64,000 nt of DNA from Siphonodentalium dalli. Taxonomy: Eukaryota; Mollusca; Scaphopoda; Gadilida; Siphonodentaliidae. The stretch is taken from positions 157,813,152-157,877,151 of the forward strand of contig CP136066.1 in the NCBI GenBank assembly GCA_032622095.1, in the 5' to 3' direction. A model generated the notes under the pieces. That model was not told the DNA's origin and did no database searches. It worked only from the letters and a program-made list of their open reading frames with translations. Made by a program: the position numbers and the translations under genes. Of this stretch, positions 1 through 64,000 are shown in pieces; positions within the stretch are counted from its first letter, which is position 1; each line of letters begins with the position of its first letter.

Positions 1-1344
1 CTTGACTGGAGCCATCGAAATGTCGCAGAATCAAGTTTCATTGGGAATCCCCATTTACCCATGCATGTGGGTCACACAAAGCAGTTTTTATCAGCCAATC
101 ATCACAGTCCATATATGACACGGTCACTGAAGGTGAAATGGCATTTTTTGGAGCCAATGTAGGATATATGTCTCCACACAGAGTCAATATTACGGAGAGA
201 AATTATAATACCACTTACATGTATATTCTGTTCTCATATTATGGGATCTATGCACATTCCTATTCCTTACATATAACTGGGTCCCTTAAGGATTGCATCT
301 CGATTTTAGAGTCTAACGTATGGAACTTGGCATACTGGTAGAGTGACAGTATACGTAACCCCTTACACTTTTATCATTTGATCTTTTATAATTTAAATCT
401 GTGATATATTGAACTCTTTACGCAGACAGCATGGACCAGTTACAAAACCCGTCTGGCAAATAACTTGAACAACCATATTTTTGCATGTTTTTCAAGATTT
501 TGTGTCCAATTTATAAACCCGAACAAACCAAATCATGGACAGGTGGGATCTGCCACTAAAAAAGATAGTAGTGTGTGGCAAATCTGCTCTGATATCAGGA
601 AGTACGCAATATGGTGGTATATGACCCTATGATTTGGTGAAAAGGATACTGGCGCACTGTGAGGTACTGAATGTAAAACAAATGAAAAGTTTATTTTCTG
701 GGAGCGGTATACTGGACTATTTATAAAACTGGCTGACAAATAAGAGTGATTGACCTTGGCCGTAACAGTTGACTTTGACCCTTCCTGTTTATTTTGGCCT
801 GATGATCTCTATAGGGCAATGCATCGTGACTTATGTATCGCCACAGATACCATAAAAAGTAATACTTAAAACAGTGATTATATATGAACTAAATGTTGTG
901 ACATTGTCACTCATCGTCTTATATCAAGTGTGGCATATATCAAATTCAGCGTGGTGACGGCGCCCTAACTATTCTGTATTGTGATGGGGATTGCTGTTAT
1001 GACTAATGCACTTATATATATATTTATTGTGGACCTCCAGTTTGGAGAAGAATATGTATAGTTCATGTAAATATAACAACAATATACAAAGTCGTGGGTT
1101 GATAATGTGATTATTGTCCTCGAATCACTTGGCACAAGATGAACAGAAATAATGAGACAATTAGTAACAAATAGACCAAAATAATACATTTTCCCCCAAT
1201 GACCTTGGTAATTTACCTTGAACCTATATGCCCTGGTGGCCCAGTCCGCTTGGTGGACCATAAATGAGTCAGATATGAGTTAACATAATTTCTGTAACCA
1301 CAGGTTCGTTGGCCTTTTAAATATTTCTTCAAATATTATATGTC

Positions 1345-1358
1345 GTTGCCATGGAAAC
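1345..1358. promoter_or_regulatory. Perfect RFX X-box-like palindrome
   Basis: GTTGCCATGGAAAC matches the RFX X-box consensus (GTNRCC, short spacer, RGNAAC). A second identical site lies at 1925-1938. It probably sits in repeat DNA, so function is unproven. Confidence 0.35.
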
Positions 1359-1924
1359 CTGATTTTATCACATGACCCCCCAACCCAAGCACCCTTCCAA
1401 AAAAAGTTTTTCTTATAAATAAGCAACATATATTTGAAGTCTCATGCTTTAGTCACTAAAATCACGATTCAACCCTTAAGGGACCACACTATAAGTATTT
1501 AATCTATACTTTACACAGAAGTACGATAGCTTGTGAAATAACAGATTTTTACCCATTTTGGAAAATGGTCACCAAGTTTAAAGGACTATATCTCATGACA
1601 GTCTTCCGGTTTCAATAACAACGCAGTTCTCCATGTAGCCTATATGCTATAGATTATTTCTGAGCAAAGATAACGTAATCAGAACTGATATATAAACTCT
1701 GTGGGTAGAAAACGTATGAATCGATATGAAAAATGCTATTATTTTGGTCAATGACCTTGACCTTTATACATGACCTTGACTTCTTGAGGTGAAATCTCCG
1801 GTGACAAAAGAAAGCCCACCAAGAGTAGCACCCCGTATCGATGCAAAGGTATACGTTCTGCTTTAAACTTTCTAGTTATAAACCATTATAGGCATATTTT
1901 TTATACCGGTCAAAAACACACTCC

Positions 1925-1938
1925 GTTGCCATGGAAAC
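1925..1938. promoter_or_regulatory. Second RFX X-box-like palindrome
   Basis: This is identical, base for base, to the site at 1345-1358 and 580 bp away. The spacing fits either a repeat unit or paired binding sites. Confidence 0.35.
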
Positions 1939-2151
1939 ACAATGTTTGACACTAAGCTACACTGCCCCAGTGAGCCCCAATACTGAGATACATTTCAGAT
2001 TGTAAGCTTTCGGAAAATTGTTGACAGAATTTGCCCACCAAATTGGTACCATTTTCGTTCCTGGCTAGTATACATTATTACTTTAACCCTTTCTTCATGA
2101 AATGAAAAGTTCCCTTAAAATTTTCACATAATAAGTTCAACATGCGTCCAC

Positions 2152-2311
2152 AGACAAGCCTTGAAATAGGGTGTCTGTCATTTGCAGAATGAGGTCACCA
2201 GAGGGTGAATTTAGTGATGCTACCCCGCATAGGGGGCTAGCATCACCAAATTCACCATCTGGGGACCTCATTCTGCAAATGACAGGCACACTATTTCAAG
2301 GCTTGTCCACA
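2152..2311. mobile_element. BIP hairpin element (short form)
   Basis: This is an inverted repeat of about 75-bp arms. CACAGACAAGCCTTGAAATA at the left returns inverted at the right, enclosing GTGTCTGTCATTTGCAGAATG and its inverse. It is the short single-hairpin form of the BIP family; the full form has a hairpin at each end and a spacer of about 200 bp. Confidence 0.8.
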
Positions 2312-2517
2312 GATAGGCCACAAATGAATATGAATCCTTATGAACTCTGCATTACCGTCTGCTTATTTTTCCTGAACATCTCTCCAAAAAGAATACTAAT
2401 TCCTTCCAATGTATACTTTAATGTTGTTGTTGTTGAAATCCACTGTTAACTCTCTGTTGAATACGGATTCATGTGCTTTATCCCCTCATGTACAGTAACT
2501 ACAAGTACTAATACTTT

Positions 2518-3110
2518 CTACTTCATAACGGAACAGTCTGATTTCCATGAACTGCCTTCTGGATAGTCATATTTATCCAATATTCCAATCAGTGGTATGA
2601 CATTGATGATTCTTTGATCAGCCTCTTCGCCAGTCTGCACGAACCTCAGCTCGATCTCATTTATCATTTCGTCCCTCTTGAGTATGGCATACTGTTTCCT
2701 TGCTACCGCATACACAGCTAGTTGTGGTTGGTTTCATTGATGAACCTTTTAAGCTGGAGTGACCTGATCTCAATCTGTTCATCTTGTGTTGTATTTGCCC
2801 ATCGTCGCTGATATGGGTTGTGGATGTTTTGAAATCAGTTGTAATTGGACAATTGGGGAATTAATAGCTCTTCCACTGGAACGTGCCCGTTGTAGATTGT
2901 ACCAAAGAAACAACTGCCATTTCATCATTATATTTTTCTGCATGGCCTTCTTCAAATCTGATATAGTGTTGTTATCTTTTAAATCTGAGTGCATCGTCTC
3001 AGATGCATGTGTTGCTATTTGGTCCCACCATCAGCTACATCATTTCCCTTGGTACTGATATGGCCTCAACCCATTTAATGTGTTCCTCTGCTCCACTGCT
3101 GATAAATTGT
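2518..3110 (-). pseudogene. Degenerate transposon-coding remnant
   Basis: Several broken minus-strand frames look coding. About 3035-3110 reads KGNDVADGGTK followed by a stop, which resembles the GNxxAD signature near the end of retroelement RNase H domains. The next stretch, 2779-2994, contains DLKDNNTISDLKKAMQKN and then MKWQ, a layout also seen after RNase H in non-LTR elements. Further on, 2518-2715 has YAILKRDEMINEIELRF, which resembles the '..LDxLIxELxxRF' segment of hAT-like transposases. I cannot tell whether this is one fossil or two. Stops and frameshifts make it non-functional. Confidence 0.3.
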
Positions 3111-3843
3111 AATGATATATGCCCATCGTGGCCAAATTGTCACTTAACACATGTGTAATTATAACACAGATACAATACATTACATAAACAAGATATGTCA
3201 ATTAACATAGAATCAGGAAAATACACATATATATACTGGTAGTATATATAATACATACATGACCCTAGAAATTGGCGATATATAGGGGGTAAATTTAGTC
3301 CAAATTGACTCCCGCTGCGCTCTGGGGCCAAACCATCGAGTTGCGGCACCTGTAAATCGGCGTCGTTTTTCGTGAGTAAAATGGATATATCTCATTACAC
3401 ACTGTTGCTTGTGTTGAGTTTCCTGCGGCACCCTGTAATGGTTTGGAAGTTTTGTCAGGAAGCTTGTTACCAGTCACTGTTTCTATAGCTGATTGACAAT
3501 AACATTTGTTACCCAATAGTAGAGTTTTACTTCGTAAATCATTGGGATTTAGAATTAACTGGTTAACCCCAATTCGCGTTCGTAACGCCACAACGAACTG
3601 TTGCCCGCCCTGAATGAACTGTTGCCCGGTTTGCAATCACGGTCAGCTTCCGTGACGTCGACGAGTGACCTGTTGCCCGACCCGAGCGAACTGTTGGCTG
3701 GCTCCGAGCGAACTGTTGACTGGCCCGAACGAACTGCATGGCGGTGTATTCCAGTTAGTTCTCATAATTCGAAATAACACTATTAAAGAGTGTGATTAAT
3801 TAGCAATGATCTGATTATATACAAGTAAATGTATTGGATAACA
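3111..3843. other. No gene; degenerate CGAACTGTTG short repeats
   Basis: From about 3590 to 3740 the phrase CGAACTGTTG, with a GCCCG or GCTGG follow-on, recurs at 20-30 bp intervals, a worn short tandem repeat. The rest is AT-rich sequence without recognised features. Confidence 0.45.
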
Positions 3844-3965
3844 AAGCAATTATTTCATGTGTCTTTTTGGGAACAGACAAAATTGTTGTCCATCGGTATC
3901 AGGAATGACTGATACCTCGGTACAACAATTTTGACTGTTCCCAAAAGACACATGAAATAATTGCT
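3844..3965. repeat. Palindrome with arms of about 55 bp
   Basis: GCAATTATTTCATGTGTCTT at the left returns inverted at the right end. The arms run to a loop of about 8 bp near 3901-3908 with few mismatches. The right arm abuts the target duplication of the element at 3975. Confidence 0.8.
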
Positions 3966-3974
3966 TAATGATGC

Positions 3975-4522
3975 AGGGGGGGGGGGGGTCGGAAAAAAAA
4001 TTCAGGCACGTATGGCATTTTTTCCCTTTCGATCATTTTTTGTACCCACCCACCCCCACCGCCAAATTTTTTTTCCGTTTACGGCAGTTTTTTCCGACCA
4101 TTTTTTGACACCCACCCCCCTTTTAACACTAAAACAGAGATTTGCGGGGGGAAATTCACTGTAAACAGCTGTATATGAATTTCTGTGCATACTATTTATC
4201 ATGGATGTTAACATGGACATGTAAATAGGAATGAGTCATTTTGAGGTCATTCGGCCAAAAAACATGGCTGCCAGCGGCCATCTTGGATTTCAAAATTTGC
4301 AACAAAATACAACACGATAACTGCCTGCAGTCAGTTTACCAGATAGAATTACATTATTTCTCTCATTCAAAGTGGTTTTGAAGCCCAACTCATTGCCAAA
4401 CACTAAAAAAAACAAGCAGAATTGTTTTTTTTAGTTGCGGAAAATATTGCTTGTTGGTGGCTTTGACCACCCACCCACCCCGGCATACGTGCCGGAAATT
4501 TGTTTTCACCCCCCCCCCCCTG
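3975..4522. mobile_element. G-run/C-run-ended element, copy 1
   Basis: The element starts AGGGGG and ends CCCCCTG. Behind the ends are inverted segments: CAGGCACGTATG near 4004 against CATACGTGCCGG near 4484. It is flanked by AATGATGC (3967-3974) and AATGATGT (4523-4530), an 8-bp target duplication with one mismatch, which fits hAT-like insertion. Positions 4185-4305 hold one inverted PRL-A unit (it reads CAAGATGGCCGCTGGCAGCC on the minus strand). A second copy is at 5267. No coding capacity was seen. Confidence 0.75.
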
Positions 4523-4532
4523 AATGATGTAG

Positions 4533-4837
4533 CTGTTCCTATTCTTCCTAACTCCTCTAGATATGACCATTTCGATGAAGTCAATACCAAGTAGCAGACC
4601 TGGTATCTCGTTGTGGTAGTTATGACTGTCCTTGCTAACGGATTTTGTAAAGAATAACTGGGTCTGAGTTGAGGCTATCTAGGTATATACTTTTATAACT
4701 GAATGGGAGAATCAATTTATAGTAAAGAAATGATTAATTCGTCCAGTATTTTTCAATATTTTTGGTTGTATACGTTCACACGGTTCGCAAAATTACCCTG
4801 AAAACTAGTGAGGAAATAGTGAATCTGACAAATTTGC
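4533..4837. other. No feature except a dispersed-repeat end
   Basis: About 4684-4730 (ACTTTTATAACTGAATGGGAG..) matches, inverted, a dispersed repeat end also seen near 47590 and 63890. Nothing else was recognised. Confidence 0.4.
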
Positions 4838-5195
4838 TTGCGCGTCACCGTATCTGGGAACTTCATTCTGCTTAGGCCTCGACTGCAATGGAGACCTTGC
4901 ATCAGATTGAAGTTCCCCAGTTGAAGTCGGTGATATTCACCCATTATAGTCACCTCGATTATGAATTTTATCTCCTGCGAATTAGGGGGTATAGAAACTG
5001 TACCGAAAGGAAATAGTCACCAAATAAACTGTCAATTTGAGACTATAGGTATACTTCCCAGAATATGAGGCATAAGCAGAATGGGATCCCAAGAGGGTGA
5101 GTTTTATGATGCTAGTCCGCAATGCGGGATAGCATCACTAAATTCACACTCTGGGAACCTCATTCTTCAAATGTCAGATACACCCCCATGCTTGC
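4838..5195. mobile_element. BIP element, left end incomplete
   Basis: The right hairpin (about 5075-5185) and the spacer (TCAGATTGAAGTTCCCCAGT, CACCTCGATTATG, TTGAGACTATAG) match other BIP copies. The left hairpin is reduced to one arm near 4857. Confidence 0.75.
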
Positions 5196-5266
5196 TGGCA
5201 CATTTCATACAATTATCCACAGGTGACTCTCTATATATTATATCTTAATTTTCTTCCATTTAATGC

Positions 5267-5730
5267 AGGTGGGGGGGGGGGGTCGGAAAAATGTTCAGGC
5301 ACGTATGCTTATTTTTTACTTTCGGCCCTTCTTGGGATCCATCCACCTACCCCCGCGTCCAAAAAAAATTTCCGTTTTCGGCAGTTTTTTCCGAACATTT
5401 TTGGACACCCACCCCCTTTTAACACTAAAACAGAGATTTGCTGGGCGAAATTCATTGTAAACATCTGTATATGAATTTATGTGCATACTATTAGTCATGG
5501 ATGTTAACGTTGACATGTAAATAAGAACGAGTCATTTTGAGGTCATTCGGCCCAAAAAAACATGCAATTTATGTTAATATTGACATATAGATGTGTTTTA
5601 AGCCAAACTCATTGCAAAAACAGTCAAAAAGTCTTGCAGGAAAAATATTTTTGAGTTGCGGAAAAAAATGTTTGTTGGTCCCATCGACCACCCACCCACC
5701 CCGGCATACGTGCCCGGAAAATCCCCCCTG
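5267..5730. mobile_element. G-run/C-run-ended element, copy 2
   Basis: Ends and interior match copy 1 at 3975, for example AACACTAAAACAGAGATTTG in both. It is flanked by perfect direct repeats TTTAATGC (5259-5266 and 5731-5738), the 8-bp target duplication. The captured PRL-A unit (about 5488-5562) is truncated relative to copy 1, so the two copies share one capture event. Confidence 0.8.
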
Positions 5731-5738
5731 TTTAATGC

Positions 5739-6274
5739 AGAGTATGAATTACGATACAGATAATATTAATGTCGATCAGAGAATGAGCAAAGAGACACTT
5801 TAAAATAATATAATAAACATGGACCCAATGGCTATTTGAAATTTCGCATAGTTCTAGAAGTATATGTTGGAATGGTCTATTTATCCGGATGGGTGTTCAC
5901 GAAATGTAAGCAGACGACAGATAGATGATCAGATAGAACAATTGCATTAGGATTTATGTTCATTGGTGGGAATGTTCTGAAAAACAGTTTGAGAGAATAC
6001 TTACAGTTTTTGTTTGAATACCGAAATATCTCATGGGTGTCTCTGAGTGTCTGGAAAGAAATCGAATTTTCTCGAGCGACTGCAAGCCGCCGCGACTGAA
6101 AATTCAATTTTTCTTTCCAGACACGAATGATTTGATGCAGCCTTATTTATGCTCAAAGTTGCTAAATTATGCATTATCACATTTAAATAGTACAGCAATT
6201 TGAACAATACTCGAAGAGAAACAACTGGTTGCCGACAAGCTACAGTGAAATAACGAAATCGTATTCCTCTCTGG
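5739..6274. other. No gene; one hairpin at 6048-6123
   Basis: TGTCTGGAAAGAAATCGAAT with its inverse 55 bp away forms a hairpin whose loop contains GCAAGCCGCCGCG. About 5870-5990 resembles the dispersed repeat at 47590. I see no gene. Confidence 0.45.
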
Positions 6275-6892
6275 CTTCTAAGAGATACATATATAGTATG
6301 ACGATATACTTCTAAGAGATACATATATAGTATGACGATATACTTTTAAGAGATACATATATAGTATGACGATATACTTTTAAGAGATACATATATAGCA
6401 TGACGATATACTTCTAAGAGATACATATATAGTATGACGATACACTTTTAAGAGATACATATATAGTATGACGATATACTTCTAAGAGATACATATATAG
6501 TATGACGATATACTTCTAAGAGATACATATATAGTATGACGATATACTTCTAAGAGATACATATATAGTATGAGGATATACTTTTAAGAGATACATATAT
6601 AGTATGAGGATATACTTCTAAGAGATACATATATAGTATGACGATATACTTCTAAGAGATACATATATAGTATGACGTTATACTTCTAAGAGATACATAT
6701 ATAGTATGAGGATATACTTTTAAGAGATACATATATAGTATGACGATATACTTTTAAGAGATACATATATGGTATGACGATATACTTCTAATAGATACAT
6801 ATATAGTATGACGATATACTTTTAAGAGATACATATATAGTATGACGATATACTTCTAATAGATACATATATAGTATGACGATATACTTTTC
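6275..6892. repeat. 34-bp minisatellite, 18 units
   Basis: The unit is (C/T)TAAGAGATACATATATAG plus TATGACGATATACTT, 34 bp. 'AGAGATACAT' starts at 6281 and its equivalent in the last unit starts at 6859, exactly 17 periods later. The units differ only by substitutions (CTT/TTT, GACG/GAGG, AAGAG/AATAG) with no net indel. Confidence 0.95.
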
Positions 6893-7111
6893 GGTAATTT
6901 TCCGCGTTTTTATAGGCAAGCATATAATAAAACTTATTATCAGAACACTTCCGAGGCGAACTTATATTGGAAAATGTAAAAAATTACTCGAAATGCTTCA
7001 AACTGCAAACGTAGGTCATTAAACCTGTTGTTGCAACTGTCAATCTGCATGGGATAGTGAGTGCCCACATCACTCCAAAACTTGTAGACATGAAATTTGC
7101 TCGGGTCTGGC

Positions 7112-7211
7112 NNNNNNNNNNNNNNNNNNNNNNNNNNNNNNNNNNNNNNNNNNNNNNNNNNNNNNNNNNNNNNNNNNNNNNNNNNNNNNNNNNNNNNNNN
7201 NNNNNNNNNNN
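7112..7211. other. Assembly gap (100 N)
   Basis: This is exactly 100 unknown bases, the usual placeholder for a scaffold gap of unknown length. It follows the minisatellite by 220 bp. Open frames crossing it have no meaning. Confidence 0.95.
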
Positions 7212-7366
7212 GAAAACTCAGTGCAGAGCAAATCTCATCAAAAGCTCTGGTGGCAGTCCTTGAGCTATTATCTGGGTCATGCAATTATCAGGATTCTATA
7301 CCCTAGTGTTCAAATAAATGTTCATTGAGGCTAATCAATTTCATCACATCTTTTCATCCTGCAAAT

Positions 7367-7712
7367 CATAAAATTCGCCCTCTGGGAACCACATTCTGCT
7401 TGGGACGCAACTTCTGGGAAGTATCTATAGTCTGAAATTAACATTGTTTTAGTTTTTCCCTTCTGGGAAGTTTTCTATATCCCTTAATTTGTAGAAGATA
7501 AAAGGCACAATCGAGGTGACTAATGGATAAACATCACAAATTTGAACTTGAGAAATTCAATCTGATCCTAGGTCTCCCATAGCAGTTGAGGCCTATTAAA
7601 GCAGAACTAGGTTCCCAGAGGGTGAATTTGGTGATGTTAGCCAATACCGTCACAAAATTCACACTCAAGGACCTCATTCCGCAAATGACAGACACACTAT
7701 TTGCAGCATTGT
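7367..7712. mobile_element. BIP element, inverted, left end truncated
   Basis: The spacer (GGGAAGTATCTATAGTCT, AATCGAGGTGACTAAT) and the right hairpin ending GACAGACACACTAT match BIP in inverse orientation. The left hairpin retains only its inner arm. The central TCCCATAGCAGTTGAGGCCT is present. Confidence 0.75.
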
Positions 7713-7825
7713 CAATCCAGGACATGGAAGAGCGAAACTTGTGACATACTTGATAACCTTTGACATGCAAGTAGAATATATTTAAAGGCATACATAGAGT
7801 TTGGTATTTTTAATGACTGTTCAAC

Positions 7826-7948
7826 TTAACCCTTTGAGTGCCAGGTCGATTTTTGTATCAACCCATATACCCTGTGCCAATGCATTCTCTTATATATGCG
7901 AGTCGACCATAGGTCGCCTCGCATATATAAGAGAATGTATTGGCCTAA

Positions 7949-7986
<38 letters not shown>

Positions 7987-8021
7987 TTTTAATAATTTAT
8001 TCTTATATTCTTTAACAGACT
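7826..8021. mobile_element. Chimeric TTAA element end, poly-T interrupted
   Basis: TTAA (7826-7829) is followed by CCCTTTGAGTGCCAGGTC and TTTTTGTATCAACCCATA, the terminus of the 44-bp-TIR element at 37962. The sequence then switches to a PAL-TTAA hairpin (GCCAATGCATTCTCTTATAT, centre TCGACCATAGGTCG), then a T run (7952-7981) and TTCTTTAACA as at 22845. The right terminus is missing. Confidence 0.65.
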
Positions 8022-8445
8022 CAATTATTTTTTGTTTCGCACATGGGCTTTGTTTAGCTAAAACAATCAATATCAGCCATACCAATATCGGCTGACATGT
8101 AAGTATTCCAAGAGTAGAGCTAGGACTCGATTCTAAAATCAACAGGTTTCTATTATCCTGAAGCTTTCTGCCTCAAGGCCTTCATCAGAATTTAAAGACC
8201 CATTTAATTTTCGAGTCACCGATTATTTTGTTATAGTTCCTTGATAGATGGTTTTAATACAATCTATGACATAAAATATGATTAAAATACTATAATTCAT
8301 TACATTTGGAATGTCTATGTCTCAGAAGGTGTCCATGCATAGTGTATTAAATAGAAAATAGTTGAAATCCTAGAAACATTTTGTCCGCTTCGCTCACAGA
8401 ATGCAACAGAATTCAAAACTAAGAAATATAGTTATTCCCCTTCCA
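8022..8445. other. No gene seen
   Basis: The minus strand around 8150-8190 reads TCTGATGAAGGCCTTGAGGC followed by AGAAAGCTTC, a phrase resembling retroelement flank motifs. No coding frame accompanies it. Confidence 0.4.
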
Positions 8446-8566
8446 TTGAAGAGCTTTCCGATGAATGGCAACAAGCCATATTTCCGACTAAATCCTGAAA
8501 AATTACCCATAATTCTGCTGTGGTTAAGTAGTCGATTATTTAAGGCATTACTGCACTAAATTATTT
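8446..8566. mobile_element. PAL-TA, right arm only
   Basis: AGCTTTCCGATGAATGGCAA through GGCATTACTG is one arm of the PAL-TA palindrome. The partner arm is absent here; a full copy begins 155 bp to the right. Confidence 0.8.
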
Positions 8567-8720
8567 GAATGACTAAACCGAAGAGAAAGCTGCACGTGAA
8601 GTTTTTAAATAGTATCACAACGCAACATACCTTTCTCGGACAGTCGTTCATTATTCCATTTCTAATTTCGGGATTTCAATGAATTCATATGGTGTAACGA
8701 GAGTTCGGACGTCGAATATT

Positions 8721-8932
8721 ACAGTAATGCTTTAAATAATCGACTCCCTATAACCACAGCAGAATTATGGGTAACTTTTCAGGATTTAGTCGGAAATATG
8801 GCTTGTTGCCATTCATTGGAAAGCTCTCACTGAGAGCTTTCTGATGAATGGCAACAGCCATATTTCCGACTAAATCCTGAAAAATTTCCATAATTCTGCT
8901 GTAGTTAAGGAGTCGATTATTTAGGGCATTAC
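8721..8932. mobile_element. PAL-TA palindrome, full length
   Basis: The left arm runs from ACAGTAATGC through CAGAATTATGGGTAAC to GGAAAGCTCTC; the right arm is its near-perfect inverse. The whole is about 212 bp with almost no loop. The TA-CAGT termini resemble Tc1/mariner-type insertion into TA. Confidence 0.9.
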
Positions 8933-8944
8933 ATTATGTGCTTC

Positions 8945-9110
8945 AAATTGTTTTTTTTTATGACTTCAAAGCATCTTTCCGGAACATGTAATGCACATAG
9001 AAATGTAGTTCAAGTGTTTATCCACCTATTTCGATACAAGGAAAAATTAAAAGGTGAATATTATTAGGTGTATTTTGCAGCGCAAACCGCCATGTGGCTT
9101 TAAAAGTACA
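8945..9110. repeat. Dispersed repeat shared with 51507-51670
   Basis: GGTGAATATTATTAGGTGTA, TAGTTCAAGT and CCATGTGGCTTTAAAA align in order with 51507-51670 over about 165 bp at moderate identity. The class is unknown; I see no ends or coding. Confidence 0.7.
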
Positions 9111-9298
9111 AGTTCTATTGTCAGATGAAATAATCACACACAATGTGATTGACCCTGGGGTGTTTTTGAGTTTGCAGACGTTTTAATACACTGGTAATTG
9201 TATGTTAGTGTTTATGACATGGATTCTGTAAATGCTTATGACTTATGGATTATGTCAGTGTTATTGACCGCAATAGTTTACAGACCTGTATATTAATG

Positions 9299-11544
9299 AA
9301 AGAGTCAATGACACTAAAGCTCAACTTGGAGAGGGGTTAATGTTAAATGTTACAGTTAATGGACGATAAGGAATGCGAAAAGTTGGTATGTCTATGTATT
9401 CTAGAGGTCACCCCAATGATCAATATGAAGTTTGTGATGACCGGATGAGGGATGTGGCCTGTATGGTGTGCAAACAGATTTTTAAAATGAAAGTGTTAAT
9501 GACACTTTAGCTCAACTTTGAAAGGGAATAATTTCATATGTTACAGTCAATGGAGTGATTAGGAATGCGGAAAGTTAAAAGGTCCAAGTAATAATAGATT
9601 ATCAACATGAAAAAATACATATAAAGTGAAATCCAAGATGGTTGCTGGCGGCTATGTTTTCTAATGAAATTCAAAAACATTTGATAGCTTCCATCTAGTA
9701 GATCAATATCAAGATTATTGTGAAGTTTGGTGATGATCGGATGAGGGAAGTGGACTGTAGAGTGTGCCAAACAGTGTTCGCGCTGGACCGAAAAATCTTG
9801 TGGCCAAAAGTTTAGCCAAATGAAAATTTTATTAGCCAAATGAAAAATACTTTGGCCAAATTAAAAACAACTTTGGCCAAATTAAATCCTCATTTTCTGG
9901 GCAGTTCACAATTAATGACTAAAATATTTGTTTTAAACTTTATTTGTTACTCAGAATAAAAACATAATTAAAACAACAAAAACAACTTTAAAAACAATAT
10001 TACGATATTCGCAAAATTGAAACAAAATTTTATATAATTATAATCACACAAATCCGCTAAACCAATTGTAATAACTCTTATGTCGATGACACCATGACAG
10101 TCGCTAACTATTGCCTATTATAGTAAGGTGATAACTGTTATATCTATTGTCTTCAAACCTTTTATGGTGTGAAGCCAGGTTATTAGACGGGACGCAGTTT
10201 ATGACACATTACGTAACCATTGAGTTAAGAACTGATCGTCTGTAAGGAACAAAGCATTTAGGTAATTTATCTTACAGACTGCCTAATCAACACAAAATTA
10301 CATAACCAGTATATAGCTTAAGTGTTTTGACGATTAGGCTGGTTAAATATTAGAGGTTACCTTTTGCTGTCTTTGTACGTCTTGAATGTCGATCTATTCA
10401 GCGCTTTTTTAGTTAGCTTTCCGACTCCATGCTTTCCGTCTCCATTTGGGATAAAAAAAAGTTTAGCCAAATGAAATTTTTATTAGCCAAATTCGAAAAA
10501 GATTGGCCATTGGCTAATTTGGCTACCGACAGCGCGAACCCTGGTGTCAAAGGATTTAGTCATGCAAAGAATAAAATCCAAGATGGCTGTCAGCAGACAT
10601 GATTTATGGCCGAATGACCCCAAAATGACTCTTTCCCATCTACATGTCAATGTTAACAGCCATGACAAATTTCATGATGATACGACCAAAGGTACGACAT
10701 GACCTGCAATACATGCCAAAGGATTTAGTCATGCAAAGAGTAAATTCCAAGATGGCTGCCAGCAGACATGTTTTATGGCCGAATGAGTCGGAATGACCCC
10801 AAAATGAAATGTTCCCATCTGCATGTCAATATTAACCTCCACGACAAATTTCATGATGATCAGACGAAAACTCCGGTGTCTAGCCCGTGTTAATGGATTG
10901 AATTTTGAAATCCAAGATGGCCACTGGCAGCCATGTTTTTATGCTGAATGACGCCAAAATGACTCAATCCCATCTAGATATGAATGTCAACATCCATGAC
11001 AAATTTCATGATGATCCGGCCAAAGGTACGACCTGTAGCCCGTGCCAAGGAATTAGTCGTGCAAAGAGTAAAATCCATGATGGCTGCCGGCGGCCATGTT
11101 TTATGGCCGAATGACCCCAAAATGACTTGTTCCCATCTACATGTCAATATTAACATTCGTGACAAATTAAAATGATGATCAGACGAAGAGTACGACCTGT
11201 AGCACGTGCTAATGGATTGCATTTTGAAATCCGAGAATGCTGAATGATCGACCCCCAAAATTACTCGCTCCCATTTGCATGTCAATGTTAACTTCCATGA
11301 CAGATTTCATGATGATCCGACCAAAGGTACAACCTGTAGCCTGTGTCAAAGGATTTAGTCATACAAAGAGTAAAATCCAAGATGGCAGCCAGTGGCCATG
11401 TTTTATGGTGGAATGGCCCCAAAATGACTCGCTCCCATCTACATGTCAATATTAACTTCCACGACAAATTTCATGATGATCAGACAAACACTCCGGCCTG
11501 TAGCCCATGCTAATGAATTGGATTTTGAAATCCAAGATGGCCAC
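9299..11544. mobile_element. PRL-A pearl-like array, split by a hAT-like MITE
   Basis: Two starts (9299 and 9482) carry a palindrome of the type AAGTGTTAATGACACTTTAG with a nearby TTACAGT(C/T)AATGGA. A core of roughly 150-165-bp units follows, marked by AAATCCAAGATGGC, GAATGACCCCAAAATGACT, CCCATCTACATGTCAATATT and ATTTCATGATGATC. About six units are present after the insertion at 9772-10543. The right end is lost where PAL-TTAA begins. The layout matches pearl elements, which are regarded as non-autonomous Helitron relatives (family knowledge). Confidence 0.75.
9772..10543. mobile_element. hAT-like MITE, CAGKGTTCGCGCTG ends
   Basis: Termini are CAGTGTTCGCGCTG and CAGCGCGAACCCTG. Flanking 8-mers are GTGCCAAA (9764-9771) and GTGTCAAA (10544-10551). 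The target is the PRL-A phrase 'cccgtgccaaaggatttag', so the empty site can be read from sister units. Subterminal TTAGCCAAATGAAA motifs are repeated. No transposase. Sister copies are at 55521 and 56302. Confidence 0.9.
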
Positions 11545-11747
11545 TGTATATATATGCGTGTCTCCCATAGGGAGCCTCACATATATACAAGAATACACTG
11601 GCCTAACTATATTTACCTTGACCATGTAAGCCAGTGCATTCTCTTATATATGCGAGGCTCCCTATGGAAGACTCGCATATATAAGAGAATGCACTGGCAC
11701 AGGAAATTTAATGCTGCACCAGCACATCTCCCGTCATGAAAGGGTTA
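11545..11747. mobile_element. PAL-TTAA, left terminus missing
   Basis: Two consecutive hairpins (centres CCCATAGGGAGCC and GCTCCCTATGG) are separated by TTACCTTGACCATGTAAGCC. The right terminus is CCCGTCATGAAAGGGTTA. The left terminus was lost at the junction with PRL-A. Confidence 0.85.
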
Positions 11748-11804
11748 GGGGAAGGGTTAATGAATTCTCTATATATATTGGAATCACCATTCAGAGGGGT
11801 ATTT

Positions 11805-11932
11805 CAAGTAGAATGAGGTCCCCAGAGGGTGAGTATAGTGATGCAAGCCCACTGTGTGGGGTAGCATCACTAAATTCACCCCTCTGGGAACATCATTCTG
11901 CAAATGACAGACACTCTATTTGAAGACTTGCC
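11805..11932. mobile_element. BIP hairpin, short form
   Basis: GAATGAGGTCCCCAGAGGGT with its inverse, ending CAAATGACAGACACTCTAT. This is a single hairpin, like 2152-2311. Confidence 0.8.
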
Positions 11933-12015
11933 AGTAGACGATTGTAATTAATGTTTGGTTAACCATGCACACAATCAATCAGTCAAAAACAGATCTCAGG
12001 AACAAACCAGGATCT

Positions 12016-12232
12016 ACAGTAATGCCCCAAATAATCGACTCCTTAATAACCACAGCAGAATTATGGGTATTTTTCAGGATTTAGTCGGAAATATGGCTTG
12101 TTGCCATTCAACAGAATGCTCTCAGTGAGAGCTTTCCGATGAATGGCAACAAGCCATATTTCCGACTAAATCCTGAAAAATTATCCATAATTCTGCTGTG
12201 GTTAAGGAGTCGATTATTTGGGGCATTACGGT
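12016..12232. mobile_element. PAL-TA palindrome, full length
   Basis: TACAGTAATGCCCCAAATAA at the left and its inverse at the right end (GGGGCATTACGGTA). The arms are over 100 bp and near-perfect. A 2-bp TA flanks both sides. Confidence 0.9.
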
Positions 12233-12568
12233 AACAACCTTCTGGAAAGTGAATTATTCTAAGGGATTGAATTAGTTGTAGGGTCTACTTGATCATGGCC
12301 CACTTGACATCATGGAGTCGGATATCAAATTGTTATTCGATGATTACCTTTCTCCGGGAATAGAATTGGCTTGAGTGTCTGGGACCCAACAGAATTGGAT
12401 CAGTGGGACAAAGGTTATATTTAGCTTTAACCATGAAGGAGCTACTAGTAAGAAAGATTAAAGTTGGAAGAGTGTTTGACTTGACCCTTCCACATGGTTT
12501 GTGCTGCCACCTGCCAAATTTACCAAAAAGAAAATTCAGAAAATATTTGGCAAGTGTGTTTTTAAATT
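12233..12568. other. No feature seen
   Basis: Apparently single-copy AT-rich sequence. The phrase CAACAGAATTGGATCAGTG near 12388 recurs near 14408 on the other side of the element at 12866. Confidence 0.4.
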
Positions 12569-12783
12569 ACAATAATGCTCAAAGTAATTGACTTCTTAAC
12601 CACAGCAGAATTATGGGTAACTTTTCAGGATTTATTCGGAAATATGGCTTGTTGCCATTCATCGGAAAGCTCTCCCCGAGAGCTTTCCGATGAATGGCAA
12701 CAAGCCATATTTCCGACTAAATCCTGAAAAGTTACCCAAAATTCTGCTGTGGTTAAGAAGTCAATAACTTAGAGCATTACTGT
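12569..12783. mobile_element. PAL-TA palindrome, variant
   Basis: A subtype with AATGCTCAAAGTAATTGACT and AAGTCAATAACTTAGAGCAT ends, closest to the copy at 34418. The central turn is CTCTCCCCGAGAGC. Both arms are complete. Confidence 0.9.
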
Positions 12784-12865
12784 ATGTGACGTGAACAATC
12801 TAGTCATAATAATAAATAAAATTTGCAGGGATTGTTCTGATAAGAAGTTTTTATCAAGAATTGGG

Positions 12866-14391
12866 CACGCTGGTCATCCTATAATCCCCGCTGCGGACAG
12901 TAAACCCAGGTGCAGGCATCAGTAAACCTCACATCGGACTATAACAGCTAGAGTTTTTCATACCAGGGCTAGTCTTATCAGTTAAAAGTATTCAATTACA
13001 AGTTGTACCAACCAATGGAAGACGTATATGATAGGCAATACCGATATTGTCAATTAGTTTGCATATCTCTATGATCATAATTTGTATTAACCCTTTCATA
13101 CTGGAGACAAAGTTGGATCATGTCTCACTACTGAATAATGAACATATTATATCCAGTGTATGACTACACTATTTTCACCAACAATTTCATGCCATGATCT
13201 GTGTTTCTTTTGAAATTAAACCAAAAATACGGGTAGGTTTCTTAATAACGATGGAATGACACCTTCCATCCATAGAACCTATCCATCCTTATATAATATA
13301 CACTATGTGATGTATTAGCATATGTCAAATGTATTTCAGACTAATCTACCATCAATTTTGGTCCCAAAATCTCATCGACAAGAGTACCAAAGACACATTT
13401 TGCTGTTCGGGTAGCTGCATAGCAACGGTTGTTATAGACAATTTGATAGGAAAAAGGGTCACAAGTCTTCGTAATTTATCCTATGTCACAACTAGACCTC
13501 AAATATGTAATTCACAACAGCTAAAGTTGAATCAAATACTGTAAACCATCCTTATATGAACATTTTATACTTTCGGGTAGTTGCCTAGCAACCGTTGCTA
13601 AGCATGGCCAAATCTCGTTGGGGTCAATATCTGAAAATGATCAGTATGGTCCAACGAACATATGTGCCAAGTTTCATGCTTTTATCATAATTTGTGCAAT
13701 TCTTACATTTTCATGCACCAAGCGCCTGGACTATATTTATGCTGTGACAGGAGTTCAGATAAAATTCAGATATCAGTACTGGAGAAAAACACAATCTCAG
13801 TTGAGCGCATTCAGAATTTCAGGGTAAATATTAGGGACACTCTATCCGTGACTTGTTTTTATATTAAAAAACCCAAATCCCTTTCCAGTAACTCGAATAC
13901 AGACATCTTTCCAAACACCGCGCATCGACAAAGTAAAACGTAATGAGGGCAGGAGTAAACAGCGATGCGGGCAAAATCATGCCTGCTTCGGGGTTTACTC
14001 CGACACCGTGCAGTAGCACATGCAATTGTCAATATTTTCTTACTTAAATGGAAATTTAGTTTCGTAAACTATCAATAACAATGTAACGTTGACAACGATG
14101 TCCAAATTTATCACCACGCACTTGGAGCTGAAAACATACAAATTTGAAAAATTTAAGCTATTTCTCACAATTCATCGAGCATTTTGTCACTTTATGGAGC
14201 TTTATTCATCGAACTGTTGACATTTCGCTGAAGATGGGTTCATCAAGCACCTAGTGGATCCCGATTTGTGTCCAAAGAAAAACAACTAATCAAAATTTCC
14301 CTCAAAACAAACCTACATGTATCTTCACTCGTGCCCGCAACGGGGTTTACTCAATATTTGCTCGCAGCGGTTATTATAGGATGACCAGCAT
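12866..14391. mobile_element. 1.5-kb element with inverted termini, class unknown
   Basis: GCTGGTCATCCTATAAT at the left (about 12868) is repeated exactly inverted at the right (ATTATAGGATGACCAGC, about 14374-14390). The inverted match continues weakly inward (CGCTGCG, then AGTAAACCC against GGGTTTACT). A related GGGTTTACTCC lies near 13994. No clear target duplication and no transposase frame were seen. Confidence 0.55.
13580..13592. promoter_or_regulatory. RFX X-box-like site
   Basis: GTTGCCTAGCAAC fits the X-box consensus (GTTGCC/AGCAAC half-sites). A half-matching copy, GCTGCATAGCAAC, lies at about 13414 within a similar context (TTCGGGTAG..), so it belongs to a worn tandem repeat. Confidence 0.35.
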
Positions 14392-14435
14392 GTTGGGTTG
14401 AGTGGCTCCAACATAATTGGATCAGTGTTAGTTGA

Positions 14436-14848
14436 GTGCAAGCCTTAATATTGTGTATCTGTCATTTGCAGAATAGGTCCCCAGAGTGTGAATTTTGTGA
14501 CACTATCCCGCTTGGTGGGGTCGCATCACCAAATTCACTCTCTGGGTACATCATTCTGCTTTAATAGGCCTGTTATACCTGACCTAGTTCCCCAGTTGAA
14601 GTTGGTGATGTTCACCCATTAGTCACATCGATTATGCATTTTATCCTCTGCAAATAGAAACTGAACAGAAGGGAAAAAGTAACTAAAAACAATGTTAATT
14701 TGAGACTATAGATACTTCCCAGAGGCCTAAGCAGAATGAGATCTCCAGAAGATAATTTTGGTATGCTGGCCCACTGTACGAGATAGTGTCACTAAATTCA
14801 CCTTCTGTGGACCTCATTCTGCAAATGTCAGACACACTATAATGGCAG
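14436..14848. mobile_element. BIP element, full length
   Basis: The left hairpin (GTGTATCTGTCATTTGCAG.. to CATTCTGCTTTAATAGGCCT), the spacer (GTTCCCCAGTTGAAGTTGGT, CTGAACAGAAGGGAAAAAGT) and the right hairpin ending CAAATGTCAGACACACTAT are all present. This is one of the most complete BIP copies in the window. Confidence 0.85.
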
Positions 14849-15067
14849 AATCATTGCCGTAATGTTTATGCCCGATAATTCGTCCCAAATAAGGTAGCAA
14901 ATTTTTACATTTGTGCTTAGTTCAAACATTGTGTTCTCTGAAATGGGGAAAGTCAATGTTCGGCATTTTCGACGATCCTTCGTTGATTGCTACATTCTTC
15001 CAGTGGAGAGAGCGTTTGGATATTAACTTATCGGTTTTATTCAATGATGTAAGTCCATAATGAGTCT

Positions 15068-16143
15068 TTAACCTTCCATGACTTGAGCTTCCTGAAATTT
15101 TGCGAAAACACTGCAATGCATTCTCTCACATAGGGAGCCTCGTAGAGCCCGAAGCCGCCATCGTACGCCGCCGCCGCCAGCCATATTGGCTACAAGCCGC
15201 CGCCAGCCATATTATTTCTAACGCCAGCCACATTTAAAAATCTCCGCCGCCGGAATTGTAAAATGGCTGAGCCGTGTGCATGGGCTTATATGTCAAGCAC
15301 AACTGTTCTGTGAATCGCAAAGAACTAAACCGCATTGCCTAATATTGGTATACTCGCATGGACATAGCATGGTTGTTATATTATCAGAACACATGGCTCC
15401 TTAATGTGGAATAGACTATCCCAATGCATGCTTTCATATAACTGAATGGGCGCATCCATTCGGTATTGAAAGGGTTAAAATATAAATTGTTTATATCGAC
15501 AACACCCAGTCTAAGACATCACTGGCATTTGTCAATATATACACATAAGAATAGAAAATAGTTTGAAATATTATATATCATTACTATCGGGTTCATCATT
15601 CAATGATGCATGCATATATCGCAAGATGGCAGTGGTGATAGCAGTCAGAAGTCCCAATGTAACTACTTATACCGATTAGATAGTAGGCCTATATCCATGC
15701 CAATCCTTCGTGAATTTTCGCCATAATGGAAAAGCCCAACATCAAAAGATTACGTGTGGTCTGGAATTATACGGGTTCACCACAAACGCTAAAAAAACGG
15801 CGTCTATAACCGGTAACAGGGGATTAGGAACATTTCGGAAACGAAAATACGCTGAATGATAACATCTCAGCCGGCTGAGCCGCCATATTTCGTCAGCCAC
15901 GAACGTCGTGACTGAGCCGGCTTAGCTAGTTAACCAGCCACGAAAATCGGTTGAGCCAGCCATGAAAACTATTTGTCGTGGCTTCGGGGTCTAGAGCCTC
16001 GCATATACTAGTATAAGTGAATATATTGGCCTAACTATATTTACCTTCAACTTGTAAGTCAGCGCATTTTCATATATAAGAGAATACACTGGCACAGCAT
16101 CTTTAATGCGGCACCAGAGCAGATCCAGTCAAGAAAGGGTTAA
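15068..16143. mobile_element. PAL-TTAA copy split by a nested element
   Basis: TTAA (15068-15071), then CCTTCCATGACTTGAGCTTC and TTTTGCGAAAACACTG, is the left end. The right part (16000-16143) ends AGAAAGGGTTAA. Between them an 0.84-kb element is inserted at the first hairpin (15148-15990). Confidence 0.8.
15148..15990. mobile_element. Nested element with CCCGAAGCC ends
   Basis: Terminal CCCGAAGCC/GGCTTCGGG, then GC-rich subterminal repeats of GCCAGCCA(C/T) and GAGCCGGCT near both ends, around an AT-rich core. Flanks TCGTAGAG and GTCTAGAG share TAGAG, a possible eroded 8-bp duplication (hAT-like, tentative). The 9-bp inverted ends and repeated subterminal motifs fit a non-autonomous DNA transposon. 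Confidence 0.6.
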
Positions 16144-16689
16144 GGAAGGTAGAAGGGGAGTTGCCTCCTCCACCCCATGTTCACCTGAGTCGACCCTGAC
16201 ACTAAATGTTTAGTGTTTGTTATCCCTTTCTTAATGAAATGGATTCTCCCATCTGTTATAAAAGTATAATATATATAGGCAGACAACAGAGTTAAAAAGA
16301 CAACACGAGTGCAGAAGGATTTTAAATGGTAGGAAATATTCAGATAATAATTTCAACAAACTCATTTAATATCTGAACATTTCCAAAGGTAGCAATATAC
16401 AATTTCGTCCAATTTTGGCCAACCTGTACTTCAAATCTATGCTGAGCCATTATCTTTGGCATATGTCGCATCAAACATGTTTTATTTTCGACAGAAATGT
16501 TAGTTGTAATCAAATGTCTGTACTATAGCTTCTTCACACAATTTGTCAAGAGTTATGCCCCTTGGTTTGCACACACACAAAATGCTTAATTTCACCCATT
16601 TTTTTACTAAAATTTTCCATTTTCTACACAAAAACAGACATGACAGAGCGAATATCATTATATATAAAGCTGAGAAATATTTGAAATAG
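16144..16689. other. No gene; diverged dispersed repeat
   Basis: About 16230-16420 (TGGATTCTCCCATCTGTTAT, GCAGACAACAGA, AATATCTGAACATTTCC) matches the repeats at 47590 and 63890. The remainder is unassigned. Confidence 0.45.
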
Positions 16690-17105
16690 AAACAAGAGCA
16701 CGCCATCGGGCATAATATGTCCGTTTCTGGAGTAGAGTGGGGCATGTAGACAGAACCCATATTTGAACTTGGTCTGTATATCAAATTTGGTTCAGTTCAC
16801 TCGATTCAATCTATAGTTATCATCTGGAAACCACATATCAAGTAAAATCTAAGTCGAAAAAGGGCCATAACTCAGTCAAAATCATGTGGACGAAGCCCAT
16901 ATTCGAACTTGATCTGTATTTTGGGGTGGTAAACTAGTATACCAAATTTGGTTCAGTTCACTCGATTCAATCTAAAGTTATCATCCGGAAACCAAAAGCG
17001 GACAGACAGATGGACGACAGACGGACGGACAACCCATTTACATAATACATGTATGACCGTTTTTTCAAACGAGCGTATAAAAACTGAACTTTCCCAGTTT
17101 TGTAA
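16690..17105. mobile_element. PRL-C pearl-like element
   Basis: Begins AACAAGAGCACGCC. Two core units carry TTCGAACTTG(A/G)TCTGTATTT and AAATTTGGTTCAGTTCACTC, about 175 bp apart. A GGACAGACAG/ACGGACGGAC microsatellite and an AAACTGAACTTTCCCAGTTT hairpin-like end follow. The order start, cores, (ACGG)n, hairpin matches PRL-B. Confidence 0.65.
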
Positions 17106-17918
17106 AATAATTAAACCAGTAATGTCACATGATGGCTGTTTATATGCTCCTCAGATGCCTAATTTTCTATTTTTCAGACCCCCCCCCCTATAACCCGATA
17201 AACCATGTACTGCTCTAGAGCTGTACTGCTACCAAAGGAAATTACTCACAAACGAGTTTTAGCAAAGAATGGGTTAAAAAAAACATGCGGACAAATGAGA
17301 AATCAGGGAAATCTGCCCCATTACATTAGTCAGTGTGCGTTATGAAACTGGCCCCGATTGAATTAAACCAACGATCTTTTCTGATTGCAATTGTTCATGT
17401 GGCGTAAAAACTATTGTTGATAAATTTTATTATAAAAATGCCAATCTGTTGAGATGAATATTGCAGAAATGCACGTATAACAAAACCTTTGAATACAGCT
17501 CTTGAAAAGATAATGGATGATTTTCAATAATACGCGGCTGTAATCAAATCAATTTGAGTAGGCGGATGCAGAAATTTAATTTCTGGTAGCAGTTTGCAGG
17601 CATTCAGAGATCAATGCCGTGTTTATTGATTTAACTGACACAAATTGTGGTGAATTTCTTCAAGTGATATCTTCACTTCTCAAGACCAATTCATGTCAAG
17701 TAACAATGATGCGATTTATCGATTAGGCCTAAAAAAGATATATGTTTGTTTCGAGTAATGAAACAAGAAAAATTAAGGGCGGGGTGGATGAAATTAATTT
17801 TATTTTTATTTATTTTTTATTTTTGAAGCATCTATATGGGATAGAATTATTCTGAATATATATGCCTATAGCATTACACAAAAGACAAATAGCACATTAT
17901 TGTAGGCATTTAAAGGGG
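17106..17918. other. No gene seen
   Basis: AT-rich, with a C run at 17180-17188. No repeats matching other parts of the window were noticed. Confidence 0.4.
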
Positions 17919-17974
17919 GACTGTACACTAAATTCGGTCCCATAAATGGCTGGATTTGGTGTACAGTCCCGCTT
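17919..17974. repeat. Short hairpin GGGACTGTACAC
   Basis: GGGGGACTGTACACTAAATT and its near-inverse (GGTGTACAGTCCCG) flank a 16-bp loop. It could be a minimal MITE. The phrase GTGTACAGTCC also occurs in the palindrome at 30490. Confidence 0.6.
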
Positions 17975-18697
17975 CAACTCTTTCAACCCGGCAGCCCTCT
18001 AAAGTGGGCACAACATCATTTACGTTCATCCCGGCAGCCCGCTGTAGCAGGCAGAACACAATATTTCCAGAGATATACAAATGATTTATTGGTTAGCGAC
18101 TTGTATATCCTTAGGGTGCTATTCCGTATCAATACTAATTTATTTGTGCATAGGAATACCTAGCATGTACGCTATTAAGAGAATTTCCGTGCCTAATTAT
18201 AGACAATCCTGTATGACGTCACGATTACTATTTTGGGGTTTCCTAAAAACCGTTGACGCAATACTGACGACAGGTGTGGTGTTTTGAGTCACATTTCAAT
18301 TTTGGTTAATTGTTTATCACAAAAACATACCGATAACATTACTTTTACGTTTATGAAATAAATGTTTTATTTGTGGTATCCATCTAATGTCTCCTATTTT
18401 CGACGCAATGTTTTGAAAATCACCATGCCGCACAACGGCGCGACTTTAATAATAATAGCTGCACATGCATATTATAAACATGACATCGACATTCATAATC
18501 ATTTTGGGAATCCGATCTGGACATTGGCAGTTGTTTTATTTGGAATATTACTCACAATTCCTCAGCATACTAACAAGTAAATCCCTGTGGGTCTAAAATT
18601 GCTAAATGTGGGAGTATATGTCTATTTCGGTCAAAATCAAATAGCGTCTTTTGGGCATACTAGTTAGGTTAGTACCAGTCTGCTCTTGCCTTTGATG
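17975..18697. other. No gene; CCCGGCAGCC repeated twice
   Basis: CCCGGCAGCCCTCTAAAGTG (17988) and CCCGGCAGCCCGCTGTAGCAG (18031) form a two-unit repeat of 43 bp. Nothing else was recognised; the short open frames to 18580 lack domains. Confidence 0.4.
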
Positions 18698-18856
18698 TAA
18701 GGATTAACTGTCATGTGGACTGTTTTTATGGAGATGTAACCGTGAGGTAAGTGGACATAACTTGTGTAAAACCCGAAGGGTTTTACATACAAGTTATGAC
18801 CACTTACCTCACGGTTACATCTCCATAAAAATAGTCCACATGACAGTTAATCCTTA
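18698..18856. repeat. Near-perfect 159-bp palindrome
   Basis: TAAGGATTAACTGTCATGTG at the left returns exactly inverted at the right end. The arms of about 77 bp meet at CCCGAAGGG (near 18772-18780). Few mismatches. No second copy was noticed in the window. Confidence 0.85.
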
Positions 18857-19620
18857 TATTTATATACATTTAGCGAAAAAGCCACTTTTGTAAATGTATT
18901 TAAATCGAAAAGTGTATCATGACAAGATCAGCCCAAAATACCCAATAGCACCCTTGGCAAAAGTTAATAGGAACAATTTCTCTTCATATTGAAACCCGAT
19001 GATGTATTAAGTCAATCCTGCGCGAGTCCAAATGCGCCCAAAACATTACGCGTTCGTCTTTCCAAACCCAATGACGTATCGATGGTGTTATGAGCTTGGT
19101 GTTATGAGGCGTTGCGCATTCACCGAGACATAACTGCAACTAGCCACGTGGGCGCCGACCAATCAGAATGCTGGATTTAGTGATGACAACACTTAGTGTG
19201 TAAATATAAAGCAATTATGTTCAATGAACCGATTGGTAAAACATTTGAAACCATGCAGGGTGTCATCACAAGCACGTTTATCCACCACACTTGCAAAGAA
19301 TTGACAAGTACATGTATGTATTTGTGGAAAACATTGTTATGTGAAGAAGGATATCCTAATTAGAGGTGATATATGCGACCATAGTATATATTGGGTTTCA
19401 ATGTCCCTTCTCGGTTCTCACCTGCACACTGCACCTGAGATATCATTTAGATGTAACGCCCCCAACTGGTATATAACACAAATTGAAAGTCACTTGTTAA
19501 CGATCATAAAACATGCAGTTTGCCATACCCGACATCACTCTAAAGGTAGTGTTGCAACAAAACATCAGGGAAACATAATTTTACTGAGGCAAGCTGATAA
19601 TCCAGGGTTCTGAGACATCT
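18857..19620. other. No gene seen
   Basis: Mixed-composition sequence. A frame at 19341-19613 has no recognisable domain. Confidence 0.4.
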
Positions 19621-19717
19621 ACAGTAATGCTCTAAATAATCGACTCCTTAACCACAGCAGAATTATGGGTAATTCTGCTGTTGTTATTTAGGAGTTGATT
19701 ATTTAGAGCTTTACTGT
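19621..19717. mobile_element. PAL-TA, internally deleted (97 bp)
   Basis: Both termini are intact (ACAGTAATGCTCTAAATAAT and ATTATTTAGAGC-type). About 115 bp of the centre is missing, the inner arms joining at ATTATGGGTAATTCTG. TA flanks both sides. Confidence 0.85.
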
Positions 19718-20159
19718 ATATCTGTATGTTCAGAGATGAAAGAGTTAAAAGGATAATGTCAGAAGGCAATTTATTTTGTAATCCATTTGTGTCTTTTTAC
19801 ATTTTCTTAGACACTACTAGGTTAAGCTCATACAGAAAGTATTTTTACAGACATATAACTTGGTTCTTCTAAAGGTTTGATAGACGGAGAATTCTAGATA
19901 ATTAGTTTTGAAAATTGGTCAGAAGTTACCCTATAGCCTAGGTGCTTCTCTGAATATCAATTTACACACTAAAAATAAACTAAAACCAAAAATGAAATTG
20001 TCCTCCAAAAATACCAAGCTATTCCAAGCTCATCAACAATAATAGGAAATATGGGGTCTATTTTATATGCATATCAGAGTATATAAAGATGAAAGTGAAA
20101 GAAATTTGCTAATATGTATACAATTTGGGACTTAATTAAACAGAGATAAATTAGTGATG
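19718..20159. other. No feature seen
   Basis: AT-rich, no recognised repeat or exon. Confidence 0.4.
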
Positions 20160-20880
20160 AAATGACTAGCTAGGTTTTTCATAGTCGACTAATCGACAGT
20201 CAAAAATTGAGTCAAAGTCGACTAATCGACAACCCCCATTCCCATGGACAACTTCCAATTTACTATGAGGGGTTCCCATTTTTCATGGGTATTACAACCA
20301 GAAGACGGAAAAAGGTGGCTGGGGCTACAAACAGGTGGCCAGTGCTACTACATTTGTATCCATCCAGCTAATTAAAACTGGGTGTCTTTTCCAAGTTGTC
20401 TTCAATGGGCTTCATAGTGTATAGGTTTTTCATTTTAACGTTGTATTATGACACTTCATCATGCCATATCCGGACACATTAATCCATACTCATACGGAAT
20501 TAATTACAAACATAGTGACTAGTGACAGAGAATACACAATAACTGTATTGGTATAATTATTGTACTCAATTAAACTGACATGACACAACACAAATTGAAA
20601 GAACATCAAAGGATGCGGATGCAGTTATCTTTGATCGGCCATCACGCAACAATGTTTATTTATTAGCAACATTGTCGATTTCATAACTGGCTTTTGTGTA
20701 AGTAATTCTACTAAATAGAATGGCTTTTGTTTTAACTTTAAACACTGTCCTTGCCATTGTTGGATATTGTATTGTACCATTGCTCAGTTTCATACTGGTA
20801 TATAAAATGCAACTAATCGACTTGGGATTCTGGAGTCGACTTTTGGTGAACAACTAATCGACAAATCGTTTCAACACTAG
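20160..20880. mobile_element. Element with subterminal TCGACTAATCGACA repeats
   Basis: AGTCGACTAATCGACA occurs twice near the left end (20182, 20217). CTAATCGAC recurs inverted-compatible at the right (20813-20862), next to TTTCAACACTAG. CTAG(C/T)..GTTTTTCA and its loose inverse may be the termini. This fits a hAT-like non-autonomous element, but no firm target duplication was seen. Confidence 0.4.
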
Positions 20881-21185
20881 ATAAAATAATGTGACAAGAA
20901 ATTAGAGCTTGGTTATTAGCACATTTTTTAAATGTTTTTAGGATGGTCAATAAAATTATTAGAGGCGGAGGTCTCAACTAGGGGTGAGTGGGTTACCGGA
21001 AACATCAATATTTTGTTTTAGGCCTTAAAACATCTGTGCTACATCTGGATTTTTGAATCACTTGATGAAAAGCAAGCCTTAAGCAAGGGATGTTTGAAAA
21101 CAAGAGGAATTGACCATGAGTGCGCACTTCTCTAACAAGAATGTTTGAAGTACATATTAAGATAATCACATGCAAGCATGAAAAT

Positions 21186-21568
21186 AGTGTCTGTCATTTG
21201 CAGAATGAGGTCCCCCAGAGGATGAATTTATTGATGCTATTCCCACACAGTGGGCTAGCATCACCAAATGTACCATCTGGGGACCACATTCTTCTGAGGC
21301 CTAATCTTCTGGGAAGTATCTATAGTCTCAAATAAACTTTTTCCCTTCTCTTCAGTTTCTATATCCCCTAATTTGCAGAAGATAAAATGCATAATCGAGG
21401 TGACTAATCGGTGAACGTTACCAACTTCAACTGGGGAACTTCAATCTGATCGTAGGTCTCCCATAGCGGGTGAAACCTAAGTAGAATAAGGTCCCCAGAG
21501 GGTGAATTTGGTGACCTTAGCTGGGGACCTCATTCTGCAAATGACAGACACACTACTGGTATTTGCAG
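21186..21568. mobile_element. BIP element, full length, inverse orientation
   Basis: Left TAGTGTCTGTCATTTGCAGA, right CAAATGACAGACACACTACT. The spacer (GGGAAGTATCTATAGTCT, AATCGAGGTGACTAATCG) runs opposite to the copy at 14436. A duplicated base in GGTCCCCCAGAGG is specific to this copy. Confidence 0.85.
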
Positions 21569-21590
21569 ACTTGATCACATGTGGGGTTGT

Positions 21591-21656
21591 ACAGTAATGC
21601 CCTAATTAATCGACTCCATAACCACAGCAGAATTCGATTAATTAGGGCATTACTAT
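21591..21656. mobile_element. PAL-TA, minimal derivative (about 66 bp)
   Basis: Only the outer arms remain: ACAGTAATGCCCTAATTAAT .. ATTAATTAGGGCATTACT, joined at CAGCAGAATTCGATTA. TA on both sides is retained. Confidence 0.85.
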
Positions 21657-22261
21657 AGTGAAGTTTCCATCGAGATGAACCAGCTTCTGATATCCATTGT
21701 TCTTGTTGATGGTTTACGTGGAAGGTCCAAGACAGGATATAGTGTGTCTGATGCTGTGTTTATATGTAAACAAAAGCCAGGTTCTGTAACATTTTTGGCT
21801 CTTGTTTACATAACACAGCATACAAATATGACAACAGCATAATATTTAGTTTGTATAGTGAAAATGTGATTATATACTCAACACCTCAGTTTCCTTCAGA
21901 GGTTTTAGTCGATGTATGTAGCGCCTTACAATGCGTGGAATATAAGCACATCACCATTCGCTGTTTGTTGGTTTAAACAATGTTTTTTCCGCAATGTTTC
22001 AACTCTATTTACATGGAATTGGCATTTAGTTCTATGAAGGGTAAGTCTTCATCAGAGGCACGCCCTTATGTAATGAATATTTACACTGTACGTGTATGTA
22101 CTCATTTGTCCACTTTTTTATTATTTACGCGATATTTATAATTGGTATAAGAACAAAATCTGTCCACTTTTTAATATTCTTTCTGTTTATGGGTGTGATT
22201 ATTTTATCAGCAATACCCACCGCGAAGGCCATAAGTGCCTTTAATTGCAAGATCCAAGCCT
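21657..22261. other. No gene; hairpin at 21753-21825
   Basis: TGCTGTGTTTATATGTAAAC returns inverted as GTTTACATAACACAGCA after a 35-bp loop. The rest is unassigned. Confidence 0.5.
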
Positions 22262-22622
22262 GGATATAGTGTGTCTGACATTTGAAGAATGAGGTTCCCA
22301 GAGGGTGAATTTAGTGACGCTATCCCAAACTGCAGGCTAGTGTTACCAAATTCACCCTCTGGGAACATCATTCTGCTTAGGCCTCAACTGCTATGGGAGA
22401 CATAGGATCAGATTGGAGTTCAGCAGTTGAAGTTGGTGATGTTCACCCATTAGTCACCTCGATATGCATTTTATCTTCTGCAAATTAGGGGATATAGAAA
22501 CTAAACAAAAAGGGAAAAAGTAACTAAAACAATCAAGTTTTAGAGACTATAGATACTTCCCAGAAGATGAGGCCTAAGCAGAATGAGGTCACCAGAGGGT
22601 GAATTTGGTGATGCTAGCCTGC
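22262..22622. mobile_element. BIP element, right end truncated
   Basis: The left hairpin (ATAGTGTGTCTGACATTTGA..) and the full spacer are present. The right hairpin stops after GGTGAATTTGGTGATGCTAG. Confidence 0.8.
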
Positions 22623-22789
22623 CATGTGATTTATACCTCCATAAATCTAGAAAAATAAAGAGTGCACACACCTCCAGTGACAAAACAGAGGGGCATGGCC
22701 ATTCCATTTCTAATAGAAATGAGAATTTGTTTTTGAATTTATATACCTGTCATTTTCGAAGGGCAATTTTTATAATTTTTTATCATTAT

Positions 22790-23001
22790 TTCTTATATTA
22801 TTTCTTAAAGAATTTTTTATAATTTGTTTTATATATTTTTTTACATTCTTTAACAATTATAAAAAATAATAAAATTTTTTTTAAGCCAATGCATTCTCTT
22901 ATATATGTGAGGCAACCTATGGTCGACTCGCATATATAAGAGAATGCATTGGCATAGGGTTTTCGCAAAAATTCAGGAAGCTCCATTCATGAAAGGGTTA
23001 A
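22790..23001. mobile_element. PAL-TTAA relative, right half
   Basis: The AT-rich interior (TTACATTCTTTAACAATTAT) matches those at 7990 and 55215. The hairpin has the CCTATGGTCGACTCG centre seen at 55300. It ends TTCAGGAAGCTCCATTCATG then AAAGGGTTAA (TTAA 22998-23001). The left half is gone. Confidence 0.75.
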
Positions 23002-23116
23002 AGAAAACATTATAAAAAAAATGTTCAGTTAAGCTCACAAACAACAACAGTGTTGATAATATACATGTAGCACAAAGCACTATTTATAATGAACAAAAAA
23101 ATAATACAATCACAGG

Positions 23117-23211
23117 TGAATGGCAACAAGCCATATTTCCGACTAAATCCTGAAAAGTTACCCATAATTCGGCTGTGGTTATGGAGTCGATTAATTTGGG
23201 CATTACAGTAA
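23117..23211. mobile_element. PAL-TA, single arm
   Basis: TGAATGGCAACAAGCCATAT through GGGCATTACAGTA. The left arm is absent. Confidence 0.75.
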
Positions 23212-23783
23212 TGTCCCAAATGTATAAGTGAAATCAATTTTGATAACGCACGTTAAAAAAAATGCACATAAATTAAATCGAATTATTGAACCCTTTTGAC
23301 CCAAACTTGTTAATAATTATTGCTATGACATTGACGTTAAATTTACTCATGACGTCATGTATATGACGTTACAGATACTCTCCAAAGGGTTAAATCATGA
23401 CCATACTACACGGTTTCAGCTACATGTATAGGGGCAGCGGAACCCTTTTAGGGTCCCTTTCCCTTCACCTAAATTTCCCTTCTGATATATTCTTCTCCCC
23501 GATCAACAGATTAATATCCACAACACATGCGTATCTACGCAAAGTTTATGCACGGCTTTAATTCGGTGAGAATCCAAACCTAGATTCTCGGAAATATTCT
23601 CACAAACTACCCTGGATTCTTATGAAAAATATGTATGGATTCTCGCAAAATCATATGAAATATAAGCCCTGATACGGTACCTATACAATTTCAATGTTTA
23701 TACATCCTTACATTAACCCTTCAAATTGTCCAAAAAAACCCACAAATTTATGACTCCTTGACTTGATCTACTTATATTAACGT
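23212..23783. other. No gene; possible TTAA-type element 23287-23397
   Basis: GAACCCTTTTGACC and GGAGAGT-inverse..CCAAAGGGTTAA bound about 110 bp, resembling a worn TTAA-flanked element. From 23560 the phrase GATTCTCG(C/G)(A/G)AA recurs about every 45 bp. No exon was seen. Confidence 0.35.
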
Positions 23784-23879
23784 ACAATAATGCCCTAAAT
23801 AATCGCCTGAGAGCTTTCCGATGAATGGCAACAAGCCATATTTCTGACTTAATCCGGAAATATTACCCATAATTCTGCC
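23784..23879. mobile_element. PAL-TA fragment with left-arm deletion
   Basis: ACAATAATGCCCTAAATAAT is joined directly to GAGAGCTTTCCGATGAATGG. The rest of the left arm and the right terminus are missing. Confidence 0.75.
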
Positions 23880-23924
23880 AACCTCATCTACATTTACATC
23901 TACTTGATACTCCATCGCCCTCAA

Positions 23925-24130
23925 TGTGCTGAGGATTATGTGGAGGTCCAGGTGCACACACCGAGTCGTGTACACGGGTCAGCCATTAATGTCGGCGCCC
24001 GATTGGACACCGTACTGCACCCACAACAACATACCTGGACAAGTGTCGCAATGGGAGGAAGTCGGCATTTTGCATTCGAATCTTTATTCAGTGATCTCGA
24101 ATGAGACTTTTCAGCCTGACAAACTTGGTA
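23925..24130 (-). mobile_element. SINE body, 3' part of a split SINE
   Basis: This aligns with 35808-36010 in opposite orientation (GGGTCAGCCATTAATGTC, GGCATTTTGCATTCG, GTGATCTCGAATGAGACTTT, CAGCCTGACAAACTTGG). The 5' part lies 3.6 kb away at 27753-27862, beyond the TA-flanked element. The copy at 35771 shows the uninterrupted join, so this is one SINE on the minus strand. Confidence 0.75.
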
Positions 24131-24429
24131 CCGTAAACCGGGGTAACTTGAGACAGTTTTTAAGGTATTTTAAAGCTAACTTGAAATAAATGTTTTGGAC
24201 CCTAGCCACATCACTTGACACTTCTCAAACAACCTCTCAGCTATTGATTTCTAATAGTTCTAACCTGTTGTAGCATTGTAGGTAGCAAAAATTGTGGCCC
24301 GAACAAGTGTCTCAAGTCACCATCCAGATCCATCAAGATCCATCCAGCCCGTTCCGTGCATTCAGTGCTACGGGTCAAAGTTCTGTCTGGAGTAGCATTC
24401 GTTTAAATATTCATGAATTCCATATTGCT

Positions 24430-25022
24430 ACATCAAATAATTTAGGCTTAGGGTTATAATATAGGGCTCATGTTGAACTAGTGAAAGGGTTATGGTGTTC
24501 TTTAGGTTAGGGCACCCTTTAGGGTCAAATCTCACCCCCTCGATCACAGGTTTAGATCCCGGGTTAGGATTCATCCTTTATGGACAAAGCGTATCACCTC
24601 GATCACAGATTTATGGTTAGAGCTCACACTTTAAGGGCAAATACCACCCGCGCAATCACAGGTTTAGGGAAAGGTGCTCATCCTTTATGGGCAAAGCCTA
24701 TCCCCTCGATCACTGGTTTATGGTTAGGGCTCATGTTGATCTAGTGAAAGGGTTAGGGTTTGCTTTAGGGTTAGGTCACCCTTTAGGGTCAAATCCCATC
24801 CCCTCGATCACAGGTTTAGGGTTCACCCCTTATGGGCAAATTCCACCCCTCGATTACAGGCTATGGCTCATCCTTTATGGTCAAAGCGTATCCCCTCGAT
24901 CACAGGTTTAGGTTTAGGGCTCATCTTGAACTAGGTAAAGGCTTAGGGTTTCCTTTTGGGTTAGGGCACCCTTTAGGGTCAATGCCCATCACCTCAATCA
25001 CATGGTTAGGGTTAGGGTTATC
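24430..25022. repeat. TTAGGG-like degenerate array, forward
   Basis: Roughly 120-200-bp units contain CCCTCGATCACAGGTTTAGG, GTTAGGG runs and CACCCTTTAGGGTCAAATCC. This is not a pure telomere array, but TTAGGG/TTTAGGG words dominate. An inverted counterpart lies at 27031-27177. Confidence 0.8.
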
Positions 25023-25372
25023 GGAGATACGAGTCTTGGAGCCATGGACCCATGGCTACATAACGAAGATACAAGTCTCTGAGCCATGGAGCCATACGAA
25101 AGTATGTCATGGTTCCAAACCTCATATCTTCGTTATGGCTACATGACTCCAAGACTTGTTATGGAGCCATGGCTCCACGACTCGAAGACTTGTGTCTCCG
25201 ATATAATGAAGATACGAGTCTATGAGCCATGTAGCCTAAGTGTATGTCATGGCTCCAAACGAGATCTTCGTTATGGAGCCATGGCTCCAAGAATTGTATC
25301 TCCGTTATGGAGCCATGGCTCCAAGAATCATATCTTCGTTATGGAGAGATGGCTCCAAGACTTGTATCTCCT
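25023..25372. repeat. GGAGCCATGGCTCC palindromic repeats, left block
   Basis: The unit is GGAGCCATGGCTCC plus AAGA(C/A)TTGTATCTCCGTTAT, with the word TATC(T/C)(C/T)CGTTATGGAGCC between units. GGAGCCATGGCTCC is itself a perfect palindrome. Ends abruptly at the LINE. Confidence 0.8.
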
Positions 25373-26733
25373 TGATTTAAACAATATTTATTTGCCCCAA
25401 TATTACATTTGTGATGAACAACATTTAGATGATGGAAACATGAGTAGAATAGAAAAGGGGAAGAGGATTTAGCAGCAAGCAGATATGTGCTTTTGTTGAG
25501 CTATCTCCTCAGACAAGTAGAAAAATTGTAGAAATCAAGAAAGATCGAGCGAATGGCAAGTGGCCGAGTTAGAGAAACAATAGGTTTAAGAAGTGATGGT
25601 ATATTAATATTATGATGTACAGACGAGTTTACAATAAGTGTTGAAATGATAAATAAGCTTATGTGGATAATAAAGAGAGGGGTGTATTCACAAGGAATAC
25701 GAGACAGAGATATATATGAAAATAAATGTGGAAACAAAACTAAATATGAAAACTCCATGGGTTATCGTTGCTATGCCGTTGAATTGTTAGTGTATTGTTT
25801 GAAACGACCGCTTTTTTGAATGCAGTATTGCATAGCTCTGAATATTTCATTATTTATTTCAGATGATAGCAATGGTATGCCTTTGAGTAGGATCTTGGTA
25901 GTTAAGAAAGTCGGGTCAATATTTGAGAATGAGTCAGACCTGAGTTGAGTATATCTTTGACAGAATAATAGAAAGTGTTCAGCGCTTTCTACATCCCCGC
26001 ATACACATTTGTCACAATCGCGTAAATGGTTTTCACGAAGGTCACGATTTAGATTACTACACTTGAGTCTTAAGCGGGCATGCAATATTTGGGTTTCGCG
26101 ATTTAAACAATAATCAAAATGTTGAACTTTCAATGAATTTCTCCGTTTTTCTATATCTAGTCGTGACTTGAATATCTCTAAAGACTTTGCGCTTTTATTT
26201 TCGGGTGTAAAATCATTCCACAGGCGAGTAGCAGATGGAAGGAAGGTGTTCATATATGCCGAGTTGTCAGCTTGCGGAGGTCTTAAGTCGTTTCTCCTAA
26301 AATTATATCTCTGGGAACCCGGGGTATCGGTGTTGATCATGTTGTATAAATAGGATGGTGATGATCTAACAAACATTTTATAAAACTGATGTAGTTTAAA
26401 TTTTTTTCTCCTTTCTGCTAATGTTTCCCACCCAAGTTCAGACAGAAGGTCGCTATTGTTAGTGCTACGCGTAGCTCCTGAAACAATCCTTGCTGCTTCA
26501 AATTGAATTTTTTCAAGTCGTGTGCTCAATTCACATGTACAATTGTCCCATACTGGTGCAGCATATTCTATGATTGGACGAATGTAAGAGAAATATATTT
26601 TTTTAAGGGTTTTTCTATTCAGCGAAAATCTATGCATTCGCATTATATTAATTTTCTTCCAAGCTCTATCAGTAATATCATCTATGTGGTCACCCCCATT
26701 TCGCTTGATTGTCAAATGTTAATCCTAAGTGCT
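25373..26733 (-). mobile_element. 5'-truncated non-LTR retrotransposon (LINE) fragment
   Basis: The minus-strand coding part is the C-terminal region of an ORF2 reverse transcriptase protein. From the truncation it reads HLGLTFDNQAKWG, then DHIDDITDRAWKKI, then RKTLKKIYFSYIRPIIEYAA-VWDN, the post-RT segment of Jockey/CR1/Rex-like elements. A C-terminal CVCGDVESAEHFLLFC cluster (CxC..H..C) follows. About 400 bp of 3' UTR ends near AATAAATATTGTTTAAATCA. It is inserted between two GGAGCC blocks. A one-base frameshift lies in the G5 run near 26695. Confidence 0.9.
25771..26715 (-). pseudogene. LINE ORF2 C-terminal fragment
   Basis: About 314 codons stay open, from near the frameshift to the stop at 25771-25773. 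The RT catalytic FADD-type motif is upstream of the truncation and absent. In the other frame the residues LGLTFDNQAKWG continue upstream to about 26730. The fragment cannot make an active enzyme. The long intact frame suggests a fairly recent insertion compared with its surroundings. Confidence 0.85.
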
Positions 26734-27030
26734 CCTTTATGGAGCCATGGCTCCACTGATACAAGACTTGTATCTTCGTTATGGAGCCATGGCTCAAAGA
26801 CTCGATTCTTCGTTATGGACCTATGGAGCCATATCGGAGCCACGAGTCTCAGAGCCATGGCTCCATTATGAAGATACGAGTCTTGGAGCCATACGAAAGT
26901 TTATGTAATGGCGCCATAATGGTGATGTATGTATCCGTGTAGCTGTTGCTTCGTGGCTTTATAGCACCTTGGCTCCATGACACGTATCTCCGTTATGGAT
27001 CCATGGCTCAATGCAAGACTCGTATCTGTT
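26734..27030. repeat. GGAGCCATGGCTCC repeats, right block
   Basis: Same unit as 25023-25372, more degenerate; includes CGTTATGGAGCCATGGCTC twice. Together the two blocks are one array split by the LINE. Confidence 0.75.
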
Positions 27031-27177
27031 ATATCCTAATCCTGTGATCGAGGGGATACGCTTTGCCGATAAAAGATGAGCCCTAACCCTAAACCTGTGA
27101 TCGAGGGGGTGGGCTTTGACCCTAAAGGGTGCTCCAACCCTAATTCAACATGAGCCCTAACCCTAAACATGTTATCG
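27031..27177. repeat. CCCTAA-like array, inverted
   Basis: GAGCCCTAACCCTAAACCTG, TGTGATCGAGGGG and GACCCTAAAGGGTG are the inverse of phrases in 24430-25022. With that block it forms a long interrupted inverted repeat. Confidence 0.75.
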
Positions 27178-27700
27178 TAGTACTTGCAGTCAGTCAGCTA
27201 CATGTAGATTATCATTCAATTTTACTTGTGCAACTTATCATGTGCATTAACTGAGATTACTGTAGTAGTTAGCAACTAAATAGCACATGTAGCCATATAG
27301 AGCATGTATGGGTCATATCCGGGGTGACTGTCTCAAGTATGTCTCAAGTATGTCGAAAATCATGTTTTTCTTAGAAAGCATAAAATATGTAACTACATAC
27401 ATAAAATGACAATCTGTTGACTCATCAGATATATATTTCTGGAGTCTTGGTCATATTCATCTCCATATAGTCCACATGGTGTATGTGGTGCAGTGAAAGT
27501 TTGCAAGTGGTCAAATTTTTGCGAAAACAAATCAATGAAATTCTCAGACCAGTTGCTCCATTTTTATTCAATTGCATCTCATTATTTATAGATTATTATC
27601 AAATAAATATATCTGTCATGATGTCATCAGAATAAATAAGACTTTAATATTTGAATGTAAGAACAATAGGGAATGATTATAGTGCCTGAAATATGGCTCC
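27178..27700. other. Interior of the 3.6-kb element, nothing recognised
   Basis: AT-rich. The subterminal motif GGGGTGACTGTCTCAAGTAT occurs near 27321. No coding frame. Confidence 0.4.
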
Positions 27701-27752
27701 ATCCTGTATTGTCTCAAGTCACCCCGGTGTCTCAAGTTACCCCGGTTTACGG

Positions 27753-27862
27753 TATCTGACCGAGTTCTGATTTTTGTCAGAATACCCTGACCAGGTTGCG
27801 ATCCCCGGTCCGATAGCACGAGAGACCAGTACGCTACCTCTCGGCTACCGACTTCCCTTTCG
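27753..27862 (-). mobile_element. tRNA-derived SINE head (5' part of split SINE)
   Basis: On the minus strand a Pol III A-box-like TAGCCGAGAGG (27847-27837) and a B-box-like GGGATCGCAACC (27805-27794) lie 31 bp apart, as in a tRNA-derived SINE head. TCAGGGTATTCTGAC-AAAATCAGAAC then runs into the insertion point. The body resumes at 24130. Confidence 0.7.
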
Positions 27863-27871
27863 GGTCGTTTC

Positions 27872-28132
27872 GATGGTATATCCTTCATGTAAGAATACTA
27901 GTCCAAAATTGACTATACATTGATTTGAATGTATATCTTTATTATCCCGTAGATTTTCGACTAGTAAGAATACACGAAACGACGAACCCCCTCCGATTTC
28001 TCCATATGTGTTAGAGTTAGGGTCAAGGGCGCTAGTGTTAGGGTTAGGGCTAGGGTTAGGGTTAGGATTAGGGTTAGGGCTAGTGTTAGTTCTAGAGTTA
28101 AGGTTAGTGTATTCTTATATGAAGGACATACC
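27872..28132. repeat. Fold-back with an internal TTAGGG-like tract
   Basis: ATATCCTTCATGTAAGAATA at the left and its inverse (TATTCTTATATGAAGGACAT) at the right. Between them 28013-28100 is GTTAGGGTTAGGGCTAGGGT-type, 10-12 telomere-like words. Confidence 0.75.
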
Positions 28133-28474
28133 TTTTCGATTCATTTTCATGATAATTTCTCCCGCGTGGAAATTTTGAATTATTTCCACAACATGTTTCG
28201 GATCAAAATACAAAAATAGTCAATTGACATTAGGCCTAGTGCTTACTACTATAATTCAAACCAAAGTCTTTGCATACGTGCAGTCTGGCTGATTATATGG
28301 CAAATAATAGCAGCTTTATGACTAAACATGACGTTAAATGAAGAAAACATACCTGAAAATCTCAACCAAAACAAAACGGTGTTACCGGTGCAGAGAAAAT
28401 ATGTTCCGGCAAAATAAAACAAGGTATATATATGCGGAATACAGGTCCCCTTTAACAAAAATTCACCTTACATG
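28133..28474. other. No feature seen
   Basis: AT-rich, no recognised repeat or exon. Confidence 0.4.
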
Positions 28475-28482
28475 TATACCCC

Positions 28483-28839
28483 TATGGGAGGCCAAATTCA
28501 CATATATTAATAAATTATGCTGAAGCGCAATTGAAGCGCAATTTAATTGCGCTGAAGCGCAATTAATTATATCTGGGACTAATATAGGTGTTATATTAGT
28601 CCCAGATTATATATATATTGCTATTAAACCCCCCAGTTAATTAATGAATAAATCCAATAGATAATAAATTAATTGCGCTTCAGCGCAATTATTTTCCCAT
28701 ATATGGGAACCCCCAGTTAATTAATGGAATAACCTATCTATTCATATGAATCAATTAAGCTGGATTGCGCTTCAGTGCAATTGGATTGCGCTTTGAACAG
28801 CGCAATTATTAATAGGCTAAATGTGAATTTGGCCTCCCA
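28483..28839. mobile_element. Element with GCGCTTCAGCGC palindromes, 8-bp duplication
   Basis: Inverted ends TGGGAGGCCAAATTCACATA-type at both sides. Flanked by perfect TATACCCC (28475-28482 and 28840-28847), an 8-bp target duplication (hAT-like). The interior has repeated AATTGCGCTTCAGCGCAATT-type palindromes and a 37-bp hairpin ATCTGGGACTAATATAGG / inverse. CCCCCAGTTAATTAATG occurs twice. Confidence 0.75.
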
Positions 28840-29084
28840 TATACCCCAATAATATTAATCCCATAGCGTTTTGTGTGGGCCCCGAAGGCGTAGGGTCAAT
28901 TTTTTTTGTCTGGGTGGTACCAGTCATGTGATGCCAAATGCATGGGTGCATATCGCCACGGAGAATGACGAGGTTTTGTCAGGGATGTGGCGACAGGGGG
29001 GTTGCTAGCTGGGAGGGGAGGCCGGCGGTAAATAGTTAAAATTTTCAACAGTTGGAAATTTCTTGACTGTCTTAGTTTTAAATT

Positions 29085-30489
29085 ATACACCATTTGCATA
29101 ACACCGACTCGGATATACCAGACTATCTTCGTTAAAACTCAGTTAGCCTACTGAGTTTGAAAGAATCTGCTGAACTGAGCTCCATGCAGGATAAGAGCTG
29201 AGTTCACGGGATATTGAACTGTTGAACTGGGTGGAGGTGGGTAAAATGGTGTTCCATCCATGTATTTGGTTATGTCTCATCGATACAAAGTCATTTGCAT
29301 AAAATATACGTGTCCAACTATCTTCGTTAATTTAAGTCGGTTAAACTCTTGAGTTCGGGTGAATCTGCTGTTCAAACTGTTCCAGTTAAAGTTCTGAACG
29401 GGGTTTTGAACTCTTGCAACTGGGATGGACGTCGGTCAAATGGTGGTCCGGCATCCCTGTATTTTGTGAAGGCCCATCGATTACAAGCCCTTTGCATAAC
29501 ATACACCGGACTATCTTCGTTAAAAATCAGTTAAACTGAATTTGGGGGAATCTGCTGAACTGCTCCAGTTAAAGCGCATAGTGCAGAAATGGATTTTGAA
29601 CGGTTGAACTATGCATGTGGTGGACGTCGGTCAAATGGTGGTCCATCCCCGTATTTGGTTATGACCCATCGATTACAAGTCATTTGCATAACCTATGTCC
29701 GACTAACCTCATTATAAATGATTTCGGGGAATCTGCTGTTCACTGCTCCATATGTTCAAAGTGCTGAACGGGATTTTTAACTGTTGAACTAGGGTGGAGG
29801 TAGACCAAATGGTGTCCCGCATATGTATTTGGTTATATATGGACCATCGATTACAAGTCATTTGCATAACATATAGCCGACTATCTTAGTTAAAAGTGGC
29901 TTAAACTGCGTTCGGGGGTATCTTCTGAAAGGTGTTCGATAAAGTGCGAAATTTTGAACTGTTGAACCGGGGTGCTAGTTGGTCAAATGGTGTTCCGTCC
30001 CTGTATCTGTCTATGGCCCATCGACTACAAGTCATATACACAACCTATACCTGACTAACTTGATTATAACTGAGTTAAGCTACAAATGTATGCATTCGGA
30101 GTATTTGCTGAACTGCTCCATATGAAGTGCTGGATTTTAAAATGTTGAACGTGGGTGGACGTCGGTCAAATCGATTACAAGTTATTTGCATAACAAATAA
30201 TATACCCGACACTCTTCGTTAAAAGTAGGTTAAACTGACTAACGTATTTATAATTGAGTAAAACTGCGTTCGGGGAATCTGCTGAACCTCTCCATATGAA
30301 GTGCTGAAAGGGATTTTGAACCGTTGAACTGGGGTGGAGGTCTACCAAATGGTGTTTACTCCCTGTATTTGGTTAAGGTCCATCGATTACAAGTCATTTG
30401 CATAACATATACCCGACTATCTTCGTTAAAATTCGGTAAAACTGCATTCGTGTGAATCTGCTGAACTGAATTTTGAACTGTTGAACCGG
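29085..30489. repeat. PRL-D tandem array, units of about 195 bp
   Basis: Roughly seven degenerate units marked by ACAAGTCATTTGCATAAC, CGACTATCTTCGTTAAAA, GGAATCTGCTGAACTG and GTATTTGGTTATG. One partial unit continues at 31681-31905, past the palindromic insertion. No pearl-type ends were seen. Confidence 0.8.
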
Positions 30490-31680
30490 TTACGTAGCGT
30501 TTTTCCGAAGACCCATAACTCCGAAGTTCCGATTCTCCGAAGGTCAGATTCTCCGACGCCCCGATTCTCCGAAAGCCCATAACTCCGAAGTACCGATTCT
30601 CCGAAATCCCATAACTCCGAAGACCCATAACTCCGAAAGCCCATAACTCCGAAGGCCTATAACTCCGAACGCCCATAACTCCGAAAGTCTATAACTCCGA
30701 AGGGCCGATTCTCCGAAGGTCCGATTCTCCGAAGATCTATGTTTTATCGCTTATTAAATAGTGTACAGTCCAGTGGCGGGGTCAATGGGGCCCTAGGGAA
30801 GACCGCCCCAAAAAAACGTGTCAAATGTCATGTAAACGTCAGGAAATCCCTCCTAGGCATTCAAATATTCACAGTGTTCCTGCCCAGGGGAGCCCCCGGA
30901 CCAACGATTGGGGGCGACCACTCCCATGTATGCGCTCCCCAAATCAGGCCTTCGTGATATGCTTTCGGCATATCATATGCATGTTATATCCACCACATAT
31001 GCTAATTAATGTGCACCCCTAAATGGGAACCCTGGCTCCGCCACTGGTGTGCACCGGGTATATTATAACGAAACGCTGCAAGAATGTCAGAGTAGCCTAA
31101 CATGCACAGGGGCGACAAGTTCTTCCCCGTTCACCCCTGTACATTTTACTCTGGCATCTCATGGGCCAACGTAACGTTATAGTATCTGGTGTATAGTCAG
31201 TGGCGGCAAGGATTCCCATTTAGGTGGGGGCAGTAGGAAAGTTTGAATATTTTGATGCCCCATGAACGATTTCCGGGCGTTTACATGACATTGGACATGT
31301 TTTGGTAGGGGCCCATATTGTCTGAACTAGCAAGTAGAGGTTTAATGGGGGCAGTGGGAATTTTGGGACCCCTTGGCTTCGCCACTGGACTGTACACTAT
31401 TTAGTAAACGATAATACCCCGATAAAACAAAATCTTCGGAGAATCGGACCTTCGGAGTTATGGGCCGTCGGAAAATCGGGCCTTCGGAGTTATAGGTCTT
31501 CGGAGAATCGGCCCTTCGGAGTTATGGGCTTTCGGAGAATCGGATCTTCGGAGTTATGGGCCGTTGGAGAATCGGGTCTTCGGAGAATCGGGTCTTCGGA
31601 ATTGTGGGCCGTCGGAGAATCGGGTCTTCGGAGTTGTGGGCCTTCGTAGTAATAGGTCTTCGGAAAACCGGTCTGACACC
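30490..31680. mobile_element. 1.19-kb near-complete palindrome, fold-back type
   Basis: Flanked by GTTGAACCGG (30480-30489 and 31681-31690), a 10-bp target duplication. The outer 240 bp of each arm is short tandem repeats alternating CCGATTCTCCGAAG and CCATAACTCCGAAG, inverted on the right. The inner arms continue (ATAGTGTACAGTCCAGTGGC; CAAATGTCATGTAAACGTCA) to a centre near 31100. Organisation recalls Drosophila FB elements (tandem sub-repeats in long TIRs, 9-bp duplication; family knowledge). No transposase. Confidence 0.85.
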
Positions 31681-31905
31681 GTTGAACCGGGGTGGATGTC
31701 GGTCAGATGGAGTTCCTTCTCTGTATTTGTTTATGGTCCATCGACTACAAGTCATTTGCACGACCTAAATCCGACAAACTTCATTATAAATGAGTTAAAT
31801 TGCGTTCGGTTAATCTGCTGAACTGATCCATATGAAGACTCGAGCTAAACTGGATTTTGAACTGTGAACGTTGGCCAAACGGTGTTCCCTCACTGTATTT
31901 GGTTA
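31681..31905. repeat. PRL-D array, remainder
   Basis: One unit or slightly more continues the array after the insertion, ending at a C run (31909-31922). Confidence 0.7.
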
Positions 31906-32683
31906 TGTACCCCCCCCCCCCCACTCCATGCTGAATAAAGGCTTCCTTCAGTTATTATTATTTTTAAGACCTTATCATTCAGTTATCGCCCACATCACTG
32001 ACATGCCTAACCAGGGCTTACCTGACGCCAAGCATACACTTTAGGCTGGAACAAGACGGCTGTCAATCAAGACTATGACATGCCATCGTTAGACGTGTGT
32101 CAAAGAGGCATAACTCTATCTGCATATTTTTAATGATGTGATTCTGCACTAATTCTAACTAGCTGATTTTTCTGATTCTAAAGGTGAGCAATAATTTGAC
32201 CCCCCCCCCCCCTTCTGAAAAAAAGTCAAACTCTGATACAATAACAATTTTGTTTCAATTTAGGTGCTAACAAATTTAATTTAATTTAAAAAATACTATC
32301 CAAGTGCAACTGGATTTTATATCAAAAGGGAAATCTCAGTTTGATTGTTTGAAATTTAATAACTTTTTTATCATTAGCAAGCTAATTTATTTCAAATATA
32401 ATATCCGATTATTAAAAAATGTAAATTATACTAGACAGTAATATTTATCCGGTAACTCCCAAAATTTTAGTATCCACAGTCCTTCCCTAATAAAAATTTA
32501 ACATGTTAATTGACAAGTTGTTTTGGGTGAAAATTCCTGTTAAAACGTGGTTTTATGTCTTAAATATTATAAAATTTTATTAAAAAAAAAACAATTAACA
32601 TGTTGTTTTTGGGTGATAAATCATGTTGAAAAATGATACATCATGTTACATGTATATGTGATAAATAATGTTAAAAACATTAG
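31906..32683. other. No gene; AT-rich
   Basis: C runs at 31909 and 32200. A repeated TTAACATGTT(A/G)TTTTTGGGTGA phrase occurs near 32500-32640. No exon seen. Confidence 0.4.
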
Positions 32684-32968
32684 ATTGAAGTTCCCCAGTT
32701 GAAGTTGGTGATGTTCACCAATTAGTCACCTTGATTATGCATTTTATCTTCTGAAAATTAGTGATATAGAAACTGAACAAACGAGAAAAATTAACTGAAA
32801 ACAATGTTAATTTGAGACTATATATACTTCCCAGAAGATGAGGCCTAAGTAGAATGGGGTCCACAGAGGGTGAACGTTGTGGTGCTAGGAAGCTGTGGGG
32901 TGTATCATCACTAAATTCACCCTCTGGGGACCTCATTCTGCAAATGTCAGACACACTAGTAGCTATAT
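32684..32968. mobile_element. BIP element, left end truncated
   Basis: The spacer from GATTGAAGTTCCCCAGTTGA and the complete right hairpin ending GTCAGACACACTAGTAGCTA. The left hairpin is missing. Confidence 0.8.
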
Positions 32969-33465
32969 CCAGGGTTGGAGGACGCCTGTCCAGATTAATA
33001 CAGATACCAAATTCCTGATCTGACAAGATTCTAATTGGATATTATATCAAGAGAAATGGGATCCTTAGAAATGCAGAGTCCAATATATTCTTCCAAATCC
33101 TGCTGCCATTATTGTATCTGTTATCTATTTATTATAATATAGATTCCTGTCAGTTGCCTGATTGGCTATTGCTCAATTATGGAACTGGACAGAAATGAAC
33201 AGCAAATGTTACAGGGGTACCATAATATATTTACATAAAACTTAATTTTGCTTCCGATTTTCCCATAGAATTACTATAAAAACGCCCTTTGATTAAATGT
33301 GTTCATAAACCTATGAACTACATTGAGTCCATGTGGTTCATACTTGAATCAGCTTGCTCATGTCAGCCTCTGGATGCAAAATTGTCTTTTATTCCTTCAA
33401 TTTCTTGTCAGGCCACTATTAAATATATCTATGTTTGCTGTGAGCCTACTCAAGCCTGAGTTTAA
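32969..33465. other. No feature seen
   Basis: Possibly single-copy. No splice-flanked exon recognised on either strand. Confidence 0.4.
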
Positions 33466-33912
33466 TGTGCCTGTCATTTGCAGAATGAGGTCCCCAGGGG
33501 GTGAATTTAGTGATGCTATCCCACACAGTGGGCTAGCATCACCAAATTCACCCTATGGGGACCTCATTCTGCATGGCCTCATCTGCTATGGGAGACATAG
33601 ACTCAGATTGAAGTTCCCAAATGGTGAATATTGTGATGTACACCCATTGGTAACCTCGATTAGGCAATGTGTCGTCTGCCAATTTGGGGATATAGAGAAA
33701 CTAAATAAAAAAGAAATAGAAATAGAATCTATGTGAAGAAGTTTCTATAGAAATTTTATAATAAAGAAACATTCCAGAGAAGATGAGGCCTAAGCAGAAT
33801 GAGGTCCCCAGAGGGAGAATTTAGTGATGCTAGCACACTATGCTGGATAGCGCAACTAAATTTACCCTCTAGGGACCTCATTCTGCAAATGACAGACACA
33901 CTAAACTCAGGC
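33466..33912. mobile_element. BIP element, full length, subtype 2
   Basis: The hairpins are as in BIP. The spacer is a variant (GGGAGACATAGACTCAGATT, GTGATGTACACCCATTGG, GCCAATTTGGGGATATAG) shared with 61330 and 61793. Flanks CTCAAGCCTGAGTTTA and its inverse TAAACTCAGGCTTGA extend the inverted ends outward. Confidence 0.85.
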
Positions 33913-34066
33913 TTGACCCTACTCACATTTATCTACGTTGGTATGTAGGCAGGATATTTTTTGTTAGAAATTCTGTATATGCAGACCAGCCTATAGGTTT
34001 GAAGTGTCATTGCAGACTTTATCAGGGTGTCTGTAACCTGATGGTGAGGGACAAATTTTGGGGGTT

Positions 34067-34343
34067 TTAAACCTTTCATGACGGGAGCTCTGCTGGTGTA
34101 GCATTATATATATAAAGGATCCTGTGCCAGTGCATTCTCTTATATATGCGAGTCTCACTTATATAAGAGAATGCACTGCCTTACAAGGTAAAGGTAAATA
34201 TTGTTAGGTCAATGTATTCTCTTATATGCGAGGCAACCTATGGAAGACAAATGCATTGGCACAGAGTTTTCGCTAGTCCAAGTCTGCAGATTTGGTCTAG
34301 GTTTTCACAAAATTTCGGGAAGTTCTAGTCATGGAAGGTTTAA
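34067..34343. mobile_element. PAL-TTAA element, two hairpins
   Basis: TTAA at both ends (34067-34070, 34340-34343). Left ACCTTTCATGACGGGAGCTC, right AGTTCTAGTCATGGAAGGT. The first hairpin is shortened. Confidence 0.85.
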
Positions 34344-34417
34344 TAGGTACATTTTAGCTCATACCAGCACTTTGCCACTGGCGAAATCAAAATGCAGGTA
34401 AGTGCAATTATTTGTAT

Positions 34418-34603
34418 ACAGTAATGCTCTAAGTAATCAACTTCTTAACCACAGCAGAATTATGGGTAACTTTTCAGGATTTAGTCGGAAATATGGCTTG
34501 TTGCCATTCATCAGAAAGCTCTCCCCGATATTTCCGATTAAATCCTGAAAAGTTAACCATAATTCTGCTGTGGTTAAGAAGTCGATTACTTAGAGCATTA
34601 CTG
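34418..34603. mobile_element. PAL-TA palindrome with 18-bp flanking repeats
   Basis: Same subtype as 12569; part of the right inner arm is deleted after CTCTCCCCGA. It is flanked by TAAGTGCAATTATTTGTA at 34399-34416 and 34604-34621, far longer than the TA expected. Confidence 0.9.
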
Positions 34604-34742
34604 TAAGTGCAATTATTTGTAAACATGCCAGTTGTGTTGCAATACATAGGTTAACATCAAGCACTAAAATTTCTTGAAAAGACTGAAAAAATAATTTGGG
34701 TTGGTGTCTTTTGAGGGGTGACTGCAAACAATCATTATTTTT

Positions 34743-34830
34743 ATTAAAGCCTCACATGACTGGATCTTCCTGAAATTTTGCGAAAACCCTGTGCCAATGC
34801 ATTCTGTTATATATGCGAGTCTCCCATATT
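34743..34830. mobile_element. PAL-TTAA left-end fragment
   Basis: TTAA, then GCCTCACATGACTGGATCTT, TTTTGCGAAAACCCTGTGCC and half of the first hairpin; then lost. Confidence 0.75.
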
Positions 34831-35097
34831 TTTAAATTTATATTTTCACTCGTTTTAATGACATGTCTCTGTGCTCTATTGGTCCTAAACACCTGTGGAT
34901 ATGAGATTAGTTGACTTCTAGAGAAGTTATCAACTTAGAAATTAGTGACTTAAAATTATTTTTATCAACATACATATTTTTTGGAGCTTATTATTCAGTA
35001 TTTGGTCAGTTAATTTGAAACTTGGCCGATATATTAACCCAAAATGATATACAGTGCACCTGCAGTTATGAGATTGGTCACTCATTTTAGTAGAGAT

Positions 35098-35310
35098 ACA
35101 GTAATGCACGAAATACTCGACTCTTTAACCACAGCATAATTATGGGTAACTTTTCAGGATTTAGTCAGAAATATGGCATGTTGCCATTCACCGGAAAGCT
35201 CACCGAGAGCTTTCAGATGAATGGCAACAAGCCATATTTCTGACTAAATCCTTAAAAATTACCCATAATTCTGCTGTGGTTAAGGAGTCGATTATTTAGG
35301 GCATTACTAT
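35098..35310. mobile_element. PAL-TA palindrome, full length
   Basis: TACAGTAATG .. CATTACTATA. Both arms complete; the central turn is AGCTCACCGAGAGCT. Confidence 0.9.
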
Positions 35311-35770
35311 ATCTTACTTTCGAAAGGAAATTGTTATTATTGTTATGGCTACCTTTATATTCATAGCATGGGTATAAACCACCTGGACTATTTATAAACC
35401 CAATTGGTGAATACAAGCGCTGGAGTTTTTAAATACAAGACAGTCAATGACTGTTGAGACACCGACGTGATTGTAAGGACTGAGACTCTGAAGACCACAA
35501 GTCAGTACTTCTCAAAATCACTTAAAAACAAGTAGTTCCAAACAGGAACGTAGCTAGAAATTTCCAACTGCACACACCTCCAAACTGGAGCAAACTCATA
35601 AGTTTGTAACATTACTTTACACATCCCCCCATAGGTTGGAATTTTACAAGTGATACCTCAAGCCTTCCAAACTGTTGGAAAATTCCAACCTGACATGCCC
35701 CCCTTTTTTTCTGGCCGACCCCATTTAAACATATTTGAATCCTAACTAGCCATGGACCCTACGCACTAAA
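35311..35770. other. No gene; traces of dispersed repeats
   Basis: GGACTATTTATAAACCC near 35386 recalls the repeat at 713. TTGGAATTTTACAAG- and TTGGAAAATTCCAACC-type words (35635-35690) form an inverted pair. No exon. Confidence 0.4.
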
Positions 35771-36010
35771 TCAGGGTATTGTGACAAAAATCAGAACTTG
35801 GTCAGATGCCAAGTTTGTCAGGCTGAAAAGTCTCATTCGAGATCACTTGACAAAGATCCGAATGCAAAATGCCAACTTCCCCCCATTACATTTGTCCACG
35901 TTTGTTGTCATGGGTACAGTAGACTGTCTGATCGGGCATGGACATTAATGGCTGACCCATGTACACACCTTGGTGTGTGCATGTTAAAGAAAGCTACTGG
36001 AGTCACCACA
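35771..36010 (+). mobile_element. SINE body, head-less copy
   Basis: TCAGGGTATTGTGACAAAAA and CAGAACTTGGTCAGATGCC, then CAAGTTTGTCAGGCTGAAAA and onward, match in order the two halves at 27753-27790 and 24130-23925. The tRNA-like head is absent. This copy shows the uninterrupted arrangement of the split SINE. Confidence 0.7.
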
Positions 36011-36590
36011 GGGTTATAAAGTTACTCAGCCGTGGTAGCACATGCACCTCTGCAAAATCTTCAGTAAATTGAAGGTGTCACAGTAATATGTAGACATAGA
36101 CAAATGTCAGATTACGCAGTCAGGTGGTTCCAGAGAAGAATATGTTTTTATGAGTTTATATACATGTATCAGCGATTTCATTGGACAGAAAAAGTACCCC
36201 TAACCTATTTTAACAAATCTGAATCCCAGTCACCCAAGGACCCTCAACACTAAATATGACCTTATTCTGACTTGCAGTTCCGGAGATGTTGACAGACGGA
36301 TGGACATATGGATGGACAGATCAGGAGTGGTGACTATAGCTCTCAGTGAACTAATAACCAACCTTATGGGAGAAATAACTCACAACAGTTCCAAATGATT
36401 CGTAATCGTCATTTATTGTGTGCAAGCATGCCAAAACAATAGCAATCAAATGACTCAGATCGTATCCGTGGAAACATTCATTCATATCACACATCCAGAC
36501 AGTCTGATACAAAGAAATTCTGGAACCCAAATTACATGAAATATTTTTTTATCCCATTTACACACATGCTCTATAATTTAATCATAAGCT
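36011..36590. other. No gene; pearl-like tail near 36290
   Basis: GACAGACGGATGGACATATG plus GATGGACAGATCAGGAGTGG looks like the microsatellite tail of a PRL element. Its cores are not recognised. Confidence 0.4.
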
Positions 36591-36805
36591 ACAGTAATGC
36601 CCTAAATAATCGACTCCTTAACCACAGCAGAATTATGGGTAACTTTTCAGGATTAAGTCGGAAATATGGCTTGTTGCCATTCATTGGAAAGCTCTCAGTG
36701 AGAGCTTTCCGATGAATGACAACAAGCCATATTTCAGACTAAATCCTGAAAAGTTACCAATAATTCTGCTGTGGTTAAGGAGTCGATTATTTAGGGCATT
36801 TCTGT
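36591..36805. mobile_element. PAL-TA palindrome, full length
   Basis: Arms meet at GGAAAGCTCTCAGTGAGAGC. TA flanks both sides. Confidence 0.9.
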
Positions 36806-37594
36806 ACCAATTCATGAGATATTGAAACACAGCTGGTTGCTGCTTAATTGGCGAGGTTGAATATAACCCAATAAATTAACCGCTGCCAATTGAGGTTGGC
36901 ACGTTAAGGTCATGCGAAAGTACATGTGGATGACACAGTTTTAGCAAATCAGCAGTCGAACATTGGTGGAATGAATCGTTACTTCTAGAATTGTGTCAAC
37001 CAATGAAAATCAAGTTCTGCTGATGCTACATGATATGGGAGGGGGGGGGGGGGGAAATCACATGAAATACGAGAATTTCTTCCCATTCAAGTCAGGTGCA
37101 GTAGGTGTTCCAATGGAAAACACAAATTGGTAATTATCCGATCGTTCTTGTTATTGAGAAAAAAAAAGTAGAATTTGGTAACCTAGCGATTAAATTATAT
37201 GAAATAACTCATGCTTTTTTGAAATTCATGAACTTATAATCACAAAGTTTAAAGAAAATTCACTATTACACGATTATTTGTCTTCAAACTTTGCAGATAC
37301 AACCTTCTAAACTTACTAGAAACATGAGTTATTTTTTAATTATAATATATGAAATGATAAGCATAAACTAATACAAGAGATTCCAGGATTATCAAGAAAT
37401 AGTTTAAAATATATCAATTTTAAGATATCAAAAGATTTGTTTCCCCACAGGGCAAAAAGGAGCACTTCAGCTAGGGTTTCTGACATATGGAAATGCCAAA
37501 AGCTAATATATTAACAGAGTTATGAACACAATTAAACAAAATCAAACAAAGTCCCAATTTCATTTCAGAATAAAGTAATAATAGGAAATATTCA
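36806..37594. other. No gene seen
   Basis: AT-rich, with a G run at 37038-37054. Confidence 0.4.
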
Positions 37595-37762
37595 TTAACC
37601 CTTCCATGACTGGAGCTTCCTGAAATTTTGTGAAAACACTTTGTAAGCCAGTCCATTCTTTTATATATGTGAGGCTCCATATGGGAGAATCACATATACA
37701 AGAGATTGCACTGGCATAGGATCTTTAATGGTGCATCAGCGCAGCTCCCGTCATGAAAGGTT
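37595..37762. mobile_element. PAL-TTAA, single-hairpin form
   Basis: TTAACCCTTCCATGACTGGA at the left, CCCGTCATGAAAGG at the right. The first hairpin and spacer are deleted, so one hairpin (AAGCCAGTCCATTCTTTTAT ..) remains. Confidence 0.8.
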
Positions 37763-37957
37763 TCTGACAGTTCCCAGAGCATTGCATGTATCATGTCAAA
37801 CCAAATTAGTGAATTGGCATCACAAGCGTCACTTACTTACATCATACTTTGAGTCTCCTGTTTTTTCGTCTTATTGAATAAATGCATACTGTATTTAAAT
37901 GCTAAAACTTATACTCAGAAGAACACTGAAGGAAACATACTATTTATCTAAATAACT
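37763..37957. other. No feature seen
   Basis: Short AT-rich spacer between two TTAA elements. Confidence 0.4.
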
Positions 37958-38114
37958 TTAACCCTTTCAGTGCCAAGTCCGATTTTTGTATCAACCCATA
38001 TTTCCTTAGAGCTCTTGCCATCAATGTATCACATTATTATAATCAATAAATTTGAAAAATGATCAGGGAAATATGGGTTGATACAAAAATCGGACTTGGC
38101 ACTGAAAGGGTTAA
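37958..38114. mobile_element. TTAA-flanked MITE with 44-bp perfect inverted ends
   Basis: TTAA (37958-37961 and 38111-38114) flanks a 149-bp element. Its ends, CCCTTTCAGTGCCAAGTCCG onward, are mirrored perfectly over 37962-38005 and 38067-38110. TTAA target and CCCT-type ends fit the piggyBac style. A chimeric piece occurs at 7830. Confidence 0.9.
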
Positions 38115-38630
38115 CAGGATCAACCCATTTATGGTATCTTTGTCAGTCTCCTTTGTTGTGAAAGCTGCTGAGTAAATGCACTGCACACAATGCCAAATTA
38201 GAACATTATGCCGAAATATGTTTAAGGACAAATGCTTTATGAATATATCTCATAATCATATACTCATCTGAAATGTATGGGGACTTTTAAGTGATAAAAG
38301 GACCAGTAAATATTGTAGATATACAGAATGGTGGTATTGAATTGTAAATAAAATCACAGGAATATTTTTTGGAGATTCATTCACTTATGCTATGCAGATT
38401 ATTAAATGTCTTAATTTAAACACTTATTTGTTATCTGTAAAACACTAGTATGTCATATTGTGGACATGTATGTGCTGAATAGAGTTGCTCAAAGATTATT
38501 ATCTCTATTAATTTGATCAAACACATTTGTAGTATCCTTCTTTTGTAATAATTAGGTCAATTTATTATTTATGAAATAATATACTTCCTGATTATAAAAA
38601 ATTGCCTAATATACCATTTTGCAAGTCATG
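38115..38630. other. No feature seen
   Basis: AT-rich; no exon found, although the next EML exon could lie anywhere left of 42513. Confidence 0.4.
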
Positions 38631-38893
38631 TTAATCCTTTTATGATGGGAGCTGTGCTGGTGCAGTATTCAAGATCCTGTGCCAGTGCATTCTCTTATAT
38701 ATGGGAGTCTCCCATAGGGAGCTCACAAGTATAAGAGAATGCACTGCCTTACAAGGTCAAGGCAAATATTGTCAGGCTAAAGTATTCTCTAATATATGCG
38801 AGGCTCCCTATGGGAGACTCGCATATATAAGAGAATGCATTGGCACATGGTTTTTTGCAAAACTTCAGGAAGCTCCAATCATGGAAGGGTTAA
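38631..38893. mobile_element. PAL-TTAA element, two hairpins
   Basis: TTAA at 38631 and 38890. Left ATCCTTTTATGATGGGAGCT, right AAGCTCCAATCATGGAAGGG. The second hairpin (GCGAGGCTCCCTATGGGAGA) is nearly perfect. Confidence 0.85.
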
Positions 38894-38985
38894 TGATACA
38901 AGAAATTTCAATTTCCCCACAGCAACTATTTTGCACTGAAGTGTTATCTTTAAATGGTTTAATGAACAACATCAATTGTATACAT

Positions 38986-39200
38986 ACAGTAATGCCCTAA
39001 ATAATTGACTCCTTAACCACATCAGAATTATGGGTAACTTTTCAGGATTTAGTCAGAAATATGGCTTGTTGCCATTCATCGGAAAGCTCTCAGTGAGAAC
39101 GTTCCGATGAATGGCAACAAGCCATATTTCCGACTAAATCCTGAAAAATTACCCATAATTCTGCTGTGGTTAAGGAGTCGATTATTTAGGGCATTACTTT
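38986..39200. mobile_element. PAL-TA palindrome, full length
   Basis: TACAGTAATGCCCTAAATAA at the left, GGCATTACTTTA at the right; near-perfect arms with one variant at AGAACGTTCC. Confidence 0.9.
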
Positions 39201-40795
39201 ATTATTGTCTATTATATACAAAGGCAAGAAAACAGAGAGGAAAATGAACAAAATGTCGTATATTTGGTATATGAAGAAAATATATAGAAAAATAAACATC
39301 AAATAACAGATTATAAAAACGATCAATTAATATGGAACTTGAGCAAGCAAAACTTGTACTCATGTAGCATGTGAACTGTATGGCAACAGATTTTCAAATG
39401 CTGACTGTTGCTTTTATCTAAGTTATTGCTTTTGAACTCTATAGGATTTATTTCAAAAGACCACCGTCAATTTAAAAAATATTTTTGCTTTAATAGCTGC
39501 GCTTATTAGAAAATTTGCATAACAATTTTCAGCAGAAAACTAACAATTTTATTGTAGAGAAACTAGAAAGTTTTCGACAAAAACAGGGTACAAGTTTTGC
39601 ATACCAAACTAACATGAGGAACTCCAAAGAGTATTTATTCAAGAATTCTAGAAATCCCTTCTAAGAAATATAAAAAGAAAATTTAGGTCAAAACACAGAA
39701 TGTCTCCTGTTATGCATCACAAATATTTGTCAACATGAGATTTTGCTGGAAATTTAGAATCAATATTTTCCCTAAATCTGACCATTGTGCCACATTTTAA
39801 AATCTAACCATTCAACTTGACAATTATTTGGTCAATCTGGTCGGTACTAACATAATGAGTTAATTAATTCATACAGATAAACCGTCAAAAAATTTACAAT
39901 AACTTGTTCGATGACAATTTCTTGATTAAAATGTGTGTTGTACATAATAGAAATGAGTATTAGCAGATATTAGTGGCATATTTTATAATAGGTAACCTGC
40001 ACTCTCAGTATCAGTAAATTTTTCAGTGACAGAAAAAAAAATTGCTTTTCTAGAAAAACTGTCTTTTGACAATAAATGTACAATGAATATAAATAAAATT
40101 ACATCAGATTGGTATTGCATAATTCAGAATGACATGCCAAGGTCAAAGGTCGTCAGAAGCGTGTAGCCAAGTATAATAATTTTGATTCAAATAGCATTGA
40201 GCCAGAGGTGAAAGTTGTCCAATATGAAATTCCCTGACACTATCCCAAACCATAAACTCTTCATTTTCCCATGGAATTGGCATTTAAAAATTCAAATATT
40301 AGTTTTTTTTTTACTCGGTTTTAAATTCCTTCACATTTATGTGCATGAAAATAGTATTGCGCGCATTTATATATAAGTAAGCCCATTTGGGCTTGTAATA
40401 TATGCACCTGCCATTAAACGATTCAATAAAACTTTCTTCAACACCCAGATGTTATGAGGAAAAATTTGCGATTTTTGCGAAGGCAAAGCGCCTCAAAGTT
40501 AACTTTTGGAGCAGAGATTTCAAACCCGGTTCCAAGGTATACTTATATAATTGAATGAGAGAATCCATTCAGTAAAGAAAGGGTTATATAACAGCTGTGA
40601 CCTTGACCTTGTGAGAATCACATTATATAGGTTACACAATCTCCCATTGTAATACTCCCGTATCTTTTCCACCGGTCGATATCAATCGGGAATCGTCAAA
40701 CAGGAAAGAAACATTCGTTACATGACTGCTGTGTCCACCATAGGATTTAGCGTTTGACTGAAAATATAGAGAAATCAGAAAATCAGCCTTGCATT
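39201..40795. other. No gene seen
   Basis: About 1.6 kb of AT-rich sequence. About 40535-40590 matches the end of the dispersed repeat at 47590 (inverted), and TGACCTTGACCTTGTGAG occurs near 40598. I looked for a last EML exon here and found none. Confidence 0.4.
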
Positions 40796-41482
40796 GAAAG
40801 ATGGTTATAGGTAGTTAAAGATGGGTATAGGTAGTTAAATATGGGTATATGTAGTTAAAGATGGGTATATGGAGTTAAATATGGGTATATGTACATGTAG
40901 TTAAAGATGGGAATAGCTAGATAAATATGGGTGTATGTAGTTAAATATCGGTATAGGTAGATAAAGATGGGTATAGGTAGTTAAGGATGGGTATAGGTAA
41001 TTATATTTGGGTATAGCTAGTTTAATATGGGTATAGCAGGTGTTAAATATGGGTATAGCTAGTTAAATATGGGTATAGATAGTTAAAGATTGGTATAGGT
41101 AGTTAACAATGGGTATAGGTAGTTAAAGATTGGTATATGTAGTTAAAAATGGGTATAGGTAGTTAAATATGGGTATAGTTAGTTAAAGTTGGGTATAGCT
41201 AGTTAAATATGGGTATAGGTAGTTATATATGGGTATAGCTAGTTAAAGATGGCTATATGTAGTTACAGTTGGGTATAGCTAGTTAAATATGGGTATAGGT
41301 AGTTCAAGATGGGTATAGGTAGTTAAATATGGGTCTAGTTAGATAAAGATGGGTTTAGCTAGTTATATATGGGTATAGCTAGTTAAAGATGGCTATATGT
41401 AGTTAAAGTTGGGTATAGCTAGTTAAATAGGGGTAAAGGTAGTTAAATATGGGTATAGCTAGTTAAAGATGGATATAGCTAG
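40796..41482. repeat. 20-bp minisatellite, about 34 units
   Basis: Unit AGTTAAATATGGGTATAG(G/C)T, with AAA(T/G)AT and GG/GC variants alternating. Two or three units carry small insertions (near 40890 and 41036). Confidence 0.95.
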
Positions 41483-41555
41483 AATAATAATGCAAATGTG
41501 ACCACTTCAAGCTCCCATAACGAAATATGCATCCAATTACAGTTTTTATCTGATT

Positions 41556-41771
41556 TTAACCCTTTCATGACAGGAGCTGCGCTGGTGCAGCATTAAAGAT
41601 CCTGTGTCATGGGAAGCCTCGCATATTTTAGAGAATGCACTGGCTTACAAGGTCAAGGTATATGTTGTTAGGTCAACGCATTCCTATGAGAGACTCACAT
41701 ATATAAGAAGAGAATGCATTTGCACAGGGTTTTCATAAAATTTCAGGAAGCTCCAGTCATGGAAGGGTTAA
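41556..41771. mobile_element. PAL-TTAA element, deleted hairpins
   Basis: TTAACCCTTTCATGACAGGA .. AGTCATGGAAGGGTTAA. Both internal hairpins lost an arm portion. Confidence 0.85.
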
Positions 41772-41777
41772 TAACCT

Positions 41778-42058
41778 AACAAGAGCATCACTAGGACGTG
41801 ACAAAATATGCATGTGGTAATTCCAAATCCCAAATTCGAACCTGACCTGTATCTTGGGCTAGTAAACTCATATAACAAATTTCATTCCATTCAGTTCAGA
41901 CTTACTATAGTTATCATCCGTAAACGAAAATTGAGTGCAAATTCCAACAAAAAGGGCCATAACTCTGGTTTTTTAAAACGGGCATATAAAAGTTACAAAA
42001 CATATAATGTGTTCCATCAAAATTGTATAGTTATACATACATCGCCTTTAAAATGACA
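41778..42058. mobile_element. PRL-C fragment
   Basis: Begins AACAAGAGCATC. Core words TTCGAACCTGACCTGTATCT and GTTATCATCCGTAAACG match 16690-17105. No microsatellite tail. Confidence 0.6.
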
Positions 42059-42146
42059 GGAAATCAGCCCAAACCCAAGACTACGTCAACTTCGGCAGAT
42101 TTCGATAAATATTTTTTTTTTTAACTCTGTATTCAATTCTGACAAT

Positions 42147-42393
42147 AACTCTTCCATGACTGGACCTTCCTAAAATTTTGCAAAAACCCTGTGCCAATGC
42201 ATTCTCTTATATATGCGAGTCTCCCATATGGAGCCTCGCATATACATTGGCCTAACAATATTTACCTTGTCATTGTAAGCCAGTGCATTCTTGTATATAT
42301 GCAAGGCTCCCTACTGGAGATTCGCATATATAAAAGAATGCACTGGCACAGAATATTTAATGCTGCACCAGCACAGCTCCTGTCATGAAAGGG
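42147..42393. mobile_element. PAL-TTAA element beside EML exon 7
   Basis: TAACTCTTCCATGACTGGAC .. AGCTCCTGTCATGAAAGGGA. The TTAA sites have mutated. The right end lies about 120 nt downstream of the exon at 42513-42643 in the gene's direction. Confidence 0.8.
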
Positions 42394-42512
42394 ATGAACT
42401 ATTTATCTATCCAGTCATCAAGTGGATGATATACAGATTTGTAAATATGACACAGCAAGAGCCCTGTAATTCTAGGAACAAGGGTGTAAAACGTAATCTG
42501 GGATTGTCTCAC

Positions 42513-42643
42513 CTTGGGTTGGCAGCACGGGTACTTGTAGAGGTTCACCTTGCCGAAGTCATCAGCGCTGACTATAATGTTTTCTTTGTGAGATTTAGCA
42601 CAATTATTCACATCTGTTCCGTCAGCACCCTCTGGCCAGATTC
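42513..42643 (-). CDS. EML exon 7 of 7 seen
   Basis: 131 bp. Acceptor TTTTAATAG before 42643; donor GTGAGA after 42513. It encodes (G)IWPEGADGTDVNNCAKSH..SADDFGKVNLYKYPCCQPK. The first two bases complete a glycine with the preceding exon. It ends on a codon boundary, where the next expected exon would continue with the last WD-like repeat. Confidence 0.95.
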
Positions 42644-45600
42644 CTATTAAAAATGAGAGAACAAATTTTTGAAGGGCTGTGGTTAATGAAAACAGTTCTG
42701 GAAATCATTTATGATGTAGAATGATTTGACTATAAAATTGTTGAAAATATAGCTGAACAACATTGAAGTTATCCTACCTTGTAACTTGTAAACAACACAG
42801 AACACAACGAAATAACAATGAAAGTGTCAATGACACTTTAGCTAAACATGGAGAGGGGAATATTTCATGTGTTACAGTCAATGGAGCGATTAGGAATGCG
42901 GTAAGTTGAAATGTCTAAGTAATACTAGATATCAACATGAAGAGATATATATAAAGTAAAATGGCGGCCATGTTTTCCAATGAATTTCAAATACAATTGA
43001 TAGCTCCAATCTAGTAGATCAATATGAAGATCAATATGAAGTTTAGTGATGATCGGATGAGGGAAGTGGACTGTAGGGCGTGCTAAAGGATTTAGTCATG
43101 CAAAGAGTAAAATCCGAAATGGCTGCCGGTGGCATGTTTTAAAAAAAAATTCAGAAAAATTACTCCCATCTCGTGGTCATCCTGAAGATTCATGTGAAGT
43201 TTAGTGACGATTGGACAAGTAGGGTGTCATCTGTAGGATGTTTCAAAGGATTTAGTCATACAAAGATTAAAATTCAACTCGCGGCCATGTTTTTCAACTA
43301 AATTTGGAAAACTTTGATGGTCAACCCGATGATCCATATGAAGTTTGGTGATGATCAGATGAGGGATGTGGTCTGTAGGTTGTTCCCAAGGATTTACTCA
43401 TGCAAAGAATAAAATCCAAGACGGCTGCCGGCAGCCATGTTCACTGTCGGATACCCGTTTACGTTCGGACATTCCAAGATGGCGGCGCCCACTAAAGCAT
43501 ATAAACGGTAAGTGTATATATTGTCTCCAAGCAGCAATCAACGACATCTTTCGGTGATACACATTGAACCAGTTGTGTAGGAATTTGTATGCCCAACACA
43601 TACGTAACACGCCTTTCGCATGACAGGCATGTGAATTGTTGTATTTGGCGTGTCAAGTCGTCATAATTTTTCGAAATTTCATCGAGGCGGCGAGATTTCC
43701 GCTTTTTCGTATTTTTTTGGCCCTGGGCTCATGCATCCGCAAATTTATGTATTGTTGTGGGTAGATTAGGTCACCACACATCTTCGGAATGCAAAACCGG
43801 CGATATTTTTATTGTCTAACTCCGAAAAACGACCTTTGAAAATTTCAAAATGTTCAGGTTCGGATTCCCAACATTCGCGATGATTTTGTTCAGGTTCAGA
43901 CACAATTTTCGTTCAGGTTCGGACAAATTTGGTTCAGACGCATCAAAAACTTTGCATAAAAATGACACGCCGAGGTACAGTCGCGTTCTTATTGCGTTTT
44001 TGTGCATTTGGTTATCTTCCATTCGTAAAAGAAACGATAAATGGTTTTAGCCCACTCGTAAATTTGGGTGGACTTTCTTATTTTATGCGTGTGAGATGTA
44101 TGCGATCACGTGATTCCCCTCCACATCCACATACGATGCCACGAAGGTCTCCGCATGTAGATGAGCAGATAACTGTCCATAATATAAGTTACACGGCTTT
44201 TTGATGGGGGATACTGTGTGGTATGCCCCGATAGAGGCTCGTGTCCCCCGAGGCGACCCCCCCCCCCCTCAACAAGCCGTGTAATGATGTATTTACCCCC
44301 AGTCTCTATTAACAATATATTCCCAGACATAAAGCGCAGAAACGAGCCACGAACAGTAACTCTATTTTGTTAGACTGCTTATACGATGAATGTGATTATA
44401 TAGCTGTTCCCACAATTTGCCCATAAATACTTGCTGGCCTCGCTCACTTTAATAAAAATATCTGTTAGTGGATATAAAATTGGGCAATATATTTCACAAA
44501 AATAATGACAAATAAGTCGGACATCCTGAGTAAATGAGGCATGCATAACACGATAACCAGCACACCAGAGTTTAAGTTGGACGAGTTTAAGTTGCTTTAA
44601 CTTTCGGACGTTCAATTTTTTGCGGGCTAATTTCTGTTTCACAAGGGCGTAAGAGATTGTTTTTACCCTTGTATATAGCGACGGTTATTGTTTTGATAGC
44701 ACGTGCCTCGATGCTGTGAGATACGTCCCCGACGATGGTCACCCCATCGGACGGGACTTCCATGGTGTGGGTTCGCAGCCTGAGGAGGACGAGTGGTCAT
44801 GACTGTCTGACGAATTTCCGCTTCTAGCGGGGACAGACCCCGACAGGCAATTTGACCATCTCGTAAGGGTGGGTCACCTCTTTCGGGGTGCTCCAGCCGA
44901 TAAGACTGGTCCGCAATAGTCCCAGGCCAAAAAAACAAAACAAAAAAAAGTATTTTGCGACGACAATTTTGTGCAGGTTAAACGATATAATTGTTTCCTG
45001 TTTAGTTAACATAATTATGTCGAACAAGAACACCGGGATACTTACAATTCTAGGTTACAATCAATTTCAGCTGACATATTTAGATATAACAAATTAACAA
45101 TGCATGTTCGTTAATAACACGCACAATAAGATCGCAACTGCACCTCGGCATGTCATTTATAGGTAAGGTTTTGATGCGTCCGAACCTGAACTAAAATTGT
45201 CCGAACCTGAACCAAATTTGTCCGAAGCTGAACGAAAATTATGTCTGAACCTGAACAAAATCATCGCGAATGTTGCGAATCCGAACCTGAACATTTTTTA
45301 ATTTTCAAAGGTCGTTTTTCGGAGTTCGACAATAAAAATATCGCCGGTTTTGCATTTCGACGATGTGTGGTGACCTAATCTACCCACAACAATACATAAA
45401 TTTGCGGATGCATGAGCCCAGGGCCCAAAAATACGAAAAAGCAGAAATTTCGCCGCCTCGATAAAATTTCGAAAAATTATGACAACTTGACACGCCAAAT
45501 ACAACAATTCACATGCCTGTCATGCGAAAGGCGTGTTACGTATGTGTTGGGCATACAAATTCCTACATAACTGGTTCAAGGTGTATCACCGAAAGATGTC

Positions 45601-48600
45601 GTTGATTGCTGCTTGGAGACAATATATACACTTACCGTTTATCTGCTTTAGTTGGCGCCGCCATCTTGGAATGTCCGAACCTAAACGGGTATCCGACAGT
45701 GATGTTATATGGCTGAATTACCCCAAAATGTCTCATTCCCATCCACATGTCTATGTTAACATCCATGGCAAATTTCATGATGATCCGAGTAAAGGTACGA
45801 CCTGTAGCCTGTGCCAATGTTTTATAGCCGAATGACCCCAAAATGACTTGTTCCCATCTACATGTCAATATTAACATCAATGACAAATTTCATAATGATC
45901 AGACGAACACTCCGGCTTGTAGCCCGTGCTAATGATTGAATTTTGAAATCAATAATTTTTTTGCGGAATGACCCCAAAATGACTTGTACCCATCTACATG
46001 TCAATATCAACAGCCATGACATATTTCATAATGATCCGACCAAAGGTATGACTTGTAGCCCGTGCCAAAGGATTTATTCATGCAAATACATAGTCTACTA
46101 TATATTTTGAGAACTACGTATATCCATATATATATCCTTTATAGAATCGAAAACGGCTGGACCGATTGAGACCAAACTTCCTGTCTAAGGTTAAAAACCC
46201 AGGGACAGTGCATAGCACAGCTTCTGAGAACGTCCAAGCACTCCTTCTACACTGCCAGTCACCGTCATTGGCACTGTGGGGTTAATCGAGTTGATAGTTA
46301 AAGAGCGTTCGTATCCGCAGTGTCGTTGATAAAGAGCGTCTATATACACAACGAGTATAAATTTCGTACTTATTTCTTACTTAGGGGTTCCAAGGAACGG
46401 GGGAAATTTTCATCGGGTCAGTTTTTCCGCGTGAGGTGACCTTGATCTTGAAACGGGTACCCACAAATGATATATATGTGTGTGTCCTTTATAGACTCAA
46501 ACCGATTGAGCTCAAACTTGCTACCTAGGGATACTTTTGTGCGGGAAGTGTCATGAATGGGTCAAATTGTGACCCCTACCTGACCTTGAAAATGATCAAT
46601 TCAAGGTCAAATCGGGTAAAACTGGCGGATTTCGACGAAATTTTACACCTAGGTGCAGCACACGTGTCTCGGAAGTTGTTGCAATTGCTTTTTCGAACAA
46701 AGCCATGAGACGAACCACGCCAGTGGCGGGCTAACCTGCTAGTACTATATACACATGCAAATAAACCTATGAATAATTAACCCTTCCATGACCGGAGCTT
46801 CCTGAAATTTTGTGAAAACCGTGTTGCCAATGCATTCTCTTATATATGCCAGTCTCACATCGGAGACTTCAAGTTCATATATAATAGAATGTACTGGCAC
46901 ATGATCTTTAATGCTGCACCAGTGCAGCTCATGTCATGACAGGGTTATCCCTAATCTCAGCCATACTGACACTCACCAGCAGTGTTGAAGTTAAGAGTAC
47001 AGTTCTGTGTGGCCCACTTGACATCTTTTATCACATTTGGAGCTGTTACCTGTTTTCCATTTGTTCCCCCTGCAAAATCAAAGCAAAGAATGGATACAAT
47101 TCAAGAAGCCATGAATTAAACATGTGATCCATGAATAAATCTAATGAAAATAATTGGAAAAATTTATTTCTAATCAAGCATATTTAACTAAAGACATACT
47201 ATGGACTTGTTTGAGTTCATGAAACTGAGAAGTTAGTACTCACGCGCTATGCCAATGTGGGGAATGTAGCATTCTACTAATATCGCCGAAAATTTCAAAG
47301 ATATCGACCATGCCACTCCCTAGAAAACATCGTCTGAACTACGCTCAATTGTAAATATTTACATCATGATTTGGGATGCAACTATCGGCGATAAACCAAC
47401 ACAAATGATTTAGACATTGAGAGTCAATGCATATAATTAATATATAAGAATGGAAGTGTGTGTTGTCAATTTGGATTAATATTCGTAGAAATAACAACTT
47501 TGAGCAAGATTATTCTTCGTTTCTGTTTAGTCACCCAAACGGAGCATTTCACATCACTTTAAAACATTATGTACTTTATTTTCCACCCCATTCAGTTATA
47601 AAAGTATACATGGGAATGGTCTATTATTCTGGAGGAATGTTCATGAATTTGAAGCAGACAACAGACAATACAAGTGTAGAATGATTCCTATTAATTGGTG
47701 GGAATGTCAGATAATAAGTTCAACAAATGATCTAAGGTTGAACTTATTATATGAACATTTCAATGAGTATTTAGTATAGAAAGTGTTAACACAAATACAT
47801 ATAAAAAAAAATTAAATAAATGGAAATTGGGCATCAAACAAGCCGAAAGGCTTATGTTAACCCTTTCATGATGCGAGCTGTGCATTCTGTTATATATATA
47901 CAAGTCTCCCACAGGGAGCCTCAAATATATAAGAGAATGCACTGGCTTACAAAGTCAAGGCAAAAATTGTTAGGCTAATGCATTCTCTTAAACATGCAAG
48001 GCTCCTTATGGGAGACTCGCATATATACGAGAATGTATTGGCACAGGGTTTTTGCAAACTTTCTGGAAGCTCCAGTCATGGAAGTGTTAAGTTAGCCCCC
48101 CCCCCCCCCCCCCCCCCCCCCACAAACATCAATGATAGCCTTAGACCGATTGTTGAACATATTATCCAAACATCATTACAAACAAGTGAATTGGGCTGGA
48201 TATGATGTTTATTGGGCTGGATATGATGCTTCTCTACCTGTCGGAATATATTATGAGAACATTCCATCAAATGAAGAATAATAGACCATTCCAATGCATA
48301 CTTTTAGAAATGAGTGGGAAATACCATAGGAATACGTTGACAAATTCATTTGGATCAAAGAAGATGGTGTGTGATAGAATAAAATAGATGTTATTGTTAG
48401 GCCACGCAAAGTAAGTTTACCGTTTCTCAGGCCAGCAAGTTTGGTCCCGAAACCCAGCGTGTGCAACCTTTTTATTTGCATGTAGATGTCGAAAATACAC
48501 GACTGTCGTGATGAATTGCATCTGCAAACTCATTAAAAATGTGTCAATGATACTTTATTTGGGTGAAATAAATCAAATGGAGTCTATCAACTACAGTAAT

Positions 48601-51600
48601 GACCTAAATAATCGACTCCTTAACCACAGCAGAATTATGGGTAATTTTTCAGGATTTAGTCAGAAATATGGCTTGTTGCCATTCATCGGAAAGCTCTCAG
48701 ACTAAATCCTGAAAAATTACCCATAATTCTGCTGTGGTTAAGGAGTCGATTATTTATGGCATTACTGTAACTTTTGTGGACATCTGTTTGAGTAATAATT
48801 GCCACGGGCAACTGATATTAAACCCAGAGCTCGCCGATCCAGGGGTGGAATGCTTCGTTGTGTGTCCCAGAAATAAAAATTAAATTAAAAACTGCGCGCT
48901 TGATTGCTTTTCAAATATTTTGGCCTTAGAAATGGGAAATTGAATTTGCATGGTCCCACTACTAGTACTAGCTTGGAATAAGCTAATTTTCCCAAAGAGA
49001 TTATAATCACAATATATTAATAGATATGCTTGAAAACTTACAATACAGGACTTCATAGTCGCCAGAGTTGGTACATAAATATTCGCTATCAGATGACCAG
49101 TCTAAATGTGTGATGTAGCTAGAATGTCCCTGAAAAAAAAGAAAGAAATTCTTTCAGATAAAATAAATTAATGGTAAAAATATTAGTCTGAAAGAGAATA
49201 TGCCCAGATTGAAAGTCTGATATGTGCCAACATTAGTATTCAAGTCTGCAAATAGTGTGTCTGTAATTTTCAGAATGAGGTCCCCAGAGGGTGAATTTAA
49301 TGATGCTATCCCGCACAGTGGGCTAGCATCAGCAAATTTACCCTCTGGTGACCTCATTCTGCTTAGGCCTCTTCTTCTGGGAAGTATCTATAGTCTCAAA
49401 TTACCATTGATTTTATTTACTCTTTCCCTTCTGGGAAGTTTCGATATCCCCTAATTTGCTGAAGATAGACTTTAATCTGATCCTAGGTCTCCCATAGCAG
49501 TTGAGGCCTAAGCAGAATGAGTTACCCAGAGGATGAATTTGGTGATACAAGACCGCCAAGATTCTCAGGCAATTTTTTTTTAAATCAATGCAGGCGTGAG
49601 GGTTTTATTTTTATTATTTTCTGCCCATAGACTGTCATAGTAAGCAATAAGGCATGGGTTATTATACCTTCGCAGGTCCAGAAAATGTAGGGAAAACTTT
49701 GTAATGAATATAAACTAATTTAATCTGATATAAAGAATGACAAACTATGACATTGTACTACCCGTACATCATATAGGGATTACCCAGAAGGATATATATG
49801 ATATTTAAACTTCAAACATAACAACTAAATTCTTGCCCCGTGTGATCATATTCCATGACCAAGGCCCCAAATATTGCTAATATCCATCACTATACCAGGT
49901 CTGGAAACAATATTATATAATTCCATGATTTCAAGACATAGTTCAACCCCAGAGTTATGTAAATATGGCAGTAGTACTTACAGAACACCTTCCAGCTTTA
50001 GAGTATTTATGCCCACCCTCGCTGACATGGTGAATATATACAAAGTTATCTCGATTGCCAACAGCCAAATATTTGCCATCTGAAAATACAAGAATATAAT
50101 AATTATATATCTAGTGACTATTTTTTACTCAAGATTATGTCACAATAACCCCTCCATGACTGGAGCTTCCTGAAATTTTGCGAAAACCCTGTGCCAATGC
50201 ATTTTCTTATATAGGGAACCTTGCATATATAAGAGAATACATTGGCCTAACAATATTTACCATGACCATTTAAGCCAGTGCATTCTCATATATATGTGAG
50301 GCTCCCCATGGGAGACTTGCATATATAAGAGAATGCACTGGCACAGGATCTTTAATAGATAGAACCGCATGAGTGTCTGGATTTTGACGAAATTATCGCA
50401 CGAGATTTGTTGGCGGAGCGATACCTCGAGTGCGGGACGCAGTCCCACACGAGAGGTATCGCGTTCCGCCAACAAATCGAGTGCGATAATTCGTCAAAAT
50501 CCAGACACTCATGCGGTTCTATTTTTATTACATATCTCAGTATCATAGTAAGTTGACTCACAATCGTTCATCTCCGGTACATAAAATGTGAATTTAATTG
50601 AGTTTTAACGGCATTTTAGGGTTAACGCAACAATCAAACAGGGAGCCCATCTATCCACGATTGAACTTGACCCATCTTGACCCGCGCAAAGGTGTTAATT
50701 GGGTTTTCCCAGATTTTCCAAAAATATAACCCAATCAGCTAGTTGCGATTTCGACAAGTGGGTTGTCGCCCTTGCGTTGAAAAGTTGAAAAAGTAAAAAT
50801 AGTAACGGCGAGAGCCAGTCTAACAACACTGAATGAAATAGTTCCGTCGACAGATTGCACCAGTGCGATTCTGAGAATTATCACACGCCTGGAACGTCGT
50901 GCGATCATGCGAATTACGTTGATAGATATGTAATAAAAACAACACCAGCGCAGCTCCTGTCATGAAAGGGTTAAGGAAATAAATGGATAGATTCAATATA
51001 AAACAAGATATGTCTTTCAGACGAATTATTGCAGTTTTTTAATTTTTGGTGTTTTCAAATGGAAATCTCTCTGTCACTTTTCAAGTCAAATTCTTGTGGA
51101 ATCAGACATTTCTCATGTGTCTTCGGGAATGATAAGGCAAACATGTCTTAAAAACGAGTTTCATGTAAACTTTGTTGATAAAAGGGATATCCAAGAAGAG
51201 ACCACATCTTTAACCATGAAACCAACGAGGTTCGTATTAATTAAATGGAGATGGCTCTTTGAGCTTCCAAATTTTGTTCAGTAAATTGGAAGGAGGTATA
51301 AGATAGATTGATAAATACATGAAATATTGATGTACAGGCTTCAGATTCTCTGAAAAATACTTTCCACAGTCACCATGGGTCACAGCCATTTTCAAACAGA
51401 AGTGAAACAAACGCTCTTTATTTCTACCATATCAGGAATAGATTAACACAGAACGCTCTTTTCTGTTCAATGCCGTTGTTGTTTGTTTGGGACCCAAACA
51501 CTGTGTTCAAAGTTGTATTTTTTAAGACTTCAATGAGTCTTTCTGGGACATATAATGACTGTAGAAAGGTAGTTCAAGTAATTATCAACCTATTCTGATA

Positions 51601-54600
51601 CCGGGAAATAGCAAAAAGCAAATATTATTAGGTGTATTCTGGAGTGCAAACTGCCATGTGGCTTTAAAAAAATTGGTGCCAATATTATATACCATTAAAA
51701 AAACATTCCCTTCGTTCTACCTTTCATATTATTTTCTCCACAATTTTATATAAAAGAAGCACAGCAAAAGAGTTTCTGAACCAAATTCTCATTAACGGGT
51801 AGTTTCCTTAGGAAATGTTCAGAAAATAAGCTAAAACAAGAGATCGACTGTCGTCCGGTGCATACCCCCTAGTGGAATATCGCCTAGTGTGGGCATATCC
51901 ATACAAAATTTCATTGAGTTCCGAGCATTACTGTTCAAGTTATGAGCTGAACAGACATCGGATGGACCAAACAACCAACATTTCCAGATAAAGATGAATA
52001 ACTCTAGAATGGAAAAGCGGAACAGAACAATGGAACCCCCTATTGAATGTCCTCATAGCAGTGAACATCCATACCAAATTCCATTGAGATCCCAGCACAA
52101 TTGTTGAAGTTACAACATGAACAGACACCAGACGGACTTAAAAGCCAACATTTCCAGATGAACAAAGATGAATAACTCTAGAAAGGAAGAGCGGTGCAAA
52201 ACAATGGAACCCTCTTTTTGATTTCCTCATAGCAGTGAACATCCGTACCAAATTCCATTGAGATCCCAGCACAATTGTTGAAATTACGACATGAACAGAC
52301 ACCAGACAGACCAAAAAGCCAACATTTCCAGATAAACAAGATGAATAACTCTAGAATGGAAAATCAAAACAAAACGATGGAACCCTCTATTGAATGTCCT
52401 CATAGTAGTGAACATCCATACCAAATTTCATTGTGATACGAGCACTACTGTTCAAGTTATGACATGAACAGAAACCAGACGGACCAAAAATCCAACATTT
52501 CAAGATAAACAAAGATGAATAACTCTAGAATGGAAAATCCGAACAAAACGATGGAACCCTCTATTTAATGTCCTCATAGTTGTGAACATCCACACCAAAT
52601 TTGGTTGAGATCCCAGCACAACTGTTGAAGTTACGACATGAACAGACACCAGACAGACCAAAAAGCCACTATTTCCAGATAAACAAAGATGAATAACTCT
52701 AGAATGGAAAATCCGAACAAAACGATGGAAACCTCTATTTAATGTCCTCATAGTAGTGAACATCCATACCTAATTTCATTGAGATCCGAGCACTACTGTT
52801 CAAGTTATGACATGAACAGACATCGGACGGACGTACGGACGCATGGACGAACGCACGGCTAAACTGACGGACGGACGGACAGGTGCAAAACAGTATACCC
52901 CCCTTTTAAAAAAAATAAGGGAGTATAAAAATGACCTATGGGAACTCGGGGTTGCCGCTAGGGTGGCACAGGCTCAGAAAAACGGACCCGGTTTTTGGTG
53001 CCATATAAAACAAGAGATGGACTGTCGTCCGGTGCACACCCCCTCGATGCATACCGCCTAGTGTGGGCACATCTATAACTTATGATGGCTATACTCAGAC
53101 ATATGGACCCAGAAATCAGCATTTTCATATAAACAAAGATGAATAACTATAGAACAAAAAACCAAAACAAACATTTGAAAGTGCCATTAAATGTCCTCAT
53201 AGTGGTGAACATCCATACAAAATTTCATTGAGATCCGAGCATTACTGTTCAAGTTATGAGCTGAACAGACATCGGATGGACCAAACGGCCAACATTTCCA
53301 GATAAACAAAGATGAATAACTCTAGAATGGAAAAGCGGAACAGAACAATGTACCCCCTATTGAATGTCCTCATAGTAGTGAACATCCATACCAAATTCCA
53401 TTGAGATCCAAGCACAACTGTTGAAGTTACGACATGAACAGACACCAGACGGACCAAAAAGCCGACATTTCCAGATGAACAAAGATGAATAACTCTAGAA
53501 CGGAAAAGCGGAACAAAACGATGGAACCCTCTTTTCGATGTCCTCATAGTAGTGAACTTCCATACCAAATCCCATTGAGATCCCAGTACAACTGTTGAAG
53601 TTATGACATGAACAGACATCAGACGAAACAAAAAGCCAATATTTCCAGATGAACAAAGATGTATAACTCTAGAATGGAAAATCCGAACAAAACGATGGAA
53701 CCCTCCTTTTAATGTCCTCATAGTAGTGAACATCCATACCAAATTTCATTGAGATCCCAGCACAACTGTTCAAGTTATGAAATGAACAGACACCAAACGG
53801 ACCAAAAATCCAACATTTCAAGATAAACAAAGATGAATAACTCTAGAACGGAAAATCCGAGCAAAACGATGGAACCCTCTATTTATTGTCCTCATAGTTG
53901 TGAACATCCACACCAAATTTGGATGAGATCCCAGCACAACTGTTGAAGTTACGACATGAACAGACACCAGATGGACCAAAAAGCCACTATTTCCAGATAA
54001 ACAAAGATGAATAACTCTAGAATGGAAAATCCAAACAAAACGATGGAACCCTCTATTTAATGTCCTCATAATAGTGAACATCCATACCTAATGTCATTGA
54101 GATCCGAGCACTACTGTTAAAGTTATGACATGAACAGACATCGGACGTACGGACGGCACGATTGACGGACAGGTGCAAAACAGTATACCCCCCTTTTATT
54201 TTAAAAAGGGGGTATAAAAAAGTGGGTAAAGGGGCCCCCATGATTCAATGCAATCAAGAGTTGATTGTAAGTCCCAATGTGATTCTCAATATGATAATAA
54301 TTAAATCAATAGCTCCGGTTTTTAGATCTACCGTATAGAAACGATTACTATAGAACCCAGGAAAATAACCAGCCGATACTTCTGTCAAATCGGTCAATAT
54401 ATAAAAAAAAAAATACTTGCAGAAATAACAAGTAAATTCAGGGGATATATCAGTGAATGTGATCTTAAACTTCAGTGTTAAAAAGTATTCATGAAATGGT
54501 TTATTTCTTAAAATGAATTCTGAGAAAGACATATCATCCAATCCAAAATCACACGCTATGTTCCAGGATCTATAACTCTATATTTTTTTGATCGTGTGAC

Positions 54601-57600
54601 TTGGTGTACTTCCGGTTTATTAGAATGGAGGTGAAGGTCGCAACGCTTATCACGCCCGCTGTTTATACATATTAGCAATACAGGCAGACCTTATGAGAGA
54701 CAATGATTTCAATCAGTTAATATCAAATTCCAGTGAATATATTTCTCTAGAAACTTATAAGTATGTATTCCATTTTCTTAACTGGTATGCAGGATTTCGT
54801 CCCTTTCAGTTAACTGGTATGCAGGATTTGACCCTTTCAGTTAACTGGTATGCAGGATTCACCCATCTCTGTTAACCCTTTCATGATTGGAGCTGGCTGG
54901 TGGAGCCTCACATACATATAAGAATGCCGTGGCTTACAGCCTCAAGGTAAAAATTGTTAGGCCAATGCATTCTCTTATATACACGAGGCTCTCTATGGGA
55001 GACTCGCCTATATAAGAGAATGCATTGGCACAGGATTCTCGCTAAATTTCAGGAAGCTCCAGTCATGGAACTGGTAAGCAGGATTCACCCCTCTCTGTTA
55101 ACCCTTTACCCAACAGAACGACCCTGTGCCAATGCATTGTCTTATATATGCGAGTCGACCATAGGTCGCCTCGCATATATAAGAGAATGCATTGGCTTAA
55201 CACATTAAAAATTATAAAATTGTTAAAGAATGTAAGAAAAAATGGTAAAAAAGATTTTTTTTAGGCCAATGCATTCTCTTATATATGCGAGGCGACCTAT
55301 GGTCGACTCGCATATATAAGAGAATGCATTGGCACAGGGCATAACTGTAACTATCACAATGTGGTCAAGGAGCCGGTTCCAATGATATCCATATTTGTAT
55401 GGTTCTATTGAGACAGACCGAAGATATTTTAGGCTGTTGAAGCTTTATTTGGCCGGTTTTGGCCGGTTTGTTGGGTAAAGGGTTAACTGGTATTCAGGAT
55501 TCAGTGGGGAGGGTGGTGACCAGGGTTCGCGCTGCCACTTGCCAAATTTGCCAATGGCAAAAATAATTCACATTTGGCGAAAAATATTTTCATTTGGCAA
55601 AAGTTTTGAGAAGTCGCTTTTTAATTCCTCAAGACAGTTGGAATATATTGGTCAATAAATACCATTCATTTCAGGAAACTCTTACAATATAATTATATTA
55701 GTGGGGTTTTATATGGTTTAGGAAAAGTTAACACCTCTATTAAGATGCAGTTAATCTGATAGCTATTAGTAATGATGGGTGGAGTGATTACCCGTATTTA
55801 GTGTGGTGGTTGTGTGTACAACAATAAAGATGTGAGTATAATTATTAACTAACTGCTTTCCTATCGATACCTATCGTTCAAACTGCAAATGTCGTAACAT
55901 AAGACTCAATTAGGGTTGCAGAAAATGTAATTATCAGGGATAGCATTTGGCAAATTTGAAAAGAATTCGGCAAAAAAATAGTTTCAGTTGATAAATTATT
56001 TGGAAAAAGTTAATTTTGGTCCAGCGCGGACCCTGGTGGTGACAGACTCCTTCGTTACATAAACCTAGCACTTACCTGGAGAATACTCTACAACTTCTAT
56101 CTGTTCGTTGCCGTCTGTGTGAACATGAACAATCTCATGTGTGCTCAGATCAAGGACAATCCACCGAGAAGCTTGTGTTCCTATGACAACCATGTTACCG
56201 TCCGGATGGAAGCAACAACAATGAGCAGCGTCCTGTGGGAAAAGAGGTAACATTAATTATATGTTTCTGTGTGCAATGCGAGTTTGATTATAAGAGTTTG
56301 GCAGGGTTCACGCTGACCGAGAGGTCAATTTTTTGGCCATTTCTGGTTTTGTTTGGCATTTTTCAGAAAGTTTGGCCAAATTGCATAACGCCAAAATAAA
56401 AAAGACCTGTGTTTCTGGTGACCCGCCTGCCCCTATTCTGGTGCCCCTGACTGTTTTAATTTTATTGATTTTGCAAAATTAGTACGCATCCGACTTTATT
56501 TTCCATGTAAACTGATTCATTTCGTGTAAAACGGACACATCGTGTGTACTGTTAAAACTGAAATTATACCACACTTCAATTAGGTCACAGCCAAATAAAA
56601 CTTATTTTTTCATGTTTTATTCAATAAAACAATAAATGACACTTATATTAAAGTTATATTCTAATATTATGTACTTAGATTTATTATTTTATAGTACATT
56701 AAAAACAAGGAGAAGCAGTCTGGGGGGTATTCATATTTATTTTGAGCAAAGTTGAAAATAAAATGAAAAATAAAATGAAAATCTGAAACAAAAATATAAA
56801 GAAACACACACTAACATAGCTGAAAACAATTGCGAGTTGGAAAATGGAAAAGTGCACGGACGGGAACAGCAAAAACTTGTTCAAGTTGGCAACATATATC
56901 GAAGTAGAAAAAGTGTTGTCACTTACGAAATTACACCGTTCTATCATTCAAACTTTGTTGTTTTGATAAGTAAGCATGTGTGACTTCAGACAAATTGCTA
57001 TTCATAGACAGGCGACTGCTGATCACCTGATAACGGATTAAGGGTTTCCCGGAGATCTGATCATTTGAGAGGCGATTTATGACAATAGCCTTGAAACTGT
57101 TTGGCCAAATGAAACTTTATTTGGCTTTTTCCCGACAGCGTGAACCCAGGTGTTCGGTCAAGGAGATTAACCTCAACAAAATTTGATACAGGAGAATGAG
57201 GTCTCCAGAGGGAGAATTTGTTGATGCTAGCACACTGTGCGGGATAGGGTCATTAAACTCACCCTTTGGGGACCTCATTCTGCAAAAGTCTGACACACTA
57301 TATCCAGATTTGGACCTACTCAATTGAGTTTGTTTAGGACAACATGACTGAAGAGTGTTTTCTATATTAACGGTTTCATGACGTGAGCTGCGCTGGTGCA
57401 ACATTAAAGATCCTGTGCCAGTGCATTCGCTTATATATGCGTGTCTCCCATAGCCTCGCATATATAAGAGAATGCACTGGCTTACAAGATCAAGGTAAAT
57501 ATTGTATTCTCTTATATATGCGAGGCTCCCTATGTGAGACTCGCATATTTAAGAGAATGCATTGGCACAGGGTTTTCGCAAAATTTCAGGAAGCTCCAGT

Positions 57601-60600
57601 CATGGACGGGTTAAGTTTCCTTAAAAGCTAAGCAATAATTATTGAAAATTGTGAACGACATCTTGTGGTCATGAGTGAGCTCAGCAAACAAATACAGCAT
57701 ACAGTAATGCCCTAAATAATCGACTCCTTAACCACAAGCAGAATTATGGGTAATTTTTTAGGAATTAGTCGAAAATATGGCTTGTTGCCATTCATCAGAA
57801 AGCTCTGTGATGGCTTTCCGATGAATGGTAACAAGCCATATTTCCATTTAAATCCTGAAAAGTTACCCATAATTCTGCTGTGGTAAAGGAGTGGATTATT
57901 TAGGGCATCACTGTAGTAGTGTTCCATTTCATTTTGCAAGGTAGAACAGGTAGAACATAAATTTTTATAGCAAATTTAGTCATTTTTAAAGATGGATTAT
58001 CTCTTCATATAACAATTTCGAAATAGATTCGTGGGTATAAAATAATAAATTTTGAATTGAATACACATGTTTCGGAGATGCTTAACATTGATTTTATTTC
58101 CAATATCTTATTATAAAACGAGATGATTAAAAAATGGGAAACTTTATTGTTCTATTTTTAGAATAGACCATTCAGGGAATAGCATATAGCGATTAGGGTG
58201 TTCACATAGCTACGCTCCAAACGTCAAATGTCCTAGATTTATTATTTGTATTGTTTTATGCCATAGTTATAAGCAATGAAAGTGTCAATGACACTGTAGC
58301 TCAAATTGGAAAGGGAATAATTTAATGTATTACAGTCAATGGAGCGATTAGGAATGTGGAAAGTTGAATGTCTAATACTAGTTTATAGACATGAAGAGAA
58401 AAGTAAAATCCAAGATGGCTGCTGGCGGCTATGTTTTCGGCCGAATGACCCCAAAATGAGTCGTTCCCATCTACATGTCATTATTAACATTCATGACAAA
58501 TTTTATGACGATCAGACTAAAGGTACGACCTGTAGCCCTTGCTAAAGAATTTAGTCATACAAAGAGCAAAATCCAAGATGGCTGCTGGCGACCATGTTTT
58601 CGGCCGAATGACCCCAAAATTACTCGTTCCCATCTACATGTCATTGTTAACATCCATGACAAGTTTTATGATGATCAGACTAAAGGTACGACCTGTAGCC
58701 CGTACTAAAGAATTTAGTCATACAAAGAGTAAAATCCAAGATGGCTGCTGGCGGCCATGTTTTTTGGCCAAATGACCCCAAAAGTACTCATTCCAATCTA
58801 CATGTCAATATTAACATCCATGACAAATTTCATGATGATCAGATGAACAGTACGAACTGTGGCCTGTGCTAATGGATTAAATTTTTAAATCCAAGATGGC
58901 TGCTGGCGGCCATGTTTTTTGTCCGAATGACCTCAAAATGACTCGTTCCCATCTACATTCCAATTTCAACAGCCATGACAAATTTTATGATGATCAGACT
59001 AAATGTACGACCTGTAGCCCGTGCTAAAGGATTTAGTCATACAAAGAGTAAAATCTAAGATGGCTGCTGGCGACCATGTTTTTTGGCCGAATGACCCCAA
59101 ACTTACTCGTTCCCATCTACATGTCAATATTATCATCCATGACAAATTTCATGATGATCAGACAAACAGTACGACCTGTGGCCCGTGCTAATGGATTAAA
59201 TTTTGAAATCCAAGATGGCCACTGGCGGCCATGTTTTTTGTCCGAATGACCCCAAAATGACTCGTTCCCATCTACATTCCAATATCAACAGCCATGACAA
59301 ATTTTATGATGATCAGACTAAAAGTAGGACATGTAGCCCATGCTAAAGGATTTAGTCATACATAGAGTAAAATCCAAGATGGCTGCTGGCGACCATGTAT
59401 TTTGGCCGATTGACCCCAAAATTACTCCTTCCCATTTACATGTCATTGTTAATATCCATGACAAATTTTATGATGATCAGACTAAATGTACGACCTGTAG
59501 CCCGTGCTAAAGGATTTAGTCATACAAAGAGTAAAATCTAAGATGGCTGCTTGCGACCATATGTTTTTTGGCCGAATGACCCCAAAATTACTCGTTCCCA
59601 TCTACATGTCAATATTATCATCCATGACAAATTTCATGATGATCAGACAAACAGTATGACCTGTGGCCCGTGCTAATGGATTAAATTTTGAAATCCAAGA
59701 TGGCCATGTTTTTTGTCCGAATGACCCCAAAATGACTCGTTCCCATCTACATTCCAATATCAACAGCCATGAAAATTTTTATGATGATCAGACTAAAAGT
59801 AGGACATGTAGCCCGTGCTAAAGGATTTAGTCATACATAGAGTAAAATCCAAGATGGCTGCTGGCGACCATGTTTTTTGGCCGATTGACCCCAAAATTAC
59901 ACGTTCCCATTTACATGTCATTGTTAATATCCATGACAAATTTTATGATGATCAGAATAAAGGTACGACCTGCAGCCCGTGCTAAAGAATTTAGTCATAC
60001 AAAGAGTAAAATCCAAGATGGCTGCTGGTGGCCATGTTTTTTGGCCGAATGACCCCAAAATTACTTGTTCCCATCTACATGTCAATATTATCATCCATGA
60101 CAAATTTCATGATGATCAGACGAACAGTACGACCTGTGGCCCGTGCTAATGGATTAAATTTTGAAATCCAAGATGGCAGCTGGCGGCCATGTATTTTGTC
60201 CGAATTACCCCAAAATGACTCGTTCCCATCTACATGTCATTATTAACATTCATGACAAATTTTATGATGATCAGACTAAAGGTACGACCTGTAGCCCGTG
60301 CTAAAGGATTTACTCATACAAAGAGTAAAATCCAAGATGGCTGCTGGCGGCCATGTTTTTTGGCCGAATGACCCCAAAATTACTCGTTCCCATCTACATG
60401 TCATTATTAACATTCTTGACAAATTTTATGATGATCAGACTAAAAGTACGACCTGTAGCACGTGCTAAAGAATTTAGTCATACAAAGAGTAAAATCCAAG
60501 ATGGCTGCTGGCGGCCATGTTTTTGGGCCAAATGACCCCAAAATTACTCGTTCCCATCTACATGTCAATATTAACATCCATGACAAATTTCATGATGATC

Positions 60601-63040
60601 AGACAAACAGTACGGCCTGTAACCCGTGCTAATGGATTGAATTTTGAAATCCAAGATGGCCACTGGCGGCCATGTTTATTTTCCGAATGACCCCAAAATT
60701 AATCATTCTGGTCTAAATGTTGATGTCAACAGCTATGACAAATTTCATAATGATCCGACCAAAGGTACGACCTGTAGCCTGCATTGTTGACGCCTTACGT
60801 ACACACGCACACACTGACACACGGACGATGGACGACAAAGCCATGGCAATAGCTCAAACTTTACAAAGTAAAGTTGATCTAATAATGAGTCTATTAAATT
60901 AACATTTATTTGTTACAAAATTACACAATAAAATTTCTGGTCTATTGTTTGTTAGCTAAACAACCACACGTTTTTAGACCAGAAAATATTCGAAATATAA
61001 TCAATATAAATCGAAAGAAGCATTTCCGGACAGGAGTCTTCGATTCATATCTAATATTTTATACCCGGTATCTATATAACACATATTTACAAAGAGATAG
61101 ACGATCTTTAAAATTGCAATCAGCAATGCATAAAACTCTTTACTGACAATTTAAGCTTCACTACCATGCTTACCTGAATTTCTTTCTTCCACACAATCGA
61201 ATGTGACATGCTGTCCCATAGAAACAGTCTCTTGTCAGATCCACAGGTTAGAAACTGGTGCTGCGTTGGATGTGCAGCCACTCCCCACAACTCATCAATA
61301 TGACCCTGTCAAGCGACGATAAGAGGAATCAAAACCCAATAGCAGTGAATATTACAGGCTTCAAAATATGGTGCAGAATGAGGTCCCTGGTGAGTGAATT
61401 TAGTGAAGATACCCCGCAGAGTAGGCTAGCAGCACCAAATTCACCCTATGGGAACCTCATTCTGCATGGCCTCATCTGCTATGGGAGACAAAGACTCAGA
61501 TTGAAGTTCCCAAATGGTGAAATTGAATATTGTGATGTACACCCATTGGGAACCTCGATTATTCTATGTGTCATCTGCCAATTTGGGGATATAGATAAAC
61601 TAATCTAAATAGAAATAGAATCTATATGAAGAAGTTTCTGTAGAAATTTGATAATAAAGAAGCATTCCAGAAAAGATGAGGTCTCAGCAGAATGAGGTCA
61701 CCAGAGGGTAAATTTAGTGATGCTAGCCTGCTGCCCGAGAGAGCTTCACTAAATTCACCCTCTGGGAACCTCATTCTGCAAATGGCAGCACACAAAACCC
61801 AATAGCAGTGAATGTTTACAGGTCTCAAAATATGGTGCTGAACATTTGCAGAATGAGGTCCCTGGAGGGTGAATTTAGTGACTCTACCACGCACAGTAGG
61901 CTAGCATCACTAAATTCACATTCTTGGGACCTAATTCTGCTAAGTATCTGCGTAGGACTCATCTTCTCAGGAAAGTAGATTTATTATCAAATATTAAAAT
62001 AAAAAAAAAAAATTAGTTTCTTTTTCTTTTTAAGTTTAGTTTCTCTATATTCCCAAATTGGCAGATGACACAATGCACAATTGAGGTACCCAATGGGTGC
62101 AAATCAGCATCTTCTGGGAACTTAAATCTGAGTATAAGACTCCCATGGCAGATGAGACCACGCAGAATGAGGTCCCCAGAGGGTGAATTTAGTGATGCTT
62201 GCCTGCTGTGCAGTGAAATTTCCAACTGCACTCCCCCGCACCCTGAACCAGACCAAACTCCTAGGTTTGCAAAATTCAGTTTTAATGTTTAAAAGATAAA
62301 AATGTGCTGTAGGCCCTTTTGTGCCCGAAGGGAGTCTGTTTCAGTTAGTTGTAAATAAACTTATCCTAACCTATCCTGACATCAAAGATCCATGCATGGA
62401 CGATTGTGATTTTTGATTCCTTTTGGGAAACTGATCATTTTCGTGTCCATCATTATGATAACTGATTACCATAAATATTAAAAATGCATAATCCGAATTA
62501 ACGCTCGCAAATTACTATTTCCTTGGCTTCGGGGGTAAAAAATATTTGATTCGAGTCAAGGAACTCACCCATCAAAGCTCAGAGTGATCAGATATTGATG
62601 TTTGAAATCTATTATTTTTCACCACCGATAATTTTAAGTGGCCCAGTAAACAGCTGACGAGAAGTCGGTCTGGAACCAAATTGAGGATGAAAATGGATAA
62701 CTTTAAAATTAAGTGGCTTTTTTGTGTGTCAGATATTGACAAACCGGCAAACTTTCGTTGAACAAAAAGTTGATAAATAACAGGTTTTGGGCAATTTTAT
62801 ACTATAGTTGACTGTGGTTAGCATTATTTTTGGGCAAATACTCGATTCTGATAACTGAAGCAGCATTTCAAAAAATGTTGTTATTGTTGCAATCTGATGA
62901 TATGGGGACCATACCTGAACAATAGGATTGAACATGAGATCCACCGTTCCCTGCATAATACAGTTCTTAGTTGTTCCGACTAATACTAGGTTCCCTTTGC
63001 TTTGGCTGAGAGCTCTGACTGGACCATATTCCTCTGGAAG
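42513..63040 (-). CDS. EML-family (echinoderm microtubule-associated protein-like) gene, partial
   Basis: Seven exons, read from 63040 down to 42513, join in phase into 275 codons with no stop. EML proteins bind microtubules. They carry an N-terminal HELP motif and a tandem atypical propeller (TAPE) domain built from WD40-like repeats (family knowledge). The exons here cover the C-terminal propeller: GHIDELWGVAAHP, HPDGNMVVIGTQASRW, HTDGNEQ, YLAVGNRDNFVYI, GHSSYITHLDWS, NSGDYEVLYW, IWPEGADGTDVN, ADDFGKVNLYKYPC. The HELP-side exons lie right of the window. The closing '..HSSHV..GGKD..QW' repeat was not found on the left. The EML paralogue cannot be decided. Confidence 0.95.
42818..46085. mobile_element. 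PRL-A pearl-like element split by a CACTG transposon
   Basis: Start palindrome AAAGTGTCAATGACACTTTA, then TTACAGTCAATGGAGCGATT. Core units run to 43441 and resume at 45702 (TTATATGGCTGAATTACCCC, CCATGTTTT-type phase conserved). The right end is lost at the Helitron-like element. It lies in the intron between exons 6 and 7. Confidence 0.8.
43442..45701. mobile_element. 2.26-kb CACTG-ended transposon with TIRs of about 570 bp
   Basis: Ends CACTGTCGGATACCCGTTTA and its inverse, flanked by ATGTT at 43437-43441 and 45702-45706. Neighbouring PRL-A units confirm that ATGTT was single before insertion. The inverted repeats run to about 44015 and 45110 (GCATAAAAATGACACGCCGA inverted near 45150). Each TIR carries CCAAGATGGCGGCGCC, then AAACGGTAAGTG. 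CACTG ends with a 5-bp duplication resemble Transib-like elements (tentative). The interior of about 1.1 kb has no recognised transposase; 44650-44930 is GC-richer. Confidence 0.8.
46092..46743. mobile_element. Probable non-autonomous Helitron
   Basis: Begins TCTACTATATATTTTGAGAA (TC start) and ends GCCAGTGGCGGGCTAACCTG then CTAGT (CTRR-T end), the pattern of Helitron termini. No inverted ends or target duplication. The interior repeats TCCTTTATAGA(A/C)TC and ACCGATTGAG(A/C)(C/T)C at two places 360 bp apart. Confidence 0.5.
46777..46947. mobile_element. PAL-TTAA, 29 nt from EML exon 6
   Basis: TTAACCCTTCCATGACCGGA .. CATGTCATGACAGGGTTA, single-hairpin form. It ends 29 nt inside the intron from the donor of exon 6. 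Confidence 0.85.
46977..47069 (-). CDS. EML exon 6 of 7 seen
   Basis: 93 bp. Acceptor TGATTTTGCAG before 47069; donor GTGAGT after 46977. It encodes GTNGKQVTAPNVIKDVKWAT then QNCTLNFNTA; two bases complete Trp (TGG) from exon 5 and the last G starts the glycine of exon 7. The 'KDVKWATQNCTL' segment matches the variable linker strand between EML blades. Confidence 0.95.
47070..47856. repeat. Intron; dispersed repeat at about 47570-47770
   Basis: CCCATTCAGTTATAAAAGTA, GAATGGTCTATTATTCTGGA, GAAGCAGACAACAGACA and an inverted pair (ATAAGTTCAACAAATGATCT / AGGTTGAACTTATTAT). Ends with AAAGTGTTAAC. Related pieces occur at 2085, 4684, 5870, 15430, 16230, 40535, 48240 and 63890, so this is a common element whose full form I cannot define. 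Confidence 0.55.
47857..48090. mobile_element. PAL-TTAA element, two hairpins
   Basis: TTAA at both ends (47857-47860, 48087-48090). The first-hairpin start is shortened (GAGCTGTGCATTCTG). Confidence 0.85.
48091..48592. other. Intron; C run and dispersed-repeat piece
   Basis: C run 48097-48121. TGGGCTGGATATGATG is repeated in tandem near 48192-48227. 48240-48310 is an inverted piece of the 47590 repeat. No exon. Confidence 0.45.
48593..48768. mobile_element. PAL-TA, right inner arm deleted
   Basis: The full left arm to GGAAAGCTCTC is joined to AGACTAAATCCTGAAAAATT. Termini and TA flanks intact. Confidence 0.9.
49042..49129 (-). CDS. EML exon 5 of 7 seen
   Basis: 88 bp. Acceptor TTTTTTTTCAG before 49129; donor GTAAGT after 49042. 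It encodes GHSSYITHLDWSSDSEYLCT then NSGDYEVLY plus T (first base of Trp). GHS..LDWS..NSGDYE..YW is a hallmark EML segment. Confidence 0.97.
49244..49545. mobile_element. BIP element, truncated right
   Basis: The left hairpin (ATAGTGTGTCTGTAATTTTC..) and the outer spacer are present. The middle of the spacer (CACCTCGATTATG part) is missing, and the right hairpin stops at GGATGAATTTGGTGATAC. It begins 115 nt upstream of exon 5's acceptor. Confidence 0.8.
49546..49981. other. Intron sequence, nothing recognised
   Basis: Part of the intron between exons 4 and 5. AT-rich, no matched repeat. Confidence 0.5.
49982..50079 (-). CDS. EML exon 4 of 7 seen
   Basis: 98 bp. Acceptor TGTATTTTCAG before 50079; donor GTAAGT after 49982. 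Two bases complete Asp from exon 3, then GKYLAVGNRDNFVYIHHVSE and GGHKYSKAGRCS. SPDGKYLAVG..DNFVYI is a typical WD-like strand pair. Confidence 0.97.
50145..50974. mobile_element. PAL-TTAA element with nested fold-back
   Basis: AACCCCTCCATGACTGGAGC at the left, AGCTCCTGTCATGAAAGGGTT then TTAA (50971-50974) at the right. Both family hairpins are present (to 50345). The right terminal segment is displaced by an insertion at 50357-50940. It starts 66 nt upstream of exon 4's acceptor. Confidence 0.85.
50357..50940. mobile_element. Nested fold-back element
   Basis: ATAGAACCGCATGAGTGTCT (50360) is mirrored at 50522, with stems of about 75 bp around GGGACGCAGTCCC. Next, TTTTTATTACATATCT (near 50524) is mirrored by AGATATGTAATAAAAA at about 50925-50939. 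The host element's phrase CTTTAAT/..ACACCAGCGCAGC is interrupted precisely. Confidence 0.75.
50975..51831. other. Intron; dispersed repeat at 51507-51670
   Basis: 51507-51670 pairs with 8945-9110 (ATTATTAGGTGTATTCTGGA, CTGCCATGTGGCTTTAAAA). The rest is unassigned. The ORF at 51096-51284 has no domain. Confidence 0.5.
51832..52928. mobile_element. PRL-B pearl-like element, copy 1
   Basis: Starts AACAAGAGATCGACTGTCGT. Five core units of about 174 bp (AAGATGAATAACTCTAGAAT at 51992, 52166, 52339, 52513 and 52687 approximately). Then GGACGGACGTACGGACGCAT and further ACGG-type words, then a hairpin-like end (CAGTATACCCCCCTTTT.. ..AAGGGAGTATA). This matches the published organisation of bivalve pearl elements: left end, about 160-bp tandem core, ACGG-type microsatellite, right end. 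Confidence 0.8.
53005..54219. mobile_element. PRL-B pearl-like element, copy 2
   Basis: Starts AACAAGAGATGGACTGTCGT. Six units of about 174 bp, then GGACGTACGGACGG and GATTGACGGACAGG, then CAGTATACCCCCCTTTTATT with mirrored AAAAGGGGGTATA. Same orientation as copy 1, 77 bp away. Confidence 0.8.
54220..54775. other. Intron sequence, nothing recognised
   Basis: AT-rich; no matched repeat or exon. Confidence 0.45.
54776..54871. repeat. 31-bp minisatellite (TTAACTGGTATGCAGGATT..)
   Basis: Three units of TTAACTGGTATGCAGGATTT plus GACCCTTTCAG. Further units are stranded at 55066-55097 and 55485-55505, between and after two TTAA insertions, because each unit contains GTTAAC. Confidence 0.85.
54872..55075. 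mobile_element. PAL-TTAA element in minisatellite
   Basis: TTAACCCTTTCATGATTGGA at the left, AAGCTCCAGTCATGGAAC at the right. Inserted at the GTTAAC of the third minisatellite unit. Confidence 0.8.
55098..55486. mobile_element. TTAA element with CCCTTTACCCAACA ends
   Basis: TTAA at 55098-55101 and 55483-55486. Ends CCCTTTACCCAACA are mirrored. Two hairpins (centre TCGACCATAGGTCGCC and inverse) flank an AT-rich middle that matches 7990 and 22800. Right subterminal TTTTGGCCGGTTT repeat. Confidence 0.85.
55521..56035. mobile_element. hAT-like MITE 41 nt from EML exon 3
   Basis: Ends CAGGGTTCGCGCTG and CAGCGCGGACCCTG with a perfect 8-bp duplication GTGGTGAC (55513-55520, 56036-56043). Subterminal TGGCAAA/TTTGGCAA words. 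It is inverted relative to 56302-57149, judging from subterminal sequence. Confidence 0.95.
56076..56232 (-). CDS. EML exon 3 of 7 seen
   Basis: 157 bp. Acceptor TCTTTTCCCACAG before 56232; donor GTAAGT after 56076. It encodes DAAHCCCFHPDGNMVVIGTQ, ASRWIVLDLSTHEIVHVHTD, GNEQIEVVEYSP plus G. The 'FHPDG..VIGT..RW.VLD....HTDGNEQ' pattern is diagnostic of EML C-terminal blades. hAT-like MITEs lie 41 nt downstream and 70 nt upstream. Confidence 0.98.
56302..57149. mobile_element. hAT-like MITE 70 nt upstream of EML exon 3
   Basis: Ends CAGGGTTCACGCTG and CAGCGTGAACCCAG. Flanking 8-mers GAGTTTGG and GTGTTCGG (6 of 8 match). Interior AT-rich with TTGGCCAAA(T/C)T words. Confidence 0.85.
57180..57318. 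mobile_element. BIP hairpin, short form
   Basis: AGAATGAGGTCTCCAGAGGG with its inverse, then AAAAGTCTGACACACTATAT. Only the right outer terminus is present. Confidence 0.8.
57367..57614. mobile_element. PAL-TTAA element, two hairpins
   Basis: TTAA at 57367 and 57611. Left CGGTTTCATGACGTGAGCTG, right AAGCTCCAGTCATGGACGGG. Confidence 0.85.
57701..57914. mobile_element. PAL-TA palindrome, full length
   Basis: TACAGTAATG .. CATCACTGTA. Several arm mismatches (CACAAGCAG, GAATTAGTCG), so it is an older copy. Confidence 0.9.
57915..58274. other. Intron sequence, nothing recognised
   Basis: AT-rich; no exon or matched repeat. Confidence 0.45.
58275..60880. mobile_element. PRL-A pearl-like element, complete, about 15 units
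   Basis: Starts AATGAAAGTGTCAATGACAC with TTACAGTCAATGGAGCGATT. 'AAGATGGC' then recurs near 58410, 58573, 58736, 58890, 59054, 59207, 59374, 59538, 59693, 59847, 60014, 60166, 60332, 60496 and 60651, mean spacing 160 bp. Units are of two types, about 164 bp (..AGTCATACAAAGAGTAAAAT) and about 154 bp (..TGGATTAAATTTTGAAATCC). It ends with ACACACGCACACAC / ACGGACGATGGACG and the hairpin AACTTTACAAAGTAAAGTT. Confidence 0.9.
61174..61305 (-). CDS. EML exon 2 of 7 seen
   Basis: 132 bp, phase 0 at both ends. Acceptor GCTTGACAG before 61305; donor GTAAGC after 61174. It encodes GHIDELWGVAAHPTQHQFLT, CGSDKRLFLWDSMSHSIVWK, KEIQ. 'GH.DELWG.A.HP....FLTCG.D..L.LWD' is the best-conserved EML blade. Confidence 0.98.
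61330..61792. mobile_element. BIP subtype 2 with long flanking direct repeat
   Basis: Hairpins and spacer as at 33466. Flanks AAAACCCAATAGCAGTGAAT and ACAGG(C/T)(T/C)TCAAAATATGG occur both before it (61330-61371) and after it (61793-61836). Confidence 0.8.
61793..62230. mobile_element. BIP subtype 2, second copy, right end truncated
   Basis: GCAGAATGAGGTCCCTGGAG hairpin, a spacer in inverse order (TATTCCCAAATTGGCAGATG, ACCCAATGGGTGCA) and half of the second hairpin, ending near GCCTGCTGTGCAGTGAAATT. An A run lies at 62002-62013. Confidence 0.75.
62231..62914. other. Intron sequence, nothing recognised
   Basis: Contains TTGTAAATAAACTTATCCTA-like words (62348). No exon or matched repeat. Confidence 0.45.
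62915..63040 (-). CDS. EML exon 1 of 7 seen
   Basis: 126 bp, phase 0. Acceptor TGTCATTTTCAG before 63040; donor GTATGG after 62915. It encodes LPEEYGPVRALSQSKGNLVL, VGTTKNCIMQGTVDLMFNPI, VQ. 'PE.YG.(V/I)RA......LVGT..N.I..GT' is the EML segment preceding the GHxDELWG blade. More 5' exons must lie beyond 64000, since no HELP or first-propeller sequence is seen. Confidence 0.95.
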
Positions 63041-63194
63041 CTGAAAATGACAAATATTTGTGTTATAATTGCTTGAACCCAGGCCACTATCATATAAAGT
63101 AGCATTCAGAAATACCATATAAGGTATGTGTAGGGACTTGCATTGCATTGAAAACATAATCTCTCTGTTATGTGTGTTAATGTATACAACTGCT

Positions 63195-63775
63195 TTGTAG
63201 AATAACTACAGTAAAAACGGGCAGACTGAACCTAAATTCGAACTTGATCTGTATTTTCATATGAGTAATCTGTATGCCCAATTTGAAAACAAACACATAA
63301 TTATAACTAAAGCTATCACCCAGAAACCAAAATAATTGTTAGATTATAAGCCAACAAGGACCATAACTCTGGTAAAAAATAGGCGGATGTAACCCAAATT
63401 CGAATTTGACCTGTATTTTCATGAGTAATTCATATTTGAAAACAATCAAATAACTAAACTAAAGTTATCACAGGAAACCAAAATAATTGGCAAATTCTAA
63501 GTCGACAAGAAACATAACTCCAGTAAAAATTGGCGGACCAATTCCAAATTCAAACATGACCTGTATTTTCATGTGGCTAATCCACATACAAAATTTGAAA
63601 ACAATCAAACAACTAAAACTAAAATCATTTGGGCACCAAAATAATTGGCAAATTTTAAGTCCACAAGGACCATTATTCCAGCAAAAATGGGCAGATTGAA
63701 CCCAAATTCGAACTTGACCATTATTTCCATCATCCAGAAACCATCTGGGATGGACAGACAGACACTGCTGATTTC
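63195..63775. mobile_element. PRL-C-related tandem repeats
   Basis: Four units of about 140-150 bp with CCAAATTCGAACTTGACC-type words, CTGTATTTTCAT, ACAATCAAA(T/C)AACTAAA and ATAACTC(T/C)(G/A)GTAAAAA; then GATGGACAGACAGACACTG. Confidence 0.65.
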
Positions 63776-64000
63776 TATAGTCAAACAATTTCGGTGGACA
63801 ATAAACAGTGATCCCCTTAAAAATCTTGTATATTTTATAATTTCACTATTTGAGGACTGATCTGGTTAGCGGTTATCTCCCAATCAGATATAAAAGTATA
63901 AATGATAAATGGAATAGTCTATTATTCATTTGAAGGGGTGTTCAGGAAATATAAGCAGACAACAGACAGACAGATAGATAATACAAGTGAAGTATTCTTA
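63776..64000. repeat. Dispersed repeat piece at the window edge
   Basis: CAGATATAAAAGTATAAATG, AATAGTCTATTATTCA and GCAGACAACAGACAGACAG match the repeat at 47590. It is cut by the window end. Confidence 0.6.

Follow-up and report, generated by a model that had tools for sequence, protein, structure and literature searches.

In most pogo families, TA target duplications accompany terminal inverted repeats (TIRs) of up to 40 bp (PMC7386202). Tetris, a transposon of Drosophila virilis whose autonomous partner is unknown, has TIRs of up to 1,735 bp that enclose tandem repeats, and its target duplications are 8-10 bp long (PMC4079207). Here, we describe a 3.6-kb element located at positions 24131-27752 of the window, the whole stretch of 64,000 nucleotides that was analysed (C6:157813152-157877151, in a genome of 2.23 Gb and 9 contigs). 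The element is very probably a non-autonomous DNA transposon of the cut-and-paste kind, present here in decayed form and moved in trans, most likely by a transposase of the Tc1/mariner-pogo type. To the extent that literature text allows this to be checked, it belongs to a new family of non-autonomous TA-target TIR transposons, which may already be catalogued in Repbase or Dfam; text searches of papers for the end sequence gave no match.

The element has perfect 25-bp inverted ends with a TA outside both, in agreement with the first-pass annotation of this DNA. The left TIR, CCGTAAACCGGGGTAACTTGAGACA, occupies 24131-24155 on the forward strand, and the right TIR, at 27728-27752 on the reverse strand, is its exact reverse complement over 25 of 25 positions. 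The two copies of the TA target duplication are found at 24129-24130 and 27753-27754, while uninterrupted copies of the SINE in which the element resides have one TA only. The 16-bp end core is repeated in tandem at 27710-27725 (minus strand, GGGGTGACTTGAGACA), and additional copies of this core, in decayed form, can be seen near 27329-27348.

The first-pass annotation had proposed a genome search with the 25-bp end for TA-flanked copies. With up to two mismatches allowed, CCGTAAACCGGGGTAACTTGAGACA gave 147 matches, of which 74 are in forward and 73 in reverse orientation, compared with 0 for the reversed control pattern; the possibility that no other locus carries these ends is thereby excluded. 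Among the matches listed, there are 31 facing pairs in which both ends are exact, most of them 2.6-2.9 kb apart. In seven more facing pairs, one end or both differ by a single base, which brings the count to at least 38 pairs overall, and the family has more than 70 copies in the 2.2-Gb genome. For comparison, 16 regions were retrieved and 9 elements were assembled from overlapping loci. A consensus of 2,844 bp was built from 14 full copies, which have a mean divergence of 1.26% from the consensus and of 2.3% from one another. The family has been mobilised repeatedly and is recently active.

Both flanks are TA in 22 of the 25 sampled copies (chance ~1e-40). The three copies that lack a perfect TA pair have an extra C on the left (L001), TA and TG as flanks (L017), or no TA (L032). 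The base preceding the TA is G in 20 of 22 copies, and the base following it is C in 17 of 22. The preferred target is GTAC, which is exact in 15 of 22 cases; 37 of 44 half sites agree with it, against a background near 0.18. A 4-bp duplication of GTAC, in which the outer C and G would count as target, was rejected because, in the window copy, restoration of the SINE gives GGTATC as the target, and because GTAC is absent from 7 of the 22 targets. All seven copies at non-GTAC targets still start with CC and finish with GG.

No coding capacity is evident in the consensus, in which the longest stop-free frame has 110 codons, compared with a mean of 102 in shuffles. Because the family lacks coding capacity, we infer that it moves in trans. 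The transposase that acts on it most likely belongs to the Tc1/mariner-pogo (IS630-Tc1-mariner) group; it would bind the 25-bp ends as well as those copies of the 16-bp core GGGGTRACTTGAGACA that lie further in. The element would then be excised and reinserted at a TA, preferably within GTAC, with duplication of the TA. As in the Tc1/mariner-pogo group, the TA is duplicated (22 of 25 copies, with one TA in the empty site) and the TIRs are short (25 bp, perfect). Pogo is the leading guess for the transposase. Both the TA and the shortness of the ends are as published for pogo (PMC7386202), the genome has many pogo-type DDE_1 matches, and one intact pogo-like element (L077) also starts with TA-CCGTAAA and has a DDE_1 transposase and near-identical copies.

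This pogo-like element, the only intact one examined, is 2.66 kb long and corresponds to positions ~433-3098 of C6:133913900-133918400. Its transposase has the domains DDE_1 and HTH_Tnp_Tc5. At least 8 further copies of the protein, with 98-100% identity, are present in the genome, so the L077 family was recently active. Its end, TA-CCGTAAATTTCGGTGTATAAGTCGC, matches the family end only in the first seven bases (CCGTAAA) plus a GG motif. The two have the TA flanks and the terminal CCGTAAA in common, but the remaining part of the terminal repeat differs; in the search for an autonomous partner, the L077 family was set aside as one with different ends. With only the first seven bases matching, the likeness is suggestive and not proof.

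The first-pass annotation had also recommended looking for a long copy that encodes a transposase. None was found among the four long pairs of 4.7-9.8 kb (L031, 7.4 kb; L032, 6.2 kb; L033, 9.8 kb; L034, 4.7 kb), in which no transposase open reading frame (ORF) was recognised by a Pfam scan of the L033 ORFs and of three L031 ORFs, or by comparison of 33 pogo-type ORFs with all four. Of these, L031 corresponds to the duplicate of the window locus and carries two additional insertions, and L033 represents a related element that holds different inserts. In genome searches with Pfam DDE_1 and DDE_3, all listed matches are more than a few kb away from any listed end (150 of 415 DDE_1 candidates were scored), and the same applies to the pogo-like relatives of the L077 protein. 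The family end pattern had no match in the 33 pogo-type loci. Four points stand against the preferred explanation: no transposase-bearing copy with the family ends was found in these searches, the likeness to the L077 end is confined to the first seven bases and the GG motif, 3 of the 25 copies do not have a perfect TA pair, and a length of 2.8 kb with a large foldback core exceeds that of typical miniature elements.

The transposase could possibly, though doubtfully, come from a TA-duplicating superfamily other than pogo, such as mariner/Tc1 proper, ISL2EU or another, and the anatomy and the cut-and-paste movement would then be unchanged. TA duplication alone cannot separate these superfamilies, and the partner was not found among the listed transposase matches. 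Against this, the sole intact TA-type element examined that starts with CCGTAAA has a pogo-type DDE_1 transposase.

The end core GGGGTRACTTGAGACA is present six times in the consensus, at positions 10, 178, 200, 2434, 2802 and 2820. Two of the six lie in the terminal repeats and a third is in tandem next to the right one; those near 200 form a facing pair, and the remaining copy is that at 2434. Judging from other transposons, the inner copies could be extra transposase sites. The interior of the consensus comprises ~53-bp repeats with TTTAGGGTTAGGG and, at the centre, a palindromic minisatellite built from GGAGCCATGGCTCC units; the ~53-bp kind also recurs there as a shorter, inverted block. 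These blocks, which were at first described as mirror images, are instead inverted repeats, that is, reverse complements, and they are present in the family consensus. The central 560 nt fold with -187.8 kcal/mol, whereas shuffles give -69.9 +/- 4.5 (z = -26).

In genome searches with either of the minisatellites, the listed matches are in or close to family copies, few places excepted. The payload is therefore, as far as tested, DNA of the family. Capture of a satellite was considered as its origin and set aside to the same extent, as the scored matches to both minisatellites are mostly in or near family copies. Matches at C1:75028050, C4:234770053, C2:166556967 and C1:137257635 are the exceptions. 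The unusual cargo noticed in the first-pass annotation is thus real: it is noncoding, strongly foldback and essentially confined to the family. This hairpin-rich minisatellite cargo would be passenger DNA, grown by slippage or repair. It is improbable that the ends, the GTAC target and the inner cores belong to an undescribed transposase lineage and that the self-complementary minisatellite core, far from passive, is maintained by selection because it serves transposition, perhaps by way of folding or spacing.

Still more improbable is a foldback element of the Galileo/Tetris kind, in which the internal inverted tandem repeats would be functional parts of very long terminal repeats. The strong self-complementarity of the central block is what such an element would show, and its tandem repeats are oppositely oriented, as in Tetris (PMC4079207). 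However, the terminal repeats are just 25 bp long and the tandem repeats are internal, the unique subterminal stretches of the two sides are not alike, and no end core was found inside the minisatellite. The target duplication has 2 bp, compared with 8-10 bp in Tetris, and the family has neither long terminal repeats with tandem repeats nor a duplication of 7-10 bp. A non-autonomous cut-and-paste transposon with a passenger minisatellite remains the preferred reading. As in MITEs and other non-autonomous TIR elements, coding capacity is absent, TIRs are present and the copies are uniform. The consensus of 2,844 bp is above the strict MITE size (< ~1 kb), and a related family of 1.09 kb (L046) has the same ends.

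This smaller form belongs to a group with variant ends. Members whose end carries the variant with GGGGTGACTTGAGACA have the outer few hundred bases in common with the main family, and their interiors differ; they include the 1.09-kb form (L046 and relatives), the 9.8-kb L033, and L032 and L034. The G-variant end gave 22 matches and led, together with relaxed end patterns, to related noncoding families of the L046 type. These searches also led to another class, which starts with CCGTAAAATGGGGTGACTTTGGACA, has ~45 matches and is one-ended: a facing partner was sought within a few kb, and none is near. Two of its loci, L095 and L096, have 586 bp in common, at 88%. On the chromosome-scale contig C9 (C9:113957997-113984260), five 5' ends of the family are spaced ~6.5 kb apart, which suggests a tandem array. 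The only unit of it that was read (L093) consists of consensus 2-1200 followed by ~5.3 kb of other DNA. At L083 and L084 (C5:67487610-67491067), two element starts that are nearly identical point the same way, 3,007 bp apart, and each is broken soon past the end by a hairpin-like sequence.

The window copy corresponds to three stretches of the consensus. The 5' end, at 24131-24321 on the forward strand, corresponds to consensus 1-191 (94.8%), and it closes with an inner copy of the end core, in decayed form, near 24308. It is followed by a junction at 24322-24335, where consensus 192-745 is missing, and by consensus 746-1512 at 24336-25095 (forward strand, 93.8%), which includes the ~53-bp repeats with TTTAGGGTTAGGG. 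The left part of the palindromic minisatellite of GGAGCCATGGCTCC, made of 34/42-bp units, is found at 25030-25376. Segment 25377-26735, with approximate end points, is a fragment of a 5'-truncated non-LTR retrotransposon (LINE) on the minus strand. The 3' part of the element, at 26748-27752 on the forward strand, corresponds to consensus 1851-2844 (95.0%) and holds the right part of the minisatellite and an inverted TTAGGG-like block at 27035-27177.

The LINE fragment, located between the minisatellite halves, has an open frame of 315 aa at 25774-26718 on the minus strand. This frame has an identity of 45% over 288 aa to an ORF with an RVT_1 (reverse-transcriptase) domain at L096. The first-pass annotation had counted the LINE in the make-up of the element, and here it did not hold: the 2,844-bp family consensus has no LINE. 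It is a later insertion into the window copy and not a component of the family. Both the LINE and the internal deletion damaged this copy at a later time; because consensus 192-745 is missing from it, the window copy does not represent the type.

The locus as a whole, again between the same SINE flanks, is found a second time in inverted orientation 3.3 Mb away (L031, C6:161136847-161144361), at 98.8-98.9% identity. Since this duplicate shares the locus including the LINE, both the element and the LINE are older than the duplication. The duplicate has two extra pieces, of ~2.0 kb and ~1.8 kb, at window positions 26150 and 27472-27480, which are most simply later insertions. Elsewhere in the window, a degenerate TTAGGG-like tandem repeat is found at 28008-28107, outside the element and ~150 bp past the SINE head. 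Long tandem arrays are located at 51897-54147 and 58402-60779, with periods of ~174 bp and ~164/483 bp. A 70-bp sequence like that at ~23805-23880 is repeated at many places between 8450 and 57878, often as adjacent inverted pairs, as if these were the ends of a small palindromic element.

The SINE that the element interrupts has its tRNA-like head at 27755-27862 and its body at 23925-24130, both on the minus strand. The head is tRNA-like by A/B-box-like sequence only, as ARAGORN reported zero tRNA genes in the window. A head-less SINE copy at 35771-35981 on the forward strand, unbroken across the insertion point, is a homologous empty site. The SINE was restored by joining the left flank, including its terminal TA, to the right flank, from which the TA had been removed, giving a query of 293 bp. 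Aligned to 35771-35981, the joined flanks are identical at 184 of 214 positions (86% over 214 bp) with no gap at the junction. Both the interruption of the SINE and the unbroken join in the head-less copy, as proposed in the first-pass annotation, are thus confirmed. In the genome, 40 copies were scored out of 3,027 first-look candidates, and all 40 are 95-97% identical to the query, from positions 1-8 to 282-283 of 293. Because the restoration is gap-free with one TA, and because near-full-length copies exist in the genome, the two halves are one SINE in which one TA was duplicated on insertion. The element at 24131-27752 is an insertion into this single SINE. A second clean empty site turned up fortuitously for L045, the joined flanks of which match an uninterrupted paralogue in L014 (88% over 59 bp). 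That the SINE halves are unrelated copies, or that the locus is an assembly artefact, is hardly credible: we found no point in its support, the genome alignments of the joined flanks, gap-free and nearly of full length, rule out independent halves, and an artefact is opposed by the inverted duplicate of the same insertion and by the more than 70 further copies.

Taken alone, the family is one more in a well-populated class; the kind of element is ordinary and the cargo is odd. It is a clear-cut example of recent spread by a large transposon that encodes no protein and bears a hairpin-forming minisatellite; its empty sites are precise, and its preference for GTAC is marked. The transposase, if found, would make a defined pair of donor and enzyme. 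Like pogo-type non-autonomous TIR elements, the family has a TA duplication, short perfect TIRs, no ORF and many near-identical copies, as well as deletion derivatives and related families with common ends. It differs from them in being large for a passive derivative (2.84 kb), in its marked GTAC preference, in the inner copies of the end core and in the palindromic minisatellite cargo. With Tetris, it shares the character of a noncoding DNA transposon with opposed internal tandem repeats and modular, rearranged copies (PMC4079207); Tetris repeats also form satellite arrays (PMC4079207), and none were seen for this family. A bacterial MITE, of Porphyromonas gingivalis, is reported to be a TIR element with a minisatellite as well (PMC4596501). 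The foldback payload thus has partial precedents in Tetris (PMC4079207) and in minisatellite-bearing MITEs (PMC4596501).
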